Origin: Bradyrhizobium genosp. L
GTDB lineage: Bacteria > Pseudomonadota > Alphaproteobacteria > Rhizobiales > Xanthobacteraceae
DNA length: 64,000 bases
Direction of reading: 5' to 3'
Assembly: GCF_015624485.1 (NCBI RefSeq)
Contig: NZ_CP061378.1
Span: 434,001 to 498,000 of the forward strand
Shown in pieces: positions 1-64,000 of this stretch. Every line of letters starts with the position of its first letter. Position 1 is the first letter of the stretch. A program made the position numbers and the translations under genes. Under the pieces are notes generated by a model. That model made no database searches. It was not told the DNA's origin and saw nothing but the letters and a program-made list of their open reading frames with translations.

Positions 1-95
1 CGGTCGAGCTGCAGTCGCTTCAGTGCGTACAGGCTGATGGCGCGATGCGCGGCGTGCGGCGGATTGAACGAACCGCCGAGCAAGCCGATGCGCAT
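1..95 (-). CDS. nadD: Nicotinate-nucleotide adenylyltransferase, 5' end only
   Basis: The reverse strand from the ATG at 95 reads [20 protein letters not shown], the nucleotide-binding start of NadD ([11 protein letters not shown], the HxGH-type nucleotidyltransferase motif). NadD adenylates nicotinate mononucleotide in NAD synthesis. The gene runs off the left edge, so only about 31 codons are visible. The frame is open upstream to the proA stop (188-186), so a TTG or GTG start up to 28 codons earlier is possible; there is no clear ribosome site to decide. Position directly behind proA matches the usual alphaproteobacterial order obgE-proB-proA-nadD. Confidence 0.85.
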
Positions 96-185
96 GCCGT
101 TGGTATAGAACGGCAACGCTTGGGCTTGCGGGTACGGCACGGTCGCTGCTTGCTGCAATGGTCTACCGCGCGCGTGCAAGGATGA

Positions 186-1478
186 TCACGGCCGCGTCTG
201 CCCGGTGCCGCGGACGCGGTACTTGAAGCTCGTCAGCTGCTCGGCGCCGACCGGACCGCGGGCGTGGAATTTGCCGGTGGCAATTCCGATCTCGGCGCCG
301 AAGCCGAACTCGCCGCCGTCGGCGAATTGCGTCGAGGCATTGTGCAGCACGATCGCCGAATCGACCTCGTTGAGGAATTTCTCCGCGGCAGCGGCATCCT
401 CCGTCACGATCGCATCGGTGTGATGCGAGCCGTGATTTTGGATATGCGCAATCGCCGCATCGAGGCCGTCGACGATCTTTGCCGAGATGATCGCGTCCTC
501 ATATTCGGTATTCCAGTCCTCGTCGGACGCGGGCTTCACCCTGGCATCGGCTCCTTGCACGATATCGTCGCCGCGCACCTCGCAACCGGCATCGATCAAC
601 AGCTCGACCAGCGGTTTCAGCTTCGTCGCAGCAGCCTTGCGATCGACCAGCAGGGTCTCGACCGCACCGCAGACGCCGGGGCGACGCATCTTGGCGTTCA
701 GCACAACCGCCTTGGCCATATCGAGCCTGGCGCTGGCATCGACATAAATGTGGTTGACGCCCTCGAGATGCGCGAACACCGGGACGCGTGCCTCCGCCTC
801 GACGCGTGCGACCAGGCTCTTGCCGCCGCGCGGCACGATCACGTCGATGCCACCGTTCAATCCCGTCAGCATCAGGCCGACGGCCGCGCGGTCACGGGTC
901 GGCACCAGGGTGATCGCGGCCTCGGGCAGGCCGGCTTCACGCAGGCCTTGCACCAGGCAATCATGGATCGCGCGGCAGGAGCGGAAACTGTCGGAGCCGC
1001 CGCGCAGGATGACGGCGTTGCCGGACTTCAGGCACAGCACGCCGGCGTCGGCGGCAACGTTGGGGCGGCTTTCGAAGATCACGCCGATCACGCCGAGCGG
1101 CACGCGGACGCGCTCGATGGTCATGCCGTTCGGCCGCTGCCAGCTTTCGGTGACGGCACCGACCGGATCGATGATCTCGCGCACGGTCGCGACGCCGTCG
1201 GCCATGCCGTCGACGCGCGCCGGCGTCAGTGTCAGGCGGTCGACGAAGGCGGCGGTCATGCCGCCGGTCCGTGCCTCCGCGACATCCTCGGCATTGGCGG
1301 CGAGAATTGCCGCCGAATGCTCACGGATCGCGCGCTCGATCGCCGCCAGCGCCCGGTTCTTCTGCTCCGGCGGCGCCAACGCCAGCACGCGCGCGGCGGC
1401 ACGCGCTTTCGCGGCGAGGTCGGTCATCAGGGCGGAGAGATCGGCGTTGCCGTCGATCGCCTTCAGGGGCGCGGTCAT
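186..1478 (-). CDS. proA: Gamma-glutamyl phosphate reductase
   Basis: A 430-residue enzyme that reduces gamma-glutamyl phosphate to glutamate-5-semialdehyde with NADPH, the second step of proline synthesis in the cytoplasm. It has the aldehyde-dehydrogenase fold; the catalytic cysteine is C270 in [11 protein letters not shown], and the cofactor region [14 protein letters not shown] is near residue 127. The start at 1478 ([10 protein letters not shown]) fits the family length. The frame stays open 22 codons further, but those codons come from a palindromic repeat (1501-1550) and should not be annotated as protein. It lies 163 bp downstream of proB with the repeat between them, and is followed closely by nadD. 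Confidence 0.95.
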
Positions 1479-1500
1479 GGCAGTCTCAGGTTCTTTGTTT

Positions 1501-1550
1501 GAGCATGATCTTTTCGGAAAACCGGTGTCCACTTTTCGGATCATGCTCTA
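1501..1550. repeat. Palindromic intergenic repeat, copy 1 (proB-proA gap)
   Basis: An imperfect palindrome that begins GAGCATGATC and ends GATCATGCTC, with a central AAAACCGGT. A nearly identical copy in the opposite orientation lies at 24154-24202; aligned by eye they differ at only a few bases. Its placement inside an operon suggests a mobile or RNA-structured element of the kind dispersed in Rhizobiales genomes. Read as codons it adds a false N-terminus to ProA. Confidence 0.85.
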
Positions 1551-1641
1551 AGGCCATGTTCTAGCATGGCTATTGAAGGGTGGCGAGGCGCGGAACCGGC
1601 ATGGCAGGTGGGCGGCCAGCTGCCGGCGCTCGTTCAGTGGC

Positions 1642-2784
1642 CTATTTGGCCGGGATCGCCCCGGCGGGGCCGATCACCAGGTCGTCGCGGTGGATCATCT
1701 CGGAGCGGCCGCTGGTGCCCAGAATGGCCATCACGTCCGGCGAGGAGCGGCCCTTGATCTTCTCGGCGTTCTCGGCGTCGTAGGCGACGAGGCCGCGGCC
1801 GATCTCATGGGTGTCGGGGCCGCGCACCACCACGGCATCGCCGCGGGCGAAGTCGCCGTCGACCCGGATCACGCCGGCCGGCAGCAGGCTCTTGCCGGCG
1901 CGCAGCGCAGCCACCGCGCCGGCATCGATGGTCAGTGTGCCCTTCGGCTCCAGCGAGCCCGCGATCCAGCGCTTTCGCGCGGTGACGGGGTTGGCCGGCG
2001 TCAGGAACCAGGTGCAGCGCCCACCGGCGGCGATCGCGGCCAACGGATGCTCGATCTTGCCGGAGGCGATCAGCATGTGGGTGCCGGCGGTGGTCGCGAT
2101 CTTGGCGGCCTCGATCTTGGTGTACATGCCGCCACGCGACAGCTCGGATTCGGCCGCACCCGCCATCGCCTCGATCTCGGACGTGACGCTTTCGACGATC
2201 GGGATCAGCTTGGCGTCTGGATTAGCTGAAGGCGGCGCGGTGTAGAGGCCGTCGATGTCGGACAGCAGGATCAGCAAGTCCGCGCTGGCCATGGTGGCGA
2301 CGCGGGCGGCGAGACGGTCATTGTCGCCGTAGCGGATCTCGTTGGTGGCGACGGTGTCGTTCTCGTTGATGACGGGCACCGCGCGCCATTCCAGCAGTTT
2401 TGCGATGGTCGACCGCGCATTGAGATAGCGGCGGCGTTCCTCGGTGTCCTGCAAGGTCACCAGGATCTGCCCGGCACCGATGCCGTGATGGCCGAGCACC
2501 TCCGACCAGATCCGCGCCAGCGCAATCTGCCCGACGGCGGCTGCAGCCTGGCTCTCCTCGAGCTTCAGCGGCCCGCGCGGCAATTTCAGGCGGCTGCGGC
2601 CGAGCGCGATCGAGCCCGACGACACCACCATGACTTCGCCGCCGTCCTTGTGCAGCTTGGCGATGTCATCGACCAGCGCTGCGAGCCAGGCCGCGCGCAC
2701 CTCGCCGGCCTGCGAATCGACCAGCAGCGAAGAGCCGACCTTGACGACGATGCGGCGAAAATTCTTGAGCGCGGGGCGTTTCAT
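1642..2784 (-). CDS. proB: Glutamate 5-kinase
   Basis: A 380-residue kinase that makes gamma-glutamyl phosphate from glutamate and ATP, the first and feedback-inhibited step of proline synthesis. The amino-acid-kinase domain starts at [12 protein letters not shown] (residues 10-21) with [11 protein letters not shown] further on; the last hundred or so residues (from about [20 protein letters not shown]) form the PUA domain found in long ProB proteins. I chose the ATG at 2784 ([11 protein letters not shown]) because it begins just before the kinase fold; upstream in-frame codons overlap the end of obgE. It sits between obgE and proA on the same strand, 80 bp after obgE, so it is likely cotranscribed with both. 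Confidence 0.95.
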
Positions 2785-2864
2785 GGGGTGTGGTCTGATG
2801 CGGATCGAGGGAAGCAATACGCGCCACGTCGGGACTTTGGAAGTGGCGGAGGCGAGCGCTGGGT

Positions 2865-3923
<1,059 letters not shown>

Positions 3924-3988
3924 CTATAGCGTTTTCGAGCGAAGTGGTCGCCGGTTCGCGTGAAGAAAACGCGTCAAAACCAAAAGCG

Positions 3989-4029
3989 AGAGCGTATCGG
4001 TTCTGATCTCATCAGGACCGGTACGCTCT
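3989..4029. repeat. Near-perfect hairpin upstream of obgE
   Basis: AGAGCGTATCGGTTCTGAT (3989-4007) pairs with ATCAGGACCGGTACGCTCT (4011-4029) across a 3-base loop. The two imperfect positions could both form G-U pairs in RNA. There is no T-run next to it, so I treat it as an intergenic palindromic repeat rather than a terminator. Confidence 0.75.
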
Positions 4030-4119
4030 AGTTAGGGCAGGGGCGCCGCTGCGGCAACCCGGAAACGCCCTGACTGAGTGAAAAGCCTTAATTTTCGGGC
4101 CTTTTTACGGCCCTCGGTG

Positions 4120-4599
4120 TCAAGCTGGCCGCCGCCGCACCAGAAACTTCTGCGTCCCCTCCAGCACCAGCTCGCGGCGCTGGTTGTGCACGGTCGAACG
4201 CAGCGTCACCACGCCGGTGGTCCGCCCCGGGGCGAGCTCGATCACCTCCAGCGCGGGATAGATGGTGTCGCCGGCGTAGACCGGTTTGAGGAACTTGCAG
4301 GATTGCTCGAGGAAGCCGATCAGCGATTCCTCCACGACATAGGGAAACAATCCCGCGCCCGGCGCGGTGTGCACCAAGGTCTGGAAGCCATGCGCGAGCA
4401 GGTCCGGCATGCCGCGGGCACGGCAATATTCGACGTCGTAGTGGATCGGATGGGTATCGCCGCTCGCGGTCTGGAACGCCGCGAATACGGCCGAGGTCTG
4501 GGTCCGGCTCGGAATGACAAAACGCTCGCCGAGCACGAAATCCTCGAACCACCGTTGCGCGGGGACCATGCGGTGTTGGGTCGGGTCGAACTCGGTCAT
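4120..4599 (-). CDS. MaoC-like hot-dog dehydratase
   Basis: A 159-residue single-domain hot-dog protein. The segment ASGDTHPIHYDVEYCRA fits the MaoC/R-hydratase motif, with the Asp and His used to hydrate or dehydrate acyl-CoA thioesters. The C-terminal half (YAGDTIYPALEVIEL) is typical of the family. The ATG at 4599 (MTEFDPTQHRMVPAQRW) precedes the conserved FEDFVLGERF segment; the longer frame upstream has no family resemblance. It is divergent from the EamA gene and probably transcribed alone. The acyl-CoA substrate cannot be named from sequence. Confidence 0.8.
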   Translation of the reverse strand: MTEFDPTQHRMVPAQRWFEDFVLGERFVIPSRTQTSAVFAAFQTASGDTHPIHYDVEYCRARGMPDLLAHGFQTLVHTAPGAGLFPYVVEESLIGFLEQSCKFLKPVYAGDTIYPALEVIELAPGRTTGVVTLRSTVHNQRRELVLEGTQKFLVRRRPA

Positions 4600-4765
4600 G
4601 CGGCGTTTCCTGCGCTCGTTCTTGAAGGGATGGCCTACCGGTAGCGCAGCCGCCCGACTGCGACAATTGGTTCGATCTGCCCGCGGCGGGGTTGTCCTGC
4701 ATCGCCACCTCGGTAAAACCAGCAACAAGGCCGGCGATTCACGCGCAGCGGCAAACAAGAGCAAA

Positions 4766-5680
4766 ATGAGCCTGTTCGCAAAACTGTCCTCCTACGACGA
4801 TCGATCGGCGCGGCTCGCCGGCATCGGGCTGATGCTGCTGTCGATCTTCATGTTCTCGTTCGGCGATGCGATGGGCAAATTCATCGTCGCGACCTATTCG
4901 GTCGGGCAATTGCTCTGGCTGCGCGCCTGCGCGGCGCTGCTCGTGCTGCTGCCGATGGTGTGGAAGCGGCGGGCGGACTTCCTGCATCTGGAGCGACCCT
5001 GGCTGCAATTGCTGCGGGTGACGCTGTCGACATTGGAGGTTGCGGCGTTCTTCCTGGCGACCGTCTACCTGCCGCTCGCCGACGTCATCACCTACTATTT
5101 GGCCGGGCCGATCTTCGTCACCGCAATGTCCGGCCTGGTGCTGGGCGAGCATGTCGGCTGGCGGCGCTGGACTGCGATCCTGATCGGCTTCTGCGGGGTG
5201 CTGATCGCGCTGCGGCCGTCGGCGCAGACCATCAGCTGGCCGGCGATGATCGCGCTCGGCGGCAGCCTGTCGTTTGCGGTGCTGATGCTGATCACCCGTT
5301 CACTGCGCGAGACACCCGATATCGTGCTGGCATCATCGCAGTTCGTCGGCACCTTCATCCTCGGCGCCGTGCTGTCGCCGATCGGCTGGGTAACGCCATC
5401 GGCCGGCAGCCTCGTGCTGTTCTTCGCCGCCGGCATCATCTCGGTGGCGGCGTTGCTCTGCGTCAATCGCTCGCTTAAGCTCGCGCCGGCGAGCGTCGTG
5501 GTGCCCTATCAATATTCGATGATCGTCTGGGCGGTGATCTTCGGCCTCGTGGTGTTCGGCGACGTGCCGTCCTGGGCCACGATCGTCGGCGCCGCGATCA
5601 TCATCGCGGCCGGTCTCTACATTTTCCTGCGCGAGCAGCAGCTCGGGCGCGCGGACAGCGCGGTGAACCCACCGGCGTAA
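4766..5680 (+). CDS. EamA/DMT-family transporter
   Basis: A 304-residue inner-membrane protein with about ten hydrophobic segments arranged as two EamA repeats (around residues 15-145 and 155-295). The second half includes LKLAPASVVVPYQYS, a signature position in drug/metabolite exporters. Such proteins usually export amino acids or other metabolites; the substrate is unknown. I chose the ATG at 4766 (MSLFAKLSSYDDRS) because hydrophobic segment 1 starts about 20 residues later; the 84 upstream open codons are antisense to the MaoC gene. It ends just before a long palindromic repeat. Confidence 0.85.
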   Translation: MSLFAKLSSYDDRSARLAGIGLMLLSIFMFSFGDAMGKFIVATYSVGQLLWLRACAALLVLLPMVWKRRADFLHLERPWLQLLRVTLSTLEVAAFFLATVYLPLADVITYYLAGPIFVTAMSGLVLGEHVGWRRWTAILIGFCGVLIALRPSAQTISWPAMIALGGSLSFAVLMLITRSLRETPDIVLASSQFVGTFILGAVLSPIGWVTPSAGSLVLFFAAGIISVAALLCVNRSLKLAPASVVVPYQYSMIVWAVIFGLVVFGDVPSWATIVGAAIIIAAGLYIFLREQQLGRADSAVNPPA

Positions 5681-5689
5681 CTGGACCCT

Positions 5690-5848
5690 ACCCTGGAGGG
5701 GGAGGGTCGACGCGAATGCAATGAGCGGCGGGGTGGGGTGACGGTCTCTCCGCGTCCGACAGCGCCCGTGTTGAGAGATCACCCCACCTCGGTTCGCATT
5801 TCGCTTCGCTGCATGCGAACCGATCCTCCCCCTCCAGGGGAGGATGAA
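5690..5848. repeat. Long inverted-repeat intergenic element
   Basis: About 160 bp with nested complementary arms: CTGGAGGGGGAGG near the left end against CCTCCCCCTCCAG near the right, and GGGTGGGGTGA against TCACCCCACC inside. It fills the space between the EamA gene and the convergent GNAT gene. The single strand would fold into a branched hairpin, which may end transcription from both sides. Confidence 0.7.
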
Positions 5849-5851
5849 GAG

Positions 5852-6448
5852 TCAGGCGTTCCTTCGCGTCGAATTATTCCAGCTCTTCAGCGAGGCCCAC
5901 ACGCTGCGCGACAGGCGGAAGCAGTCGACCGGGGTCGACGAGCCCAGCGCCTCGAAGCGGTGCAGTTGCACGCCGCTCCACTGGAAGCCGCATTTCTCCA
6001 GGATGTTGCGCGACGACGGGTTGGCGACGCGGGCGCCGGAGATCAGCTGGTCGAGGTCGAACTCCTCGAAGAAATAGTCGATCACCGCGCGCGCGGCCTC
6101 GGTGCCGAAGCCCCGGCACCAATGGTCGACGCCGAGCCAGTAGCCGAGCTCCGGCGCGGCCTCCTCGCGCCAGTCGATGCCGACCATGCCGATCGGCGTG
6201 TGATTGTTCTCGATCAGGAAGACGGTCTCGCGTCCGCCGTCTGCGAGCGCGCGCACGAAATCGACGGCGTCGTCCTGGGTATAGGGATGCGGCAGGCGGC
6301 GGGTGTTCTCCGCGATGCGGCGATCATTGGCGAGACGGGCAATTGCTTTTACGTCCGCGAGCGTCGGCTTGCGCAGTGTCAGCCGTTCGGTCTCGAGGAC
6401 GCAAGCTCTTGCTTCGCGCAAGGTCGGCGTCGGGATGTCCTGCAACAT
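5852..6448 (-). CDS. GNAT-family N-acetyltransferase (RimJ/RimL type)
   Basis: A 198-residue acetyltransferase. LETERLTLRKPTLADVKAIARL is the usual RimJ/RimL-like opening; ELGYWLGVDHWCRGFGTEA contains the acetyl-CoA pyrophosphate-binding loop, and NPSSRNILEKCGF is the conserved late motif. It probably acetylates a protein N-terminus or a small amine. The start at 6448 (MLQDIPTPT) has AGGAG 6 bases upstream, better than the in-frame ATG 12 codons earlier. It lies behind rpmA, a common placement in this group, but a strong terminator separates them. Confidence 0.85.
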   Translation of the reverse strand: MLQDIPTPTLREARACVLETERLTLRKPTLADVKAIARLANDRRIAENTRRLPHPYTQDDAVDFVRALADGGRETVFLIENNHTPIGMVGIDWREEAAPELGYWLGVDHWCRGFGTEAARAVIDYFFEEFDLDQLISGARVANPSSRNILEKCGFQWSGVQLHRFEALGSSTPVDCFRLSRSVWASLKSWNNSTRRNA

Positions 6449-6526
6449 GTCGAGCTCCTGTGATGCGACGAGATCGGTACGCAACGCTTGGAACGTTGCG
6501 CGTGGTCGAACCGTGACCCGCGCAAC

Positions 6527-6559
6527 AAAAAGGGGAGGCCGGTCATCCCGCCTCCCCTT
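6527..6559 (-). terminator. Rho-independent terminator of rplU-rpmA
   Basis: On the minus strand AAGGGGAGGC (6559-6550) pairs with GCCTCCCCTT (6539-6530) around a 10-base loop and runs into a T-tract (plus-strand A-run 6527-6531). It lies 60 bp past the rpmA stop. Confidence 0.85.
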
Positions 6560-6619
6560 GGAGCTCTGAGCTGCTCCGCCGGTTCAACAGGACCCGGCGG
6601 ACTCGTATCTGTCCACCGT

Positions 6620-6889
6620 CTACTCGGCCGCCTCTGCCACCGGAATGACCGAGATGAAAGTGCGGCCGTTGGCCTTGGCACGAAACTCGACATGACCCTC
6701 TACCTTCGCGAAGATAGTATGGTCGGTGCCCATGCCGACATTAAGGCCGGGATGCCAGGTGGTACCGCGCTGACGCGCGATAATGTTTCCAGGAATGACG
6801 AGCTCGCCGCCGAACGCCTTGACGCCAAGGCGCTTGCCTTTGGAATCACGTCCGTTGCGCGATGAACCGCCTGCTTTTTTGTGAGCCAT
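6620..6889 (-). CDS. rpmA: 50S ribosomal protein L27
   Basis: An 89-residue ribosomal protein. The start [16 protein letters not shown] is the conserved flexible tail that reaches the peptidyl-transferase centre; [21 protein letters not shown] is the diagnostic core. GGAGA lies 7 bases upstream of the ATG. It is downstream of rplU on the same strand (121 bp gap) and is followed by a terminator, so the pair forms a bicistronic unit. Confidence 0.98.
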
Positions 6890-7010
6890 GGCTCGTCTCC
6901 GAAATTCGTTCTGATCTCTAGATCAGTTCCTTGACGGAATCATTTCACATTTTGTCACGCTTCACATCCTGGAGCGTGACGGTCACTTTTTCTCGCGTCC
7001 GGTAGCAGGC

Positions 7011-7391
7011 TTACTCGGCTGCCTCCGCCGGCGCTTCGACCTTTGCCTTCTTCGGCCGCGGGCCGATGGTCGGCTTGGCGTTATCGGCGAGGATCTCGGT
7101 GATGCGAAGCACCGTGAGCTCGTCGCGATAGCCGCGCTTGCGGCGTGAATTCTTGCGGCGACGCTTCTTGAACGCGATCACCTTGGCGCCGCGCTTGTGC
7201 TGCAGCACTTCGGCTGCAACGGTGGCGCCTGCCACGGTGGGCGTTCCCAGCACCGGCGTGTCACCGCCGAGCACCAGAACTTCGCCTAGCTGCACGATCG
7301 TGCCGACATCGCCGGCGATCTTGCCAATCTCGAGTACATCATTCGGAACGACGCGGTATTGCCGGCCGCCGGTTTTGATGACTGCGAACAT
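7011..7391 (-). CDS. rplU: 50S ribosomal protein L21
   Basis: A 126-residue protein that binds 23S rRNA. MFAVIKTGGRQYRV is the invariant start, and KVIAFKKRRRKNSRRKRGYRD is the basic rRNA-contact region. About 20 residues of Ala/Glu/Pro/Lys-rich tail after TEILA lengthen it beyond the E. coli protein, as is common in alphaproteobacteria. AAGGA lies upstream of the ATG. It has its own promoter (7550-7577) and a structured leader. Confidence 0.98.
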   Translation of the reverse strand: MFAVIKTGGRQYRVVPNDVLEIGKIAGDVGTIVQLGEVLVLGGDTPVLGTPTVAGATVAAEVLQHKRGAKVIAFKKRRRKNSRRKRGYRDELTVLRITEILADNAKPTIGPRPKKAKVEAPAEAAE

Positions 7392-7509
7392 CGTTGGATT
7401 CCTTCGTGTTCGATTCCGGCCTCGGACGGATCGCCCGGGTCGGCTTTTTGTTCAGTCGCTATGGGTTTCGATTTTCGCGCGAAGGGAACGAGTTCCCCAA
7501 ATGCGCAAA

Positions 7510-7538
7510 AACAAGCGGCGCGAGAAATCCTCGCGCCG
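7510..7538 (-). promoter_or_regulatory. Terminator-like hairpin in the rplU leader
   Basis: CGGCGCGAG and CTCGCGCCG (7516-7524 and 7530-7538) form a perfect 9-bp stem with a 5-base loop. Read on the minus strand it is followed by CTTG and TTTTT. Given the promoter at 7550-7577 the hairpin would be at the very 5' end of the rplU transcript, about 125 nt before the start codon. It could act as an attenuator, or end read-through from the upstream AraC-type gene. Confidence 0.5.
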
Positions 7539-7549
7539 GATGGAGCGGA

Positions 7550-7577
7550 CTTATAGCCGCAAAAGGCGGAGAGTCAA
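7550..7577 (-). promoter_or_regulatory. Probable sigma-70 promoter of rplU-rpmA
   Basis: On the minus strand TTGACT (7577-7572) and TATAAG (7555-7550) are separated by 16 bases. Both hexamers are close to consensus, and the site lies about 160 bp upstream of rplU. The expected transcript starts near 7543. Confidence 0.65.
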
Positions 7578-7641
7578 GGTAAAGCAGGCCGAAAACTGCC
7601 AGAAAATGAAGGATTTGGGCTCGTTTGAGCCCGATTTGGAG

Positions 7642-8592
7642 CTATGCCGGTGCTTGCGCAGCCGCCCTGGCGTGGCGGCGGATGGTCTGCGGAGGCTGGC
7701 CCAGCACCCGCAAAAACGCCCGCCGCATCCGCTCGCGGTCGGCAAATCCGGTCTGGCCGGCAATCTCGTCCATCGAATGGCGGCCGTCGCCGATCAGTTC
7801 GCGCGCCGCCTCGACCCGGAGCTGCTCGATCGCCTTCGCCGGCGACTGGCCGGTCTCGGCGCGGAAGGCGCGGCTGAACTGGCGCGGGCTCAGCCGCGCC
7901 ACCTCGGCCAGTTCCTCCACCGACAGCTCGCTCTGCAGATGTGCCTTGGCGTAATGCAGCGCGTTCTGGACGCGGTCGGATTTCGGCTCCAGCTCGAGCA
8001 GCGCGGAAAACTGCGATTGTCCACCGGTCCGGCGGTGATAGACGACGAGCTTGCGCGCCACCGAACGGGCCACCTCGATGCCGAGGTCGTGCTCGACCAT
8101 CGCCAGCGCCAGATCGATCGTGGCGGTCATGCCGGCCGACGTCCAGATCGGTCCGTCGATGATGTAGATGCGGTCCTGCTCGACCTTGAGTTTGGGAAAG
8201 CGTGCCTGCAATTCGGCGGCGAACTGCCAGTGCGTGGAGACGCGCCGGCCATCGAGCAGGCCGGCTTCCGCCAATGAAAAGGCGCCGATACAGGGCGCGG
8301 CGATCCGCTGTGATGCCGTCATGGCGCGGCGAATATAGCCGGTCAACTTGGGTGACGCCGGATGAAGCTCGTGGCCGGCCCCGACGAACAAGGTGTCGAA
8401 GCTGCGATCGCCGAAGGCTTCCGTTTCGACATTGAAGCCGGCCGACGACCGCACCGGGCCGCCATTTTCCGACAGCAGCGTGACCTCATAGAAGGGCTCG
8501 CCAGCGATCAGGTTGGCGACCTCAAAGGCGGTGATGGCGGTGAAGCCCATCACCTGGAACTCCGGGAAGACGATAAAGCCGATCTGCTGCAC
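7642..8592 (-). CDS. GlxA-type AraC transcriptional regulator (DJ-1/PfpI + HTH)
   Basis: A 316-residue regulator with an N-terminal class-I glutamine-amidotransferase-like (DJ-1/PfpI) domain (residues 1 to about 170; nucleophile-elbow-like APCIGAFSLAEAGLL) and a C-terminal AraC double helix-turn-helix (about 215-310; SVEELAEVARLSPRQFSRAF and MDEIAGQTGFADRERMRRAF). Proteins of this design sense small metabolites and often control a divergent operon. The divergent SDR gene at 8716 with a 123-bp shared control region is the likely target. Confidence 0.9.
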   Translation of the reverse strand: MQQIGFIVFPEFQVMGFTAITAFEVANLIAGEPFYEVTLLSENGGPVRSSAGFNVETEAFGDRSFDTLFVGAGHELHPASPKLTGYIRRAMTASQRIAAPCIGAFSLAEAGLLDGRRVSTHWQFAAELQARFPKLKVEQDRIYIIDGPIWTSAGMTATIDLALAMVEHDLGIEVARSVARKLVVYHRRTGGQSQFSALLELEPKSDRVQNALHYAKAHLQSELSVEELAEVARLSPRQFSRAFRAETGQSPAKAIEQLRVEAARELIGDGRHSMDEIAGQTGFADRERMRRAFLRVLGQPPQTIRRHARAAAQAPA

Positions 8593-8715
8593 GGAACCCT
8601 CCAGCGCATCTGTGTCCTAAAAAGGTGTATATATGACATTTGAGACATTCAAGAGGTCCCTTACGTTCTGATCAACGGCCAACAACGGCCGTTCGGGTCA
8701 AACAAGGAGACCAAC

Positions 8716-9519
8716 ATGACCAAGTCAGCCAAGGGAACGGCGCTCGTCACCGGCGCGTCGTCCGGAATCGGTGCCATCTACGCGGACCGGCTCGCACGGC
8801 GTGGCTACGATCTGATCCTCGTCGCACGCAACCGTGAGCGCCTCGACGGGCTCGCCAAGCGTCTTTCGCAGGAGACGGGCCGATCGATCGAGATCGTCGC
8901 CGCCGACCTCAGCAAGCGTGCAGATGTGTCGCGGATCGAGACCGTTCTGCGCGACAATGCCGGCATCACCATGCTCGTCAACAATGCCGGCGTCGGTGCG
9001 ACCGCGCCGCTGCTCGCATCCGATGTCGACAAGATGAGCGACCTGATCGCGCTCAACGTCGATGCGCTGATGCGCCTGACCTATGCGGCGGTGCCCGGAT
9101 TCGTCGCGCGCGGCGGCGGCACCGTCGTCAATATCGCCTCGGTCGTCGGCGTCGCGCCGGAGATCCTCAATGGTGTCTACGGTGGCAGCAAGGCCTTCGT
9201 CGTTGCACTGACGCAGTCCTTGCAGCACGAGCTGAAGGACAAGAACATCCGCGTCCAGGCGGTGCTGCCCGGTGCCACGGCAACCGAGTTCTGGGGCATC
9301 GCCGGGACACCGGTCGAGCATCTGCCGGGCGAGATCGTGATGAAGGCGGAAGACATGGTCGATGCTTCGCTGGCCGGTCTCGACCAGGGCGAAGTCATGA
9401 CCGTGCCGGCGCTGCCGGATGCCGCGGACTGGCAGGCCTATGAAGCCGCCCGCCAGAAGCTGATGCCGAACCTGTCGCACAGCAAGCCTGCCGCGCGTTA
9501 CGGGGTCAAGGCGGCCTGA
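8716..9519 (+). CDS. Short-chain dehydrogenase/reductase
   Basis: A 267-residue classical SDR. The NAD(P) loop TGASSGIG is at residues 13-20, followed by NNAG, the Ser of NIASVVG, and the catalytic YGGSK. The basic residue after the glycine-rich strand (LVARNRERL) suggests NADP(H). The ATG is preceded by AAGGAGACCAAC, a strong ribosome site. The substrate is not evident. The gene is divergent from the GlxA-type regulator, which probably controls it, and ends at two hairpins. Confidence 0.9.
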   Translation: MTKSAKGTALVTGASSGIGAIYADRLARRGYDLILVARNRERLDGLAKRLSQETGRSIEIVAADLSKRADVSRIETVLRDNAGITMLVNNAGVGATAPLLASDVDKMSDLIALNVDALMRLTYAAVPGFVARGGGTVVNIASVVGVAPEILNGVYGGSKAFVVALTQSLQHELKDKNIRVQAVLPGATATEFWGIAGTPVEHLPGEIVMKAEDMVDASLAGLDQGEVMTVPALPDAADWQAYEAARQKLMPNLSHSKPAARYGVKAA

Positions 9520-9532
9520 GGCCTCGCGAAGA

Positions 9533-9574
9533 TTGCGTCCCGCGCCGGCGAGAGCGCCGCAGCGCGGGACGCAA
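9533..9574 (+). terminator. Strong hairpin after the SDR gene
   Basis: TTGCGTCCCGCGC (9533-9545) pairs perfectly with GCGCGGGACGCAA (9562-9574) over a GC-rich loop that itself pairs. There is no clear T-run after it. A second hairpin (GGTTCCC with GGGAACC, 9582-9607) follows immediately, just before the next start codon. Confidence 0.6.
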
Positions 9575-9625
9575 CCATTTGGGTTCCCGGCCGTTATGCC
9601 AGGGAACCTCACGCGGGCAGGGCGA

Positions 9626-10774
9626 ATGGCTGAAGACACAGGGCTGACCACGGGCATCGCGCACCACGGTGCCGCGCGGCTGCCATCGGTCGACATCGAC
9701 AGTTTCAACATCGAGCTGAAGGACGACGAGGGTTTTCTCGGCGACCGCGCCTCGAAAGGCGCGTTCCGGAAGATTCTCGACCGCTGGCGCAAGCCGCTGC
9801 GCAAATCCGGCGAGGATCCGTTCGGTGACGAGCCGTCGGACAAGATCAGCAAGAAGAAGCTCGACGACATGCTGGTCGGCGATGACACCGAGGCCTCCGC
9901 CGTCGTGCACAGTGCGATCGAGGAGTTCGCCCAGGAGCTCGCTTATGTGACGCGGCGCTTCCTCAACACCAAGGCCTGGGCCAAGACCGAGCGCATCGTG
10001 GTCGGCGGCGGCTTTCGCGACAGCCGGCTCGGCGAGCTCGCCATCGCGCGGACCGAGATCATCTTGAAATCCGAGGATTTCAAGATCGATCTGGTGCCGA
10101 TCCGCTTTCACCCCGATGACGCCGGCCTGATCGGCACGCTGCACCTGGCGCCGTCGTGGATATTCGAGGCGCATGACGGTGTGCTGGCGGTCGATATCGG
10201 CGGCACCAATATCCGCTGCGGCATCGTGGAGACGCGCTGGAAGAAGGCGCCCGATCTTTCCAAGGCGACGGTCTGGAAATCCGAGCTGTGGCGGCACGCC
10301 GACGACGAGCCGACGCGCGAAGGCGCGGTGAAGCGGCTGGTCAAGATGCTCAAGGACCTGATTGCCGCCGCGGAGGCAGAGGGCCTGAAGCTCGCGCCGT
10401 TCATCGGCATCGCCTGTCCCGGGGTCATCAAGGAGGACGGCGGGATCGAGAAGGGCGCGCAGAATTTGCCGGGCAACTGGGAGAGCAGCAAATTCAATCT
10501 GCCGGCGAGCCTGGTCGAGGCGATCCCGGAGATCGGCGGTCATGACACCGCGATCGTGATGCACAATGACGGCGTGACGCAGGGGCTCGCCGAAGTTCCC
10601 TTCATGCAGGATGTCGAGCGCTGGGGCGTGCTGACGATCGGGACCGGTCTCGGCAACGCCCGCTACACCAATCGCAAGAAAGACAACGGCAAGGACGAGA
10701 AGAAACAGAAGGACGACAGCGACGGCGAAAAGGCCGAGAAAAAAGCCAAAAAGGCCAAGAAAGCCGACGCCTGA
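9626..10774 (+). CDS. ROK-family protein with apparently circularly permuted motif order
   Basis: A 382-residue protein carrying ROK sugar-kinase motifs in an unusual order. Motifs that normally close a ROK kinase come first: RIVVGGGFRDSRLGELA (123-139) and DDAGLIGTLHLA (164-175). The ATP loop that normally opens the protein follows: LAVDIGGTNIRCGIVE (187-202), then ACPGVIKE, NLPGNW (280-285), the catalytic-type ND (314-315) and GTGLGN (339-344), where the fold stops. The zinc motif CxCGxxGC and the ExGH motif are absent. A Lys/Glu-rich tail (about 349-380) ends the protein. The start at 9626 has AGGG just upstream; an in-frame ATG at 9596 is the alternative. Sugar-kinase activity is plausible but unproved. 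Confidence 0.75.
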   Translation: MAEDTGLTTGIAHHGAARLPSVDIDSFNIELKDDEGFLGDRASKGAFRKILDRWRKPLRKSGEDPFGDEPSDKISKKKLDDMLVGDDTEASAVVHSAIEEFAQELAYVTRRFLNTKAWAKTERIVVGGGFRDSRLGELAIARTEIILKSEDFKIDLVPIRFHPDDAGLIGTLHLAPSWIFEAHDGVLAVDIGGTNIRCGIVETRWKKAPDLSKATVWKSELWRHADDEPTREGAVKRLVKMLKDLIAAAEAEGLKLAPFIGIACPGVIKEDGGIEKGAQNLPGNWESSKFNLPASLVEAIPEIGGHDTAIVMHNDGVTQGLAEVPFMQDVERWGVLTIGTGLGNARYTNRKKDNGKDEKKQKDDSDGEKAEKKAKKAKKADA

Positions 10775-10941
10775 GCCAGCGTCCGCGCTGCGCCGAGGGC
10801 CCCGTCCCGCGGTAAGGTTGATCGGTTAGGTTAAGACCGCGTTTGCGTTGCGGTACCAGGCTGTCTTGCTACCGTTCCCTCGTCGCTCCCGCCGACCGGC
10901 GAAGCCGCACTTCCCCGGCCAGCATTTTCAAGCAGCGGCAA

Positions 10942-10977
10942 GGGACCGCCAGTTTTTTTGTCGCGTCTGGCGGTCCC
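10942..10977. terminator. Bidirectional hairpin between convergent genes
   Basis: GGGACCGCCAG (10942-10952) pairs perfectly with CTGGCGGTCCC (10967-10977). The loop has seven consecutive T on the plus strand. It lies 8 bp past the hydrolase stop and downstream of the ROK-like gene, so it may serve both, although the T-run is in the loop rather than after the stem. Confidence 0.55.
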
Positions 10978-10985
10978 ACCCATTT

Positions 10986-11849
10986 CTATTTCCAGTTGAT
11001 TCGCGCGAAAAACCCAGCGATCTCGGCGGCGGCGCGGTCGGGATCCTCGCGGTGCGGGAAATGCCCGACATCGCCGAACATCTTCAGGTCGAGATTGCTG
11101 AAGGTCTCACCGAGTCGGTCGGTCCAGGCATAGGGAAACAAGGGATCGTGCTCGGCCCAGCGGATGCAGGTCGGCACCGCAATCGGCGTGAGCTGCGGCG
11201 CCTCGCCATGCATCATCTTGACGCGCCCGGCATGCGAGGCGCGGTAATGTGCAAAGCCGCCGGCGAGGTTGCCGGGCTTGAAGAAGTTGTCGGCGAAATC
11301 CTCGAGCACGTCTTCGAACGCAGTCTTGCGATGCGCCCAATTGCGCAGGAAATGTCCAATGTAAGTTCGGCAGCTGTCGCGGCTCGCCCCGACCAGCGCC
11401 GGTGCCATCTCCATCTGGTGGAACGACTGGTACCAGATGTGATTCAGCCGGTCGGGCGCGGCCATGCGCGGACCGATCCCGGGATAGACGAAATCGAACA
11501 TGAACAGGCCGGCGATGCGCTCGGGCGCCTTGCGGGCGAGCGGCTGGATCACCGCGCCGCCGACGTCGTGACCGACGACGCCCGCTTTGTCGATGCCGAG
11601 CGAGTCCAGCAGCGCCAGCATATCGTCGGCATGCTGATCGGGGCCGTAGGGACCGTCGGGCTTGTCGCTGTCGCCGAAGCCGCGCAGGTCGGGCGCGATC
11701 AGGGTGAAGCGGTCGGCCAGCCGGGTCATCACCGGCTCCCAGGTCAGCCAGAATTCCGGCCAGCCATGCAGCAGCAGGAGCGGCCGGCCGCTCCCGGACC
11801 GCGCGACGTGGAACGCCGCGCCATTGGCTCGAATCGTGAGATGCTCCAT
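10986..11849 (-). CDS. Alpha/beta hydrolase, epoxide hydrolase-like
   Basis: A 287-residue alpha/beta hydrolase. HGWPE (28-32) is the HGxP oxyanion motif; DLRGFGDSDKP (54-64) is typical of epoxide hydrolases and haloalkane/fluoroacetate dehalogenases; the nucleophile is D95 in GHDVGG; the late His lies in VGHFPHRED. An Asp nucleophile rules out a Ser esterase. Whether it opens epoxides or removes halogen cannot be told here: the cap-domain tyrosines and halide-binding tryptophans would need a structural alignment. It is transcribed alone, convergent with the ROK-like gene. Confidence 0.85.
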   Translation of the reverse strand: MEHLTIRANGAAFHVARSGSGRPLLLLHGWPEFWLTWEPVMTRLADRFTLIAPDLRGFGDSDKPDGPYGPDQHADDMLALLDSLGIDKAGVVGHDVGGAVIQPLARKAPERIAGLFMFDFVYPGIGPRMAAPDRLNHIWYQSFHQMEMAPALVGASRDSCRTYIGHFLRNWAHRKTAFEDVLEDFADNFFKPGNLAGGFAHYRASHAGRVKMMHGEAPQLTPIAVPTCIRWAEHDPLFPYAWTDRLGETFSNLDLKMFGDVGHFPHREDPDRAAAEIAGFFARINWK

Positions 11850-12064
11850 GGCCTGCTCCCGCTGCGCTTGGCTTCGACGCGATGCTGATCAGACCAGAAC
11901 CGCGCAGCTAGCGCTTTGTTTCCACGCACTTTCTTCGATCATCCCCGCAGCCGCTGCCATGCGATGGCGCAGCGGCGGAAATATTGTTGCAGCGCCTTGT
12001 CTGGCTCGCCAACCTCGCCTAGAACACGCTCCGACCGCCGGTGATGCAAATCACCCGGGCCGCT

Positions 12065-12154
12065 GGAGAGGTGGCAGAGTGGTTGATTGTACCGCACTCG
12101 AAATGCGGCATAGGTGCAAGCCTATCGGGGGTTCGAATCCCCCCCTCTCCGCCA
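12065..12154 (+). tRNA. tRNA-Ser (anticodon CGA)
   Basis: The acceptor arm GGAGAGG (12065-12071) pairs with CCTCTCC (12144-12150), followed by discriminator G and an encoded CCA. The anticodon stem CCGCA/TGCGG holds the loop CTCGAAA with anticodon CGA, and a long variable arm follows as expected for a class-II serine tRNA. GGTTCGAATCC is the T arm. It should read UCG codons. Confidence 0.97.
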
Positions 12155-12252
12155 CCGGCGTTCTCTGAGCGAGAAGCTGCATCTCCGCCCCATAAGCCAA
12201 TCTTAACAGCGTGTGCCTTACCTGTTCTCTCAATCGAAGGGAGAACCGTGCA

Positions 12253-14814
12253 GTGTCCAATCGTGATGGTGTTCGAGACGTCATGAGCCCCGAGAACAGG
12301 GTTCTGGTCACCGCGATCTTTTTGGCGTCGGGCGCGGCATCCCTGATCCTTCAGGTGCTCTGGTTCAAGCAACTGCAATTCGTGCTGGGAAGCGCGACGG
12401 TTTCCGTCAGCGTCACGGTGGCAAGCTTCTTCTTCGGTCTTTCGCTGGGCAGCGTTTTCGGCGGCCGGATCGCCGACACGGTCAGCCGCCCGCTGAAGGT
12501 TTACGGATTTCTCGAGCTCGCCCTCGCACTGGTTTCCTTGGCGGTGACCGCGTTTCTGTCGCATTGGTCGACATGGGTGGGCTGGCTGTCACCGATGCTG
12601 GACCTGGAGTCGCCGCTGCGGTTGCCCCTCATGGTCGCGCTGTCACTCGCCATCCTGTCGCTGCCGACGATGCTGATGGGCGCGACCCTGCCGTTCCTGG
12701 TGAAATACCTGACCCGCACGCGAACCGACCTCGCCCATCGGATCGGTCTGCTCTACGGGTTCAACACCCTCGGCGCCGCCATCGGCACCCTCGTCGTCGG
12801 CTTTGTCCTGATGGGCCTTTGGGGAATCACGGGATCCAGCCTGGTTGCGGCCGCCCTGTATGTCTGCGTCGGCGCCGTAGCCCTGCTCCTTGCGCGCAGC
12901 GCAAGCCCGCTGGTGCCGGTCACGGTAGAAGTGCCGGCGCAAACCGTCGGGTCTGGGCATGGCAGGACGCCCGTCCTGATCTGGATCTTCGCGTGCTCGG
13001 GTTTCGTGTCGATCGCCTATGAGGTGGTTTGGTTTCGCTTCCTGACCAATGTCAGCACCTCGAGCGTTTACGCGTTCTCCGGCATGCTCGGCGTCTACCT
13101 GCTAGGGCTGGTGATCGGCGCGCTGATCTGCGCCAAGGTGCTGGCGCCCCGCAAGGATCAGTTGCTGCGATACTTCGCCGTCACGCAGCTCTTGATCGCG
13201 GTTGCGGCCACGCTGACGGTCGCAACGCTCGGCAAGGCGCGGACCTTGCAGGTCGCGTTGGCTCCTATCGTATCGAGCCTGGTTCCGCTCCAGGCGCAGG
13301 AGCTTCTGGGCGGTGATGTCTCATTCTTCCTCACCTGCGCCGTTGCCCTGCTGCTGCCGACCACGCTGATCGGCATCAGCTTTCCCCTGGCCAGCGAACT
13401 GACCGTGATGCAGATGAGCGCGCTCGGCCGCAGGATCGGCTCGCTCTACGCCCTGAATACGATTGGCGGCGTGCTGGGCTCGCTGGCGGCGGGCTTCCTT
13501 CTGATCCCCTATCTCGGCAGCCAGTGGGCGCTCACCGTCCTGATTGCTCTCAACGTGCTGCTCTTTGTCGTGACGACCGTGTCGCAACCGGACCTCCTGC
13601 GAGAGCGGGGCCTGTGGCGGCAAGGAGCGATCGCCGCAAGCGTCATCGCGGCGTCGCTCCTGCTCATCACGCCGCACTATCTGGAACGGGTCCTGACCGC
13701 GATCGAAGGCGGCAATGTCCTCGAGTTGCAGGAAACCCGGCAAGCCACATTTGCGGTGGTCGAGTATCAGGACAAGGCGGCAGGGACCTATCAGCAGTTG
13801 GTGGTGAATTCGAAAAGCTATGCCAACAACCGTCCCGAGGGCAGGCGCTACATGGCCGCGATGGGGCACTATCCCATTCTCCTGCATCGGGGCCCGGTCG
13901 AAACGGCCGTCGTGATCTGCATCGGGACCGGCACCACGGTGGGTGCGGTCAGCACCCATCAGGAACTAAAATCCATCGACGCGGTCGATCTGGCCTCGAC
14001 GGTTTTCGAGGTCGCGCCGCATTTCGTGCCGCTCAACAAGCAATTCTATCAGAATCCGAAAGTCCATCAGATCGTCGCGGACGGGCGTCACTTTCTGCTG
14101 GGGACCAAGCAGACATTTGACGCCGTCACCCTCGAGCCCCCGCCGCCCCATGACGCCGGCGTCATCAACCTCTATACGGAGGAATTCTACGCGCTGGCAA
14201 AGCAGAGGATGCGCCCCGGCGGCGTTCTCGCGCAATGGGTGCCGCTGGATTTCAACCGCGGCATTCTTCCGAAGATGATCCTCAAGGCCATGATGGGCCA
14301 GTTCAAGCATGTCTCGCTGTGGCTGCCGTCCCGAATGGAAGGGGTGGCCATCGCCTCCGATGAGCCGTTGAACATCGATCCTCGCGCGCTCGCCATGCGC
14401 ATGTCCGAGCCCGCGGTGGCCGACGACCTGACGGCAAACGGCTTGCGCTCGCCGGAGGATTTTCTGGCGACATTCATCGCCGCTGACGAAAAACTCGCGG
14501 CCTTCGTCGGGGACGTGCCGAGCCTCACGGATGATCGGCCGCGCCTCGAATATTATAACTGGTATCCGCTGAGTGCGATCAGCGTCGACGAATTGAAGCG
14601 CCTTCGCGAGCCCGTCGAACTCTATCTTGCCGACGGATCGATCGATGAGGCCCGTCTCGATACCGCGCGCACGGTGGCCAACGCGATACTGGATGAGCAC
14701 AAGGCCAGTGCCGACGGCGACACGTCCGCCGCGCGTGCAGCGCTTCGCGTCGCCGTCAAGCTGGAGCCGGATAATTCCTATGTCGGCTTCCTGGACCGCA
14801 AGCTGCGCGAGTGA
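12253..14814 (+). CDS. Fused MFS-like membrane protein/spermidine synthase-like domain
   Basis: About 850 residues. The first ~480 are a polytopic membrane domain with a dozen or more hydrophobic segments in two related halves (for example GLLYGFNTLGAAIGTLVVG and GSLYALNTIGGVLGSLAAG). The rest is a soluble Rossmann-type domain like polyamine aminopropyltransferases, with VVICIGTGTTVGAV in place of the usual GGGDGG and EPPPPHDAGVINLYTEEFY later. The glycine motif and acidic residues differ enough that true spermidine synthesis is doubtful. GTG at 12253 has AAGGGAG at good spacing; the ATG at 12283 is the alternative and begins right before the first membrane segment. The function of this fusion family is unknown to me. 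Confidence 0.85.
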   Translation: MSNRDGVRDVMSPENRVLVTAIFLASGAASLILQVLWFKQLQFVLGSATVSVSVTVASFFFGLSLGSVFGGRIADTVSRPLKVYGFLELALALVSLAVTAFLSHWSTWVGWLSPMLDLESPLRLPLMVALSLAILSLPTMLMGATLPFLVKYLTRTRTDLAHRIGLLYGFNTLGAAIGTLVVGFVLMGLWGITGSSLVAAALYVCVGAVALLLARSASPLVPVTVEVPAQTVGSGHGRTPVLIWIFACSGFVSIAYEVVWFRFLTNVSTSSVYAFSGMLGVYLLGLVIGALICAKVLAPRKDQLLRYFAVTQLLIAVAATLTVATLGKARTLQVALAPIVSSLVPLQAQELLGGDVSFFLTCAVALLLPTTLIGISFPLASELTVMQMSALGRRIGSLYALNTIGGVLGSLAAGFLLIPYLGSQWALTVLIALNVLLFVVTTVSQPDLLRERGLWRQGAIAASVIAASLLLITPHYLERVLTAIEGGNVLELQETRQATFAVVEYQDKAAGTYQQLVVNSKSYANNRPEGRRYMAAMGHYPILLHRGPVETAVVICIGTGTTVGAVSTHQELKSIDAVDLASTVFEVAPHFVPLNKQFYQNPKVHQIVADGRHFLLGTKQTFDAVTLEPPPPHDAGVINLYTEEFYALAKQRMRPGGVLAQWVPLDFNRGILPKMILKAMMGQFKHVSLWLPSRMEGVAIASDEPLNIDPRALAMRMSEPAVADDLTANGLRSPEDFLATFIAADEKLAAFVGDVPSLTDDRPRLEYYNWYPLSAISVDELKRLREPVELYLADGSIDEARLDTARTVANAILDEHKASADGDTSAARAALRVAVKLEPDNSYVGFLDRKLRE

Positions 14815-14841
14815 TCGGGCAGCCTCCGGCACGCTCGCCGG

Positions 14842-15606
14842 TTAGACCCAGCCGCCGTCGACGATGTAGCTCTGGTTGGTGCAGGCGCCGCTGTCGTCGG
14901 AGCTAAAGAACAGCACGACGCGGGCGACCTCGTCCGGCATCAGCTTGCGCTTGAGGCACTGGCGCTGCATCAGCTCGGCCACGCCTTCGGGGGTCAACCA
15001 CTTATCCTGCTGCCGCTGCGTCATGATCCATCCGGGCAGGATGGAGTTGACCCGGATGTTGTGCGGCCCGAGATCGCGGGCGAGGCCGCGGGTGAGGCCC
15101 TGGATCGCCGATTTCGCCGTGGTGTAGCAGGGCATATTGCCCTGGCCGATCACCCAGCTCACCGAGCCCATATTGACGATCGCACCGCCGCCCGCCTTGA
15201 CCATGTCGGGCGCAACCGCCTGGGCGCAGAAGAACTGGTGCTTCAGGTTGGTGGCGATCCGCTCGTCCCAGAATTCCGGCGTGACGTCCTCGATCGCATG
15301 ACGGTCGTCGCGGGCGGCGTTGTTGACCAGGATCGTGATCGGCCCGAGCGCCTCGCGGATGCCCGCGACTGCGCGGCGCAGGGCGGCGATGTCGCGCAGA
15401 TCGGCGTGCTCGAAATGCGCGCCGGCGCCGGCGGGCAGCTCGGCCACCAACTGCCGCGAGGCCTTCTCATCGACGTCGATGAAGCCGACCCGCGCGCCCT
15501 GGCCGATGAACTGGCGGACGATGGCCTCGCCGATGCCGGAGCCGCCGCCGGTCACCAGTACCGTGCGGTCCTTGAGGCTTGGATAGATGGCGCCTTGCAT
15601 GGTCAT
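14842..15606 (-). CDS. SDR aldose 1-dehydrogenase, XylB-like
   Basis: A 254-residue SDR. From memory it closely resembles the NAD-dependent D-xylose dehydrogenase XylB of the Caulobacter oxidative xylose pathway: AIYPSLK start, TGGGSGIG (19-26), NNAARDDRHAIEDVTPEFWDE, FCAQAVAPDM, YTTAK catalytic motif, LPGWIMTQRQQDKWLTPEG, and an end in IVDGGWV. That makes oxidation of a pentose or related aldose to its lactone the best guess. It follows the ROK regulator gene on the same strand (65 bp), beside sugar ABC genes, which supports a role in the same sugar's catabolism. It could instead oxidise L-arabinose, galactose or fucose. Confidence 0.8.
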   Translation of the reverse strand: MTMQGAIYPSLKDRTVLVTGGGSGIGEAIVRQFIGQGARVGFIDVDEKASRQLVAELPAGAGAHFEHADLRDIAALRRAVAGIREALGPITILVNNAARDDRHAIEDVTPEFWDERIATNLKHQFFCAQAVAPDMVKAGGGAIVNMGSVSWVIGQGNMPCYTTAKSAIQGLTRGLARDLGPHNIRVNSILPGWIMTQRQQDKWLTPEGVAELMQRQCLKRKLMPDEVARVVLFFSSDDSGACTNQSYIVDGGWV

Positions 15607-15671
15607 TCTCTCGATTTGGCGCCTGAAGCGCGTCGGTTGGATTGCTGCGGCTCAAGCAAAGCCGCAAGGGT

Positions 15672-16949
15672 TTAGTCGGTCGTCTCCATGTGGTTTCGGT
15701 CCACGACCCGCAGCGTCCGCAGCACCATGCCGTCGACGATGGTCGCCGACTCGCTTGGACGCACATAGATCGTCGTGGACTTGAGCAGCCACGGCAACAC
15801 CGCCTGTTCGAGCCGCTCCTCATAGGCTGCGCGCATCATGTCGAATGCCTGCAGGCCCGGGCCCGCCAGGATCAGATGATGCGGGCGCAGCACCGATATC
15901 GTTGCGGCGACCGCCTCAGCCAGCGCGCGGCCGGCGATCCGGAACAGGTGCGCAAGACGCGGATCGCCGCCCAGCGCGCGCTCGCGCAACAGCGCCATCT
16001 GCGCCTCGGACGGTTGCTGCGATACGGCCGGCGGCAGGTCGAGAAAGGTGCGGGCGTCGCGGTAAAGCGCATAGTCGGCGAGATAGGCCTCGATGCAGCC
16101 GCGCTGGCCGCAGCGGCATTGCGGACCGTTCAGCGCCAGCTTGACGTGGCCGATCTCGCTGCCGGCGCCGGCGCCCCAGCGCGCTTCGCCGTCGAGAATG
16201 ACGCCCATGCCGACGCCGTGGCCGACCATGATGGTGGCCGCGAGGCCTTCCGCCAGGATCGGCTCGGACGCGGCGAGGGCCAGCGCAACGGCGACCGCGT
16301 CGTTCGCCATCACCACCTCGACCCCGAATGCGTCGCGGATCGGCTTGGCCAGATCGACATCGGTGATCGACAGCGCCGGGCTCCACAGATGCCGGCCGGT
16401 GTCGGCGTTCACGATGCCCTGCAGCGCGATCCCGATTCCCAAGAGCCGATGGCGCGGCGTGTCCGTCGTCGCCAGCATGGCATCGATCTGCGCGATCACG
16501 AGATCGCACAACGCCTTTGCATCGAGCGCGCGCGTCGTGAGCTCGAGCCGCGATTGTGCCAGATCGGAGCCGCTGAAATCGGCGATCAGCGTCTCGATCA
16601 GGTTCATGCGCACCGAGACCGCGATGACGCGGCCAAATTCGGGATTGAGCGTCAGCAGCACCGCCGGCCGGCCACGGCGACGGCCGTTGAGCTGGTCCGG
16701 ATCCTCGTCGTCGGTGTCGTCAGGCCAGGGTGTCGGCGCCCCGGTCTCGGTCTCGGCTTCGCGCAGCACGTCTTCCGCGATCAGTTTCGACGTGATGGCG
16801 GAAATCGCCGGGAAGCTCAGCCCCGTGCTGCGTGCGAGCTCCACGCGCGGCAATGGCCCCTGGCGCCGCAAGACCTCGACAAGGCGGCCGCGGTTCGATC
16901 CGCGGGCCACGCTCGAAGCACGTCGCAGCGGCTCGGGCTGGTCATTCAT
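15672..16949 (-). CDS. ROK-family transcriptional repressor
   Basis: A 425-residue regulator. The winged helix-turn-helix lies near residues 20-75 (GSNRGRLVEVLRRQGPLPRVELARSTGLS). An acidic/arginine linker leads into a ROK domain with GVGMGVILDG, GSEIGH and the zinc motif CRCGQRGCIEAYL. Such proteins (XylR, NagC, Mlc class) repress sugar genes until they bind the sugar or its phosphate. The first ATP-binding motif of ROK kinases is degenerate, as usual in repressors. The ATG at 16949 (MNDQPEPLRRAS) is preferred to one 12 codons upstream. It is divergent from the ABC operon at 17223, which is its likely target along with the XylB-like gene. Confidence 0.9.
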   Translation of the reverse strand: MNDQPEPLRRASSVARGSNRGRLVEVLRRQGPLPRVELARSTGLSFPAISAITSKLIAEDVLREAETETGAPTPWPDDTDDEDPDQLNGRRRGRPAVLLTLNPEFGRVIAVSVRMNLIETLIADFSGSDLAQSRLELTTRALDAKALCDLVIAQIDAMLATTDTPRHRLLGIGIALQGIVNADTGRHLWSPALSITDVDLAKPIRDAFGVEVVMANDAVAVALALAASEPILAEGLAATIMVGHGVGMGVILDGEARWGAGAGSEIGHVKLALNGPQCRCGQRGCIEAYLADYALYRDARTFLDLPPAVSQQPSEAQMALLRERALGGDPRLAHLFRIAGRALAEAVAATISVLRPHHLILAGPGLQAFDMMRAAYEERLEQAVLPWLLKSTTIYVRPSESATIVDGMVLRTLRVVDRNHMETTD

Positions 16950-17112
16950 GCGGTCTTTTTTAGTTCGCTCAGTGAAGTTAATCAACGTGCGGACACCTTT
17001 TAATTAGCGCCATGAAATTATTGAGTGCGTCTATAAAGTCACAGAGTCGAAAAATGCAGTCTCATTGTACCTAACTCGCCCTGTCTGTTTGAACTATTGG
17101 ATAAGGTCATCC

Positions 17113-17141
17113 TTGACGGGCAATTCGAACGCCAATAATTT
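17113..17141 (+). promoter_or_regulatory. Probable promoter of the first sugar ABC operon
   Basis: TTGACG (17113-17118) and TAATTT (17136-17141) are spaced by 17 bases. The surrounding region is markedly AT-rich compared with the genes. The transcript should start near 17148, about 75 nt before the binding-protein start codon. Confidence 0.6.
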
Positions 17142-17142
17142 G

Positions 17143-17153
17143 TTCGTCACGAA
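17143..17153. promoter_or_regulatory. Candidate ROK-repressor operator
   Basis: TTCGTCACGAA is a perfect 11-bp palindrome placed at the predicted transcription start, immediately behind the -10 hexamer. A weaker related palindrome, TTCGCTCAGTGAA, lies near 16968-16980 just upstream of the repressor gene. Both positions suit repression and autoregulation; the assignment is inference. Confidence 0.35.
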
Positions 17154-17222
17154 AATAAAATCAGGGCGTGAGAAGCGCCAGAGGTGATCCCCTTATGCCG
17201 GGGTGACGAAAGGGAGGTGAAC

Positions 17223-18188
17223 ATGAAGGGCTCAATGAAGAAATTGGTCGTGCCGTTGCTGGCGAGCGCGGCCGCGCTCGTGATGGCCACGGGAGTGGCG
17301 CAGGCACAGCAGAAGAAGACCATCGCGCTGGTAACCAATGTTGCGGCCGATTTCTGGACCATTGCCGGCCGTGGGCTCGAGAAGGCGCAGAAAGAGCACC
17401 CAGACTACAATATCGAGTTGATCGTGACCAATGAAGGCACCGCGGCAGGCCAGCGGCGCGAGTTGGACGACCTCCTGGTGCGCGGCGTCGCCGGCATCTC
17501 CATCTCCGTGGACGATGCGCCGCACGCAACCGAAGAACTCAACAAGGTTGCGGCCAAGACCGTGTTGATCACGACGGACAGCGACGCGCCGCAGAGCAAC
17601 CGGCTCGCCTATATCGGCACCGACAACGTCGCGGCGGGCCGACAGGCCGGCGAGGAGATCAAGAAGGCGCTCCCGAACGGCGGCAAGATCGCGTTGTTCG
17701 TCGGAACCATGGACGCCGACAACGCGCGCGAGCGCGTGCAGGGTATCAAGGAAGCGATATCAGGCACCAAGGTCGAGCTGGTCGACGTGTTCACCGACCA
17801 GGTCGACTTCGCCAAGGCCAAGGCGAACATGGAGAACGTGCTCGTCAAATATCCCGACATCGCGCTGATGTCCGGCCTGTGGAGCTACGAGACGCCGCTG
17901 ATCTACGACGCGGTGAAGTCGGCGGGCAAGGCCGGCAAGGTCAAGATCGTCGGCTTCGACGAGGATCAGCGGACGCTGCGCGGCGTGTCCGACGGCACGA
18001 TCGAATCGACGGTCGTGCAGCAGCCCTACGAGTTCGGCTACCTGTCCGCCACCAACATCATCAAGACGCTGGGCGGCGACAAGTCCTGGATTCCGAAGGA
18101 CAGCAAGCTGATCGTGCCCACCAAAGTGATCAACAAGACCAACGTCGCGGAGTTCACGGCAAATCTCAAGGACCTGCTGAAGAAGTGA
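17223..18188 (+). CDS. Sugar ABC transporter substrate-binding protein (system 1)
   Basis: A 321-residue periplasmic binding protein of the RbsB type (LacI-like fold). The signal peptide spans about residues 1-29, with cleavage after AQA and before QQKKTIALV. The mature protein has the two-lobe pattern: VAADFWTIAGRGLEKA, SISVDDAP, TTDSDAP, IGTDNVAAGRQAGEEI and GFDEDQRTLRGV. The ATG at 17223 follows AGGGAGGTGAAC, an excellent ribosome site; the frame is open 13 codons upstream but that part is leader. It is the first gene of an operon with the ATPase and permease. The ligand is probably a pentose or hexose, given the neighbouring ROK repressor and aldose dehydrogenase. Confidence 0.92.
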   Translation: MKGSMKKLVVPLLASAAALVMATGVAQAQQKKTIALVTNVAADFWTIAGRGLEKAQKEHPDYNIELIVTNEGTAAGQRRELDDLLVRGVAGISISVDDAPHATEELNKVAAKTVLITTDSDAPQSNRLAYIGTDNVAAGRQAGEEIKKALPNGGKIALFVGTMDADNARERVQGIKEAISGTKVELVDVFTDQVDFAKAKANMENVLVKYPDIALMSGLWSYETPLIYDAVKSAGKAGKVKIVGFDEDQRTLRGVSDGTIESTVVQQPYEFGYLSATNIIKTLGGDKSWIPKDSKLIVPTKVINKTNVAEFTANLKDLLKK

Positions 18189-18252
18189 CGTAAGCGTGCT
18201 CCATCGCCCGGCCGCCATGGGCCGCCGGGCGATGCGTTGGGGGGAATGCCAA

Positions 18253-19775
<1,523 letters not shown>

Positions 19776-19779
<4 letters not shown>

Positions 19780-20837
19780 TGAAGAAGGAACTCGGCCTGC
19801 TGCTGCTGCTGGTGGTGATCTCGGCGATTACGGGCGCGATCAATCCGGCGTTCCTTTCGGTGGTGAACCTGCTCAACATGGCCAATCTGATCGGCCTGTT
19901 CGGCGTGTTTGCGCTGGGCGAGGGGCTCGTGATCATCACGGGCGGCATCGATCTTTCGCTCGGCTCGATGTTCGCGCTGCTTGGCGTGGTCTTCATCGAC
20001 CTTCTGACGACCTATCAGATCGCCTGGCCCATCGCGCTGCTGCTGGTGCTGCTGGGCGGCCTGGGGCTGGGCGGCATCCAGGGCTTCCTGATCACGCGCC
20101 TGAAGATGCAGCCGTTCATCGTGACGCTGTGCGGGCTGCTGATCTATCGCGGCGCCGCGCGCTACTACACCAGCGATTCGACGCGCGGCTTCGGCTACGG
20201 GGACGAGGCGGCGACGCTGAGCAACATCGCCTCCGGCAACATCGCGGGCATCCCGAACACCTTCATCTTCCTGATCATCCTTGCGCTGATCCTCGGCGTG
20301 CTGCTGCATCGATCGGTCTATGGCCGCTGGCTTTACGCCGTGGGCAAGAACGAGGAAGCGGCGCGCTTCTCCGGGATCAGCACCAATTTCGTGATCGCGA
20401 CCGCCTATATCATCAGCGGCGGGCTCGCCGGGGTCTCGACCGTGCTGTTCGTGTTCTACACCAACTCGGTCTCGCCGAGCTCGTTCGGAAATTTCTACGA
20501 GCTCTACGCGATCGCGGCCGCCGTGCTCGGCGGGTGCAGCCTGCGCGGCGGCGAGGGCTCGATTCTCGGCATCGTGCTGGGCACGGCGCTGCTGCAGGTG
20601 CTGCAGAACCTGGTGAATATCCTGGGCATCCCGAATTCGCTGAACTTCGCGGTGATGGGAACGGTGATTCTGATCGGCGTGCTGGCGGATCAGCAGTTGC
20701 AGGCCCGCAGGCGACGCCAGATCGCGCTGGCCGGCGTCGCCCGCACGGCGTCGAAATCTGCAGTTGGACAGGGAAGGCAGGGCGTATCGCCGCGCAACGC
20801 GGCTGCGTTGCCGACGAGGACGGGCGATCACGCATGA
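19776..20837 (+). CDS. Sugar ABC transporter permease (system 1)
   Basis: A 353-residue RbsC-type inner-membrane permease with about ten hydrophobic segments. The conserved GLVIITGGIDLSLGSMFALLG and the loop GRWLYAVGKNEEAARFSGI, which contacts the ATPase, are clear. The start overlaps the ATPase stop. The C-terminus has about 45 polar residues beyond the last membrane segment, rich in Arg/Ala/Gly. Its stop overlaps an upstream in-frame ATG of the porin gene, tying outer- and inner-membrane transport together. Confidence 0.92.
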
Positions 20838-20914
20838 CGGTACGTTCCAGGCTGGATGGCTTTGGGCCGGAACGTGACCAAAATAACAAAGCCGGGGACG
20901 CTGGAGTGCAGAAA

Positions 20915-22267
20915 ATGTTGCAAGGGTCTGTAAACGCCGCACGGGCATGCGGCTTGGGGATCGCGTTGTTATCTCTGTTGGGTGGTGGGGCGCATGCGGC
21001 CGATCTCTTCACCAAGGCGCCGGCCGTTCCCTACCTCGATACGACCGATGATTTCTGGACGAGACCGTATCTGTTCGGCGATCTCGGCAGGACCGCGCTG
21101 AAGGAGCGGGGCATCTCGCTGGCCCTGACGCTGGGTGACGAAGCCGTCGGCAATCTGTCGGGCGGCGACAGGAAAACCAGCGCCAACGCCGGACAGCTGT
21201 TCTTCCAGGCCAAGTTCGACATGGCGAAGCTCGCCGGCATCCAGGGCGGCTTGGTCGGACTGACGATCGTCGACCGCTTCGGCGACAATCTCAATACCGA
21301 AGCAAATATCCCGGCGCTGCAACTGACCAACGAAGTGTTCGGTCGCGGCAACATCGCGCGCCTGACCGAACTCTACTACTCGCAGAAACTCTTTGATGGT
21401 CAGCTCGAACTGAAGGGCGGCCGTCTTCCGGTCGGCTCCGACTTCTTCTTCGGCCTGTGCGAGTTCGTCAACCTGACCTTCTGCGGCGGCCAGCCCGGCA
21501 ACATCCAGGGCGGCTACATCTACAACTGGCCGGTCAGCCAGTGGGCCGGCGTGGTCCACTACAACTTCGCCAAGAACTTCCAGCTGTCGGTCGGCGTCTA
21601 CGACGCCAATCCGAATTATCTGACCACATCAGACCCCACCACCTACTATCTGCCGGGCGTCCCCGGCTCGAGCCCGGCCTCCGGCGTGCTGGTGCCGGTG
21701 GAAGTGGTCTGGGCGCCGAGCGCTCCCCTGGATGGCACCTGGCGGTTCGGCGGCTGGTATGACAGCGCGTCGACGATCGATGGCGGCCTGCCCGGCATCA
21801 TCGCGATCTCGCCGGGCACCGGTGGCGTGTCCGACCAAAATCTCGGGGATTCACGCGGCCGCTATGGCGTCTATGAATCGATCCTGCAGCGCCTGACCGT
21901 TGACGGCCCGAAGGCACAGGGTTGGTACACCTTCCTCAACACCACCGTCGCCGATCACCGCACGTCGTACCAGGATTACCAGATCGCGTGGGGCGTCAAG
22001 CACACCGGAACCTTCGCCTCGCGGCCCGAGGACGAAGTCGGCTTCGCGGTCGGCACCACCCACGTCAACACCGCTGCGCTCACCCCGAATGCCGGCGGCA
22101 ACGAAATTCCGTTCGAAGCCTGGTACGGCTGGCAGGCGACCGGCTGGATGAACCTCAAGTTCGACGCCCAGTACGTGATCAATCCCGGCGGTCGCGGGTA
22201 TAATGCCGCCGGTCTGAAGACCGACAATGCCTGGGTTCTCGGTCTGCGCACCCTGGTCCACTTCTGA
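20915..22267 (+). CDS. OprB-family carbohydrate porin
   Basis: A 450-residue outer-membrane protein. A signal peptide (LGIALLSLLGGGAHA, cleavage near residue 28) precedes a sequence of short amphipathic strands with OprB hallmarks: LKGGRLPVGSDFFF, CGGQPGNIQGGYIYNWPVSQW, FGGWYDSAS, FLNTTVADHRT and a terminal aromatic LRTLVHF needed for barrel insertion. I chose the ATG at 20915 because it directly precedes the signal peptide. An in-frame ATG at 20834 overlaps the permease stop (ATGA) and a GTG lies at 20906, so the start is uncertain. It probably lets the ABC sugars cross the outer membrane. Shares motifs with the second porin at 30414. Confidence 0.88.
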   Translation: MLQGSVNAARACGLGIALLSLLGGGAHAADLFTKAPAVPYLDTTDDFWTRPYLFGDLGRTALKERGISLALTLGDEAVGNLSGGDRKTSANAGQLFFQAKFDMAKLAGIQGGLVGLTIVDRFGDNLNTEANIPALQLTNEVFGRGNIARLTELYYSQKLFDGQLELKGGRLPVGSDFFFGLCEFVNLTFCGGQPGNIQGGYIYNWPVSQWAGVVHYNFAKNFQLSVGVYDANPNYLTTSDPTTYYLPGVPGSSPASGVLVPVEVVWAPSAPLDGTWRFGGWYDSASTIDGGLPGIIAISPGTGGVSDQNLGDSRGRYGVYESILQRLTVDGPKAQGWYTFLNTTVADHRTSYQDYQIAWGVKHTGTFASRPEDEVGFAVGTTHVNTAALTPNAGGNEIPFEAWYGWQATGWMNLKFDAQYVINPGGRGYNAAGLKTDNAWVLGLRTLVHF

Positions 22268-22307
22268 TCCGGCGGTACGCTGCCAGCATGCCTGAGCGAG
22301 GCCGATC

Positions 22308-23072
22308 ATGGTGACTCCTCACGACGCCGGGCTCGCGGTCCTGGAGTTGAAGGGCATCGGCAAGGAGTTCGGCGCCATTCGCGCATTGAATGGCGTCGAC
22401 CTGCGCATCTCGCCCGGCGAAGTGGTCGGCCTGATGGGCGACAACGGCGCCGGCAAATCGACACTGGTCAAGATCATCGCCGGCAATTTCCCGCCGTCCA
22501 GCGGCGAGATCCGCTTTGACGGCGCGCCGGTTCACTTCAGCCGTCCGATCGATGCCCGCGCGGTCGGCATCGAGGTGGTCTACCAGGACCTCGCGCTCGC
22601 CGACAATCTCACGGCGGCGGCCAATGTCTTCCTCGGCCGCGAGCTCAAGCGCAAGCTCGGGCCGTTCGCGCTGCTCGATCACAAGGCGATGGCGGCGCGC
22701 GCGCTGGAGTTGTTCGGCGAGCTGCGCTCGGAGACCCGCCCGCACGACCTCGTCAAGCAGATGTCGGGCGGCCAGCGCCAGGCGGTGGCGATCGCGCGGA
22801 CGCGGCTCTCCAACGCCAAGCTCGTGATGATGGACGAGCCGACGGCCGCGATCTCGGTCCGCCAGGTCGAGCAGGTGCTCGGCCTGATCCATCGCCTCAA
22901 GGAGCAGGGCGTCGCTGTGATGCTGATCTCGCACCGCATGCCCGACGTGTTCGCGGTCTGCGATCGCGTCGTGGTCATGCGCCGGGGCGAGAAGCGCGCC
23001 GACAAGGCGATCTCGGACACCAGCCCGGAGGAAGTCACCTCCCTCATCACCGGCGCGAGGGAGGCCGCGTGA
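22308..23072 (+). CDS. Sugar ABC transporter ATPase, single domain (system 2)
   Basis: A 254-residue ATPase with only one nucleotide-binding domain, like FrcA of the fructose/ribose importer of Sinorhizobium: Walker A GDNGAGKST, Q-loop YQDLALADNL, signature MSGGQRQ, Walker B MMDEPTAAI, and ISHRMPDV. It must dimerise, unlike the two-domain ATPase of system 1. It overlaps the permease by 4 bp (ATGA) and begins 40 bp after the porin. Confidence 0.92.
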   Translation: MVTPHDAGLAVLELKGIGKEFGAIRALNGVDLRISPGEVVGLMGDNGAGKSTLVKIIAGNFPPSSGEIRFDGAPVHFSRPIDARAVGIEVVYQDLALADNLTAAANVFLGRELKRKLGPFALLDHKAMAARALELFGELRSETRPHDLVKQMSGGQRQAVAIARTRLSNAKLVMMDEPTAAISVRQVEQVLGLIHRLKEQGVAVMLISHRMPDVFAVCDRVVVMRRGEKRADKAISDTSPEEVTSLITGAREAA

Positions 23073-24154
23073 TGACCATGCATCAGGAAACTCCCATCAC
23101 CTTCAGCAATGTCGGCAAGGCCAAATGGTGGCACAGCGGGATCTTCGCCTCGCAGACCGGCTATGTCCTGCTCGCGCTGCTGGTGCTGTTCGTGGTGATG
23201 AGCTTCGCGAGCCCGTATTTCCTCACCCAGGGCAATTTGCAGAACGTCGCGAAGAACTTCTCCTTCATCGCGATCGCCACGCTCGGCGTGACCTTCGTCA
23301 TCATCACGGCCGGCATCGATCTCTCGGTCGGCTCGACGATGTGCTTTGCCGCGATGATCACCTCGATGGTGATGACATCGATCTCGACGCCGGGGATGCC
23401 CGGCGCCGACTGGTTCGTGCATCTCGCCGCAGACGGCAAGACCGTGATCGCCAATGTGCCCGGCGCGATCCTGCTGGTCTCGGTCCTGGCCGGGCTCGGC
23501 GTCGCGCTGGCGGTCGGCCTCGTCAACGGCTTCTGCATCGCGGTGCTCGGGCTGTCGCCGTTCGTCACCACGCTCGGCATGCTCTCGATCGTGCGCGGCC
23601 TCGGCTACGTCGTCTCCAACGGCCGCGGCAGTTTTCCGAGCGGCCCCGACGCCGATTATCTCTACGCGCTGACATCGGGCGTCGTGCTCGGCATGCCCGC
23701 GCCGTTCATCTATCTCGTGGTGCTCGCGCTGGCGATGGCCGTCGTGCTGCATCACACCGGCTTCGGCCGCCACGTCTTCGCCATCGGCGGCAACGAGAAG
23801 GCGGCGGCGCTGACCGGCATTTCGGTCGTGCGGGTGAAGATCGCGGTCTATGTGATCTGCGCGCTCGCGGCGGGCCTGCAGGGCATCGTCGTCTCGGGCT
23901 GGCTCGGCTCGGCGCCGGCGAACATGGCGACGTCCTACGAGCTCAACGTCATCGCGGCCGCGGTGATCGGTGGTGCCAATCTGGCCGGCGGCGTCGGCGG
24001 CCCGCTCGGCGCCATCGTCGGCTGCGTGCTGCTCGAGGTGATCCGCAACGGCCTCGTGCTCGCGCAGGTCAATTCCTACTGGCAGCAGACCCTGGTGGGC
24101 GTGATCATCATCGCTGCGGTGCTGGTCGATCGGATGCGATCGCGCATGGCCTAG
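23069..24154 (+). CDS. Sugar ABC transporter permease (system 2)
   Basis: A 361-residue RbsC/FrcC-type permease with about ten membrane segments. GVTFVIITAGIDLSVGSTMCFAAMI and GRHVFAIGGNEKAAALTGISV are the family motifs. A periplasmic loop near residues 115-135 (PGADWFVHLAADGKTV) is longer than in system 1, a feature of the FrcC subgroup. Start codon coupling to the ATPase supports one operon. A palindromic repeat follows immediately, before the binding-protein gene. Confidence 0.92.
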   Translation: MMTMHQETPITFSNVGKAKWWHSGIFASQTGYVLLALLVLFVVMSFASPYFLTQGNLQNVAKNFSFIAIATLGVTFVIITAGIDLSVGSTMCFAAMITSMVMTSISTPGMPGADWFVHLAADGKTVIANVPGAILLVSVLAGLGVALAVGLVNGFCIAVLGLSPFVTTLGMLSIVRGLGYVVSNGRGSFPSGPDADYLYALTSGVVLGMPAPFIYLVVLALAMAVVLHHTGFGRHVFAIGGNEKAAALTGISVVRVKIAVYVICALAAGLQGIVVSGWLGSAPANMATSYELNVIAAAVIGGANLAGGVGGPLGAIVGCVLLEVIRNGLVLAQVNSYWQQTLVGVIIIAAVLVDRMRSRMA

Positions 24155-24202
24155 AGCATGATCCGGAAAAGTGGGAACCGGTTTTCCGAACAGATCATGC
24201 TC
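24154..24202. repeat. Palindromic intergenic repeat, copy 2
   Basis: Starts GAGCATGATC and ends GATCATGCTC, with a central ACCGGTTTTCC. It is the reverse-oriented partner of the element at 1501-1550. It separates the permease and binding-protein genes of system 2 and could lower transcript continuity or protect the 3' end of the upstream message. Confidence 0.85.
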
Positions 24203-24235
24203 AGACAAAGAAAGTTCGTTCGGGAGGATAACGAA

Positions 24236-24268
24236 ATGATCGTCTATCCGCCTCCCGGAGCCGTCTAA
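24236..24268 (+). CDS. Possible 10-residue leader peptide (MIVYPPPGAV)
   Basis: An ATG 8 bases behind GGGAGG opens a 10-codon frame ending in TAA, 32 bp before the binding-protein start. It contains three consecutive proline codons, a sequence known to slow ribosomes unless EF-P helps. GGGAGG (24222-24227) can pair with CCTCCC (24251-24256) inside the peptide's own codons, and the same segment can pair with GGAGG of the next gene's ribosome site. It could therefore be a translational switch, or just a chance start codon with a good ribosome site. Confidence 0.4.
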   Translation: MIVYPPPGAV

Positions 24269-24300
24269 AGGGATAGGCACGAAAAATGTGGAGGGAAGCC

Positions 24301-25233
24301 ATGAGGAAAGTACTTCTTGCCGGCATGTTCGTCGCCCTGATGGCGACGCCGGGGTTTGCTCAGAGCTACAAATTCGTGATCGTGCCGAAGGCCATGAACA
24401 ATCCGTTCTTCGATTTCGCGCGCGACGGCTGCCAGAAGCGCGCCAAGGAGCTCGGCAACGTCGAATGCATCTATAAAGGGCCGGTCGAGCACGAGCCGGC
24501 GACGCAGGCGCAGATCATCCAGGATTTCGTCACCCAGAAGGTCGACGGCATGGCGATCTCGGTCGCCGACGTCGCCGCGATGACCAAGTCGATCGAGGCG
24601 GCGACGGCAGCCGGCATTCCCGTCATCACCTTCGACTCGGATGCGCCGGGCTCGAAGCGGATCGCCTATATCGGCACCAACAACAAGGATTTCGGCGTCG
24701 CGCTCGGCAAGCAATTGCTGAAGCTGCGGCCCGACGGCGGCAAATATGCCATGATCTCCGGCGGACCCGGCGCCGAGAATCTGGCCGAGCGCGTCAACGG
24801 CGTCCGCGAAGCGCTCAAGGGTTCGAAGTGGACCGAAGTCGGGGGATCGCCGACCTTCTGCAACGACGATCCGGCGCTCGGCGTGCAGCAGATGACCGAT
24901 CTGCGTACCGCAACGCCCGACCTCGCGGCGATCATTCCGGTCGGCGGCTGGCCGATGTTCGCGCCGGAAGGTTTCAAGGCGTTCGCCTCCCGAAGCAAGA
25001 AGGACATCGACGCCGGCAAGTTCACGCTCGTCGTCGCGGATACGCTCAGGATGCAGCTCGAGCTCCTGAACGAGGGTTATGCCAACGCGCTGGTCGGCCA
25101 GCGTCCGTTCGAGATGGGCGAGAAGGCGATGGATACGCTGCTCGCGATCAAGAAGGGCCAGAAGGTTCCGGAGATCGTCTACACCGGGCTTGATCTCGTG
25201 ACGAAGGACAACGTGGCTTCGATGTTGAAGTAG
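24301..25233 (+). CDS. Sugar ABC transporter substrate-binding protein (system 2)
   Basis: A 310-residue periplasmic binding protein. The signal peptide ends in TPGFAQS (cleavage after about residue 20). The mature part shows PKAMNNPFFDFARDGCQKRAKEL, SVADVAAMTKSI, FDSDAPGSKRIAYIGTNN and a late GQRPFEMGEKAMDTLL. Two cysteines (in DGCQKR and VECIYKG) may form a disulfide. The ATG at 24301 follows GGAGGGAAGCC. It comes last in the system-2 set (ATPase, permease, binding protein), with a repeat and a possible leader peptide before it, so it may have separate control to make more binding protein than membrane subunits. Confidence 0.92.
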   Translation: MRKVLLAGMFVALMATPGFAQSYKFVIVPKAMNNPFFDFARDGCQKRAKELGNVECIYKGPVEHEPATQAQIIQDFVTQKVDGMAISVADVAAMTKSIEAATAAGIPVITFDSDAPGSKRIAYIGTNNKDFGVALGKQLLKLRPDGGKYAMISGGPGAENLAERVNGVREALKGSKWTEVGGSPTFCNDDPALGVQQMTDLRTATPDLAAIIPVGGWPMFAPEGFKAFASRSKKDIDAGKFTLVVADTLRMQLELLNEGYANALVGQRPFEMGEKAMDTLLAIKKGQKVPEIVYTGLDLVTKDNVASMLK

Positions 25234-25290
25234 GAACGTTCGCCAGCCCCCACGTTCCTGCACGCCTCTCCTGATCCGGGAGAGGCCAGA

Positions 25291-25337
25291 GGGGAGCCTC
25301 CGCCATTCCCCCGAAGATAAGGCGGAGGCTCCCCTTC
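25291..25337. terminator. Strong bidirectional terminator
   Basis: GGGGAGCCTCCGCC (25291-25304) pairs perfectly with GGCGGAGGCTCCCC (25321-25334), followed by TTCTT. A smaller hairpin, CCTCTCC with GGAGAGG (25265-25285), precedes it. They sit between the plus-strand ABC operon and the convergent LLM gene. Confidence 0.8.
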
Positions 25338-25353
25338 TTGCATTCGCTGTCAC

Positions 25354-26385
25354 TCAGCGCCAGCCGAGTGCGGGCGCGACATGGGTCAGGATCGCTTCGA
25401 TCGCGTGCACGTTGTAGGCGACGCCCAACTGGTTGGGCACGGTCAGCAGCAAGGTGTCGGCCTCGGTGATCGCCTCGTCGGCGCGCAGTTGCTCGATCAG
25501 GACATCGGGCTCGGCGGCATAGCTGCGGCCGAAGATCGCGCGCGTGCGCGGATCGATGAAGCCGATCTGGTCCTCGGAGCCGCGGTCGCCGCCGAAATAG
25601 GCGCGGTCGCGATCGTCCATCAGCGCGAAGATGCTGCGGCTCACCGACACCCGCGGCTCACGCGTATGGCCGGCCTCCTTCCAGGCGGCGCGGTAGGCGC
25701 GGATCTGCGCGGCCTGCTGCACATGGAATGGTTCGCCGGTCTCGTCATTCTTCAAGGTCGAGCTCTGCAGGTTCATGCCGCGCTTGGCGGCCCAGACCGC
25801 GGTCGCATTCGAGCCGGCGCCCCACCAGATCCGCTCGCGCAAGCCCTCGGACAGCGGCTCGAGCCGCAGCAGGCCCGGCGGGTTCGGAAACATCGGCTGC
25901 GGATTGGGTTTTGCAAACCCCTCGCCACGCAACAGATCGAGGAAGATCTCGGCGTGACGCCGCCCCATGTCGGCATCGCTCTCGCCCTCGGCCGGCTGAT
26001 AGCCGAAATAGCGCCAGCCCTCGATCACCTGTTCCGGCGAGCCGCGGCTGATGCCGAGCTGCAGGCGCCCGCCCGCGATCAGGTCGGCGGCGCTGGCGTC
26101 CTCGATCATGTAGAGCGGATTCTCGTAGCGCATGTCGATGACGCCGGTGCCGATCTCGATCCGGCTGGTCCTGGCGCCGACCGCCGCCAGCAAGGGGAAC
26201 GGCGAGGCGTGCTGGCGCGCGAAGTGATGGACGCGGAAGTACGCGCCATCAGCGCCGAGCTGCTCGGCGGCGACCGCGAGCTCGATCGATTGCAGCAGCA
26301 CGTCGGCGGCGGAGCGGGTCTGCGACTGCGGCGAGGGCGTCCAGTGCCCGAAGGAGAGGAATCCGATCTTTTTCATGCGGGGCAT
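25354..26385 (-). CDS. LLM-class flavin-dependent oxidoreductase
   Basis: A 343-residue luciferase-like TIM barrel. ELAVAAEQLGADGAYFRVHHFARQHASPFPLLAAVGARTSRIEIGTGV is typical of the bacterial luciferase-like group (segments near residues 35-80), and IAGGRLQLGISRGSPEQVIEGW is the flavin-contact stretch. It should use reduced FMN or F420 from a partner reductase; none is adjacent. Substrate unknown. A second ATG three codons downstream (26376) is an equally good start. It is transcribed alone, convergent with system 2. Confidence 0.88.
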   Translation of the reverse strand: MPRMKKIGFLSFGHWTPSPQSQTRSAADVLLQSIELAVAAEQLGADGAYFRVHHFARQHASPFPLLAAVGARTSRIEIGTGVIDMRYENPLYMIEDASAADLIAGGRLQLGISRGSPEQVIEGWRYFGYQPAEGESDADMGRRHAEIFLDLLRGEGFAKPNPQPMFPNPPGLLRLEPLSEGLRERIWWGAGSNATAVWAAKRGMNLQSSTLKNDETGEPFHVQQAAQIRAYRAAWKEAGHTREPRVSVSRSIFALMDDRDRAYFGGDRGSEDQIGFIDPRTRAIFGRSYAAEPDVLIEQLRADEAITEADTLLLTVPNQLGVAYNVHAIEAILTHVAPALGWR

Positions 26386-27087
26386 CTAAGCATGCCGGCG
26401 GTGAATTGCGATGCCCTCGCGCGAGGGCGATAGCAGCGAGGATATGCGCTCGGATTCTCGCGACATGAATTGTCCGAGCTTTGCATCTCGTTTCGCTCCC
26501 TCTCAGGTAGAGGGTGCAGGGAAAGCCGGGCGCCGGTTGCACCCGCGGATGCCGTGCAGCAAAAAGCGCGGGAGTAGGACCCCACAGGTGTAACCGGGAA
26601 TATCCCCGGCTTTCCCTGCGCGATGGGTTACGGCTTATACGTGCTCGCCCCGGTGAGACTGGGCTTTTGTATCACTGCCATCCGCAGTGCTTTTGCATCA
26701 CTAGAATCGACACCTGCCAACTAGGGCGGCAGGCCTGCACGATTTCGCCGTCCGCCTCGCATGCTGTCGTTACTGACATGCTCGACGTCCACCGCACCCC
26801 ACCGCCCGTTCGTGACGTGCACAACGCTCCTCTCATCCGGCGGGACGAGCGGAATTAAACCGCTGATTTGCCCGACGACGGAAGCGGAATATTTCCCCGC
26901 GGGGACTGGAAGCATGTGGCGCATTGATTGCGCTCACGAATTTCGATCTTACGCGCAGGCTCGATGTCCAAGATTACGGGATCCCGCCGACCGGCGGCCT
27001 TCGCCAGCGACCCTGCTTTTGGTCTTGGTTGAACAGGAAACTTTCTATAGCATCTACCGGAGATTGATAACCGGGGCGGGGGCAACG
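26386..27087. other. Non-coding stretch containing a dispersed-repeat-like segment
   Basis: No convincing gene. From about 26510 to 26900 the sequence (inverted pieces such as GGGAAAGCCGGG at 26519 against CCCCGGCTTTCCC near 26607, then CTTATACGTGCTCGCCCCGG, and GATTTGCCCGACG near 26861) resembles, from memory, a several-hundred-base repeat seen many times in Bradyrhizobium genomes. It marks the left edge of the lower-GC patch that follows. Confidence 0.5.
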
Positions 27088-27765
27088 GTGCGGCTTTATG
27101 CGTTAAACGTTATTGCTTTGTCAGTTTTATTGGTCTCGTGCGCTCAGCAGCCGCAGCAGCTTTGGCTGAAGCCGGGGGCGGCCCAGGAAGAATTTGGTCA
27201 AGACCGGTATGCTTGCTTGCAAGGGGCGCAACAGCCAAGTTCTTCGGCCTACTTGAACCGGTACGGTGGCGTCGCAAATAGCAACATGATCACCAACGGC
27301 GGGCTGTTTGATGCCTGCATGAATTCCAAGGGTTGGATTCTCACTCCAGTAACAGATGTAAAGGGCTTTAACGAGGCCGTGAGACCACTCGGGGAGGAGC
27401 GGCGAGCAATCTGTACGAGAGCGGACCTTCAGGCGGTTTGGAAAAAGACACCGTGCAAAGCGTCCGATATGGCACAGCCGCAATTATCCGATCGATCGAA
27501 AATTTCTGGAGAAGAAAAAATTGCGGTAGCGAGGTGGCAGGATTTTATCCAAGTCAGCAATGGAAATTTGGCGTCACTCTATCGCCAGTACGATCCCAAA
27601 AATGGAGATGCCGTAGCATCCGTCCTTGAACGGAGTTCATCTGATTTCAGGCAGCTTGCGTTGGAGCTTTCGAACGGCAGCATTCCTTGGGGCGAGTTTA
27701 ACAAACGGCGCGTGGAGATAAACAAGCGAACTGAGGAAGATCAAAAAATTGCGCTCACTTACTAA
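27088..27765 (+). CDS. Putative lipoprotein of unknown function
   Basis: 225 residues from a GTG start. Residues 1-18 form a short lipoprotein signal with lipobox LLVSC (cysteine 18), so it should be lipid-anchored to a membrane. The mature part is polar: FGQDRYACLQGAQQ, LFDACMNSKGW, a Lys/Arg-rich middle and a helical end. The cysteines in RYACLQ and DACMNSKGW resemble small enterobacterial-type lipoproteins, but I do not recognise the family. GGGGCGGGGG precedes the GTG. Codon use is more AT-rich than in the flanking operons, suggesting recent acquisition. The frame is open further upstream, but that part crosses the repeat-like segment. Confidence 0.65.
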   Translation: MRLYALNVIALSVLLVSCAQQPQQLWLKPGAAQEEFGQDRYACLQGAQQPSSSAYLNRYGGVANSNMITNGGLFDACMNSKGWILTPVTDVKGFNEAVRPLGEERRAICTRADLQAVWKKTPCKASDMAQPQLSDRSKISGEEKIAVARWQDFIQVSNGNLASLYRQYDPKNGDAVASVLERSSSDFRQLALELSNGSIPWGEFNKRRVEINKRTEEDQKIALTY

Positions 27766-27845
27766 CAGCTCAGGCTGCGTCGTGATCGCAAATTTGTCCG
27801 CGCGCATTCAGAACGATAGTGTGCAACAATACTCGACGTCAAATC

Positions 27846-28850
27846 ATGTCTGATGCTCCGACTCGGATCCTAAGCGGCACGCTGCTACTCATCTATCTTG
27901 TCTTCATTCTTTCGGGCGGGATCTGCGTCGTCTTTTCGTTGATCATTTATCTCTACTGGACTGCGGCGTCATTTTGGTCTGGCGTACTGGGTAACGTCGG
28001 ATGCAGTATCCTTGCATCAGCATTCACGCTCTATTTGATCCAACGCTTCACCGATAAGATTAATCTGGAGATACAGAGGGGCAATTGGGTCGAAATGGAA
28101 GCCATCGTCGCTCGGGCCATTCGTTCGCTCGATTCCAAAATCAGCAACCTTGAGTCCTACACCCATAGAGACGCTCTCCGTTTAGAGGGCCTGTCTGATC
28201 ATCTTCTCGACGATGGCTTCCGTAAGATGTCGATCCGTTCGGGTATCGAACGGGCTTTTTCAGCCGTCGGCGGCGAAGTTGACGACGAATTCATCCGAGG
28301 CGGCAGAAATCTAGTCGTGAAGTTGAAGGACGGAAAATCCTTCTTTCCAAAAAGGATCGGAACCTTAGAGAGCCGCGTTCGAAACAAGTTGCAAACGACA
28401 GTGTTGATCTTTCATCCGGAGAGTGAGCATCTCTCCGCCGTTGCTGATATGGACAATAACAAGCGAGGAAGGCCCTACATTCAAAAGCAAGACAGCGAGG
28501 CGGCGATACGACAGATGCACGCGATGCGGGATCGACTATCCGCAGATGGCGTCAGAACCGAGGAATTCGTGGAGTTCATCGGATATCGGTTCGTCCCGAC
28601 ATGGGTTGGGTTCCTCGGGCCCGAAATCGCGTACATCCATCTTTATTTCTCACACCCGTATCGAGGTCCGCTTAATACACTCGGCATCGTGAAAGGTTAT
28701 GACGATAGCACCACCAATTGGTACGCTTCCTATGACCGTGATATTGAAGAAACTGTGCGGCAAGCGAAGGAAGAGCTTGGTTGGAATCTGTGGGAACATC
28801 GCATTGATGAGGTGGCTGGATCGAGAAGGGGCCGGGGGCCGCGTTCCTAG
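27846..28850 (+). CDS. Two-TM membrane protein with cytoplasmic domain, unknown function
   Basis: A 334-residue protein. Two hydrophobic segments (about residues 9-33 and 38-60) are followed by a charged helical linker (TDKINLEIQRGNWVEMEAIVARAI) and a soluble domain. That domain has the run TVLIFHPESEHLSAVADM, a later FIGYRFVPTWVGFLG, and a WYASYDRDIEETVRQ end. The layout (two TMs, coiled linker, then strand-helix pattern ending in an aromatic helix) recalls orphan membrane proteins with a degenerate phospholipase-D-like fold; this is only a resemblance and no HKD motif is present. Lower GC than its surroundings. The ATG at 27846 is weakly supported; no clear ribosome site. Confidence 0.65.
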   Translation: MSDAPTRILSGTLLLIYLVFILSGGICVVFSLIIYLYWTAASFWSGVLGNVGCSILASAFTLYLIQRFTDKINLEIQRGNWVEMEAIVARAIRSLDSKISNLESYTHRDALRLEGLSDHLLDDGFRKMSIRSGIERAFSAVGGEVDDEFIRGGRNLVVKLKDGKSFFPKRIGTLESRVRNKLQTTVLIFHPESEHLSAVADMDNNKRGRPYIQKQDSEAAIRQMHAMRDRLSADGVRTEEFVEFIGYRFVPTWVGFLGPEIAYIHLYFSHPYRGPLNTLGIVKGYDDSTTNWYASYDRDIEETVRQAKEELGWNLWEHRIDEVAGSRRGRGPRS

Positions 28851-28950
28851 ATTCGAGCCGCAGCACATCAGCCGCCAACCGCGCAATAGGGCAAGTACGC
28901 AATGGATAGTCATGCCGCTGATGGTTCTCGACACTTTCCCGATCATATCC

Positions 28951-30276
28951 TCACGCCGCCTCCGCAACCGTCCACCGATCCGGGTCTGCCGTATGCCCGA
29001 TCAGCGCCAGCCCGTAAGCGATCGACTCGAACTGGTCCGCCGAGGTCAGCCGCGCGGCGCCGAAGCGTTCGGCGAACAGGCGCTGCACGGCGGGGACGAA
29101 CGAGGTGCCGCCGGTCAGGAACACTTTCTCGACGTCGCGCGCGGTGATGCCGGATTTGGCCAGCGCCTCGTCGACGGTTGCGCCGAGACGTTCGATATCG
29201 TCGGCGATCCAGCTCTCGAATTTCTTGCGGGTGACAGTTGCGCCGATGTCGATACCCTCGCGGGCGAAGCGGAACTCGACGCGGTCCTTGGTCGACAGCG
29301 CGACCTTGGTGTCGGAGACGGCGCGGTACAGCGCGAAGCCGAGATCGTAGTCGACGATGGTGATGAAATCGTGCAGCGGGGCGGGATCGAGTGCGGTGCG
29401 CGCGAGCTGCTGCAGCTCGCGCAGGTCGCCATTGCCCTTCATCATCGCGAGCTGATGCCAGCGGGCGAGGCTGGAATAATAGTGATTGGGGATCGGCAGC
29501 TCCTTGTCGAAGGAGCGGTAGTGGGTGCCTTTGCCGAGCCGCGGCGAGACGATGTGGTCGACGATGCGGTAGTCGAAGGTGTCGCCGGCGATGCCGATGC
29601 CGGCATGCCCGAGCGGCTCGGCGCGCAGCGCGCCGCCGACGCGCGAAAAGCGCATCACCGAGAAGTCGCTGGTGCCGCCGCCGAAATCGGCCACCAGCAC
29701 GGTGGCGTCGTGATCGAGGCTGCGCGCGAAGGAGAAGGCGGCGCCGACCGGCTCGTAGACATAGCGGGCGTGGCCGGCGCCCAGCCGCTCGAACGCGGCG
29801 CGGTAGCGCTGCATCGCGAGCTCGTCATTGGGATTGCCGCCGGCAAATTTCACCGGCCGCCCGACCATGATGGTCGGCGCGCCGAGATCGAAACCGTCGC
29901 CGGCATGGCGCGCCAGCGTGCGCAGGAACGCCGCCAGCAAATCCTCGAACTTGTAGCGCTGCCGGAAGATCTGCGTGGTATTGAAGGCCGAGCTCGCCGC
30001 AAAGGTCTTGAACGACTGGATGAAGCGATGGATGGTGCGGCCTTCGAGGAACTGCTCGATCGCCCACGGGCCGCCCTCGGCGCGCGGATGCAGGCCGGCG
30101 CCCGGCCGCTCCTCCCAGAAGCACAGCGCGGAGATGTACGTGCTGTGGCTGCGGCCGCCATGGTCGAAGCGGATGGCCTCGACGCGGCCGTCGCCATCGG
30201 CCAGCGCGACCACGGTGTTGCTGGTGCCGAAATCGACGCCAATCGAGACGGGGCGCGGGGCGCTCGACATGTCCAT
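28951..30276 (-). CDS. Hsp70-family ATPase, YegD-like
   Basis: A 441-residue actin-fold ATPase. The phosphate-1 motif is VSIGVDFGTSNTVVAL near the N-terminus, phosphate-2 is VADFGGGTSDFSV near the middle, and the adenosine motif is VFLTGGTSFVPAVQ near the end. The protein stops shortly after, so it has the nucleotide-binding domain but no substrate-binding or lid domain, as in E. coli YegD. Function unknown; possibly a chaperone-like switch. Start at 30276 (MDMSSAPRPVSIG) or two codons later. Confidence 0.88.
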   Translation of the reverse strand: MDMSSAPRPVSIGVDFGTSNTVVALADGDGRVEAIRFDHGGRSHSTYISALCFWEERPGAGLHPRAEGGPWAIEQFLEGRTIHRFIQSFKTFAASSAFNTTQIFRQRYKFEDLLAAFLRTLARHAGDGFDLGAPTIMVGRPVKFAGGNPNDELAMQRYRAAFERLGAGHARYVYEPVGAAFSFARSLDHDATVLVADFGGGTSDFSVMRFSRVGGALRAEPLGHAGIGIAGDTFDYRIVDHIVSPRLGKGTHYRSFDKELPIPNHYYSSLARWHQLAMMKGNGDLRELQQLARTALDPAPLHDFITIVDYDLGFALYRAVSDTKVALSTKDRVEFRFAREGIDIGATVTRKKFESWIADDIERLGATVDEALAKSGITARDVEKVFLTGGTSFVPAVQRLFAERFGAARLTSADQFESIAYGLALIGHTADPDRWTVAEAA

Positions 30277-30413
30277 GCTCTGATTGTGATCTGAAGGGGG
30301 CGGACGTTTAGCGGCTTTGGCTGCGCTTGCCAACCCGCTTGACGTCGCGGTGGTCGCGCCCCAGCGCATAGGTCCTGCGCTTCGTGTTCGCGGAACGGCT
30401 TGACGATGCGGTC

Positions 30414-31778
30414 TCAGAAATTCGCAACCGTCTTCAGGCCGAATACCAACGCGTTCGGGTTGGCACCGGTCCCGCCGGGGTCGACGACGTATTGGATGTT
30501 CGGTCGGATCTGCAGGCCGGCGAGCGGCCGGTAGGTGTAGTAGAGCTCCATGGCGTATTCGTTGCCCTGGACGGCCACCGGACCGAGGCCGAGCAGATTC
30601 TGCAGCTCCTCCGACCAGGCGATGCGGCTGTTGACATGGGTGGTGCCGACCGCAAATCCGATGTCGTCCTGAGGCCGTGACGGCAGCAGGCCGGTATAGG
30701 TCAGGCCGCCCGCGACCTGGTAGTCGGTGGTCGCGGTGCGGCGATCCGCCATGGTCGCGTTGAAGAACAGGCTCAGCACACCCGCGGCATTGGCCCGTGA
30801 TGGGCGAAGCACCTCCTGAACGAAACTGACATAGCCGCCGTAACGCCCGCGGCTCTGCACCAGCGGCTGCCCTGAGAGGACGGCCGGAATGCCGTTGGCG
30901 TCGGTGACCACGTCGGCGGCGGTCGAGGTGTCATACCAGCCGCCGAACTTGTAGCTGCCCGCGAGATTGCCGAACTTCGGCAGCCAGGCGATCTCCGCCG
31001 GAATCAGCAGGCCGGTCGATCCCGAATAGAACACCGGAAGCGCTGATTGCGACACCCGCAGATAGCCGGGATTGGAGTCGAACACGCCGAACTGAAAATA
31101 GCCGAAGCCCTGCAGGTTGAACTTCAGCCGGGTGGCCCAATAGCTGACGGGCCAGTTGTAGATGTAATTGCCGACCAGGTTGCCGGGCTGCGCGCCGCAG
31201 AAGGTCAGGTTCTGGAAGTCGCAGGCGAAGGATGCGAAATCCTCGCCGAACGGGATCCGCCCGATCTTCCAGTCGATCATGCCGCCGGCGAATTTCTGGT
31301 CGTACCAGAAATCCGTCAGCCGCAACGTCTGGCCGCGTCCGAACACCTCTTGCACCTGTTGCAGCGTGCCGAGGCCGGCATCGTCGCTCAGATTGCTGCC
31401 GTTGCGGTCGGTCCATGTCACTTGGACCGTGCCGCCGGGCACGACACCGAGCTTTGCCAGATCGAACGTCGCGCCGAACACCCATTGATCGGTGTAGGCT
31501 ACCTGCTGCCGCTGGCCGCCCGTCGCATTGCCGGCGACCTCGCTGGTGTAGCCGAACTGGAAATCGATGCCGGCGTTCAGCAGCCGGGTTCGCGCGCCGT
31601 TCCAGTCACCGAGCAGCCACGGCACAGGTGCCTGCGCCGGGCTTGTGCCGGTGGTGGGGATCGTCAGGTCGGCGGCCGACGCAACGTGGCTGCCCGCGCA
31701 GGCTGAGATCGCAACGAGCGCGAGCCGCATGTAGAATGCCGTCGGATGCTTCGCTCGATTCCCGGATGACACGATCAT
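30414..31778 (-). CDS. OprB-family carbohydrate porin (gcd-linked)
   Basis: A 454-residue outer-membrane porin. The signal peptide (LALVAISACAGSHVASAADL) ends near residue 36. OprB motifs: WLLGDWNGARTRLLNAGI, IGRIPFGEDF, CGAQPGNLVGNYIYNWPVSYW, KFGGWYDTST, FFNATMADRRT and a C-terminal FGLKTVANF. The ATG at 31778 has GGCGGGAG upstream; a TTG seven codons earlier touches the gcd stop. It is 17 bp behind the glucose dehydrogenase gene, so it is almost certainly cotranscribed and supplies glucose or other aldoses to that periplasmic enzyme. It shares the CG-QPGN-YIYNWPVS core with the porin at 20915. Confidence 0.88.
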   Translation of the reverse strand: MIVSSGNRAKHPTAFYMRLALVAISACAGSHVASAADLTIPTTGTSPAQAPVPWLLGDWNGARTRLLNAGIDFQFGYTSEVAGNATGGQRQQVAYTDQWVFGATFDLAKLGVVPGGTVQVTWTDRNGSNLSDDAGLGTLQQVQEVFGRGQTLRLTDFWYDQKFAGGMIDWKIGRIPFGEDFASFACDFQNLTFCGAQPGNLVGNYIYNWPVSYWATRLKFNLQGFGYFQFGVFDSNPGYLRVSQSALPVFYSGSTGLLIPAEIAWLPKFGNLAGSYKFGGWYDTSTAADVVTDANGIPAVLSGQPLVQSRGRYGGYVSFVQEVLRPSRANAAGVLSLFFNATMADRRTATTDYQVAGGLTYTGLLPSRPQDDIGFAVGTTHVNSRIAWSEELQNLLGLGPVAVQGNEYAMELYYTYRPLAGLQIRPNIQYVVDPGGTGANPNALVFGLKTVANF

Positions 31779-31795
31779 GGCGACGCTCCCGCCGT

Positions 31796-34174
31796 TCAAT
31801 CCTTCAACGCGTAGGCGATCACGTAATCGCCGCGCTTGGTGCCGAACGAGCCGTGGCCGCCGGCGGCGGTGACGACATATTGCTTGCCGCCGGCCTCGTA
31901 GCTCATCGGGGTCGATTGGGCGCCGGCGGGCAGGCGATCCTCCCAGAGCACCTTGCCGTTGCGCACGTCGTAGGCGCGGATCGTGTACTCATAGGTGCCG
32001 GTGTAGAACGCGACGCCGCCGGCGGTGGTCATCGGGCCGCCCAGCATCGGCACGCCCATCTTGAACGGTGGCAGCGGCAGTGGCGTGGTGTCACGGATCG
32101 TGCCGTTGGGATGCTGCCAGACGATCTTCATCGTCTTGAGATCGATTGCGGCCATCGAGCCCCAGGGCGGCCGGTAGCACGGCACGGAGAGCGGCGACAG
32201 GAAGCTCGAAATATCCACCCCGAACGGCGTGCCGTACATCGGCTGCGATCCCACCTCGCTGCCGACAGGTTTGTCGGCCGTCGGCGCCGGCGGATTTTGC
32301 GGGCCGCGCGGCAGCAGTTTTGAGGCGAACGGCAACGACATCGGGTTGGCGATGGCGATCTGCCTGACCGGATCGACCGCGATGCCGCCCCATTCGAACA
32401 TGCCGAGATTGCCCGGGAAGACCAGGGTGCCCTGCAACGATGGCGGCGTGAACGTGCCCTCGTAGCGCAATTTATGGAACATGATCCGGCACACCAGCTG
32501 GTCGAAGATCGTGCCGCCCCACATGTCCGCGCCGGTCAGTTTTGCCTCGGGGCGGAAGGTCAATTCGGAGAACGGCTGCGTCGGCGCGGTGCGGTCGCCG
32601 GGCGCGGGCCCTTGCGGGACGGGGCGTTCCGGCGCCGGCACGATCAACTCGCCGGTCCTGCGGTCGAGCACGAAGATGTTGCCGACCTTGGTCGGCTGGA
32701 TGATCGCAGGCACGACGCCCTTCGCCGTGGTCACATCGACCAGGCTGGGCTGCGAGGGCACGTCCATGTCCCAGAGATCGTGATGCACGGTCTGGTACGA
32801 CCAGGCGCGCTTGCCGGTATTGACGTCGAGCGCGACGATCGAGCTCGAATAGCGCTCGACCAGCGCATCGCGATTGCCGCCCCAGATGTCCGGCCCGTTG
32901 TTGCCGGTCGGGATGTAAACCAGGTTCAATTTCGGATCGAACGCGGCGCTGATCCAGGAATTCGGCGAACCGTTGGTGTAGTGCCGCGTCGGCGACGGCA
33001 GCGCGTTCTCGTCTTCGGCGGCGGAATCCCAGGCCCAGACCAGTTTGCCGGTGTAGACGTCGAAGCCGCGGATCACACCGGAGGGCACTTCGACGGCGTA
33101 ATTGTCGATGACAGCGGCGGCAACGACCAGGATCTTGTCGCTGACCACCGGCGGCGACGTCGGCTCGAAGAAGCCCGCCGTCGTGATCCCCATTCCTTTC
33201 TGCAAGTCGAGGATGCCGTGATCGGCAAAGCTCTCGCAGGGCTTGCCGCTGTCGGCATCGAGCGCGATCATGCGGCCGTCATTGACGGGGAGAAAGATTC
33301 TGCGCGGACATTCGGCCGGCGCCGGCGCGCCGCCGGAGTCGACCGCGCCCGGTGCGGTCTCGTGGTAGGAGACGCCGCGGCAGGTCATGTGCTGGAACGT
33401 CTTGTTGAACACGAGCTTTGGATCGTAGCGCCAGCGCTCGGTGCCGGTCTTCGCGTCGAGCGCGAACAACACCTGGTGCTGCGAGCAGAGATAGAGCGTA
33501 TCGCGCACCTTGATCGGGGTGACCTCGAAGGTGGTCTCGCCGGAATCCTCCGGCGTCTGCACATCGCCGGTGCGGAAGGTCCAGGCCACCTTGAGGTTGC
33601 CGACGTTGTCAGGCGTGATCTGCTTCAGCGGCGAATAACGCTGCCCGAACTGCGTGCGTCCATAGGCGCGCCAGTCGCCATCCGGCTGCGGGTCGGCTTC
33701 GCTCTGCGGCACCGCGGAGCTGGCCTCGGCGATCGTGCCGTTGATGTCGTGATAGCTCGACAGCAGCGCGATGACGAGCACGGCCGATGCGATCACGACG
33801 CCGCCCCACAGCGGCGCCGTCGCGCTGGCGTAGGACACCGGCTGGTTTCGCGTGAGACCGCGAACGATCACCGGTGTCAGCAGCCACAGCGCCATCGGGA
33901 AGATGACATCGCCGCGCGCCGCGAGCGGCCACCAGTCGAACTGCACCTCATACACCGCCCAGGCCAGCGTGCCGACCAGCACGATCGCAAACAGCCACAG
34001 CGCGGAGCGGCGCTGCGCCAGCAGCAGCCCGGCGGTGGCGAGAATGCCGATGCCGAGGACGATATAGAAGATCGACCCGCCCAATGCGGCGAGCCAGATG
34101 CCGCCGCCCGCGATGACCAGGCCGATCAAACCGTAGATGACGGCCGTGATGAAGACTGCCCTGGATCGCGGCAT
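31796..34174 (-). CDS. gcd: Membrane-bound PQQ-dependent glucose dehydrogenase
   Basis: A 792-residue quinoprotein, the same length as E. coli Gcd. Five hydrophobic segments (within about residues 5-140) anchor it in the inner membrane. The periplasmic eight-blade propeller begins near DGDWRAYGRTQFGQRYSPL and carries VHHDLWDMDVPSQP, IPTGNNGPDIWGGN and TAAGGHGSFGTKRGDYVIAYAL. It oxidises aldoses such as glucose to the lactone and passes electrons to ubiquinone; in soil bacteria this releases gluconic acid that dissolves phosphate. The ATG at 34174 follows GGGGAGCAGCC. No pqq genes are visible here. It is followed by an OprB porin. Confidence 0.95.
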   Translation of the reverse strand: MPRSRAVFITAVIYGLIGLVIAGGGIWLAALGGSIFYIVLGIGILATAGLLLAQRRSALWLFAIVLVGTLAWAVYEVQFDWWPLAARGDVIFPMALWLLTPVIVRGLTRNQPVSYASATAPLWGGVVIASAVLVIALLSSYHDINGTIAEASSAVPQSEADPQPDGDWRAYGRTQFGQRYSPLKQITPDNVGNLKVAWTFRTGDVQTPEDSGETTFEVTPIKVRDTLYLCSQHQVLFALDAKTGTERWRYDPKLVFNKTFQHMTCRGVSYHETAPGAVDSGGAPAPAECPRRIFLPVNDGRMIALDADSGKPCESFADHGILDLQKGMGITTAGFFEPTSPPVVSDKILVVAAAVIDNYAVEVPSGVIRGFDVYTGKLVWAWDSAAEDENALPSPTRHYTNGSPNSWISAAFDPKLNLVYIPTGNNGPDIWGGNRDALVERYSSSIVALDVNTGKRAWSYQTVHHDLWDMDVPSQPSLVDVTTAKGVVPAIIQPTKVGNIFVLDRRTGELIVPAPERPVPQGPAPGDRTAPTQPFSELTFRPEAKLTGADMWGGTIFDQLVCRIMFHKLRYEGTFTPPSLQGTLVFPGNLGMFEWGGIAVDPVRQIAIANPMSLPFASKLLPRGPQNPPAPTADKPVGSEVGSQPMYGTPFGVDISSFLSPLSVPCYRPPWGSMAAIDLKTMKIVWQHPNGTIRDTTPLPLPPFKMGVPMLGGPMTTAGGVAFYTGTYEYTIRAYDVRNGKVLWEDRLPAGAQSTPMSYEAGGKQYVVTAAGGHGSFGTKRGDYVIAYALKD

Positions 34175-34454
34175 GGCTGCTCCCCGTGCGGAAGAGGGAC
34201 TGGGCTTATCCCGGCGCAAGCGCAACAGACCGCGTCCGCTTTTCGGGAAGCTTCGTCCAATCACCTGTCGGTGGCAACCGGGAACTGCGGTATTGATGCA
34301 ACATCTGCGTGTGAAATCGTGATGCAAAAACCTGGTGAGCAAAATTGCCTAAAAATTTGCGCGCAGCGAATTTTGAATGGGCGCGCTCTTCCAGTCGTGT
34401 GCAGCCACTGCTCTATACCCATCCTGCACACAGCATGGCGCGCAGGAGCAGCAA

Positions 34455-35204
34455 ATGACACTGAACCCCACGGCATTGAACTACCGCGGCGCGGTCGGCG
34501 CCTACGAGGCTGGCCGGCCCAGCTATCCGGCGGAGATCGTCGCTGCCTTGCCACTCCAGGCCGCGCACTGCGTCGTCGATCTCGGCGCTGGAACCGGCAA
34601 GTTCACCCGTCTGCTGCTGCCGCATCTGTCCCCGACTGCACGGCTGGTCGCGGTCGAGGCGGTCGCCGAGATGTCGGCCGCGCTGGCCAAAGAACCGCGG
34701 ATCGAGGTCATCAACACGCGCGCCGATGCGATCGGGCTGGAAACCGGCAGCGTCGATCTCGTCACTTGCGCCCAGGCCTTCCACTGGTTCGACAACGAGG
34801 CGTCGGTGGCCGAGATCGCGCGCATCCTGCGTCCCGGCGGATCGTTCGCGCTGGTCTGGAATGTCCGCGACGACGGCACGCCGTGGGTGCTTGCGCTGTC
34901 CCGCATGATCGAAAAATATGCCGGCGATACGCCGCGGCATCAATCGGGACGATGGCGGTGGGTTTTGAACGATCCGCGCTTCGCGCTCGAGCGGGAGATC
35001 GTGCAAGATCATCCGCACCGGATGGCGCGGCAAGGCGTCTACGCGCGCGTAGTGTCGACGAGCTATGTCGCCGCGCTTGCCGATGCCGAAAAGGCCGTGG
35101 TACGCGCGCGGACCGACGAGATCCTGCGCGAGGCCGGTCTCGGTGATGCCGACGAGGTGGTGTTTCCCTACGTCACGCGGCTCTATCTGTTGAAGCGGGT
35201 CTAA
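34455..35204 (+). CDS. Class I SAM-dependent methyltransferase
   Basis: A 249-residue methyltransferase. Motif I is VVDLGAGTGKFTRLLLPHL (near residues 40-58), followed by VAVEAVAEM and the post-I segment AQAFHWFDNEASVAEIARILRPGGSFALVWN, which is characteristic of the Methyltransf_11 group. The substrate is unknown. AGGAG lies 7 bases before the ATG at 34455. Its stop overlaps the stop of the convergent MFS gene (35201-35204), so the two are packed tail to tail. Confidence 0.88.
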   Translation: MTLNPTALNYRGAVGAYEAGRPSYPAEIVAALPLQAAHCVVDLGAGTGKFTRLLLPHLSPTARLVAVEAVAEMSAALAKEPRIEVINTRADAIGLETGSVDLVTCAQAFHWFDNEASVAEIARILRPGGSFALVWNVRDDGTPWVLALSRMIEKYAGDTPRHQSGRWRWVLNDPRFALEREIVQDHPHRMARQGVYARVVSTSYVAALADAEKAVVRARTDEILREAGLGDADEVVFPYVTRLYLLKRV

Positions 35205-36481
35205 CCCGGTTCGCGCTTGATGTCGGCGGGCCGCATCGCGATGACAGAGATCAGGCCGAGGCCGACGCCGATCATCACATAGAGGATCGGCGCCAGCGGC
35301 GAGGCCGTCAGCGCGATCAGCCAGGTCACGAAGAACTGCGCGAAGCCGCCCGAGATCAGCACCGCGACGTTGTTGACGATCGAAAGCGAGGTCGAGCGGA
35401 TCCGGGCCGGGAACAGCTCGACCAGCGTGGTGCAGTAGACGCCGAGGAAGAAAGCGCCGAAGCATCCGATCACGACCTGGGCCACCAGCAGCTTCATGAT
35501 CGACGGCCCCGCGATCACCCAGCTGTACAAGGGGTAGAGCAGGACGAAATAGCCGGTCAGCGACGCCAGCAGCAGCGGCTTGCGCGGAGCGCGGTCGGAG
35601 ATCGCGCCGGCGATCGGCACCACGATCACCATCACCAATGCCGCGATCATCTGCACCAGGAAGCTCTGCATCAGCGGCAGCTTCAGCACCTCCTTGGCGT
35701 AGGTCACGGTGTAACCGAAGGTGACGTAGAACGAGACCGCGCTCGCGACCACCATGCCCATGCCGATCAGATAGTTGCGGCCCGGACGCTTCAAATCGCT
35801 GGTGAACGCGGCGCGCGGTGCCGCCGCCTTGTCCTTGCGCAGCGCGTCCGGCTCGACCAGCCTTGCGCGCATCACCAGCAGGATCGGAATGATCGCCAGG
35901 CCGATCAGGAAGGGAATCCGCCACGCGCCGGCCGCGAGCTGTTCCGGCGTGAACATCAGGGTCAGGCCGGCGCCCAGCGTCGCGCCGAGCGCATTCGCCA
36001 TCAATTGCCCTGATATCTGCCACGAGCCGTAGAAACCGGTGCGGCCGGGCGGCGCGGCCTCGATCAGGTACGCGGTCGAGGTGCCGAACTCGCCGCCGAC
36101 CGAAAATCCCTGCAGCAGGCGCGCGACCAGCACGATGAACGGGGCCGCGGCGCCGACCGTGGCATAGGTCGGCGTCAACGACAGCATGGCGACCGCCAGC
36201 GCCATCAGCCCCATGCCGAGCGTCATCGCGGCCTTGCGGCCCTTGGCGTCGCCGTAATAGCCGAGCACGAGGCCGCCGATCGGCCGCATCACGAAACCGG
36301 CGCCGAACAAGGCGGTGGTCAGCAGCAGCGCGTTGATCTCGCTGCCGGGAATGTTGGGGTCGACCGGAAAGAACAGGCTTTTGATGACCGGGGTCATCAG
36401 CGCGAAGATCGTGAAGTCGTACCATTCCATCGCATTGCCGGCGATCGCCGCCACGATGGCACTCCGGTTGGTGGTCTGCAT
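35201..36481 (-). CDS. MFS transporter, metabolite:H+ symporter (MHS) family
   Basis: A 426-residue, 12-segment inner-membrane transporter. GNAMEWYDFTIFALMTP at the N-terminus, RPIGGLVLGYYGDAKGRKAAM (the loop 2-3 motif) and LLQGFSVGGEFGTSTAYLIE identify the MHS branch (ProP, KgtP, ShiA, CitA). These import organic acids, betaines or aromatic acids with protons. It follows the flavin monooxygenase gene by 30 bp on the same strand, suggesting that it imports that enzyme's substrate. Confidence 0.92.
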   Translation of the reverse strand: MQTTNRSAIVAAIAGNAMEWYDFTIFALMTPVIKSLFFPVDPNIPGSEINALLLTTALFGAGFVMRPIGGLVLGYYGDAKGRKAAMTLGMGLMALAVAMLSLTPTYATVGAAAPFIVLVARLLQGFSVGGEFGTSTAYLIEAAPPGRTGFYGSWQISGQLMANALGATLGAGLTLMFTPEQLAAGAWRIPFLIGLAIIPILLVMRARLVEPDALRKDKAAAPRAAFTSDLKRPGRNYLIGMGMVVASAVSFYVTFGYTVTYAKEVLKLPLMQSFLVQMIAALVMVIVVPIAGAISDRAPRKPLLLASLTGYFVLLYPLYSWVIAGPSIMKLLVAQVVIGCFGAFFLGVYCTTLVELFPARIRSTSLSIVNNVAVLISGGFAQFFVTWLIALTASPLAPILYVMIGVGLGLISVIAMRPADIKREPG

Positions 36482-36511
36482 CTCGGCTGGCCTGTGGTTT
36501 GAGGGGCGGCT

Positions 36512-37969
36512 TTATCCCGCTGAAGGTGTCGCGTCGGCGTCGGTCCATTCGTCGCCGAGCAGCTCGGGCGTCGCGAACGCCTTGAGGCTTTCGAAATGGT
36601 GTGCGCGATCCTCGACGAACAGCTCACGCACGAGGCCGCGCGCCAGCCGGTCGGCGCCCTCGCTGATCGCCGGGATGTCGCCTGAGAGCTTGCCGTGGCT
36701 GAGTGTCGCCGGATAGTTGAAGCAGTGCAGCCGCGCCAGCGCGGGACAGGCGCCCGGCACCTTCTCGAGGAATTCGAAGGTCTCGCCGAGATCGGGCGAG
36801 GATTCCAATTCGGCATTGGCCATGCCGTCCGGTGGCGTGAAGCGATCGGACCAGGTGCGGATGTGGGACGCGAACTCGGCGAGCTCCGGGCGCAGGCCGA
36901 AATCGACGTTGAAGCCGGTGCCGAAGATGATGAAGTCGGTCGGGTAGCGGCCCTTGGGCGTCGTCACCACCAGATGGTCGTTCTCAACCGCGAGATCGGT
37001 GACCGGGCTCGCCAGATGGAAATGCGATTGCTCGTGCGAGGAGATACGCAGCACGCTCGGCCGCGGCGGCGGGGTCTGCGCCCGCAACGTGTGATCGAGG
37101 AAGCGCCACTTCCAATCATCAGGCAGGCCGGCAAAGCCATGCACGACGCCCTGGCTGCCGATGCCGGTGAACTTGTTGATGCGCGGGATATCTGCCCGCC
37201 GGATGAAGAGATCGAGTCTCGCGGCACCGGCTTCCAGCGCGGTTGCCGCATTGTCCATCGCGGAAGCGCCGGCGCCGACCACGGCGACACGCTTGCCGCG
37301 CAGCTGCGCGAAATCGATGTCGTCGGCGGAGTGCGCCCAGAAGCGCTTGTCGATGGCATCCGCGAGCGGCGGCACATAGGGGCCGCCGAGGCCGTCGCGC
37401 CCGGTCGCCAGCACGACGTGACGCACGAGCAGTTTTCGCGCGATGCCGCGGTCGCTGATGTCGAGCGCCAGCAGTTCGTCGGGCCGCGCGTGGATGCGCT
37501 CGACCGTGACCTCGTTGCGCACGGGCAGGTCGAGCACCTTGCGATACCAGATCAGGTAGTCCATCCACATCGGGCGCGGCGCGCGGTCGAGTGTCTTCCA
37601 CGCCGCCTCGCCATATTGCGCCTCATAGAAGGCGCGGAAGGTCAGCGCCGGCAGGCCCATCGCCGGTCCCGTCAGCTCCTTCGGCGAGCGCAGCGTGCGC
37701 ATCCGCGCGAAGGTCACCCACGGCCCTTCCTGCCCGGTCGGCGCACGGTCGATCACCCTGTGATTGTCGACCCCGAGCCGCTTCAGCATCCCCGAGGTGA
37801 CGAGGCCGGCCATGCCGGCGCCGACGATCACGACGTCGATCACGTCCTGGCCGTCGACCACGCGGCGCGGCACCCAGGATTTCGACGGCAGCTCGAGCCA
37901 GGCGAGGTCCTGCTTCAAGCGCGCCTCGAGCGCGGCTAGTCCGGTTGCGTCGGCCGCGGTCGGCGTCAT
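36512..37969 (-). CDS. FAD/NAD(P)-binding monooxygenase-like flavoprotein
   Basis: A 485-residue two-dinucleotide-fold flavoprotein. The FAD loop is VIVGAGMAGLVTSGML (about 47-62). The NADPH-type loop VAVVGAGASAMDNAATAL follows in the middle. FGTGFNVDFGLRPEL near residue 350 is like the ATG-containing motif of flavin monooxygenases. It resembles the lysine/ornithine N-oxygenase and Baeyer-Villiger relatives often annotated as NAD(P)-binding proteins. Substrate unknown. It overlaps the LysR gene by 4 bp (ATGA) and is followed by the MFS importer, so the three form one transcription unit. Confidence 0.85.
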   Translation of the reverse strand: MTPTAADATGLAALEARLKQDLAWLELPSKSWVPRRVVDGQDVIDVVIVGAGMAGLVTSGMLKRLGVDNHRVIDRAPTGQEGPWVTFARMRTLRSPKELTGPAMGLPALTFRAFYEAQYGEAAWKTLDRAPRPMWMDYLIWYRKVLDLPVRNEVTVERIHARPDELLALDISDRGIARKLLVRHVVLATGRDGLGGPYVPPLADAIDKRFWAHSADDIDFAQLRGKRVAVVGAGASAMDNAATALEAGAARLDLFIRRADIPRINKFTGIGSQGVVHGFAGLPDDWKWRFLDHTLRAQTPPPRPSVLRISSHEQSHFHLASPVTDLAVENDHLVVTTPKGRYPTDFIIFGTGFNVDFGLRPELAEFASHIRTWSDRFTPPDGMANAELESSPDLGETFEFLEKVPGACPALARLHCFNYPATLSHGKLSGDIPAISEGADRLARGLVRELFVEDRAHHFESLKAFATPELLGDEWTDADATPSAG

Positions 37970-38952
37970 GAACCTTCTCTCTCGAATGTCTCGACTTCGG
38001 GCAACGCGGCTTCGCCGCCATGCAGCTTCGCGCCGGGCATCAATGTGACTGCCGCGCGCAGCGCGCCGTTGATCGCCGCGAGCGTCGGCGTCAGCTCGCG
38101 CCCGGCCGGTGCGACCGCGGCGAACAGGAACGGAATGACGGCGTCGAGCGGGCGGGTGACGACGCCCTCCATCGAAAGGCTCGCCGTCAGCACCGGCTCG
38201 ACGATCGCGATCCCGAGCGACTGCTTGGCCATCGCGATTGCCGTCAGCGAGGAGTTGGTGTCGATCATCTCGGCCGGCACAGCGCCCGCGCGCGCGATCG
38301 CCTCATCGACCCGGCGGCGGAGCCGGTAAGGATTGGCCATGGTCAACAGCCTTCGGCCGTCGAGATCCTTCAGGCGAATCGTCTTGCGCTTCGCCAGCGG
38401 ATGATCGGCGGCAAGGCACGCCACGCACGGCACTTCGCAAACCCATTGCACGTCGAGGCCCGGGTGCTGCACCGGCAGGCTGGCGAGCCCGAAATCCACC
38501 GATTGCGACAGCACCGATTGCACGACGTTCTCGGCCGAGAGCGACTGCACATGGACCTGCCGCGGCAGCAGCGTTGGGTCCACCGTCGCCAGTGCGACCG
38601 GCACGATGCCGCCGGCCAGCGCCGGGATCGCGGCGAGGCTGAGCACCGGCAAGGCGCCGGCGCCGATTGCGGTTGCACGTTCGCGAATGTGCTTCAGCCC
38701 GAGCAGCAGCCGCTCGACCTCGGCGTGGAACAGGATGCCCTTCGGCGTCGGGCTGATGCGCGGCCCGTTCCGGGAAAACAGCAGATAGCCGACGTCGGTC
38801 TCCAGGTCCTGGATCTGCCGCGTCACCACCGGCTGCGAGCGGCCGAGCAGCCGTGCCGCGCCGGTGATGCTGCCGGCCGACATCACGGCCGCGAAGGCCT
38901 CCAGCAGGCGGATATCGATGACATCGTCTTGCATGACACGATCTTGTATCAT
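37966..38952 (-). CDS. LysR-family transcriptional regulator
   Basis: A 328-residue LysR protein. The winged helix lies at about residues 13-72 (LLEAFAAVMSAGSITGAARLLGRSQPVVTRQIQDLE). The co-inducer domain follows with ADHPLAKRKTIRLKDLDGRRL. It leads an operon with the flavoprotein and the MFS importer and is divergent from the PLP enzyme operon at 39013. The 60-bp shared region contains a dyad at 38979-38997, so it probably controls both directions. A second ATG six codons in is a possible start. Confidence 0.92.
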   Translation of the reverse strand: MIQDRVMQDDVIDIRLLEAFAAVMSAGSITGAARLLGRSQPVVTRQIQDLETDVGYLLFSRNGPRISPTPKGILFHAEVERLLLGLKHIRERATAIGAGALPVLSLAAIPALAGGIVPVALATVDPTLLPRQVHVQSLSAENVVQSVLSQSVDFGLASLPVQHPGLDVQWVCEVPCVACLAADHPLAKRKTIRLKDLDGRRLLTMANPYRLRRRVDEAIARAGAVPAEMIDTNSSLTAIAMAKQSLGIAIVEPVLTASLSMEGVVTRPLDAVIPFLFAAVAPAGRELTPTLAAINGALRAAVTLMPGAKLHGGEAALPEVETFEREGS

Positions 38953-38978
38953 CTGATTTTAGAATGATAGAGATTTCT

Positions 38979-38997
38979 TGATCCAAAATCCGGATCA
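38979..38997. promoter_or_regulatory. Candidate LysR binding dyad
   Basis: TGATCC-N7-GGATCA is a perfect interrupted palindrome that satisfies the T-N11-A pattern of LysR sites. It lies in the only gap between the divergent LysR and PLP-enzyme operons, 15 bp before the plus-strand start codon. Confidence 0.5.
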
Positions 38998-39012
38998 TGA
39001 TTAAATGGCGCC

Positions 39013-40176
39013 ATGTCGAACGGGTTTACGCCTCCCCGCCAGTCCCCATCGGCCGGTCCGAGCTACCGGCGCGGCTGGGTCGATGACGCCATCTCCGCGA
39101 TCGAGGCGGATCAGTGCCGGACTGCCGACACCCATCTGATGCGGCTGATCGTGCCGGCGCTGTCCGGCATCGACATCTATCTGAAGGACGAATCGACCCA
39201 TCCGACCGGCAGCCTCAAGCACCGGCTGGCGCGCTCGCTGTTCCTCTACGCGCTGTGCAACGGGCATATCCGCGAAGGCACTGCCGTGGTCGAAGCGTCG
39301 TCGGGCTCGACCGCGGTCTCCGAGGCCTATTTCGCACAGATGATCGACGTTCCCTTCTATACGGTGATGCCGCGCACGACGTCTTGCGAGAAGATCGCCG
39401 CGATCGAGCATTACGGCGGCAATTGCCATTTGATCGACGACGGCCGTGCGCTCTATGCCGAGGCCACCGCGCTCGCCGAGCGTCTCGGCGGTCACTACAT
39501 GGACCAATTCACCTTTGCCGAGCGCGCCACCGACTGGCGCGGCAACAACAACATCGCCGAGTCGATCTTCACCCAGCTCAAGGGCGAGCAACGGCCGCAG
39601 CCCGAATGGATCGTGATGGGCGCCGGCACCGGCGGCACGTCGGCGACCATCGGGCGCTATCTGCGCTATCGCCAGTTTCCGACAAGGCTCTGCGTCGCCG
39701 ATGTCGAGCACTCCGCCTTCTTCGACTGCTTCCGCACCCAGGATCGTTCCCATGTCTGCGAGCGGCCGACGCTGATCGAGGGCGTCGGCCGGCCGCGCTG
39801 CGAGCCGTCGTTCGTGCCTGGGGTCGTCGATCGCATGATGAAGATCCCGGATGCCGCGTCGATCGCCGCGATGAACGTGCTGTCGCGGCTGTTGCGGCGG
39901 GCGGTCGGCGGCTCGACCGGCACCAATTTCCTGGCGCTGTGCCGCCTGGCGTCGGAGATGCGCGATGCCGGCGAGACCGGATCGCTGGTCACGCTGATCT
40001 GCGATTCCGGCGAGCGCTACCGCCAGACCTATTACGATCCGGCGTGGCTCGCCGCCCGCGGGCTCGATCCTGCGCCTTATGAAGCCGCGTTGAACGCGTT
40101 CCTCGGCGGCGTGCAACCCCTCGGCCTCGCGGTCGAGGATGTGCCGAACCCCCGTGACCTCAGAGAGACTTCATGA
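39013..40176 (+). CDS. PLP-dependent cysteine synthase-like enzyme (Cds1-like)
   Basis: A 387-residue fold-type II PLP enzyme. The Schiff-base lysine is in [32 protein letters not shown] binds the substrate carboxylate and [17 protein letters not shown] binds the PLP phosphate. It resembles the cysteine synthase-related L-cysteine desulfhydrase described in mycobacteria (Cds1) more than housekeeping CysK, which has a shorter N-terminus. It probably eliminates or replaces a beta-substituent on cysteine-like substrates. It heads a three-gene set with 4-bp overlaps and is divergent from the LysR gene. Confidence 0.85.
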
Positions 40177-40658
40177 CCACGCTGATCGAAACCTTCGCTG
40201 GCGTTGCGCCGGGCTCGAAGCTTGGCGAAGCCATGACAATGCGGGCCGAGATCCTGCGGCTGAGCGAAGCCGCGCACGACGCCGTGCTGTTGCCGCGCGA
40301 TCCCGGCGGGCTCAGTCACGCGCTGCGGGCCGCGCTCGCGGCGCGGATGTCCCGGCATGTCGGCAATGACGATCTGGCCGGTCACTACGACAACTATCTG
40401 GCGCATTCCGGCGATCTCGACGTCGCGCCGCTGGCGCATCCCAAGGGTCTCAGCGGCGAGCCGCGGCTCGATGCCGTGGCGCGCCATACCGATCTCCTGA
40501 CGGTCGCACCGCGCGAGGCGACACGGCAGGACATCGAGCGGCTCAAGGCTGCCGGCGTCAGCGAGCCCGATATCGTGCGGCTCGCCGAGCTTGCTGCCTT
40601 CGTGAATTATCAACTGCGGGTCATCGCCGGCCTCAAGGTCTTGAAAGGCGTGCAATGA
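40173..40658 (+). CDS. CMD-domain protein (Avi_7170-like)
   Basis: A 161-residue helical protein. [41 protein letters not shown] and [12 protein letters not shown] fit my memory of the small Avi_7170 family of carboxymuconolactone-decarboxylase-like proteins, which travels with the Avi_7169 family encoded next. It lacks the CxxC redox pair of true AhpD proteins, so it may be a structural partner. Start and stop overlap both neighbours by 4 bp (ATGA). Confidence 0.7.
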
Positions 40659-41227
40659 GCGAGTCGGTCCATCAGTTCATCGCCAAAGTCCCGACCTGGT
40701 CGCCCTATGTGACGCCGGTCGATCTCGCGACCGCGTCACCCGAGCAGCTCAAGGCGATGCAGGTGACGCCGTCGAGCACCGGGTTCACGCCCTATGTGCT
40801 GACGCTCGCGCATGACCCGGAATCGCTCGAGGTGCGCTCACCGCTGTTCAACCTGATCATGTACGGCAAGGATGGCCTGTCGTCGGCAGAGCGCGAGCTC
40901 GGCGCGGTCGGCGCATCGATCGTCAACCGCTGCGTCTATTGCGCCGCCGTGCACGCCTCGCGCTTCCTCGGCATCACCCGTCGCGCCGATGTGATCGACG
41001 CCATCTTCACTGATGAGCGCGACGCAAAACTGCCGCCGCGGGACCAGGCGCTGTTCGACTTCGCCGCAAAGCTCTCGACCACGCCGGTCGAGCTCGGACC
41101 TGAGGATGCCAAGGCGCTGACGGATGCCGGGTTGAGCGAGCTCGAGCAGCTCGATCTCGTGCTGTCGGCCGCGCTGTTCGGTTGGGCCAACCGGCTCATG
41201 CACACGCTGGGCGAACCTCGGGTGTGA
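40655..41227 (+). CDS. Alkylhydroperoxidase (AhpD-like) domain protein (Avi_7169-like)
   Basis: A 190-residue AhpD-fold protein. NRCVYCAAVHASRFLG carries the CxxC...H redox/proton-relay motif of AhpD and peroxidase-related enzymes. LGAVGASIVNRC and the late DLVLSAALFGWANRLMH are typical. It would reduce peroxides or act on a reactive by-product of the PLP or flavin enzyme encoded alongside. It ends the operon; a repeat-rich region follows. Confidence 0.82.
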   Translation: MSESVHQFIAKVPTWSPYVTPVDLATASPEQLKAMQVTPSSTGFTPYVLTLAHDPESLEVRSPLFNLIMYGKDGLSSAERELGAVGASIVNRCVYCAAVHASRFLGITRRADVIDAIFTDERDAKLPPRDQALFDFAAKLSTTPVELGPEDAKALTDAGLSELEQLDLVLSAALFGWANRLMHTLGEPRV

Positions 41228-41249
41228 AAAGATGTAGCGGCGGCGGGAC

Positions 41250-41402
41250 TGCACCCCCTCGCCCCGTTCTTACGGGGAGAGGGTTGGGGTGAGGGGCTGC
41301 TTCCGCATACAAGGTGATAGACGGACTCGCGGAAACTCCCCCTCACCCGGAACGCATCTGACGATGCGTTCCGACCTCTCCCCGCAAGCGGGGCGAGGTG
41401 GA
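41250..41402. repeat. Cluster of palindromic intergenic repeats
   Basis: It contains CCCCGTTCTTACGGGG (41262-41277), TTCCGCATAC...GCGGAA, a perfect 10-bp stem GGAACGCATC/GATGCGTTCC with a TGAC loop (41349-41372), and CCCCGCAAGCGGGG. The CCCTCGCCCCG and GAGAGGGTTGGGGTGAGGGG pieces are widespread in this genus as I recall it. It lies between convergent genes and probably also ends transcription. Confidence 0.7.
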
Positions 41403-41420
41403 GCGAGCCTCCTGCTAACC

Positions 41421-42554
41421 CTACGCCAGCAGCTCGGTGATCAGCCCGGCGGCCTTGATGCCGGTCCCGCTGATGATGACGACGGTGCGCTGGCTTGCCT
41501 TGATCGCGTCGCGCTCATTCAGCACGTCGAGCGCAGCTGCGGCCGACGCCGAGGTCGGCTCGACGAACAGGCCGCTCTGCGCCATCCGCTTCAACGCCGC
41601 GATGATGCCATCCTCCGGAATCGCAATCGTGCCGCCGCCGCTCTCCTTCAGTGCGGCAATCATCTGCTTCAGCCGCAGCGGATGCTTGATCGCGGTGCCC
41701 TCGGCGATGGTCTTGCTCACTTCGCGGTTCACAGGCGTATCGACGCCGGCGACAAAGGAGGCATCGACCGGCGAGCAGTTCAGCGGTTGCGATGCGAATA
41801 GTCGTGGCAGCCGCGCGATCTGCCCGGCCGCCAGCAGCTCCTTGAAGCCGATATAGCAGCCGAGCAGGCTGCTGCCGGCGCCGACCGGCATGATGACATT
41901 GTCAGGCGCGGTGAAGCCGAAATCTTCCCAGATCTCGTAGGCCAGCGACTTGGTGCCTTGCAGGAAGAACGGCTGCCAATTGTGGCTGGAGTAGAAGATC
42001 TGTCTGGACTGCCGGATCGCTTCCGCCTCGGATTCCTCGCGCGGGCCTTCGACCAGTTGCACCTCGGCGCCGAAGGCATGCATCTGCGCAACCTTCATCG
42101 GCGAGGTCGTGGCCGGCGCAAGGATCTTGACCCGCATGCCGCCCGCGGCGCCGTAGGCCGACACCGACGCGCCGCCATTGCCGGAGCTGTCTTCCAGCAC
42201 GGCATCGATGCCGAGCTGGCGCAGCAACGACAGCATCACCGTGGTGCCGCGGTCCTTGAAGCTTGCGGTCGGATTGAACCATTCGAGCTTGAAGTGCGGC
42301 CGCAGCTCACCCCACGCCTTCTCGACAACGGGCGTGCAGCCCTCACCCATCGTGATCGGCCGTGCGATCTCGACCGGCAGCGCGGCGCGGTAGCGCCACA
42401 GCGAACGTGTCGAACGATCGATCTCATCGCGCGCGATGCCCGCCAGCGGCGTCACCAGCAGCGGCTTGCCCTCGTCGGAGCACCAGCGCGGAACATCCAG
42501 CGGATAGAGCTTGCCGCTGAGCGGGTCGATGTAGCTGGGGAGTTGCATGTCCAT
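41421..42554 (-). CDS. Threonine synthase-like PLP enzyme
   Basis: A 377-residue fold-type II PLP enzyme. The PLP lysine is in EWFNPTASFKDRGTTVML; EDSSGNGGASVSAYGAAGG, PVGAGSSLLGCYIGF and VIISGTGIKAAG are the other cofactor motifs. It matches the group annotated as threonine synthase or pyridoxal-phosphate-dependent enzyme, but it lacks the long N-terminal domain of the housekeeping ThrC of proteobacteria, so a role other than threonine synthesis (a deaminase or synthase on a similar substrate) is possible. ATG at 42554 or two codons later. Confidence 0.8.
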   Translation of the reverse strand: MDMQLPSYIDPLSGKLYPLDVPRWCSDEGKPLLVTPLAGIARDEIDRSTRSLWRYRAALPVEIARPITMGEGCTPVVEKAWGELRPHFKLEWFNPTASFKDRGTTVMLSLLRQLGIDAVLEDSSGNGGASVSAYGAAGGMRVKILAPATTSPMKVAQMHAFGAEVQLVEGPREESEAEAIRQSRQIFYSSHNWQPFFLQGTKSLAYEIWEDFGFTAPDNVIMPVGAGSSLLGCYIGFKELLAAGQIARLPRLFASQPLNCSPVDASFVAGVDTPVNREVSKTIAEGTAIKHPLRLKQMIAALKESGGGTIAIPEDGIIAALKRMAQSGLFVEPTSASAAAALDVLNERDAIKASQRTVVIISGTGIKAAGLITELLA

Positions 42555-42561
42555 CCAATCC

Positions 42562-42760
42562 TCAAGGGCCGGTCGGCTCGCGACCGAGAACGAAGGCCGG
42601 CAGCGCCGTGAGGTCGTTCCGCATCACGATGGGGGCAGGCGCCCCGTCCGGCAAGCTCATTCTGGCCCGATTATGCCACCAGGTCGGCAGACCGATACGC
42701 GCGGTGCCGAACAGATCATAGGCCGATCCCGCGACGAACAGGCGATTGCCTGGGGCGGGG
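42562..42760 (-). pseudogene. C-terminal remnant of a HAD-type (haloacid dehalogenase-like) hydrolase
   Basis: The reverse strand, ending in TGA at 42564-42562, reads NRLFVAGSAYDLFGTARIGL, then PTWWHNRARMSLPDGAPAPI and VMRNDLTALPAFVLG. VAGSAYDLFGTARIGLPTWWHNR is the last catalytic region of type-II haloacid dehalogenases (the Asp of SAYD coordinates Mg). There is no start codon, no N-terminal nucleophile-Asp domain and no good ribosome site; upstream the sequence becomes AT-rich repeat-like DNA. I read it as a gene truncated by repeat insertion or deletion. Confidence 0.6.
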
Positions 42761-42764
42761 GAGT

Positions 42765-42900
42765 TTGCACGATTTCGGAATATTGGAATATTGCAACTGA
42801 GTTGCCCGACGTGTCAAGCTGTCGTGTCGACAGTCGCCATGTCGGCAGCCACCGACTCCTTTGCATGGGGTTGTTTTCGACATTTTTGGCAGTGCGCCTC
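42765..42900. repeat. AT-richer repeat-like segment
   Basis: A segment with GGAATATTGGAATATT, GAGTTGCCCGACGTGTCAAGC, the hairpin CTGTCGTGTCGACAG and TTTGCATGGGGTTGTTTTCG. From memory, pieces like these recur in intergenic DNA of Bradyrhizobium. The TTGCCCGACG core is shared with 26862-26875. No gene is evident in it. Confidence 0.45.
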
Positions 42901-42911
42901 ATCGGCTCACT

Positions 42912-44957
42912 CTAGCCTGCGCCCGCCGTCTTGCTCAGATAGCCCCTCGCAAAGTCGAGATACCAGTCCAGGCACCCCGGATTGGCCATTGCGTCGCGGT
43001 TGATGACCTTCTCGACCGGATGTCCGAGCAGCAGCTTCTTGACCGGCAGCTCCTGCTTCTTGCCGGACAGCGTGCGCGGGATCTCGGCGACGGCGAAGAT
43101 ATCGTTGGGCAGGAAGCGCCGCGACAGGCCGGCCTCGACGGCCTTGTTGATCCGCGCCTTCATCGTCGCATCGAGCGCGATGCCGTCGCGCAGCACCACG
43201 AATAGCGGCATGTAGCTGTCGCGGCCGAGATATTCGAGGTCGACCACCATCGAATCCAGCACCTCGGGCAACGCCTCGATCGCGGAGTAGAGCTCGCTGG
43301 TGCCCATGCGCAGGCCGTGGCGGTTGATGGTGGCGTCACTGCGGCCGTAGATCACGCAAGCGCCATCGGGCTCGATCTTGAGCCAGTCGCCGTGCCGCCA
43401 CACCGGGCCGCGGCCGCTGCCGTCGAAATTATCGGGGTAGGTCTCGAAATAGCTGGCGCGGTAGCGGACGTCGCCGGGATCGTTCCAGAACCGCAGCGGC
43501 ATCGAGGGCAGCGGCTCGGTGCAGACGAGCTCGCCGACCTCATTGGTCACAGCGCGGCCCTGCTCGTCGAAGGCTTCGACCGCGCAGCCGAGCAGGCGGC
43601 ATTGCATGGTGCCCGGCGTTTGCGGCAGCTCGCGATTGCCGCCGATGAAGGCGCCGGCGAAGTCGGTGCCGCCGGAAATGTTGGCCCACCACATCTCGGC
43701 CTGCGCGGCGCTGCCGTTGGTCCTGGCGAGCGCGGCGAAGCGATCATTGAACCAGGCTTGCGTGTCGGCGCTCAGCGGCGATCCGGTCGACCCCAGCGCG
43801 CGCAGGGCCGAGAGGTCGCCGACCGCCTTAAGGTCGAGCTCGGCCTTGGTGCAGTTGGCGAAGAATGCCGCGCCCGCGCCGAAGAAGGTTGCTTTCGCAT
43901 CGGCGACGAAGCGCCACAGCGTGGTCCAGTCCGGCTTGTCCTTGGCGCCGCCGGGGCTGCCATCGAAGATGCAGCAGGTGGTGCCGTTGAGCAGGCCGTT
44001 GGCCTGGCAATTCCACATGATCCAGCCGGTCGAAGAGTACCAATGGAAGCGTTCGCCGAACGAGTTTGCCTGATAGCTGCAGCCGATGTCGTTGTGCAGC
44101 ACCGCGAGCGGCAGCGTGACGACGATGATGCCGCCATGGCTGTGCACGATCGGCTTCGGCAGGCCGGTCGTGCCCGAGGAATAGACGATCCAGAGCGGGT
44201 GATCGAATGGCAGCCATGCCGGCTCGAACCCGTCGATGTCAGCACCATGACCGGCGAGGATGGTGGAGAGGCGCGTCGCGGCGGACGCGGTCTCGCTGTG
44301 CAGGATGACGTGCTGGACCGTCGGCAGCGCATGGCGCAAATCCTCGATCACGCTTTGCCGGTCATGGCGCCGTCCGGCATAGGTGACGGCATCGCAGGCG
44401 ATCAGCACCTTCGGTTCGATCTGCTTGAAGCGGTCGATCACGGCGGGCGCCGCCATGTCGGGTGCGCAGACGCTCCAGATCGCGCCCAGGCTCGCGGTCG
44501 CCAGAAACGCGATGATCGTTTCCGGGATGTTCGGCAGATAGGCCGCGACGCGGTCGCCGGAGCGCACGCCCTGGGCCTTCAGATGCAGCGCCAGCGCGGC
44601 GACCTTGCGCTGCAGGTCCGGCCAGCTCGTCTCGACGAGCTTGCCGTCCTCGCCGCTCGAGATCAGCGCCGGCAAGCCTGCGGCATGCGCCGGCCCGACA
44701 TGGCGGAATACCTGCCGCGCATAGTTCACCGAAGCGCCGGGAAACCACACTGCACCGGGCATCTTGCGCTCGCCGAGCACGGCCGTGTGCGGCGTCGGCG
44801 AGCGCAGATCGAAATAGTCCCAGATGCTCTGCCAGAAGCCGTCGATGTCGGTGACCGACCAGCGCCGCATCGCTTCGAAATCGGCAAACTCAAGCCCGCG
44901 GCTCTGCTTCAGCCACTGGCGATAAAGAGCCATTTGCGGGACGTAAGGTGCTGCCAT
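42912..44957 (-). CDS. Acetoacetyl-CoA synthetase
   Basis: A 681-residue adenylate-forming ligase. The ACAS-type N-terminal domain (FADFEAMRRWSVTDIDGFWQSIWDYF) is followed by the P-loop-like YSSGTTGLPKPIVHSHGG, RYRASYFETYPD, WRHGDWLKI and the C-terminal lysine region RTLSGKKQELPVKKLL. Total length and the VWFPGASVNYARQV segment match AacS, which activates acetoacetate to acetoacetyl-CoA, often linked to polyhydroxybutyrate or ketone-body use. Start at 44957 (MAAPYVPQMALYRQW). It stands alone on the minus strand, divergent from the NagZ-like gene. Confidence 0.93.
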   Translation of the reverse strand: MAAPYVPQMALYRQWLKQSRGLEFADFEAMRRWSVTDIDGFWQSIWDYFDLRSPTPHTAVLGERKMPGAVWFPGASVNYARQVFRHVGPAHAAGLPALISSGEDGKLVETSWPDLQRKVAALALHLKAQGVRSGDRVAAYLPNIPETIIAFLATASLGAIWSVCAPDMAAPAVIDRFKQIEPKVLIACDAVTYAGRRHDRQSVIEDLRHALPTVQHVILHSETASAATRLSTILAGHGADIDGFEPAWLPFDHPLWIVYSSGTTGLPKPIVHSHGGIIVVTLPLAVLHNDIGCSYQANSFGERFHWYSSTGWIMWNCQANGLLNGTTCCIFDGSPGGAKDKPDWTTLWRFVADAKATFFGAGAAFFANCTKAELDLKAVGDLSALRALGSTGSPLSADTQAWFNDRFAALARTNGSAAQAEMWWANISGGTDFAGAFIGGNRELPQTPGTMQCRLLGCAVEAFDEQGRAVTNEVGELVCTEPLPSMPLRFWNDPGDVRYRASYFETYPDNFDGSGRGPVWRHGDWLKIEPDGACVIYGRSDATINRHGLRMGTSELYSAIEALPEVLDSMVVDLEYLGRDSYMPLFVVLRDGIALDATMKARINKAVEAGLSRRFLPNDIFAVAEIPRTLSGKKQELPVKKLLLGHPVEKVINRDAMANPGCLDWYLDFARGYLSKTAGAG

Positions 44958-45111
44958 GGTCGTTTCCGATTGCCGTTTCGTGGTGCGTGGCCCTCTTAAC
45001 ATGGCGGTGCGAGCGTGGGGAACGTCCGCTGGTCAGGATATTCGTACCGCTGGCCGACATGCTATGCCGGTCACAGTATGCCGCGCTTGATTCTGCGCGC
45101 AGGATAGCCGA

Positions 45112-46119
45112 ATGCCCGTCCCGGTCGGTGAGCTCTTCATCCTCGGTTTCCACGGCAAGGTCGTTCCGGCCTGGCTGACGGAATTTGCCGCGCGCTTCGG
45201 TCTCGGCGGCGTGATCCTGTTCGACTATTCCTGCCGCAGCCGGCAATACGACAACAACATCGATACGCCGGCGCAGGTCGCATCGCTCTGCGCCGAGATC
45301 GCGGCGCTGCCGTCGCATCCGCTGCTGTTCATCGACCAGGAGGGCGGGAGGGTAGCCCGGCTGAAGGACGCAAACGGCTTTCAGCCGCTGCCGAGCGCGC
45401 GGGATTTCAATCGGCTCGCGCGCGGTGAGAAAGAGGCGATCCTGGCGGCGAGCTACAGCGAGTTGCGCCGGCTCGGCATCCGCTACAATTTCGCACCGGT
45501 CATCGACGTCGACTATAATCCCGACAATCCCAATATCGGCGGCATCAAGCGCTCCTATTCGGCCGACATCGGCGAGGTCGAGGCCAATGCACGGCTGGTC
45601 CATGCGGCGGCGCGGCAGGCGCGGGTCGGCCTTTGCCTGAAGCATTTTCCGGGCATCGGCGGCGCCAATGTCGATTCGCACCTGGACTTCATGGACATTT
45701 CCGATGCGCTGCGGGCCGAGCAGGAGGAGTTGTTCTACGCGCTCGCGCCGAAGACTTTCGGCGACGCCGTGCTGGTCAGCCACGCCATCGTCCGTGCCTG
45801 GGATGCGCACAAGCCGATGACGTTGTCATCGGCCGGGATCGGCCGGCTGCGCCGCCGCCTGCCGGAGACGCTCCTGATATCGGACGACATGCAGATGCAG
45901 GGCTTGCAGAAGGCGCTCGGCACCGGCGCCGCCAGCCGGCAGGCGATCGCCGCCGGCATGGACATGGTCTGTATCGGCAACAATCTGCTCGACCAGGAGC
46001 AGGAGATGGCTGGCGTCGCCGCGATGATCGCGGCTGCGATGCAGGATGGATCGCTCGATCCGGCCGCAGTGCGGCATTCGATTGAGCGGGTGCGAAAGCG
46101 CAAATTGCTGTTGGCCTGA
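45112..46119 (+). CDS. Glycoside hydrolase family 3 (NagZ-like)
   Basis: A 335-residue TIM-barrel hydrolase without the second domain of large GH3 enzymes. LLFIDQEGGRVARL, CLKHFPGIGGANVDSHLDF (the KHFPGHG-like loop with the catalytic Asp/His dyad in DSH) and ISDDMQMQGLQKA (the nucleophile Asp) fit NagZ-type beta-N-acetylhexosaminidases. KHFPGIG rather than KHFPGHG is a small deviation. It may recycle peptidoglycan sugars or cleave exogenous beta-glycosides; there is no signal peptide, which favours the cytoplasm. Confidence 0.85.
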   Translation: MPVPVGELFILGFHGKVVPAWLTEFAARFGLGGVILFDYSCRSRQYDNNIDTPAQVASLCAEIAALPSHPLLFIDQEGGRVARLKDANGFQPLPSARDFNRLARGEKEAILAASYSELRRLGIRYNFAPVIDVDYNPDNPNIGGIKRSYSADIGEVEANARLVHAAARQARVGLCLKHFPGIGGANVDSHLDFMDISDALRAEQEELFYALAPKTFGDAVLVSHAIVRAWDAHKPMTLSSAGIGRLRRRLPETLLISDDMQMQGLQKALGTGAASRQAIAAGMDMVCIGNNLLDQEQEMAGVAAMIAAAMQDGSLDPAAVRHSIERVRKRKLLLA

Positions 46120-46215
46120 CTGCGTCACATGAAATTTCTGCTGGACGATGCCGGCGCTCGGAACCAATCTTCCTTACCGCGAATTAATGGTGACGCTCAC
46201 TCGGGGCTAACAACC

Positions 46216-46398
46216 ATGAAGATGCTCAAGCGTCTCTTCCAATCGATCCGGCTACGCCGCGTCGCGCGCAAATCCGCCGATTTCCTGCATGCCTCCATCG
46301 ATCCCGACGAATTCTCCCGCCTGCTCTGCAGCGGGCGCCGCGAGGACCTGCGGATTCTGGCGAGGAAGCTGAGCCTGCGCGCGCGGACGCACGCGTAG
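46216..46398 (+). CDS. Small basic hypothetical protein
   Basis: 60 residues from MKMLKRLFQSIRLRR, strongly basic and Leu/Arg-rich, with a central SADFLHASIDPDEFSRLL. I do not recognise it. It lies between the NagZ-like gene and a terminator hairpin. Codon bias looks coding, but there is no clear ribosome site, so the gene is probable rather than certain. The frame is open upstream to 46129. Confidence 0.5.
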   Translation: MKMLKRLFQSIRLRRVARKSADFLHASIDPDEFSRLLCSGRREDLRILARKLSLRARTHA

Positions 46399-46419
46399 AG
46401 TGGGCCGGCAGCCAAACGT

Positions 46420-46450
46420 CAGCCGATTCTGACCGATCCAGAATCGGCTG
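46420..46450. terminator. Bidirectional hairpin terminator
   Basis: CAGCCGATTCTG (46420-46431) pairs perfectly with CAGAATCGGCTG (46439-46450) over a 7-base loop. Outer arms GGGCCG (46402) and CGGCCC (46462) can extend it. It lies between the small plus-strand gene and the convergent minus-strand gene; there is no T-run. Confidence 0.6.
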
Positions 46451-46467
46451 GTCCGGCGTGCGGCCCG

Positions 46468-46887
46468 CTATTGCTTCGCCTTCTCGTGGCTTTCGATCCC
46501 GATCGCCTTGTAGTCGTAGGTTGGATAGAATTCGGTGCGATAGGCGCCCCAGGCATTATTCTCGATGATGCGGTTGACCTCGCGCAGCCGCGAGGCCGGC
46601 AGCCGCAACGTCACCACCTGGCCGATGCCCATCATCACGTACCAGCTGACGACCTCGACGCCTTCGGGCGGAAACGCCTTGTAGAATCCCTGCCGTTCGA
46701 GCTGGGCGTTCAACTCGCTCAGCGGGCGCGACTGGTCGTGCTTGAAGAAGATGGTGATCATGACCGCGTTGTCGGGCGTCGGCGGCGCGTTGTTGGTCTG
46801 CGCGGTCTGGGCGCGTGCGTCCGTGCCAACCATCAATGCGGCAGCCAGTGCCGCGATCGCCATCCAGGAACCAATTCTTCCGCGCAT
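46468..46887 (-). CDS. Small exported protein of unknown function
   Basis: 139 residues with a clear signal peptide (IAALAAALMVGTDARA, cleavage before QTAQT near residue 27), then a Pro/Asn-rich linker and a compact domain: ITIFFKHDQSRPLSELNAQLERQGFYKAFPP, VEVVSWYVMMGIGQVVTLRLPASRLREVN. The domain resembles ferredoxin-like alpha/beta folds. It should be periplasmic. I do not know a function. It is transcribed toward the hairpin at 46420-46450. Confidence 0.8.
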   Translation of the reverse strand: MRGRIGSWMAIAALAAALMVGTDARAQTAQTNNAPPTPDNAVMITIFFKHDQSRPLSELNAQLERQGFYKAFPPEGVEVVSWYVMMGIGQVVTLRLPASRLREVNRIIENNAWGAYRTEFYPTYDYKAIGIESHEKAKQ

Positions 46888-47295
46888 CGTCGTCGCCTCC
46901 TTGCCGGGGTCTTGCTGCTCTTCCCGCGGCCGCGATCATCGCGGCGGCGCCGGCGGCTGTAAATTGACATTCGCCTGACCCGGCAGTCGCCCTTGCCCCA
47001 GTCGCCTTTGCCCGATGTGAACCGCTTCACAGCCCTCCGCTGCACCCCGGATTAAGGAGAAGTCTTCCCGACACCGAGGGCATGGTCGATGACGACCCGG
47101 CGAATGGCGTGCTGGTGGTTCAGGTCCGTGATGACCGGGCGGTTCCTGCAAAAGTTCCTTTGGCTGCACCGGCCATGACGCTGGAGCGTGTCTGGCTGTT
47201 CGAATCGCGGCCATCGATGATCGCGACTGGGCGCCGGCGTGCGGGCGGAAGGTAAACGCGGCCTCGGGAAACTACCGGGACCGCGGCAGCGTCGT

Positions 47296-47311
47296 CCCGT
47301 AAGACTACTGT
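47296..47311. promoter_or_regulatory. CCGTA-N4-TACGG palindrome, degenerate site 1
   Basis: CCCGTA-AGAC-TACTGT: the left arm is perfect, the right arm keeps TAC and one G. It lies 152 bp before the LuxR start codon and 89 bp before the perfect site at 47401. Confidence 0.4.
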
Positions 47312-47400
47312 AATTCCACTCGAATCTGCGGGATTCGTTGCCAAATCAGCGGTGATCTGCGCCTGCTTGGCGTCATGAACCTGAGATCACAGTTGCGTTA

Positions 47401-47416
47401 CCCGTATTACTACGGG
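47401..47416. promoter_or_regulatory. CCGTA-N4-TACGG palindrome, perfect site 2
   Basis: CCCGTA-TTAC-TACGGG is a perfect 6+6 dyad, 47 bp upstream of the LuxR-type gene. The TAC/GTA core and 4-base spacer suit a NarL/FixJ-type helix-turn-helix dimer, so autoregulation is plausible. Confidence 0.65.
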
Positions 47417-47463
47417 GTCTCGCGTTAACGCAGACACAAGTTCACCTTCGGTAAACCATACTT

Positions 47464-48051
47464 ATGACGCAGCACGACAATCGAGCCGAGGTCCGCGTTC
47501 CGAGCTGGATGGGGCAAGACGCGCCGCTCGAGGTCCGGGAGGCCGCCCCGCGCGCGCCGGCGGAGGAGGCCGGCGCCGTGGTTGTCCGCCAGCTCAACGG
47601 ACCGGTGACGGCGCTGCTGCTCTATATGAACGAGCTCAAGCAGCACAGCCATCAATTCGCGCAGACACCGGGCAACGGCATCTATTTGCGGCAGGTGATC
47701 GAGAACGCGCTCGAGCAGACCGAGCGCGTCTCCGCGATGCTGAAGCAGATTTCCGATCTCTATCCGAACGCGCTTCCAGCCGCCGATCTCAGGCCGCTGC
47801 GCGCCGACAAGCCGTCCCGTTCCGCGTCATCAGACGTGATGTTCGCGCCGGAAGCCGGCCGCAAGCCGCTGACCAAGCGCGAGCGCGAAGTGCTCAGCCT
47901 GATCAGTGACGGCTACTCCAACAAGCAGGGCGCGCTGCACATGAACATCAGCCCGCGCACCTTCGAGAGCCATCGCGCCGAGGCGATGCGCAAGCTCGGC
48001 GCGCGCAACACCGCCGATCTCGTCCGCAAGGCGCTGCTGCAGGGCGCCTGA
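47464..48051 (+). CDS. LuxR-type regulator without receiver domain
   Basis: 195 residues. The C-terminus (135-192) is a NarL/FixJ helix-turn-helix: LTKREREVLSLISDGYSNKQG, NISPRTFESHRAEAMRKLGARNTADLVRKAL. There is no receiver. Instead residues 40-100 form two predicted helices (VVVRQLNGPVTALLLYMNELK and VIENALEQTERVSAMLKQI) resembling the dimerisation hairpin of histidine kinases, without a clear phospho-accepting His in the usual place. It may sense a partner protein or simply dimerise. The HTH resembles that of the FixJ-like protein at 57911 (SPRT, LGARN-ADLVR), consistent with related DNA targets. Confidence 0.85.
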   Translation: MTQHDNRAEVRVPSWMGQDAPLEVREAAPRAPAEEAGAVVVRQLNGPVTALLLYMNELKQHSHQFAQTPGNGIYLRQVIENALEQTERVSAMLKQISDLYPNALPAADLRPLRADKPSRSASSDVMFAPEAGRKPLTKREREVLSLISDGYSNKQGALHMNISPRTFESHRAEAMRKLGARNTADLVRKALLQGA

Positions 48052-48066
48052 ACGGCAGTTATTTTT

Positions 48067-48315
48067 TCAAAGATAATCTTCTGTGGCGAGGCAGAGCAGC
48101 GGCGCGCGCCGCGTGGTCGATGCCGCGGGTTTCGGCTCGTCCGGGACGATCGTGATCACCCAAGCCGAAGCCGTGCCGACCCTGCTTTCGACGATCGAGC
48201 GCACGCGTCCGGTGACGGCCGTGCCGGCCGAGCGGACGGTGGCGGAGCGGCCGTTGAACTGGGCGATGCGGAAGCGCCTGGCTTCCTTGTGGTCGGTCGT
48301 CTCGTACGTCAGCAT
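48067..48315 (-). CDS. Small conserved-looking hypothetical protein
   Basis: 82 residues from MLTYETTDHKEARRF. Predicted strands (RFRIAQFNGRSATVRSAGTAVTGRVRSI, SAWVITIVPDEP) suggest a small beta-barrel-like domain. I do not recognise the family. GGGGGAG lies 4 bases before the ATG at 48315; an ATG four codons upstream is the alternative. A perfect CCGTA-N4-TACGG palindrome lies about 60 bp upstream, so it probably belongs to the same regulon as the LuxR and chemotaxis genes. Confidence 0.65.
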   Translation of the reverse strand: MLTYETTDHKEARRFRIAQFNGRSATVRSAGTAVTGRVRSIVESRVGTASAWVITIVPDEPKPAASTTRRAPLLCLATEDYL

Positions 48316-48375
48316 CGGCTCCCCCATCCTCGGCGCAACTGTGGGGATGCAACGTTATCCGACGGTGAAAATCGT

Positions 48376-48395
48376 GAGCCGTAGAAGTACGGCTC
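48376..48395. promoter_or_regulatory. CCGTA-N4-TACGG palindrome, perfect site 3
   Basis: GAGCCGTA-GAAG-TACGGCTC is a perfect 8+8 dyad between the minus-strand small gene (start 48315) and the end of the Crp-like gene (48408). By position it should control the small gene. Confidence 0.6.
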
Positions 48396-48407
48396 GCCGG
48401 CCGTATA

Positions 48408-49151
48408 TCACCCGCCGGCGTCCTCACCCTGCAGCAGTCCCGCATACTGCGCCTTGACCGCGGCGTAGCATTCGCATGAAGTCCGCATCAGGCCGTCGAC
48501 ATTGGTGATCTCGATATGGCCGCGGCTGTAATGGATGAAGTTCGCCTGCTGCAGGGTGTGCGCGACCAGCGACACGCTGTTGCGCCGCGCGCCGATCATC
48601 TGCGCCATCGCCTCCTGCGTCAGCACGATCTTGTTGCTGCCGGAGAGATCGCGCGTATGCAGCAGGCACCGCGCCAGCCGTGATTCCACGGTGTGCGCGG
48701 CATTGCAGCCGGCAGTCTGCTGGATCTGGGCATAGACGGCGAGCCCGTGCCGGATCAGCGCGGCGCGAAGCGTCGGGCTCGCGCCGGCGGCCGCCCGCAA
48801 CGCGCCGACCTCGATCGCCGAACAGGCGCCGGGCACCAGCACGACGGCATTGTTCAAGACGCGCGCCTCGACCAGCGGCGTGAACGCGCCGTAGAGGCTG
48901 TCGCGGCCGACCATCGCGACCTGCACGCGCTCGCCTTTCGCCAGCTTGACCACCAACGAGATCACGCCCTTGTGAGGCATGTAAATGCGGTTGAGCATTT
49001 CGTCGGTCTCGACCAGCACCGTGTCAGCCACGAGCTCGATCGTGCGCAAATGCTGCCGGATCAATTCGAAATCGCTATCCGACAGCGCCGCCAGAAATCC
49101 ATTAGGTGATCGCGGAAACGTATCCAAAGCAACCTCCTGCCTTTCCGGCAA
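48408..49151 (-). CDS. Crp/Fnr-family transcriptional regulator (paralogue A)
   Basis: 247 residues. An N-terminal cyclic-nucleotide-binding-like beta barrel (NRIYMPHKGVISLVVKLAKGERVQVAMVGRDSLYGAF) is followed by a C-terminal helix-turn-helix (LTQEAMAQMIGARRNSVSLVAHTLQQANFIHYSRGHIEI). The four-cysteine cluster of Fnr/FixK is absent and the phosphate-binding cassette of true CRP is not evident, so the ligand is unknown. It is closely related to the next gene (shared VGRDS, QMIG-RRN-VS-VAH, YSRGHIEIT, CECY), a tandem duplication. Confidence 0.9.
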   Translation of the reverse strand: MPERQEVALDTFPRSPNGFLAALSDSDFELIRQHLRTIELVADTVLVETDEMLNRIYMPHKGVISLVVKLAKGERVQVAMVGRDSLYGAFTPLVEARVLNNAVVLVPGACSAIEVGALRAAAGASPTLRAALIRHGLAVYAQIQQTAGCNAAHTVESRLARCLLHTRDLSGSNKIVLTQEAMAQMIGARRNSVSLVAHTLQQANFIHYSRGHIEITNVDGLMRTSCECYAAVKAQYAGLLQGEDAGG

Positions 49152-49299
49152 AGCTTGACTCTGGGCACCACGGCTGACGCGCGCAGCCGGACGTCCCCGC
49201 GTCCCATCCTGCCACGTCTTGAACCTGAGCAGAATACGCCGATTGCCGCATCGCGGCAGCCCGCATATCAGATTTCGGCAACTGGCTGGCTCGCTCCGG

Positions 49300-50010
49300 T
49301 CAATCCTCCGGCCCGATCAATTGCTCGGCGTGCAGCCTGACCGTCCCGTAGCACTCGCAGGCCGCCTTCCGCAGGCCGTCGGTGTCGGTGATTTCGATAT
49401 GCCCGCGGCTGTAGCGCAGGATGCCGGCCTGCTGAAAGCCATGTGCGACGATCGAGACCGCGTTGCGTCGGACACCGATCATCTGCGCCAGCATCTCCTG
49501 GGTCAGCGGCAACGCCTCGCTGCCGCAAAGATCGCGCGCGCGCAGCAGCCAGCGCGACAGCCGCGCCTCCACCGGATGCGAGACGTTGCAGGCGACCGAT
49601 TGTTGCGTCTGCGCCATCAGCGCCTGCTCATAAAGAGCGACCAGGGTCCGGAAGGCGGCGCTGCGATCCACGATCTCGCGGAAATCTTCCGCCCGCAACA
49701 CCGAAGCGGTGCCCGGCACCACGACGATGGCGTCCGCGAGCAGCGGCCGTGCATAAAGCGCAGCCGACGCGCCGACAATGCTGTCGCGTCCGATCGTGGC
49801 GATCTCGACCGACTGCCCGTCGGACAGATTGACCATCAGCGAGACCACGCCGCTGTGCGGCAGGTAGACCCGCTGCACCGGCGCGCCGGCGTCGGCCAGC
49901 ACTGTTTCCTTGGTCAACTCGACGGTTTCGAGAAGCGGATGAAGTTGCGCGTAATCCGCAGCGGGAAGCGCATGCAACAGACGATTGGGCGGACGTGCTA
50001 CCGCAGACAT
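49300..50010 (-). CDS. Crp/Fnr-family transcriptional regulator (paralogue B)
   Basis: 236 residues, same architecture as paralogue A: VQRVYLPHSGVVSLMVNLSDGQSVEIATIGRDSIVGAS in the sensor barrel, and LTQEMLAQMIGVRRNAVSIVAHGFQQAGILRYSRGHIEITD in the helix-turn-helix. The ATG at 50010 (MSAVARPPNRLL) has AGGAG at ideal spacing and is preferred to a start nine codons upstream. The 148-bp gap to paralogue A could hold a separate promoter. Confidence 0.9.
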   Translation of the reverse strand: MSAVARPPNRLLHALPAADYAQLHPLLETVELTKETVLADAGAPVQRVYLPHSGVVSLMVNLSDGQSVEIATIGRDSIVGASAALYARPLLADAIVVVPGTASVLRAEDFREIVDRSAAFRTLVALYEQALMAQTQQSVACNVSHPVEARLSRWLLRARDLCGSEALPLTQEMLAQMIGVRRNAVSIVAHGFQQAGILRYSRGHIEITDTDGLRKAACECYGTVRLHAEQLIGPED

Positions 50011-50498
50011 TGGATCTCCTGCCGAGGGCGGGAGCACTGCGGTCTCGCATCACCTACTCTTGGCGCGTGGAATGGCAACGAACATAGCTTGCCTGTCCAA
50101 TTGCACAAGAGTTGTGGCATCGACTTTATACCCTTTCGAGGGCAGACAGCCGATGCCGCACTGGCAATCGATATCGATTCGACCGAAGCACGCCTTTGCC
50201 GGCGATGCTACCACAGGAGATTGCAACTCTCGGTGGTATTTATTGATTTCCGTTAACTGTATTCCGCCGCGGCGATTCTGTCGTCAGGTTTTGCCAACCC
50301 GCCGCGGGTGGGCATCGGACCGGCGGCACCGGGCGGCGGTTTTGCGGCCGGCCGCAGAATGACCGGACCGCGCCCTCTGGGTATTTGTACGGAGCGCCGC
50401 TTTAACGAACGGGTCACGCCGCCGGCCCAGTGTGGCACGGACCGCCGCGTGAAATTTGCGGCGTCACGTCAATCGTGTTCATCCAGAAGGGTATCAGT
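50011..50498. other. Flagellin upstream control region
   Basis: No gene seen. It contains AT-rich stretches near 50230-50265 and the degenerate CCGTA-N4-TACGG site at 50379-50394. I could not identify a sigma-54 or sigma-28 promoter with confidence. Confidence 0.6.
50379..50394. promoter_or_regulatory. CCGTA-N4-TACGG palindrome, degenerate site 4
   Basis: GGGTA-TTTG-TACGG: the right arm and the GTA-N4-TAC core are kept, the two outer bases of the left arm are changed, and flanking CT/AG still pair. The TTTG spacer equals that of site 5 and, on the other strand, site 6. It lies about 105 bp before the flagellin start. Confidence 0.4.
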
Positions 50499-52025
50499 AT
50501 GTCCGGCATCGTCCTCTCGTCATCGGTCCGTCAGAATCTGCTTTCGCTGCAGTCGACCGCCGATCTCCTCGCCACCACGCAGAACCGTTTGTCGACCGGC
50601 AAGAAGGTCAACACTGCTCTCGACAATCCGACCAACTTCTTCACCGCGCAGTCGCTCGACAACCGCGCCAGCGACATCAACAACCTGCTCGACGGCATCG
50701 GCAACGGCGTCCAGGTGCTGCAGTCCGCCAACACCGGCATCACCTCGCTGCAGAAGCTGGTCGACAGCGCCAAGTCGGTCGCCAACCAGGCGCTGCAGGC
50801 GGCGGTCGGCTATTCGGCGAAGTCGTCGTTCACGACCGACCCGATCGCCGGCGCGACCACCGACAACCTGCTTGGCACCTCGGCTGCTGCGAGCAACGCC
50901 GTTCTGACCGGCTCGTCCGCGCTCGCCACGCTCGACCTGACGGCGGCCTCGACCGACCTGACCTTCAAGGTCAACTCCCAGACCGTCACGCTGGCGAAGG
51001 GCTCGTCCTACACCGCGACCCAGATCAAGGATGCGATCAACACCCAGGTCGGCACCAGCGCCAAGGTCGCCGCCACGCTCGATGGTTCCGGCAAGCTGGT
51101 TCTGACCAGCACCAACACCGCGGGCGCTTCGGACGCGGTCACCGTCGACACCTTCAGCTCCGGCGATGCGACGCAGCTCGGCTTCCCGGCCGGCGCTTCG
51201 GCGACCGCCAGCGGCTCCGCCGGCGGCAGCCCGCTCGACGGCCTCACGCTGACCATCGGCGCGACCGGCAATGGCACCGCCACCAGCATCACTTTCGGCA
51301 CCGGCAGCGGCAAGGTGAAGTCGCTCAACGATCTGAACAACGCGCTCGCGGGCAACAACCTGCAGGCCTCGCTCAGCGCAACCGGCGCGCTCACCATCAG
51401 CACCACCAACGATGCCGCCTCGGCGACCATCGGCACGGTCGGTGGCACCGCGGCCGATACCGGCAAGCTGTTCAACGGCAAGACCGGCAGCACTCCGGTG
51501 CAGGACCCGACTGGGCTGACGAACCGCGCCAACCTGGTCAACCAGTACAATAACATCCTGGATCAGATCACCACGACCGCCCAGGACGCGTCGTACAACG
51601 GCATCAACCTGCTCAATGGCGATCAGCTCAAGCTGACCTTCAACGAGACGGGCTCCTCGACGCTGAAGATCCAGGGCGTGACCTTCGACGCTTCCGGCCT
51701 CAACCTGACCAAGCTGACCGCCGGAACGGACTTCATCGACAACGCTTCGGCCAACGCCACGCTGAAGACGCTCAACTCGGCGAGCGGCCTGCTGCGTACC
51801 CAGGCGTCGACCCTCGGTTCGAACCTGTCGATCGTGCAGATCCGTCAGGACTTCTCGAAGAACCTGATCAACGTACTGCAGACCGGCTCGTCCAACCTGA
51901 CGCTGGCCGACACCAACGAGGAAGCGGCGAACAGCCAGGCGCTGTCGACCCGTCAGTCGATCGCGGTGTCCGCGCTGGCGCTCGCCAACCAGTCGCAGCA
52001 GAGCGTTCTGCAGCTGCTCCGTTAA
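50499..52025 (+). CDS. Flagellin
   Basis: 508 residues. The N-terminal D0/D1 region (SSSVRQNLLSLQSTADLLATTQNRLSTGKKVNTALDNPTNFFTAQSL) and the C-terminal D1/D0 region (QASTLGSNLSIVQIRQDFSKNLINVL... ALANQSQQSVLQLLR) are conserved and frame an Ala/Ser/Thr-rich variable middle (about 140-390) exposed on the filament. The terminal Arg of LLR is typical. It is exported without a cleaved signal by the flagellar type III system. The ATG at 50499 is preceded by AAGGG; upstream open codons are leader. A terminator follows at once. Confidence 0.95.
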   Translation: MSGIVLSSSVRQNLLSLQSTADLLATTQNRLSTGKKVNTALDNPTNFFTAQSLDNRASDINNLLDGIGNGVQVLQSANTGITSLQKLVDSAKSVANQALQAAVGYSAKSSFTTDPIAGATTDNLLGTSAAASNAVLTGSSALATLDLTAASTDLTFKVNSQTVTLAKGSSYTATQIKDAINTQVGTSAKVAATLDGSGKLVLTSTNTAGASDAVTVDTFSSGDATQLGFPAGASATASGSAGGSPLDGLTLTIGATGNGTATSITFGTGSGKVKSLNDLNNALAGNNLQASLSATGALTISTTNDAASATIGTVGGTAADTGKLFNGKTGSTPVQDPTGLTNRANLVNQYNNILDQITTTAQDASYNGINLLNGDQLKLTFNETGSSTLKIQGVTFDASGLNLTKLTAGTDFIDNASANATLKTLNSASGLLRTQASTLGSNLSIVQIRQDFSKNLINVLQTGSSNLTLADTNEEAANSQALSTRQSIAVSALALANQSQQSVLQLLR

Positions 52026-52053
52026 GCGCAGCCGCGACCGACATCGAATAGCG

Positions 52054-52085
52054 AGGCGGCGGAGGCAACTCCGCCGCCTTTGCTT
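52054..52085 (+). terminator. Rho-independent terminator of the flagellin gene
   Basis: AGGCGGCGGAG (52054-52064) pairs with CTCCGCCGCCT (52069-52079) over a GCAA tetraloop, followed by TTTGCTTG. It lies 28 bp past the flagellin stop. Confidence 0.85.
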
Positions 52086-52427
52086 GTGCGCTCGATCGCA
52101 TCATGATCCAGGGTTTGCGGTCCTCAACCAAAGGGCGATCGCCCCCGACGCAGGCTGATGTCGCAGCCGTGAAAGTTTCGCTGCACTTAACGGCGGCCGG
52201 ATTCCATTCGATTCAAATTGCGATGACCGGTGGAACGGGCTCTTTCCCGTTCGGGTGGTAAGTGCCTGTTACTGCGAGGCTGGCCACATGTCCCGATGCA
52301 TCGTGCAACATCTTGAAATGGTTCACCGTCCGTATTTGCACGGACGGCGAAATTAACGTCGCCGTGAAGCCGAGGGGGCTATCGATGCAGGGCGACCGTT
52401 CCGCAGCACTTTGAGGGGGCCTTTCCG
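52086..52427. other. Non-coding control region upstream of cheA
   Basis: No gene seen in about 340 bases between the flagellin terminator and cheA. It includes a palindromic control site at 52326-52347 and the cheA ribosome site (AGGGGG near 52411). Confidence 0.7.
52326..52347. promoter_or_regulatory. CCGTA-N4-TACGG palindrome, site 5 (cheA)
   Basis: CCGTCCGT (52326-52333) pairs perfectly with ACGGACGG (52340-52347). The inner core reads CCGTA-TTTG-CACGG, one base off the consensus. It lies about 80 bp upstream of the cheA start codon, where it could activate or repress the chemotaxis operon. Confidence 0.55.
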
Positions 52428-55142
52428 ATGGACGATCTGTTGCGCGAGTTCCTGACGGAGAGCAGCGAGAGCCTGGATACGGTCGACAATCAGCTGGTGC
52501 AGTTCGAGCAGGATCCGAACAACGCGAAGATCCTGGATAATATTTTTAGGCTTGTACACACCATCAAGGGCACCTGCGGTTTCCTGGGATTGCCGCGGCT
52601 GGAAGCACTTGCCCATGCCGGCGAGACCTTGATGGGCAAATTCCGCGACGGCATGCCGGTCAAGGCAGAGGCGGTGACGCTGATCCTGTCCTCGATCGAT
52701 CGCATCAAGGAGATTTTGGCGGGCCTCGAGGCGACCGAGGCCGAGCCCGAGGGCAACGATCGCGACCTGATCGATCAGCTGGAGGCGATGGTCGAGCGCG
52801 GCATGGCAGCCATGGCGGCCGCTGAAGAAGTGCCTGTCGTCGAAGCCCCGTCGATGCAGCCGGCGATGACCGAAGGCACGCTGGTGGTGCAGACCCTGGA
52901 GCGTCCGCTGCGTCCAGGCGAGGTCTCGCTCGACGAGCTCGAGCGCGCCTTCCGCGAGACCGAGACCGAAGCGGCCGCGCCGGCCCCGCCGCCGGTGGCA
53001 AAACCCGCCGCGCCCGTTGCCGAGGCCGCGCCCACCGAGGCCGCCAAGAAGCCGGTCCGCAAGACGGCCGCCGAGAGCGAGGTCCAGGAAGGCGACAAGA
53101 TCGCCAACCAGTCGATCCGGGTCAATGTCGACACCCTCGAACACCTCATGACCATGGTCTCCGAGCTGGTCTTGACCCGCAACCAGCTGCTCGAGATCTC
53201 CCGCCGCAACGAGGACACCGAGTTCAAGGTGCCGCTGCAGCGCCTCTCCAACGTCACCGCCGAGCTGCAGGAGGGCGTCATGAAGACGCGCATGCAGCCG
53301 ATCGGCAATGCCTGGCAGAAGCTGCCCCGCATCGTCCGCGACCTCTCCGGCGAACTCGGCAAGCAGATCGAGCTCGAGATGCACGGCGCCGACACCGAGC
53401 TCGACCGCCAGGTGCTCGACCTGATCAAGGATCCGCTGACGCACATGGTGCGCAACTCCGCCGATCACGGCCTGGAGACCCCGGCCGAGCGGGTCGCGAG
53501 CGGCAAGGGCGAGCAGGGCACCATCCGGCTGTCCGCCTATCACGAGGGCGGCCACATCATCATCTGCATCGCCGACAATGGAAGAGGGCTCAACACCGAG
53601 CGGATCAAGGCCAAGGCGCTCCAGAACGGTCTCGTCAGCGAGGCCGAACTGGAGAAGATGACCGAGGCCCAGATCCACAAGTTCATCTTCGCGCCGGGCT
53701 TCTCCACCGCAGCGCAGGTGACCTCGGTGTCCGGCCGCGGCGTCGGCATGGACGTGGTGCGCACCAATATCGACCAGATCGGCGGCACCATCGACATCAA
53801 GAGCGTGGCCGGCGAGGGCGCCAGTGTCACCATCAAGATCCCGCTCACCCTGGCGATCGTCTCGGCTTTGATCGTGGAAGCCGGCGGCGACCGCTTTGCG
53901 ATCCCGCAATTGTCTGTGGTCGAGCTGGTGCGGGCCCGCGCCAACTCCGAGCACCGCATCGAGCGGATCAAGGACACCGCGGTCTTGCGGTTGCGCAACA
54001 AGCTGCTGCCGCTGATCCATCTCAAGAAGCTGCTCAAGATCGACGACGGCGCCACCACCGACGCCGAGAACGGCTTTATCGTCGTGACGCAAGTCGGCAG
54101 CCAGACCTTCGGCATCGTGGTCGACGGCGTGTTCCACACCGAGGAGATCGTGGTCAAGCCGATGTCCACGAAGCTGCGCCACATCGACATGTTCTCCGGC
54201 AATACCATCCTGGGCGATGGCGCCGTGATCATGATCATCGACCCCAACGGGATCGCCAAGGCGCTGGGCGCCGCCGGCTCCTCCGCCCATGACATGGCCG
54301 ATGACAGCGCCGCTGCGCACGCCAATGGCGGCGAGCAGCTGACCTCGCTGCTGGTGTTCCGCGCCGGCAATCACCAGCCCAAGGCGGTGCCGCTCAGCCT
54401 CGTCACCCGGCTGGAGGAGATTGCGGCCGACAAGATCGAGCTCAGTAACGGCCGCTACATGGTGCAGTACCGCGAGCAGCTGATGCCGCTGGTGCAGATG
54501 GCCGGCGTCCAGGTGCAGACCCAAGGCTCGCAGCCGATCCTGGTGTTCGCCGATGACGGCCGCTCGATGGGGCTCGTGGTCGACGAGATCATCGACATCG
54601 TCGAGGAGCGCCTCAACATCGAGGTCGCAGGCAGCCAGGACGGCATTCTGGGCTCGGCCGTGATCAAGGGCCAGGCCACCGAGGTGATCGACGTCGGCCA
54701 CTTCCTGCCGATGGCGTTTGCCGACTGGTTCTCGCGCAAGGAGATGCGCCCGTCGATGTCGGCGCAGTCGGTGCTGCTGGTCGACGACAGTGCCTTCTTC
54801 CGCAACATGCTGGCGCCGGTGCTGAAGGCCGCCGGCTACCGGGTACGGACCGCGCCGAACGCCCAGGAGGGCCTCGCCGCGCTGCGCTCGGGGCAAAGCT
54901 TCGACGTGGTGCTGACCGACATCGAGATGCCCGAGATGAACGGGTTCGAGTTCGCCGAGAGCATCCGCTCCGACCACAATCTCACGGGCATGCCGATCAT
55001 CGCGCTGTCGGCGATGATCTCGCCGGCGGCAATCGAGCGCGGCCGGCAGGCCGGCTTCCATGACTACGTGGCAAAATTCGATCGTCCCGGGCTGATCGCG
55101 GCGCTGAAAGAGCAGACCGCCGAACTGAGCCGGGCGGCCTAA
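52428..55142 (+). CDS. cheA: Hybrid chemotaxis histidine kinase CheA with C-terminal receiver
   Basis: 904 residues. An HPt domain with phospho-acceptor H44 (RLVHTIKGTCGFLGL), a Pro/Ala/Glu-rich linker (about 140-225), the dimerisation domain (SIRVNVDTLEHLMTMVSELVLTRNQLLEI), the ATPase domain (HMVRNSADHGLE, DNGRGL, SGRGVGMDVVRTNI), a CheW-like domain, a second CheW-like stretch (about 635-765), and a C-terminal receiver (VLLVDDSAFFRNML, phospho-Asp in VLTDIEMPEMNGFEF). No P2 domain is obvious. The receiver probably acts as a phosphate sink or in cis regulation. It starts the cheA-cheW-cheY-cheR operon. Confidence 0.95.
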   Translation: MDDLLREFLTESSESLDTVDNQLVQFEQDPNNAKILDNIFRLVHTIKGTCGFLGLPRLEALAHAGETLMGKFRDGMPVKAEAVTLILSSIDRIKEILAGLEATEAEPEGNDRDLIDQLEAMVERGMAAMAAAEEVPVVEAPSMQPAMTEGTLVVQTLERPLRPGEVSLDELERAFRETETEAAAPAPPPVAKPAAPVAEAAPTEAAKKPVRKTAAESEVQEGDKIANQSIRVNVDTLEHLMTMVSELVLTRNQLLEISRRNEDTEFKVPLQRLSNVTAELQEGVMKTRMQPIGNAWQKLPRIVRDLSGELGKQIELEMHGADTELDRQVLDLIKDPLTHMVRNSADHGLETPAERVASGKGEQGTIRLSAYHEGGHIIICIADNGRGLNTERIKAKALQNGLVSEAELEKMTEAQIHKFIFAPGFSTAAQVTSVSGRGVGMDVVRTNIDQIGGTIDIKSVAGEGASVTIKIPLTLAIVSALIVEAGGDRFAIPQLSVVELVRARANSEHRIERIKDTAVLRLRNKLLPLIHLKKLLKIDDGATTDAENGFIVVTQVGSQTFGIVVDGVFHTEEIVVKPMSTKLRHIDMFSGNTILGDGAVIMIIDPNGIAKALGAAGSSAHDMADDSAAAHANGGEQLTSLLVFRAGNHQPKAVPLSLVTRLEEIAADKIELSNGRYMVQYREQLMPLVQMAGVQVQTQGSQPILVFADDGRSMGLVVDEIIDIVEERLNIEVAGSQDGILGSAVIKGQATEVIDVGHFLPMAFADWFSRKEMRPSMSAQSVLLVDDSAFFRNMLAPVLKAAGYRVRTAPNAQEGLAALRSGQSFDVVLTDIEMPEMNGFEFAESIRSDHNLTGMPIIALSAMISPAAIERGRQAGFHDYVAKFDRPGLIAALKEQTAELSRAA

Positions 55143-55154
55143 AGGGATCACAGG

Positions 55155-55628
55155 ATGACCAGCAAGACCGAAACCACCGAAGGCGCGATGTCCGAATACG
55201 TCACCGCCGTGATCGGCGGGCAGCTATTTGGCTTGCCGATCTCCCGTGTCCAGGACGTCTTCATGCCGGAGCGGCTGACGCGGGTTCCGCTGGCCTCCAG
55301 CGAGATCGCCGGCGTGCTCAACCTGCGCGGCCGCATCGTCACCGTGGTCGACATGCGGGCCCGGCTCGGGCTGCCCAAGGCCGATGACGGCCAGCCGCCG
55401 ATGGCGGTCGGCGTCGACCAGCGCGGTGAATCCTATGGCCTGCTGATCGACCAGATCGGCGAGGTGCTGCGGCTGCCCGATGCCAGCCGCGAGGACAACC
55501 CGGTCAATCTCGATCCGCGGATGGCCAAGCTCGCCGGCGGCGTCCACCGCCTCGACGGCCAGCTCATGGTCGTGCTCGACGTCGATCGCGTGCTCGAATT
55601 GGTGCCAAAAACGGCTGCTGCAGCTTAA
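55155..55628 (+). CDS. cheW: Chemotaxis coupling protein
   Basis: 157 residues of CheW fold: EYVTAVIGGQLFGLPISRVQDVF, then GVLNLRGRIVTVVDMRARLGL and GLLIDQIGEVLRL. It links receptors to CheA at the cell pole. AAAGGGATCACAGG precedes the ATG, 12 bp after cheA. An internal ATG at codon 12 is possible but less well placed. Confidence 0.93.
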   Translation: MTSKTETTEGAMSEYVTAVIGGQLFGLPISRVQDVFMPERLTRVPLASSEIAGVLNLRGRIVTVVDMRARLGLPKADDGQPPMAVGVDQRGESYGLLIDQIGEVLRLPDASREDNPVNLDPRMAKLAGGVHRLDGQLMVVLDVDRVLELVPKTAAAA

Positions 55629-55671
55629 CGCCCGGTCGCGGAGACGGCGGGTTCAACAAGGAGGCCAACAC

Positions 55672-56058
<387 letters not shown>

Positions 56059-56091
56059 AGCAATTCCACCCTTTGCCGCTGCGAGGCTCCT

Positions 56092-56952
56092 GTGACGCCC
56101 CCTGACTACGAGTATCTGCGTAAGCTGTTCAAGGACCATTCCGGTCTCGATCTGTCCTCGGACAAGCAATATCTGATCGAGAGCCGCCTGCTGCCGCTGG
56201 CGCGCAAATGCGGCCTCGCCGGCATCCCCGACCTGTTGGCGAAAATGCGGGCCGGCTCGTCCCAGCACATCGTCCAGGCGGTCGAGGCGATGACCACCAA
56301 CGAGACCTTCTTCTTCCGCGACAAGGTCCCGTTCGATCATTTCCGCGACACCATCATGCCCAACGTGCTGAAGGCGCGCGCTGCGCGGCGCAGCATTCGG
56401 ATCTGGTGCGCTGCCGGCTCGACCGGCCAGGAGCCTTATTCGCTGGCGATGTGCCTGAAGGAGATGGCCGCCGCGCTCGCCGGCTGGCGGGTCGAGATAA
56501 CAGCGACCGATCTGTCGCAGGAGGTGCTGGAGAAGGCGAAGGCCGGCATCTACAGCCAGTTCGAGGTGCAGCGCGGACTGCCGATCCAGATGCTGGTCAA
56601 GCACTTCAAGCAGACCGGAGAATTCTGGCAGGTCAATCCGGAATTGCGCGCGATGGTGCAGCACCGCCAGCTCAATCTGCTGCACGATTTTTCGCAGCTC
56701 GGCACCTTCGACGTGATCTTCTGCCGCAACGTGCTGATCTATTTCGACCAGGACACCAAGATCAACGTCTTCAACCGTCTGGCACGATCGATGGAGGCCG
56801 ACGGCTTCCTGGTGCTCGGCGCTGCCGAGACGGTGGTCGGCCTGACCGACACCTTCAAGCCTGTCGCCGACCGCCGCGGCCTGTACCGGCCGAGCGGAGT
56901 GCGGGGCGCCGGTGCTGCGATGCCCAGGATCGCCGCGGTGGCGGGGTTTTGA
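56092..56952 (+). CDS. cheR: Chemotaxis receptor methyltransferase CheR
   Basis: 286 residues from a GTG start (TPPDYEYLRKLFKDHSGLDLS). The N-terminal helical domain is followed by TNETFFFRDKVPFDHF and the SAM motif RIWCAAGSTGQEPYSLAM, then FDVIFCRNVLIYFDQ, all CheR hallmarks. It methylates receptor glutamates for adaptation. No cheB demethylase lies in the operon or elsewhere in the window. Confidence 0.94.
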   Translation: MTPPDYEYLRKLFKDHSGLDLSSDKQYLIESRLLPLARKCGLAGIPDLLAKMRAGSSQHIVQAVEAMTTNETFFFRDKVPFDHFRDTIMPNVLKARAARRSIRIWCAAGSTGQEPYSLAMCLKEMAAALAGWRVEITATDLSQEVLEKAKAGIYSQFEVQRGLPIQMLVKHFKQTGEFWQVNPELRAMVQHRQLNLLHDFSQLGTFDVIFCRNVLIYFDQDTKINVFNRLARSMEADGFLVLGAAETVVGLTDTFKPVADRRGLYRPSGVRGAGAAMPRIAAVAGF

Positions 56953-56955
56953 GCA

Positions 56956-57279
56956 ATGACCGAGGACGGCGGCAGGCTCGTCGAGCGCGTCACCTTCAGC
57001 CGGGGCTTCGACGTCTGCATCATGGCGATCGACGGTACCTGGCGGCGCGACTGCGTGCTCAACGCCGTCTCGGACAATGACGCCGCCCTCACGGTCGAGG
57101 GTTCCATCCAGGGGCTCAATCTGAAGGAATTCTTCCTGCTGCTGTCGTCGACCGGGCTGGCCTATCGCCGCTGCGAGCTGGTGCGCGTCAACGGCACCGA
57201 GATGGACATCACCTTCCTCAAGGGCAAGCCGGGCAGGAAGCGGCCGGCCGCGGGTGAGACCGAACGGATCGTGGCCTGA
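56956..57279 (+). CDS. PilZ-like small protein
   Basis: 107 residues, 3 bp after cheR and so coupled to it. The order of strands (RDCVLNAVSDNDAALTVEG, EFFLLLSSTGLAYRRCELVRVNGTEMDITFLKG) fits the PilZ barrel, but the c-di-GMP motif is degenerate: the D/NxSxxG position reads NAVSDNDAAL, and the RxxxR is not clear. It may bind protein rather than c-di-GMP, linking chemotaxis to motor control. Confidence in the fold is moderate. Confidence 0.65.
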   Translation: MTEDGGRLVERVTFSRGFDVCIMAIDGTWRRDCVLNAVSDNDAALTVEGSIQGLNLKEFFLLLSSTGLAYRRCELVRVNGTEMDITFLKGKPGRKRPAAGETERIVA

Positions 57280-57450
57280 CCGGCGTCACGCCGAAATCCG
57301 ACATCATCAGAGGCGATACCTGAGGAACAGATCGGCGGCTGCGTTGTTCTGCCGTGATCGGGCGCGATGACGGCCAACGGCCCAAGGACCGGCGGCCCCA
57401 TGGATCGGCTCACGGCAAGTTTGCGGTGCCAAAGTTTGCAGTGCGGCGGC

Positions 57451-57759
57451 TCAGTTCAGCACGCGCGCCGGCGCTTCGGATTCGCGCAAGCTGTCCAGCG
57501 CGACCCCGAGGCCTGCGCCGCAGGTCTTCAGCGCCGTGAACGCTGCGATGTAGCGCGGGGTAATATCGTCCAGGATGAGGATGCTGCTCTCGGTGTCCTG
57601 CTCGGTGAGCAATGCTTCGCGGGCAATCGCCGCCTCGATCAACCGCAGGCTGGTCTGGACATGCCCGATCAAGGCCACCAGGTCGGTCACGATCAGGGCG
57701 TGGGGGTCGCTGCCTTCGTCAGAGCACACCGCAACGTAGTCCGCCGCTGCATTGATCAT
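57451..57759 (-). CDS. Small helical hypothetical protein divergent from the FixJ-like regulator
   Basis: 102 residues from MINAAADYVAVCSDEG. Mostly predicted helix: ALIVTDLVALIGHVQTSLRLIEAAIAREALL, then ILILDDITPRYIAAFTALKTCGAGLGVALDSL. I do not recognise it. It shares a control region and one perfect palindrome (57824-57839) with the FixJ-like gene on the other strand, 65 bp from its start. GGAG lies 9 bases before the ATG at 57759; the alternative start is 57783. Confidence 0.65.
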   Translation of the reverse strand: MINAAADYVAVCSDEGSDPHALIVTDLVALIGHVQTSLRLIEAAIAREALLTEQDTESSILILDDITPRYIAAFTALKTCGAGLGVALDSLRESEAPARVLN

Positions 57760-57823
57760 GCATGTTTTCTCCACTGCCCCCATTTTTATGGAGTGCGGTG
57801 CTACTTGTGCGTTAAGCTGGCGT

Positions 57824-57839
57824 CCCGTACAAATACGGG
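57824..57839. promoter_or_regulatory. CCGTA-N4-TACGG palindrome, perfect site 6
   Basis: CCCGTA-CAAA-TACGGG is a perfect 6+6 dyad (CCCGTATTTGTACGGG on the other strand) almost midway between the divergent starts at 57759 and 57911. It could regulate both. Confidence 0.65.
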
Positions 57840-57910
57840 TCCTTTGATCAATGCCTTCGAGAGATATCTTGTTGTGCGGTCAAAGCGGGCACGCTTACGA
57901 CTGATGGACG

Positions 57911-58552
57911 ATGCATATGGCTGAGAGTGGGGCTCCCCGCGGGGAGATTTTCGTAGTCGACGACGATCCTGCCGTTCGCGAGACGCTGTCAGTCGTTCTG
58001 TCGACAGCCGGCTACAAGGTGATCTGCTTTGCAGATGGCGCCGCGCTGCTCTCCGTCGCGCGCTCCAGGACGCCGGCCTGCATCCTGCTCGACGTGCATA
58101 TTCCCGGAAAATCCGGCCTCGATATCCTGCGAGAACTTCACGGCGAGGATTATCCGGCGCCGATCTTCATGATCTCGGGGCAGGGCGACATCGCAATGGC
58201 GGTCAGCGCCATCAAGAACGGCGCGCTGGATTTCATCGAGAAACCGTTCCGCGGCAACGAGATCGTCAGCCGGCTGAACGAGGCGATCGACGCCTACACC
58301 AGGCGCCGCAGCGAGAGCTCGGCGTCGCGCATCGCCGCCCTGCACTTCCCCGGCCGCGAACCCTTGACGCGCAGGGAGCGCGAGGTGCTCGAGCAGTTCA
58401 CCGCCGGCGCCTCCAACAAGGAAGCCGGGCGGCAGCTCGGCATCAGCCCGCGCACGATCGAGGACCATCGCGCCAACATCATGAAGAAGCTCGGCGCGCG
58501 CAACGCCGCCGATCTCGTCCGCATCGTGATGACGGCGCAGCGCCAAGCCTGA
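57911..58552 (+). CDS. FixJ/NarL-family response regulator
   Basis: 213 residues. Receiver domain 1-125 with the acidic pocket in IFVVDDDPAVRETL, phospho-Asp D61 in ILLDVHIPGKSGLD, and K111 in FIEKPFRG. C-terminal helix-turn-helix 150-208: LTRREREVLEQFTAGASNKEAG, ISPRTIEDHRANIMKKLGARNAADLV. The FixJ-type receiver implies a sensor kinase that is not in this window. Its HTH matches the receiver-less LuxR protein at 47464 at many positions. Start ATG 57911 or 57917; the ribosome site is weak. The stop codon sits in a 14-bp tandem repeat. Confidence 0.92.
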   Translation: MHMAESGAPRGEIFVVDDDPAVRETLSVVLSTAGYKVICFADGAALLSVARSRTPACILLDVHIPGKSGLDILRELHGEDYPAPIFMISGQGDIAMAVSAIKNGALDFIEKPFRGNEIVSRLNEAIDAYTRRRSESSASRIAALHFPGREPLTRREREVLEQFTAGASNKEAGRQLGISPRTIEDHRANIMKKLGARNAADLVRIVMTAQRQA

Positions 58553-58580
58553 AGATCAGAGCCTGAAGATCAGAGCCTGA
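58546..58580. repeat. 14-bp tandem duplication across the FixJ-like stop codon
   Basis: AGCCTGAAGATCAG occurs at 58546-58559 and again at 58560-58573, followed by AGCCTGA (58574-58580). The gene's TGA is in the first unit, so later units lie outside the coding frame. It looks like recent replication slippage. Confidence 0.9.
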
Positions 58581-58746
58581 CTTTCGTTGCGGCGAATTCC
58601 GTTCTGCGAAACGCGCGGGCAGCCGGCGCGACATCTGCGCTCCGCGCGCGGGACGACGCTCGCAGAAATCGAGTATATGCACGACGCAGGGCATATGCGG
58701 GCGAAGCGATCTCACCAAGAACGATCCCGGGAAACATGGGGCCTCC

Positions 58747-60486
58747 ATGACGAGCAAGAACAAGACTCCCGATCAACTGCGCAGCGCGCGCTGGTTTGCG
58801 CCCGACGATCTCAGGGCCTTCGGCCATCGCTCGCGCGCGATGCAGATGGGCTACGCGCCGGAGGAGTGGCGCGACCGGCCGGTGATCGCGATCCTCAACA
58901 CCTGGTCGGACGCGCAACCCTGCCACATGCACTTCAAGAGCCGGGTCGACGACGTCAAGCGCGGCGTGCTGATGGCCGGCGGCTTTCCGATCGAGCTGCC
59001 GGCGCTGTCGCTGTCGGAATCGCTGCTGAAGCCGACCACGATGCTCTACCGCAACATGCTGGCGATGGACGCCGAGGAATTGCTGCGCGGCCACCCCGTC
59101 GACGGCGTCGTGCTGATGGGCGGCTGTGACAAGACCACGCCGGGACTGCTGTTAGGCGCCACCAGCATGAACCTGCCCGCGATCTATCTGCCGGCCGGGC
59201 CGATGCTGCGCGGCAACTGGAAGGGCAGGACGCTGGGCTCAGGCTCCGACGCCTGGAAATACTGGGATGAGCGTCGCGCAGGGAAAATCTCCGACAAAGA
59301 CTGGGTCGACATGGAGGCCGGCATCGCGCGCAGCTACGGCACCTGCATGACCATGGGCACGGCTTCGACCATGACCGCGATCGCGGAAGCGATCGGCATG
59401 ACACTGCCCGGCGCCTCCTCGATCCCGGCGGCCGACGCCAACCACATCCGCATGAGCTCGGAGGCCGGACGCCGCATCGTCGAGATGGTGTGGGAGGATC
59501 TGACGCCGCAGAAGATCCAGACCCGCAGAGCCTATCAGAACGCGATCACGGTCGCGATGGCGATGGGCTGCTCGACCAATGCGATCATTCATCTGATCGC
59601 GCAGGCGCGCCGCGCCGGCCAGGACATCTCGCTCGATGATTTCGAGATCGCGAGCCGCAAGGTGCCCGTGATCGCCAATGTACGGCCGAGCGGCGACCTC
59701 TATCTGATGGAGGATTTCTTCTATGCCGGCGGGCTGCCCGGCCTGATGAGCCGGATCAAAGAGCATCTGCATCTCGACTGCATCACGGTGACCGGCAAGA
59801 CTCTCGGCGAGAACATCGCCGGCGCCGAGGTCCACAATGACGACGTCATCCGCACCGTCCAGAATCCGATCTACAAGGAGGGCGCGCTCGCGGTGCTGAA
59901 GGGCAACCTCGCGCCCGACGGCTGCGTGATCAAGCCGTCTGCCTGCGATCCGCGCTTCCTCAAGCACACCGGTCCGGCGCTGGTGTTCGACGATTATCCT
60001 GACATGAAGAAGGCGGTCGATGATCCCGATCTCGACGTCACGGCCGATCACGTGCTGATCCTGCGCAATGCCGGCCCGCAGGGCGGCCCGGGCATGCCCG
60101 AATGGGGCATGCTGCCGATCCCGACCAAGCTCGTGAAGCAGGGCGTGCGCGACATGGTGCGGCTGTCGGACGCGCGGATGAGCGGCACCAGCTACGGCGC
60201 CTGCATCCTGCACGTCTCGCCGGAAGCCTATATCGGCGGCCCGCTGGCGCTGGTGCGGAACGGCGACCGCATCACCCTCGATGTCGCCGCGCGCACCATC
60301 AATCTCGATGTGTCGGAGGCCGAATTGGCAAAGCGTCGCGCGGAATGGAAGCAGCCGGAGCGGCGCTTCGAGCGCGGCTATGGCTGGATGTTCTCGAAAC
60401 ACATCAAGCAGGCCAATGAGGGCTGCGACTTCGATTTCCTCGAGACCGGCTTTGGCAAGCCGGTCGGAGAGCCGTCGATTTACTAG
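58747..60486 (+). CDS. IlvD/Edd-family sugar-acid dehydratase (L-arabinonate dehydratase-like)
   Basis: 579 residues, the exact length I recall for the Rhizobium L-arabinonate dehydratase. The Fe-S ligands fall at the same positions: C59 (DAQPCHMH), C127 (GGCDKTTPG) and C200 (SYGTCMTMGTAST), with K129 for Mg and the active-site region SDARMSGTSYG. It dehydrates an aldonic acid (L-arabinonate, D-fuconate or similar) to the 2-keto-3-deoxy acid in non-phosphorylative sugar breakdown. Amino-acid-type IlvD is less likely, since the SGTSYG region and length fit the sugar-acid branch. The next gene, RraA-like, probably works in the same pathway. Confidence 0.88.
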   Translation: MTSKNKTPDQLRSARWFAPDDLRAFGHRSRAMQMGYAPEEWRDRPVIAILNTWSDAQPCHMHFKSRVDDVKRGVLMAGGFPIELPALSLSESLLKPTTMLYRNMLAMDAEELLRGHPVDGVVLMGGCDKTTPGLLLGATSMNLPAIYLPAGPMLRGNWKGRTLGSGSDAWKYWDERRAGKISDKDWVDMEAGIARSYGTCMTMGTASTMTAIAEAIGMTLPGASSIPAADANHIRMSSEAGRRIVEMVWEDLTPQKIQTRRAYQNAITVAMAMGCSTNAIIHLIAQARRAGQDISLDDFEIASRKVPVIANVRPSGDLYLMEDFFYAGGLPGLMSRIKEHLHLDCITVTGKTLGENIAGAEVHNDDVIRTVQNPIYKEGALAVLKGNLAPDGCVIKPSACDPRFLKHTGPALVFDDYPDMKKAVDDPDLDVTADHVLILRNAGPQGGPGMPEWGMLPIPTKLVKQGVRDMVRLSDARMSGTSYGACILHVSPEAYIGGPLALVRNGDRITLDVAARTINLDVSEAELAKRRAEWKQPERRFERGYGWMFSKHIKQANEGCDFDFLETGFGKPVGEPSIY

Positions 60487-60488
60487 TC

Positions 60489-60600
60489 ATCCGTCATTCC
60501 GGGGCATCGCGAAGCGATGAGCCCGGAATCCATTTTGCCATGACACATGCGGCTTGATGGATTCCGGGCCTGCGCCTTCGGCGCATCCCGGAATGACGAA
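60489..60600. repeat. Palindromic intergenic repeat between dehydratase and RraA-like genes
   Basis: Nested arms: CGTCATTCCGGG (60492-60503) with CCCGGAATGACG (60587-60598), and GCCCGGAATCCAT (60521-60533) with ATGGATTCCGGGC (60557-60569). It resembles the CGTCATTCCGGGGC element common in Bradyrhizobium. It sits in what is probably one operon. Confidence 0.8.
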
Positions 60601-60619
60601 AGGAGAGAGCAGAGCACCA

Positions 60620-61339
60620 ATGTCAAAACTCAGCGACACCACCCGCAACAGGCTGAAATCCGTCTCCACCGCCACCGTCGCCACCGCGCTGTTCAAGCGC
60701 GGCTTGCGCATTCAGATGGTTCAGGATGTGCATCCTCTGAGCGCCGACCAGCCGACCATGGTCGGGGAGGCCTTCACGCTGCGCTACATGCCGGCGCGCG
60801 AGGATCTCAACACGATCGACGTCTTCCGCGACCGCGCGCATCCGCAGCGCAAGGCGATCGAGGACTGCCCGGTCGGCGCCGTGCTGGTGATGGACAGCCG
60901 CAAGGACGCGCGCGCAGCGTCCGCCGGCGCGATCCTGGTGACGCGGCTGATGAAGCGCGGCTGCGCCGGCGTCGTCACCGACGGCGGTTTTCGCGACTCG
61001 GCCGAGATCGCACGGCTCGGCTTCCCGGCCTTCCACCACCGCCCGAGCGCGCCGACCAATTTGACGCTGCATCAGGCGATCGAGATCAACGTGCCGATCG
61101 GCTGCGGCGACGCGCCGGTGTTCCCCGGCGACGTGATCCTCGGCGATGCCGACGGCGTCATCGTGATTCCCGCGCATCTCGCCGACGAGATCGCCAGTGA
61201 GACCTTCGAGATGACCGCGTTCGAGGATTTCGTCACCGAGCAGGTCCAGAACGGCCGCGGCATCTTCGGGCTCTATCCGGCAACGGACGAGCAGACGATG
61301 AAGGATTTTGCGGCCTGGCGAAAAACGAAGGAACGGTAG
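60620..61339 (+). CDS. RraA-like protein (HMG-aldolase fold)
   Basis: 239 residues. VVTDGGFRDSAEIARLGFPAFH contains the GxxRD motif of the RraA/4-hydroxy-4-methyl-2-oxoglutarate aldolase superfamily, and GDADGVIVIPAHLADEI is the usual late motif. In E. coli RraA regulates RNase E, but longer relatives next to sugar-acid genes are usually metal-dependent aldolases or decarboxylases, which fits the neighbouring dehydratase better. The start at 60620 (MSKLSDTTRNRL) follows AGGAGAGAGCAGAGCACCA; upstream codons lie in a repeat. Confidence 0.85.
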   Translation: MSKLSDTTRNRLKSVSTATVATALFKRGLRIQMVQDVHPLSADQPTMVGEAFTLRYMPAREDLNTIDVFRDRAHPQRKAIEDCPVGAVLVMDSRKDARAASAGAILVTRLMKRGCAGVVTDGGFRDSAEIARLGFPAFHHRPSAPTNLTLHQAIEINVPIGCGDAPVFPGDVILGDADGVIVIPAHLADEIASETFEMTAFEDFVTEQVQNGRGIFGLYPATDEQTMKDFAAWRKTKER

Positions 61340-61345
61340 CCAGCT

Positions 61346-61489
61346 GTCGTCCTGGCGAAAGCCAGGACCCATAACCACAGGAACACGTTTGGCGAAGACT
61401 GCTAGTCTAGTTATGTTGGTTGCCGCGGTACTGCGACCTCCGCACTCGATAAATCACGCGGTATGGGTCCTGGCTTTCGCCAGGACGAC
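61346..61489. repeat. Inverted repeat with 28-bp perfect arms
   Basis: GTCGTCCTGGCGAAAGCCAG plus GACCCATA (61346-61373) is exactly complementary to 61462-61489. The arms themselves fold (CCTGGCGAAAGCCAGG). The 88-bp centre has no gene. The structure looks like a miniature inverted-repeat element. Confidence 0.85.
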
Positions 61490-61523
61490 GATGGGGAGGG
61501 GACGTGCCAATCAAACTGCGCTT

Positions 61524-61610
61524 CGTAGCCCGGATGGAGCGAAGCGCAATCCGGGGTTCTCGCAAGCGGCACGATGGTCCCGGATTTCGCTGCGCTTCAT
61601 CCGGGCTACG
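61524..61610. repeat. Second inverted repeat before ptrB
   Basis: CGTAGCCCGGATG (61524-61536) pairs with CATCCGGGCTACG (61598-61610), with GCGAAGCGCAATCCGGG and CCCGGATTTCGCTGCGC pairing inside. It ends 4 bp before the oligopeptidase stop and probably ends transcription from both sides. Confidence 0.8.
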
Positions 61611-61613
61611 AGG

Positions 61614-63716
61614 CTACACCTCCGCTCTATCAGCTATCCCCACCGCCCACAGCGCGAACGCGTAGACGATCGCGACTTCATCCAGCCGGTTGAAGCGCCC
61701 CGACGCGCCGCCGTGGCCGGCGCCCATGTTGGTGCGCAGCAGGACCGGACCGCCGCCGGTCATGGTGGCGCGCAGCCGGGCGATCCATTTCGCCGGCTCC
61801 CAATAGGTCACGCGCGGGTCGGTCAGCCCGCCCATCGCCAGGATCGCCGGATAGTCCTTGGCCGCGAGGTTGTCGTAGGGCGAGTAGGACAGGATGGTGC
61901 GAAAATCCTTTTCGCTCTCGATCGGGTTGCCCCATTCCGGCCATTCCGGCGGCGTCAGCGGCAGGGTGTCGTCGAGCATGGTGTTGAGCACGTCGACGAA
62001 CGGCACCTCGGCGACGATGCCGGCGAACAACTCACCGTCACGGTTGGCGACCGCGCCCATCAGCATGCCGCCGGCCGAGCCGCCATGGCCGACGATGCGT
62101 TTGGCACTGGTGTAGTTCGCTTCGCACAGCGCGCGGCCGGCGGCGGCGAAATCGGCGAAGCTGTTGGTCTTCTTCTCGCGCTTGCCGTCGAGATACCAGC
62201 CCCAGCCCTTGTCGGCGCCGCCGCGGATATGCGCGATCGCATAGACGAAGCCGCGGTCGACCAGCGACAGCCGGTTGGCCGCGAACGACGCCGGCATCGC
62301 CATGCCGTAGGAGCCGTAGCCGTAGAGCAGCAGCGGCGCCTTGCCGTCGCGGACAAAGTCCTTGCGATGCAGCATCGAGACCGGCACCTGCGCGCCGTCA
62401 TGCGAGGTCGCCATGATGCGGGTGGTGACGTAGGCGGCCGGGTTGTGGCCGGAGGGGATCTCCTGGCGCTTGCGCAACACCCGCGTCCGCTTTGCCATGT
62501 CGTAGTCGAAAACCTCCGACGGCGTCGTCATGGACGAATAGGCGAAGCGCAGATTGGTGGTGTCGAACTCGTAGCCGCCCATGGTGTCGAGCGAGTAGGC
62601 CGCCTCGTCGAAGGCGATGGCGTGCTCCTCGCCGGTCGCGAGGTCGCGGATGATGATGGCAGGCAGCGCATTGGCGCGCTCCAGCCGCACCATGTGGCCG
62701 GCATAGAGCTCGACATCGAGCACGTAGACGCCCTCGCGATACGGAATCAGGTCGCGCCAGTTGCCACGATCGGGAGCCGCCAGCGGCGCCGTCACCACCT
62801 TGAAGTCGATGGCGTCGTCGGCATTGGTGAGAATGTAGAGTGCATCGCCGCGATCGGCGATCGAATATTGCACGCCTTCCTCGCGTGCCGCGACCAGACG
62901 CGGCGGCAGGTCCGGATCGGCGAGATCGATCAGCCGCTGCTCCGAGGTCTCGTGGTCGCCGCCGGCGATGACGCAGAAGCGGCCGCTCGCGCTCTCGTGC
63001 AGATGGGTGAACCAGCCGGGATCCTGCTCCTCATAGATCAGGATGTCGTCGCCTTGCCTGGCGCCGAGCTTGTGCCGCCAGACCTGCATCGGGCGATGAT
63101 TGTCGTCGAGCTTGACGTAGAAGAAGCTCTTGGAATCCGCGGCCCAGACCACGCCGCCATCGGTCTCCTCGACGATATCCTCGAGGTCGCCGCCGGTCGC
63201 CCAGTCGCGCACGCGGATCGAAAAATACTCCGAGCCCTTGGTGTCGGCGCTCCAGGCGTGCAGCCTGTGATCGTTGGAATGCCGGCTGCCGCCGAACTTG
63301 AAATAGTCGTGGTCCGCCGCCAGCGCATCGCCATCGAGCACCACGTGATGGTCGCCGCCGTCGCGCGGCGTGCGGCAGAACAGCTCATGCTGGCCGCCCT
63401 CGCGGAATTTCCTGAAATAGGCGAACGGGCCGTCCGGCGACGGCACGCTGGAATCGTCCTCCTTGATCCGCCCGCGCATCTCCTTGACCAGCCGCTTCTG
63501 CAAGCCGTCGGTGTGGCCGAGCAGGCTCTCGGTGTAGCCGTTCTCGGCTTCCAGATAGGCGCGGATGTCGGGCTCGAGAATCGCGGGATCGCGCAGCACC
63601 TCCTGCCAGTTCGGATCCTTGATCCACGCATAGTCGTCGGTCACCGTGATGCCGTGGGTGGTGAAGGAATGCGGCCGGCGCGGCGCGACAGGGGGCTTGG
63701 TGGCGGGTTTGGTCAC
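61614..63716 (-). CDS. Prolyl oligopeptidase-family serine peptidase (oligopeptidase B-like)
   Basis: 700 residues from GTG at 63716. The N-terminal part (HSFTTHGITVTDDYAWIKDPNW) leads into a seven-blade propeller that screens substrates. The C-terminal alpha/beta hydrolase domain has the nucleophile Ser in VGHGGSAGGMLMG, the Asp in GGLTDPRVTYWEP and the His in GAGHGGASGR. It cleaves short peptides, typically after basic residues, in the cytoplasm or periplasm. The frame continues 44 codons upstream to an ATG, but that stretch lies in a palindromic repeat (63807-63889), so the GTG start is preferred. Confidence 0.9.
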   Translation of the reverse strand: MTKPATKPPVAPRRPHSFTTHGITVTDDYAWIKDPNWQEVLRDPAILEPDIRAYLEAENGYTESLLGHTDGLQKRLVKEMRGRIKEDDSSVPSPDGPFAYFRKFREGGQHELFCRTPRDGGDHHVVLDGDALAADHDYFKFGGSRHSNDHRLHAWSADTKGSEYFSIRVRDWATGGDLEDIVEETDGGVVWAADSKSFFYVKLDDNHRPMQVWRHKLGARQGDDILIYEEQDPGWFTHLHESASGRFCVIAGGDHETSEQRLIDLADPDLPPRLVAAREEGVQYSIADRGDALYILTNADDAIDFKVVTAPLAAPDRGNWRDLIPYREGVYVLDVELYAGHMVRLERANALPAIIIRDLATGEEHAIAFDEAAYSLDTMGGYEFDTTNLRFAYSSMTTPSEVFDYDMAKRTRVLRKRQEIPSGHNPAAYVTTRIMATSHDGAQVPVSMLHRKDFVRDGKAPLLLYGYGSYGMAMPASFAANRLSLVDRGFVYAIAHIRGGADKGWGWYLDGKREKKTNSFADFAAAGRALCEANYTSAKRIVGHGGSAGGMLMGAVANRDGELFAGIVAEVPFVDVLNTMLDDTLPLTPPEWPEWGNPIESEKDFRTILSYSPYDNLAAKDYPAILAMGGLTDPRVTYWEPAKWIARLRATMTGGGPVLLRTNMGAGHGGASGRFNRLDEVAIVYAFALWAVGIADRAEV

Positions 63717-63806
63717 GCGATCCTCATTGTGCGGGGGACACCGCCTTATATCGGGAGGAATGCGGCGATTGCCAGACGGCAGTCCCGTGCTCTGGACGCA
63801 GCGTTC

Positions 63807-63889
63807 CGTAGGGTGGGCAAAGCGCGGCGTGCCCACCATCACGAGCACGTCACTCGAAGGTGGGCACGCTTCGCTTTGCCCACCCTACG
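63807..63889. repeat. Palindromic intergenic repeat upstream of the oligopeptidase
   Basis: CGTAGGGTGGGCAAAGCG (63807-63824) pairs perfectly with CGCTTTGCCCACCCTACG (63872-63889), and GCGTGCCCACC (63828-63838) with GGTGGGCACGC (63859-63869). This double dyad is another of the dispersed element types in this genome. Confidence 0.85.
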
Positions 63890-63897
63890 AATTACGA

Positions 63898-64000
63898 CTA
63901 CCCGCTCCGCACTTTGGTCGCCGTGCCGCCTGACATCGGGATCTGGTTCACCGCCAGCACGACGGCAAAGGTAATCACCAGCATCGCGATGCCGAGCACG
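63898..64000 (-). CDS. C-terminal end of a membrane protein, partial
   Basis: The reverse strand reads VLGIAMLVITFAVVLAVNQI, then PMSGGTATKVRSG and a TAG stop at 63900-63898. The hydrophobic run suggests the last membrane segment and short cytoplasmic tail of an integral protein. The gene extends beyond the right edge; too little remains to name it. Confidence 0.5.
   Translation of the reverse strand, partial: VLGIAMLVITFAVVLAVNQIPMSGGTATKVRSG

Follow-up and report, generated by a model that had tools for sequence, protein, structure and literature searches.

The window analysed here, a 64,000-nt stretch of the Bradyrhizobium genosp. L genome (positions 434,001 to 498,000 of NZ_CP061378.1), carries flagellin and chemotaxis genes among which copies of the dyad CCGTA-N4-TACGG recur. 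First in this gene set is a luxR-type gene (47464..48051, + strand; Pfam GerE 2.9e-17), predicted to join a degenerate FixL-like DHp (HisKA) domain to a FixJ-type helix-turn-helix (HTH). Its promoter contains a composite site (47402..47430, + strand; R1 E = 1.1e-4), that is, a dyad (CCGTATTACTACGG) followed after 9 nt by TTAACG, part of a second element termed box 2; R1 is a model trained on sites that the dyad plus TTAACG pattern had turned up, and TTAACG owes part of its strength in the model to this choice. Further upstream is a second dyad without box 2 (CCGTAAGACTACTG; 47297..47310), site 1 of the first-pass annotation. We examined 11 luxR promoters, the window's included and some from close relatives; in six, the 250 bp before the main site hold such a second dyad (no more than 1 mismatch), compared with 1.7% of 2000 stretches of 250 bp drawn at random from the window.

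A small conserved gene of 82 aa (48067..48315, − strand; predicted start, no Pfam hit) follows, with its own composite site, a dyad plus 9 nt plus TTCACC (48364..48392, − strand; R1 E = 9.9e-5). Next come two genes for Crp/Fnr-type regulators, A (48408..49151, − strand; HTH_Crp_2 2.6e-13) and B (49300..50037, − strand; HTH_Crp_2 7.7e-15). The flagellin gene (50499..52025, + strand; Flagellin_N, Flagellin_C) is preceded by GGGTATTTGTACGG plus 9 nt plus TTAACG (50379..50407, + strand; R1 E = 2.4e-5), and the cheA operon by CCGTATTTGCACGG plus 9 nt plus TTAACG (52330..52358, + strand; R1 E = 1.6e-5) and a −10-like TATCGA at 52380. cheA itself (52428..55142, + strand) encodes Hpt, H-kinase_dim, HATPase_c, CheW and Response_reg domains. 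Behind it lie cheW-, cheY- and cheR-like genes, named from open reading frame translations, and a small PilZ-like gene, named via a paralogue only and without a Pfam match above cut-off (55155..57279, + strand). The strongest composite site, CCGTATTTGTACGG plus 9 nt plus TTAACG (57810..57838, − strand; R1 E = 3.1e-7), separates a 102-aa gene (57451..57759, − strand; no Pfam hit) from a gene for an orphan FixJ-type response regulator (57911..58552, + strand; Response_reg 1.2e-26, GerE 1.2e-19), here called fixJ. The 102-aa product has 61 homologues and, where the source name gives an organism, all are from Bradyrhizobium except one Kocuria entry.

The first-pass annotation had described six related dyads in about 10.5 kb, with sites 2, 3 and 6 perfect. 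All six are present with 0–2 mismatches: those at 47402–47415, 48379–48392 and 57825–57838 are indeed perfect, those at 47297–47310 and 52330–52343 have one mismatch, and that at 50379–50392 has two. The perfect copies are clustered, as 3 of the genome's 14 fall within these 10.5 kb of 7.4 Mb. Taken alone, the dyad was dropped as a signal because the window holds it at background level (19 copies with up to 2 mismatches versus 14.6 expected, with 15 of 100 shuffles reaching 19) and because it is not above a reversed-pattern control genome-wide (14 versus 20 for perfect copies; 140 versus 570 at up to 1 mismatch). The composite was adopted instead. Behind four of the six dyads, at a distance of exactly 9 nt, stands TTAACG, and behind a fifth, after 9 nt, TTCACC. 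At up to 3 mismatches the window holds 6 composite matches at 5 places, compared with 0.12 expected, and none of 100 shuffles reached 6. This threshold is too loose for the whole genome (26 versus 59 in the reversed-pattern control), where at up to 1 mismatch there are 4 composites versus 0. In the home genome only five of the 14 perfect copies score as composites (position weight matrix (PWM) at least 22); of the remaining nine, three lie inside called genes and one is near a receptor gene (C1:1170257). The repeated palindrome is thus real, as one half of a two-part promoter signature. The original reading of the region stands in part; it had missed box 2 at its fixed distance and the distal chemoreceptor members through which the regulon becomes genus-wide.

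Across relatives, the signature reads CCGTA-NTNN-TACGG-N9-TT(A/C)ACG-N5-(G/T)TA(A/G), followed by a TA-type −10 box. In 99 sites thinned for redundancy, for which columns 31 onward played no part in selection, TA occurs at column 50 or 51 in 51 sites and in 0–8 sites at any other of columns 38–74. The second half-site of box 2 peaks at column 35, with 1.94 of 4 matches versus 0.88 ± 0.09 in 200 shuffles. Judged from the position of the −10 box, the dyad would be centred near −55 and the CtrA-like repeat would lie over −35. A sigma-54 −24/−12 reading of TTAACG-N4-TTGC-like stretches was rejected by eye, the GG element being absent.

The CtrA consensus is given as TTAA-N7-TTAA, with activating sites at −35 (PMC11264516, PMC6180460), and in S. 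meliloti CtrA is described as directly controlling mcp and fla genes (PMC4433202). Compared with a CtrA site, the first half of box 2 is strong and the second, (G/T)TA(A/G), is weak yet correctly spaced, and its position fits the predicted −10 box. Because that second half is weak, CtrA is not certain and another OmpR-family factor could use box 2. The canonical TTAAC-N6-TTAAC gives 15 rows in the home genome (one place read on both strands) versus 4 for the control, and some of these sites precede flgB-, minC- and acyltransferase-like genes, named from translations alone; counts and neighbours are supportive of a CtrA role, not proof of it. An alternative that does without a second regulator, TTAAC being a weak −35 element and nothing more, has a real but minor chance of being right. 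TTAACG does resemble TTGACA (on average 4.0 of 6 matches at column 24, a column that was part of the selection). However, 20–21 nt separate TTAACG from the −10 box, where sigma-70 promoters usually have about 17, and a plain −35 element leaves the 11-bp repeat at column 35 unexplained.

The motif had been proposed for checking in related genomes, and there the composite proved conserved genus-wide: at up to 1 mismatch it occurs in 15 of 15 sampled same-genus genomes (its own included), versus 6 of 382 others of the order. R1 at E ≤ 0.5 matches 40 of 40 genomes of the genus, with 5–18 sites each among the matches listed, and of 80 relatives 78 have a composite with up to 3 mismatches in front of fixJ. 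For the contig breaks seen near cheA, rRNA was dropped as a cause, as three loci searched gave no Rfam hit.

The composite also precedes genes far from the window, so that the remark that none was noticed outside this region does not extend to the genome. In the home genome, distal sites precede genes for a chemoreceptor (C1:2463681), a DUF6894 protein (5702958) and a PilZ protein (1740788), and a second chemoreceptor gene has a weaker site; across the 13 chemoreceptor gene starts examined there, one has a strong site and one a moderate site. The site at C1:394560 may be a chance match. The predicted home-genome members are the cheA operon, flagellin, luxR, the two small genes and the chemoreceptor, DUF6894 and PilZ genes. 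We then scored 40 regions, hand-picked among the R1 matches listed so as to favour sites away from the che cluster (one, L222, is a che cluster), from G-numbered genomes that gave R1 no training site; a named locus used in R1 could come from one of these genomes under another name. They contain 53 sites at PWM of at least 24, of which 15 are directly before MCP (chemoreceptor) or cheA genes, 24 before other recurrent members and 5 before other genes, while 6 have no called gene (two of these, L185 and L200, being opposite-strand readings of a neighbouring counted dyad) and 3 are at a contig edge. Gene classes were assigned by BLAST to reference proteins read off translations, with Pfam run on single examples, and only the 15 MCP/cheA sites form an independent target count, since the s110, sml80, DUF6894 and DUF2336 classes were defined from motif sites. 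The proposed tie to motility and chemotaxis was right, with chemoreceptor, cheA and flagellin genes downstream together with other recurrent genes.

Both HTH proteins of the cluster had been put forward as regulators. They are unequal candidates: the motif tracks FixJ (57911) rather than LuxR (47464), and searches for full-length LuxR (E ≤ 1e-10) came up empty in four of the 14 genomes that carry the motif (G439, G458, G516 and G550, with at most the best 20 candidates per genome scored). R1 sites occur in 14 of 159 family genomes, each of which belongs to the set of 19 whose FixJ orthologue reaches at least 73% identity. The other five of these 19 had no R1 hit under stricter filters; by eye, four retain a dyad before fixJ and one (G495) has only a degenerate dyad. 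Like FixJ of the FixL/FixJ system, the 57911 protein has a receiver domain followed by a GerE HTH, and FixJ (5xso) is its nearest relative of solved structure by sequence (E = 7.8e-43). Its orthologues have the expected phospho-acceptor Asp, in ILLDVHIPG, and the expected lysine, in EKPF. Unlike in FixL/FixJ, the sites here precede chemotaxis genes, and no FixL-type kinase gene lies beside 57911 in the window, its neighbours being che genes, the 102-aa gene and a gene whose translation looks dehydratase-like.

The recognition helix reads ISPR(T/M)IE(D/Y)HRANIMKKL in the 19 orthologues and ISPRTIEVHR(A/S)RIMEK in the 11 next-closest homologues examined, so that 57911 also departs from motif-less homologues in having D/Y where they have V. 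The outer dyad base is C in 79 of 84 sites from Bradyrhizobium and further loci versus 4 of 14 in genera with the Y helix (Fisher p = 1.7e-7), a test that compares related lineages with shared ancestry ignored and the helix read in 8 Bradyrhizobium genomes, not per locus. Recognition helix and outer base thus appear to change together, a correlation. The dyad is most likely read by the FixJ-type regulator encoded in the same cluster. Feedback on fixJ is likely because the dyad at 57825 sits in the fixJ/102-aa intergenic region; the composite there is oriented toward the 102-aa gene and away from fixJ. The idea of a self-regulated network remains plausible, since sites precede both HTH genes.

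That the LuxR-type protein binds the dyad and FixJ merely accompanies it seems improbable. In its favour, the luxR promoter has a composite site, frequently joined by a second dyad, the gene is located in the cluster and the HTH of its product is FixJ-like. The recognition helix of LuxR, however, is different (ISPRTFESHRAE), and besides not being found in the motif-bearing genomes named above, LuxR is present in a genome (G581) that lacks both an R1 hit and, at E ≤ 1e-40, a FixJ match. The luxR product scores 0.017 for HisKA, below the Pfam cut-off; among 14 homologues, 8 give a HisKA hit at E ≤ 0.05, and the N-terminal profile matches FixL structures (E = 4e-6). The phospho-accepting His of the DHp domain is Arg in 12 of 14 members, Gln in one and kept in one. 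By these matches the protein is a FixL-like domain without its histidine joined to a FixJ-type HTH, a further link to FixL/FixJ. It shares the GerE-type HTH with LuxR quorum-sensing regulators but differs in its FixL-like N-terminus and in that Pfam finds no autoinducer-binding domain in the 14 members. We tentatively raise the possibility, itself on the unlikely side, that this one-piece fusion serves as a partner in feedback, either by docking on the receiver domain of FixJ or by competing for dyads; chemoreceptor supply would then be controlled by one composite promoter at which CtrA, a cell-cycle regulator, meets a phosphorelay regulator and a pseudo-kinase transcription factor.

Crp/Fnr-type proteins had to be weighed because two such genes (48408 and 49300), on which the first-pass annotation is silent, sit among the sites, and the dyad resembles Fnr-type boxes, which are 5-N4-5 in architecture. 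Regulator A, the sole Crp/Fnr gene searched, does not track the motif: with at most the best 17 candidates per genome scored, identities of at least 67% are confined to the 8 Bradyrhizobium genomes among the 159 and other genomes reach at most 53%, although the motif is also in 6 genomes outside the genus. Phyletic distribution thus disfavours both LuxR and, judged on regulator A, Crp/Fnr as dyad binders, the latter being a very improbable reader. Chance or unrelated local palindromes would fit the background-level counts of the dyad alone but hardly deserve credence, being refuted for the composite by its fixed spacing, genus-wide conservation, −10 box and target genes.

On the reading we favour as probably correct, a genus-wide chemotaxis regulon is governed jointly, through a two-part activator site, by an orphan regulator of the FixJ type and a factor of the CtrA type. 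The FixJ-type protein (57911) would bind the CCGTA-N4-TACGG dyad near −55, a CtrA-type (OmpR-family) regulator would bind the TTAAC-N6-(G/T)TA(A/G) repeat overlapping −35, and the two would jointly recruit RNA polymerase to the TA-type −10 box. As described for Caulobacter and S. meliloti, CtrA promoters likewise have a TTAA-N7-TTAA-type repeat over −35 before mcp and flagellin genes; here the putative CtrA site has a degenerate second half and, at fixed spacing upstream of it, a FixJ-type dyad. Transcriptional control of motility and chemotaxis genes is also ascribed to VisNR-Rem in other rhizobia and to LafR and FlbD-FliX in B. diazoefficiens, which is described as lacking visNR and as having a Rem homologue, LafR, that controls lateral, not polar, flagella (PMC8429497).

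Titles and abstract openings, with few subscription papers covered, yielded no published description of the motif or its regulator. According to a 2026 study of B. diazoefficiens chemotaxis, it is not known which factors cause the differential regulation of the che operons, and shared regulators of transcription are suggested there as a possibility worth testing (PMC13390405). Naming a candidate regulator, its sites and predicted start points makes che operon regulation directly testable in a soybean inoculant strain, and links rhizobial chemotaxis to a possible cell-cycle input. A published start-site map reports RpoD-, RpoN- and possibly RpoH-like motifs, with 67% of starts having neither of the first two (PMC4842269); the composite signature may account for some start sites of that map.

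Scanning the window, we found all six CCGTA-N4-TACGG dyads that the first-pass annotation had read as marks of a possible motility/regulator regulon, each where it had been placed. The bare dyad is at background level in the window (19 found at ≤2 mismatches versus 14.6 expected), and a genome-wide excess was absent: the home genome (7,401,610 bases) has 14 perfect dyads versus 20 in a reversed-pattern control, and 140 versus 570 at ≤1 mismatch. Three of the 14 perfect copies fall within this stretch. Reading the flanks of the dyads revealed a second element, box 2: exactly 9 nt separate the dyad from a downstream TTAACG at 47402, 50379, 52330 and 57825 (minus strand), and 9 nt separate it from TTCACC at 48379 (minus strand). 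The composite at ≤3 mismatches gave six matches at five places in the window, counting the opposite-strand reading of the 57825 palindrome, versus 0.12 expected, and none of 100 shuffles reached six. Across the home genome this threshold is too loose (26 matches versus 59 in the control), while the strict composite (≤1 mismatch) gave four versus none; five of the 14 perfect dyads score as composites and nine do not. The adverse controls leave the odds of our reading unchanged, because they bear on the bare dyad and on the composite at loose thresholds, whereas the reading rests on the strict composite. The original observation is real, and richer than described. A sequence-only model of the composite built from 35 sites (R1) had 12 home-genome matches at E ≤ 10.

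The strict composite occurs in 15/15 same-genus genomes (own included) versus 6/382 other genomes of the order, and R1 at E ≤ 0.5 matches all 40 genus genomes examined, with 5–18 sites each. In our estimate, the existence of a regulon is close to certain. Genes downstream of distal composites include several types of chemoreceptor-like gene, DUF6894-like genes and a DUF2336 gene (Pfam was run on examples). Forty further regions held 53 sites at a matrix (PWM) score ≥24, lying before chemoreceptor (11), cheA (4), DUF6894-like (12), luxR (3) and DUF2336-like (2) genes, homologues of the window's 102-aa gene (57451..57759, minus; 5) and 82-aa gene (48067..48315, minus; 2), and other genes (5: three before one kind of ~55–60-aa protein, one before an HD-domain protein); six had no gene called, two of these being opposite-strand readings of an already counted dyad, and three lay at a contig edge. 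In L189, L197 and L203 the recurrent ~55–60-aa protein (...KKNYIGIVNDTAEQ...) immediately follows the composite. Among 14 receptor domains found in the home genome, 13 gene starts were examined; one has a strong site and one a moderate site. A strong site at C1:1740788 (PWM 33.9) precedes the called start of a PilZ gene by 241 nt; next to that gene lies a paralogue of the small PilZ-like gene in the che cluster. At C1:1926045-1926087, in the stretch separating a short Fis-like ORF from a dehydrogenase-like gene, both elements recur with a different gap: a 1-mismatch dyad, then 13 nt, then a perfect TTAACAAGTCCTTAAC. The 22 sites listed in other genera at PWM ≥16 precede chemoreceptor-like genes (9), cheA (2), a cheA-like gene at 36–37% identity (2), one GGDEF type (3), a STAS gene (1) and another gene (1), with none called for three and an Hpt-like gene 451 nt away for the last; Pfam covered one GGDEF and the STAS example.

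Among the best 80 fixJ-encoding loci of a named collection, mostly Bradyrhizobium, 78 have a composite (≤3 mismatches) upstream of fixJ (57911..58552 in the window); of the other two, L104 starts 47 bp before fixJ and L108 retains only the che site. We took the home genome to be of this genus as well. Many loci extending far enough also have sites upstream of luxR, flagellin (50499..52025), cheA (52428..55142) and the 82-aa gene. Where cheA was not found by tblastn (L063, L068, L069, L071, L073, L081, L085 and L107), the recurrent site precedes cheY, in seven of the eight loci (exception L063). Among L043–L122, contigs of many draft genomes end in or near cheW or cheA, ~2–2.6 kb upstream of fixJ; an assembly repeat would account for these ends, since in B. 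diazoefficiens CheA1 and CheA2 are 99% similar (PMC13390405).

Judged by co-occurrence and the recognition helix, FixJ is the likely dyad binder. R1 at E ≤ 0.05 with stricter filters matches 14 of 159 family genomes, and FixJ orthologues at ≥73% identity occur in 19, among them all 14; of the five FixJ-only genomes, four retain a dyad before fixJ and G495 a degenerate one only (by eye). The next 11 FixJ homologues (≤68%) had no site in an upstream scan of the six on the plus strand, and inspection by eye of 190 bp upstream showed none in any of the 11; several have an apparent histidine-kinase coding sequence in that stretch (by eye). The motif group and these homologues differ in the FixJ recognition helix; within the group, helix residue D marks Bradyrhizobium and G564 and Y the other genera, and Y goes with loss of the outer C of the dyad. 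This C is present in 79/84 sites from Bradyrhizobium and the 80-locus set versus 4/14 from the Y genera (Fisher p = 1.7e-7, treating related lineages as independent; one G564 site left out). LuxR (47464..48051), whose C-terminus is FixJ-like, is a less likely binder: with at most 20 candidates scored per genome, the full-length protein was found in 12/159 genomes and missed in 4 of the 14 with the motif, and G581 encodes it without an R1 match. A Crp/Fnr-type binder is less likely still; with at most 17 candidates scored per genome, Crp regulator A (48408..49151, minus) at ≥67% identity was found only in the 8 Bradyrhizobium among the 159.

Promoter anatomy was read from 99 non-redundant sites picked on columns 1–30 only. 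TA stands at column 50 or 51 in 51/99 sites (25 and 26), against 0–8 sites for any other column in the range 38–74. A TTAA-like half-site has its maximum at column 35, 11 bp downstream of the first one. If TA starts the −10 box, the dyad centre lies near −55 and the repeat at about −39 to −25. T at column 7 in 96% makes the dyad spacer asymmetric, so the site has direction. Published accounts give the CtrA consensus as TTAA-N7-TTAA, with activating sites at −35 (PMC11264516, PMC6180460), and place mcp and fla genes among direct CtrA targets in S. meliloti (PMC4433202). Binding of box 2 by a CtrA-type factor is plausible, and we infer activation rather than repression because of the −35 geometry.

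A search of titles and abstract openings found no published description of the composite motif, and the passages of PMC6406911 examined say nothing on it. Other papers report that B. diazoefficiens has che1–3, that exudate induces its cheA and flagellin genes and that the factors behind its differential che regulation are not known (PMC13390405); that it is without VisNR, and its LafR governs lateral, not polar, flagella (PMC8429497); and that a start-site map yielded RpoD- and RpoN-like motifs and two further motifs, possibly RpoH (PMC4842269).

The LuxR N-terminus matches by profile the FixL DHp domain of solved structures (4gcz, E = 4e-6); in 12/14 homologues Arg stands in place of the phospho-histidine. 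The dyad at 47297, listed first originally, is an additional one upstream of the main luxR site; 6/11 luxR promoters have such a dyad at ≤1 mismatch. About 4 kb downstream of fixJ, four loci (L114, 14423-15018; L119, 9824-10420; L103; L105) carry a second FixJ-like or receiver-type gene, beside which lies a divergent composite-like site, CCGTAGTTGTACGG-N9-TTCAC.
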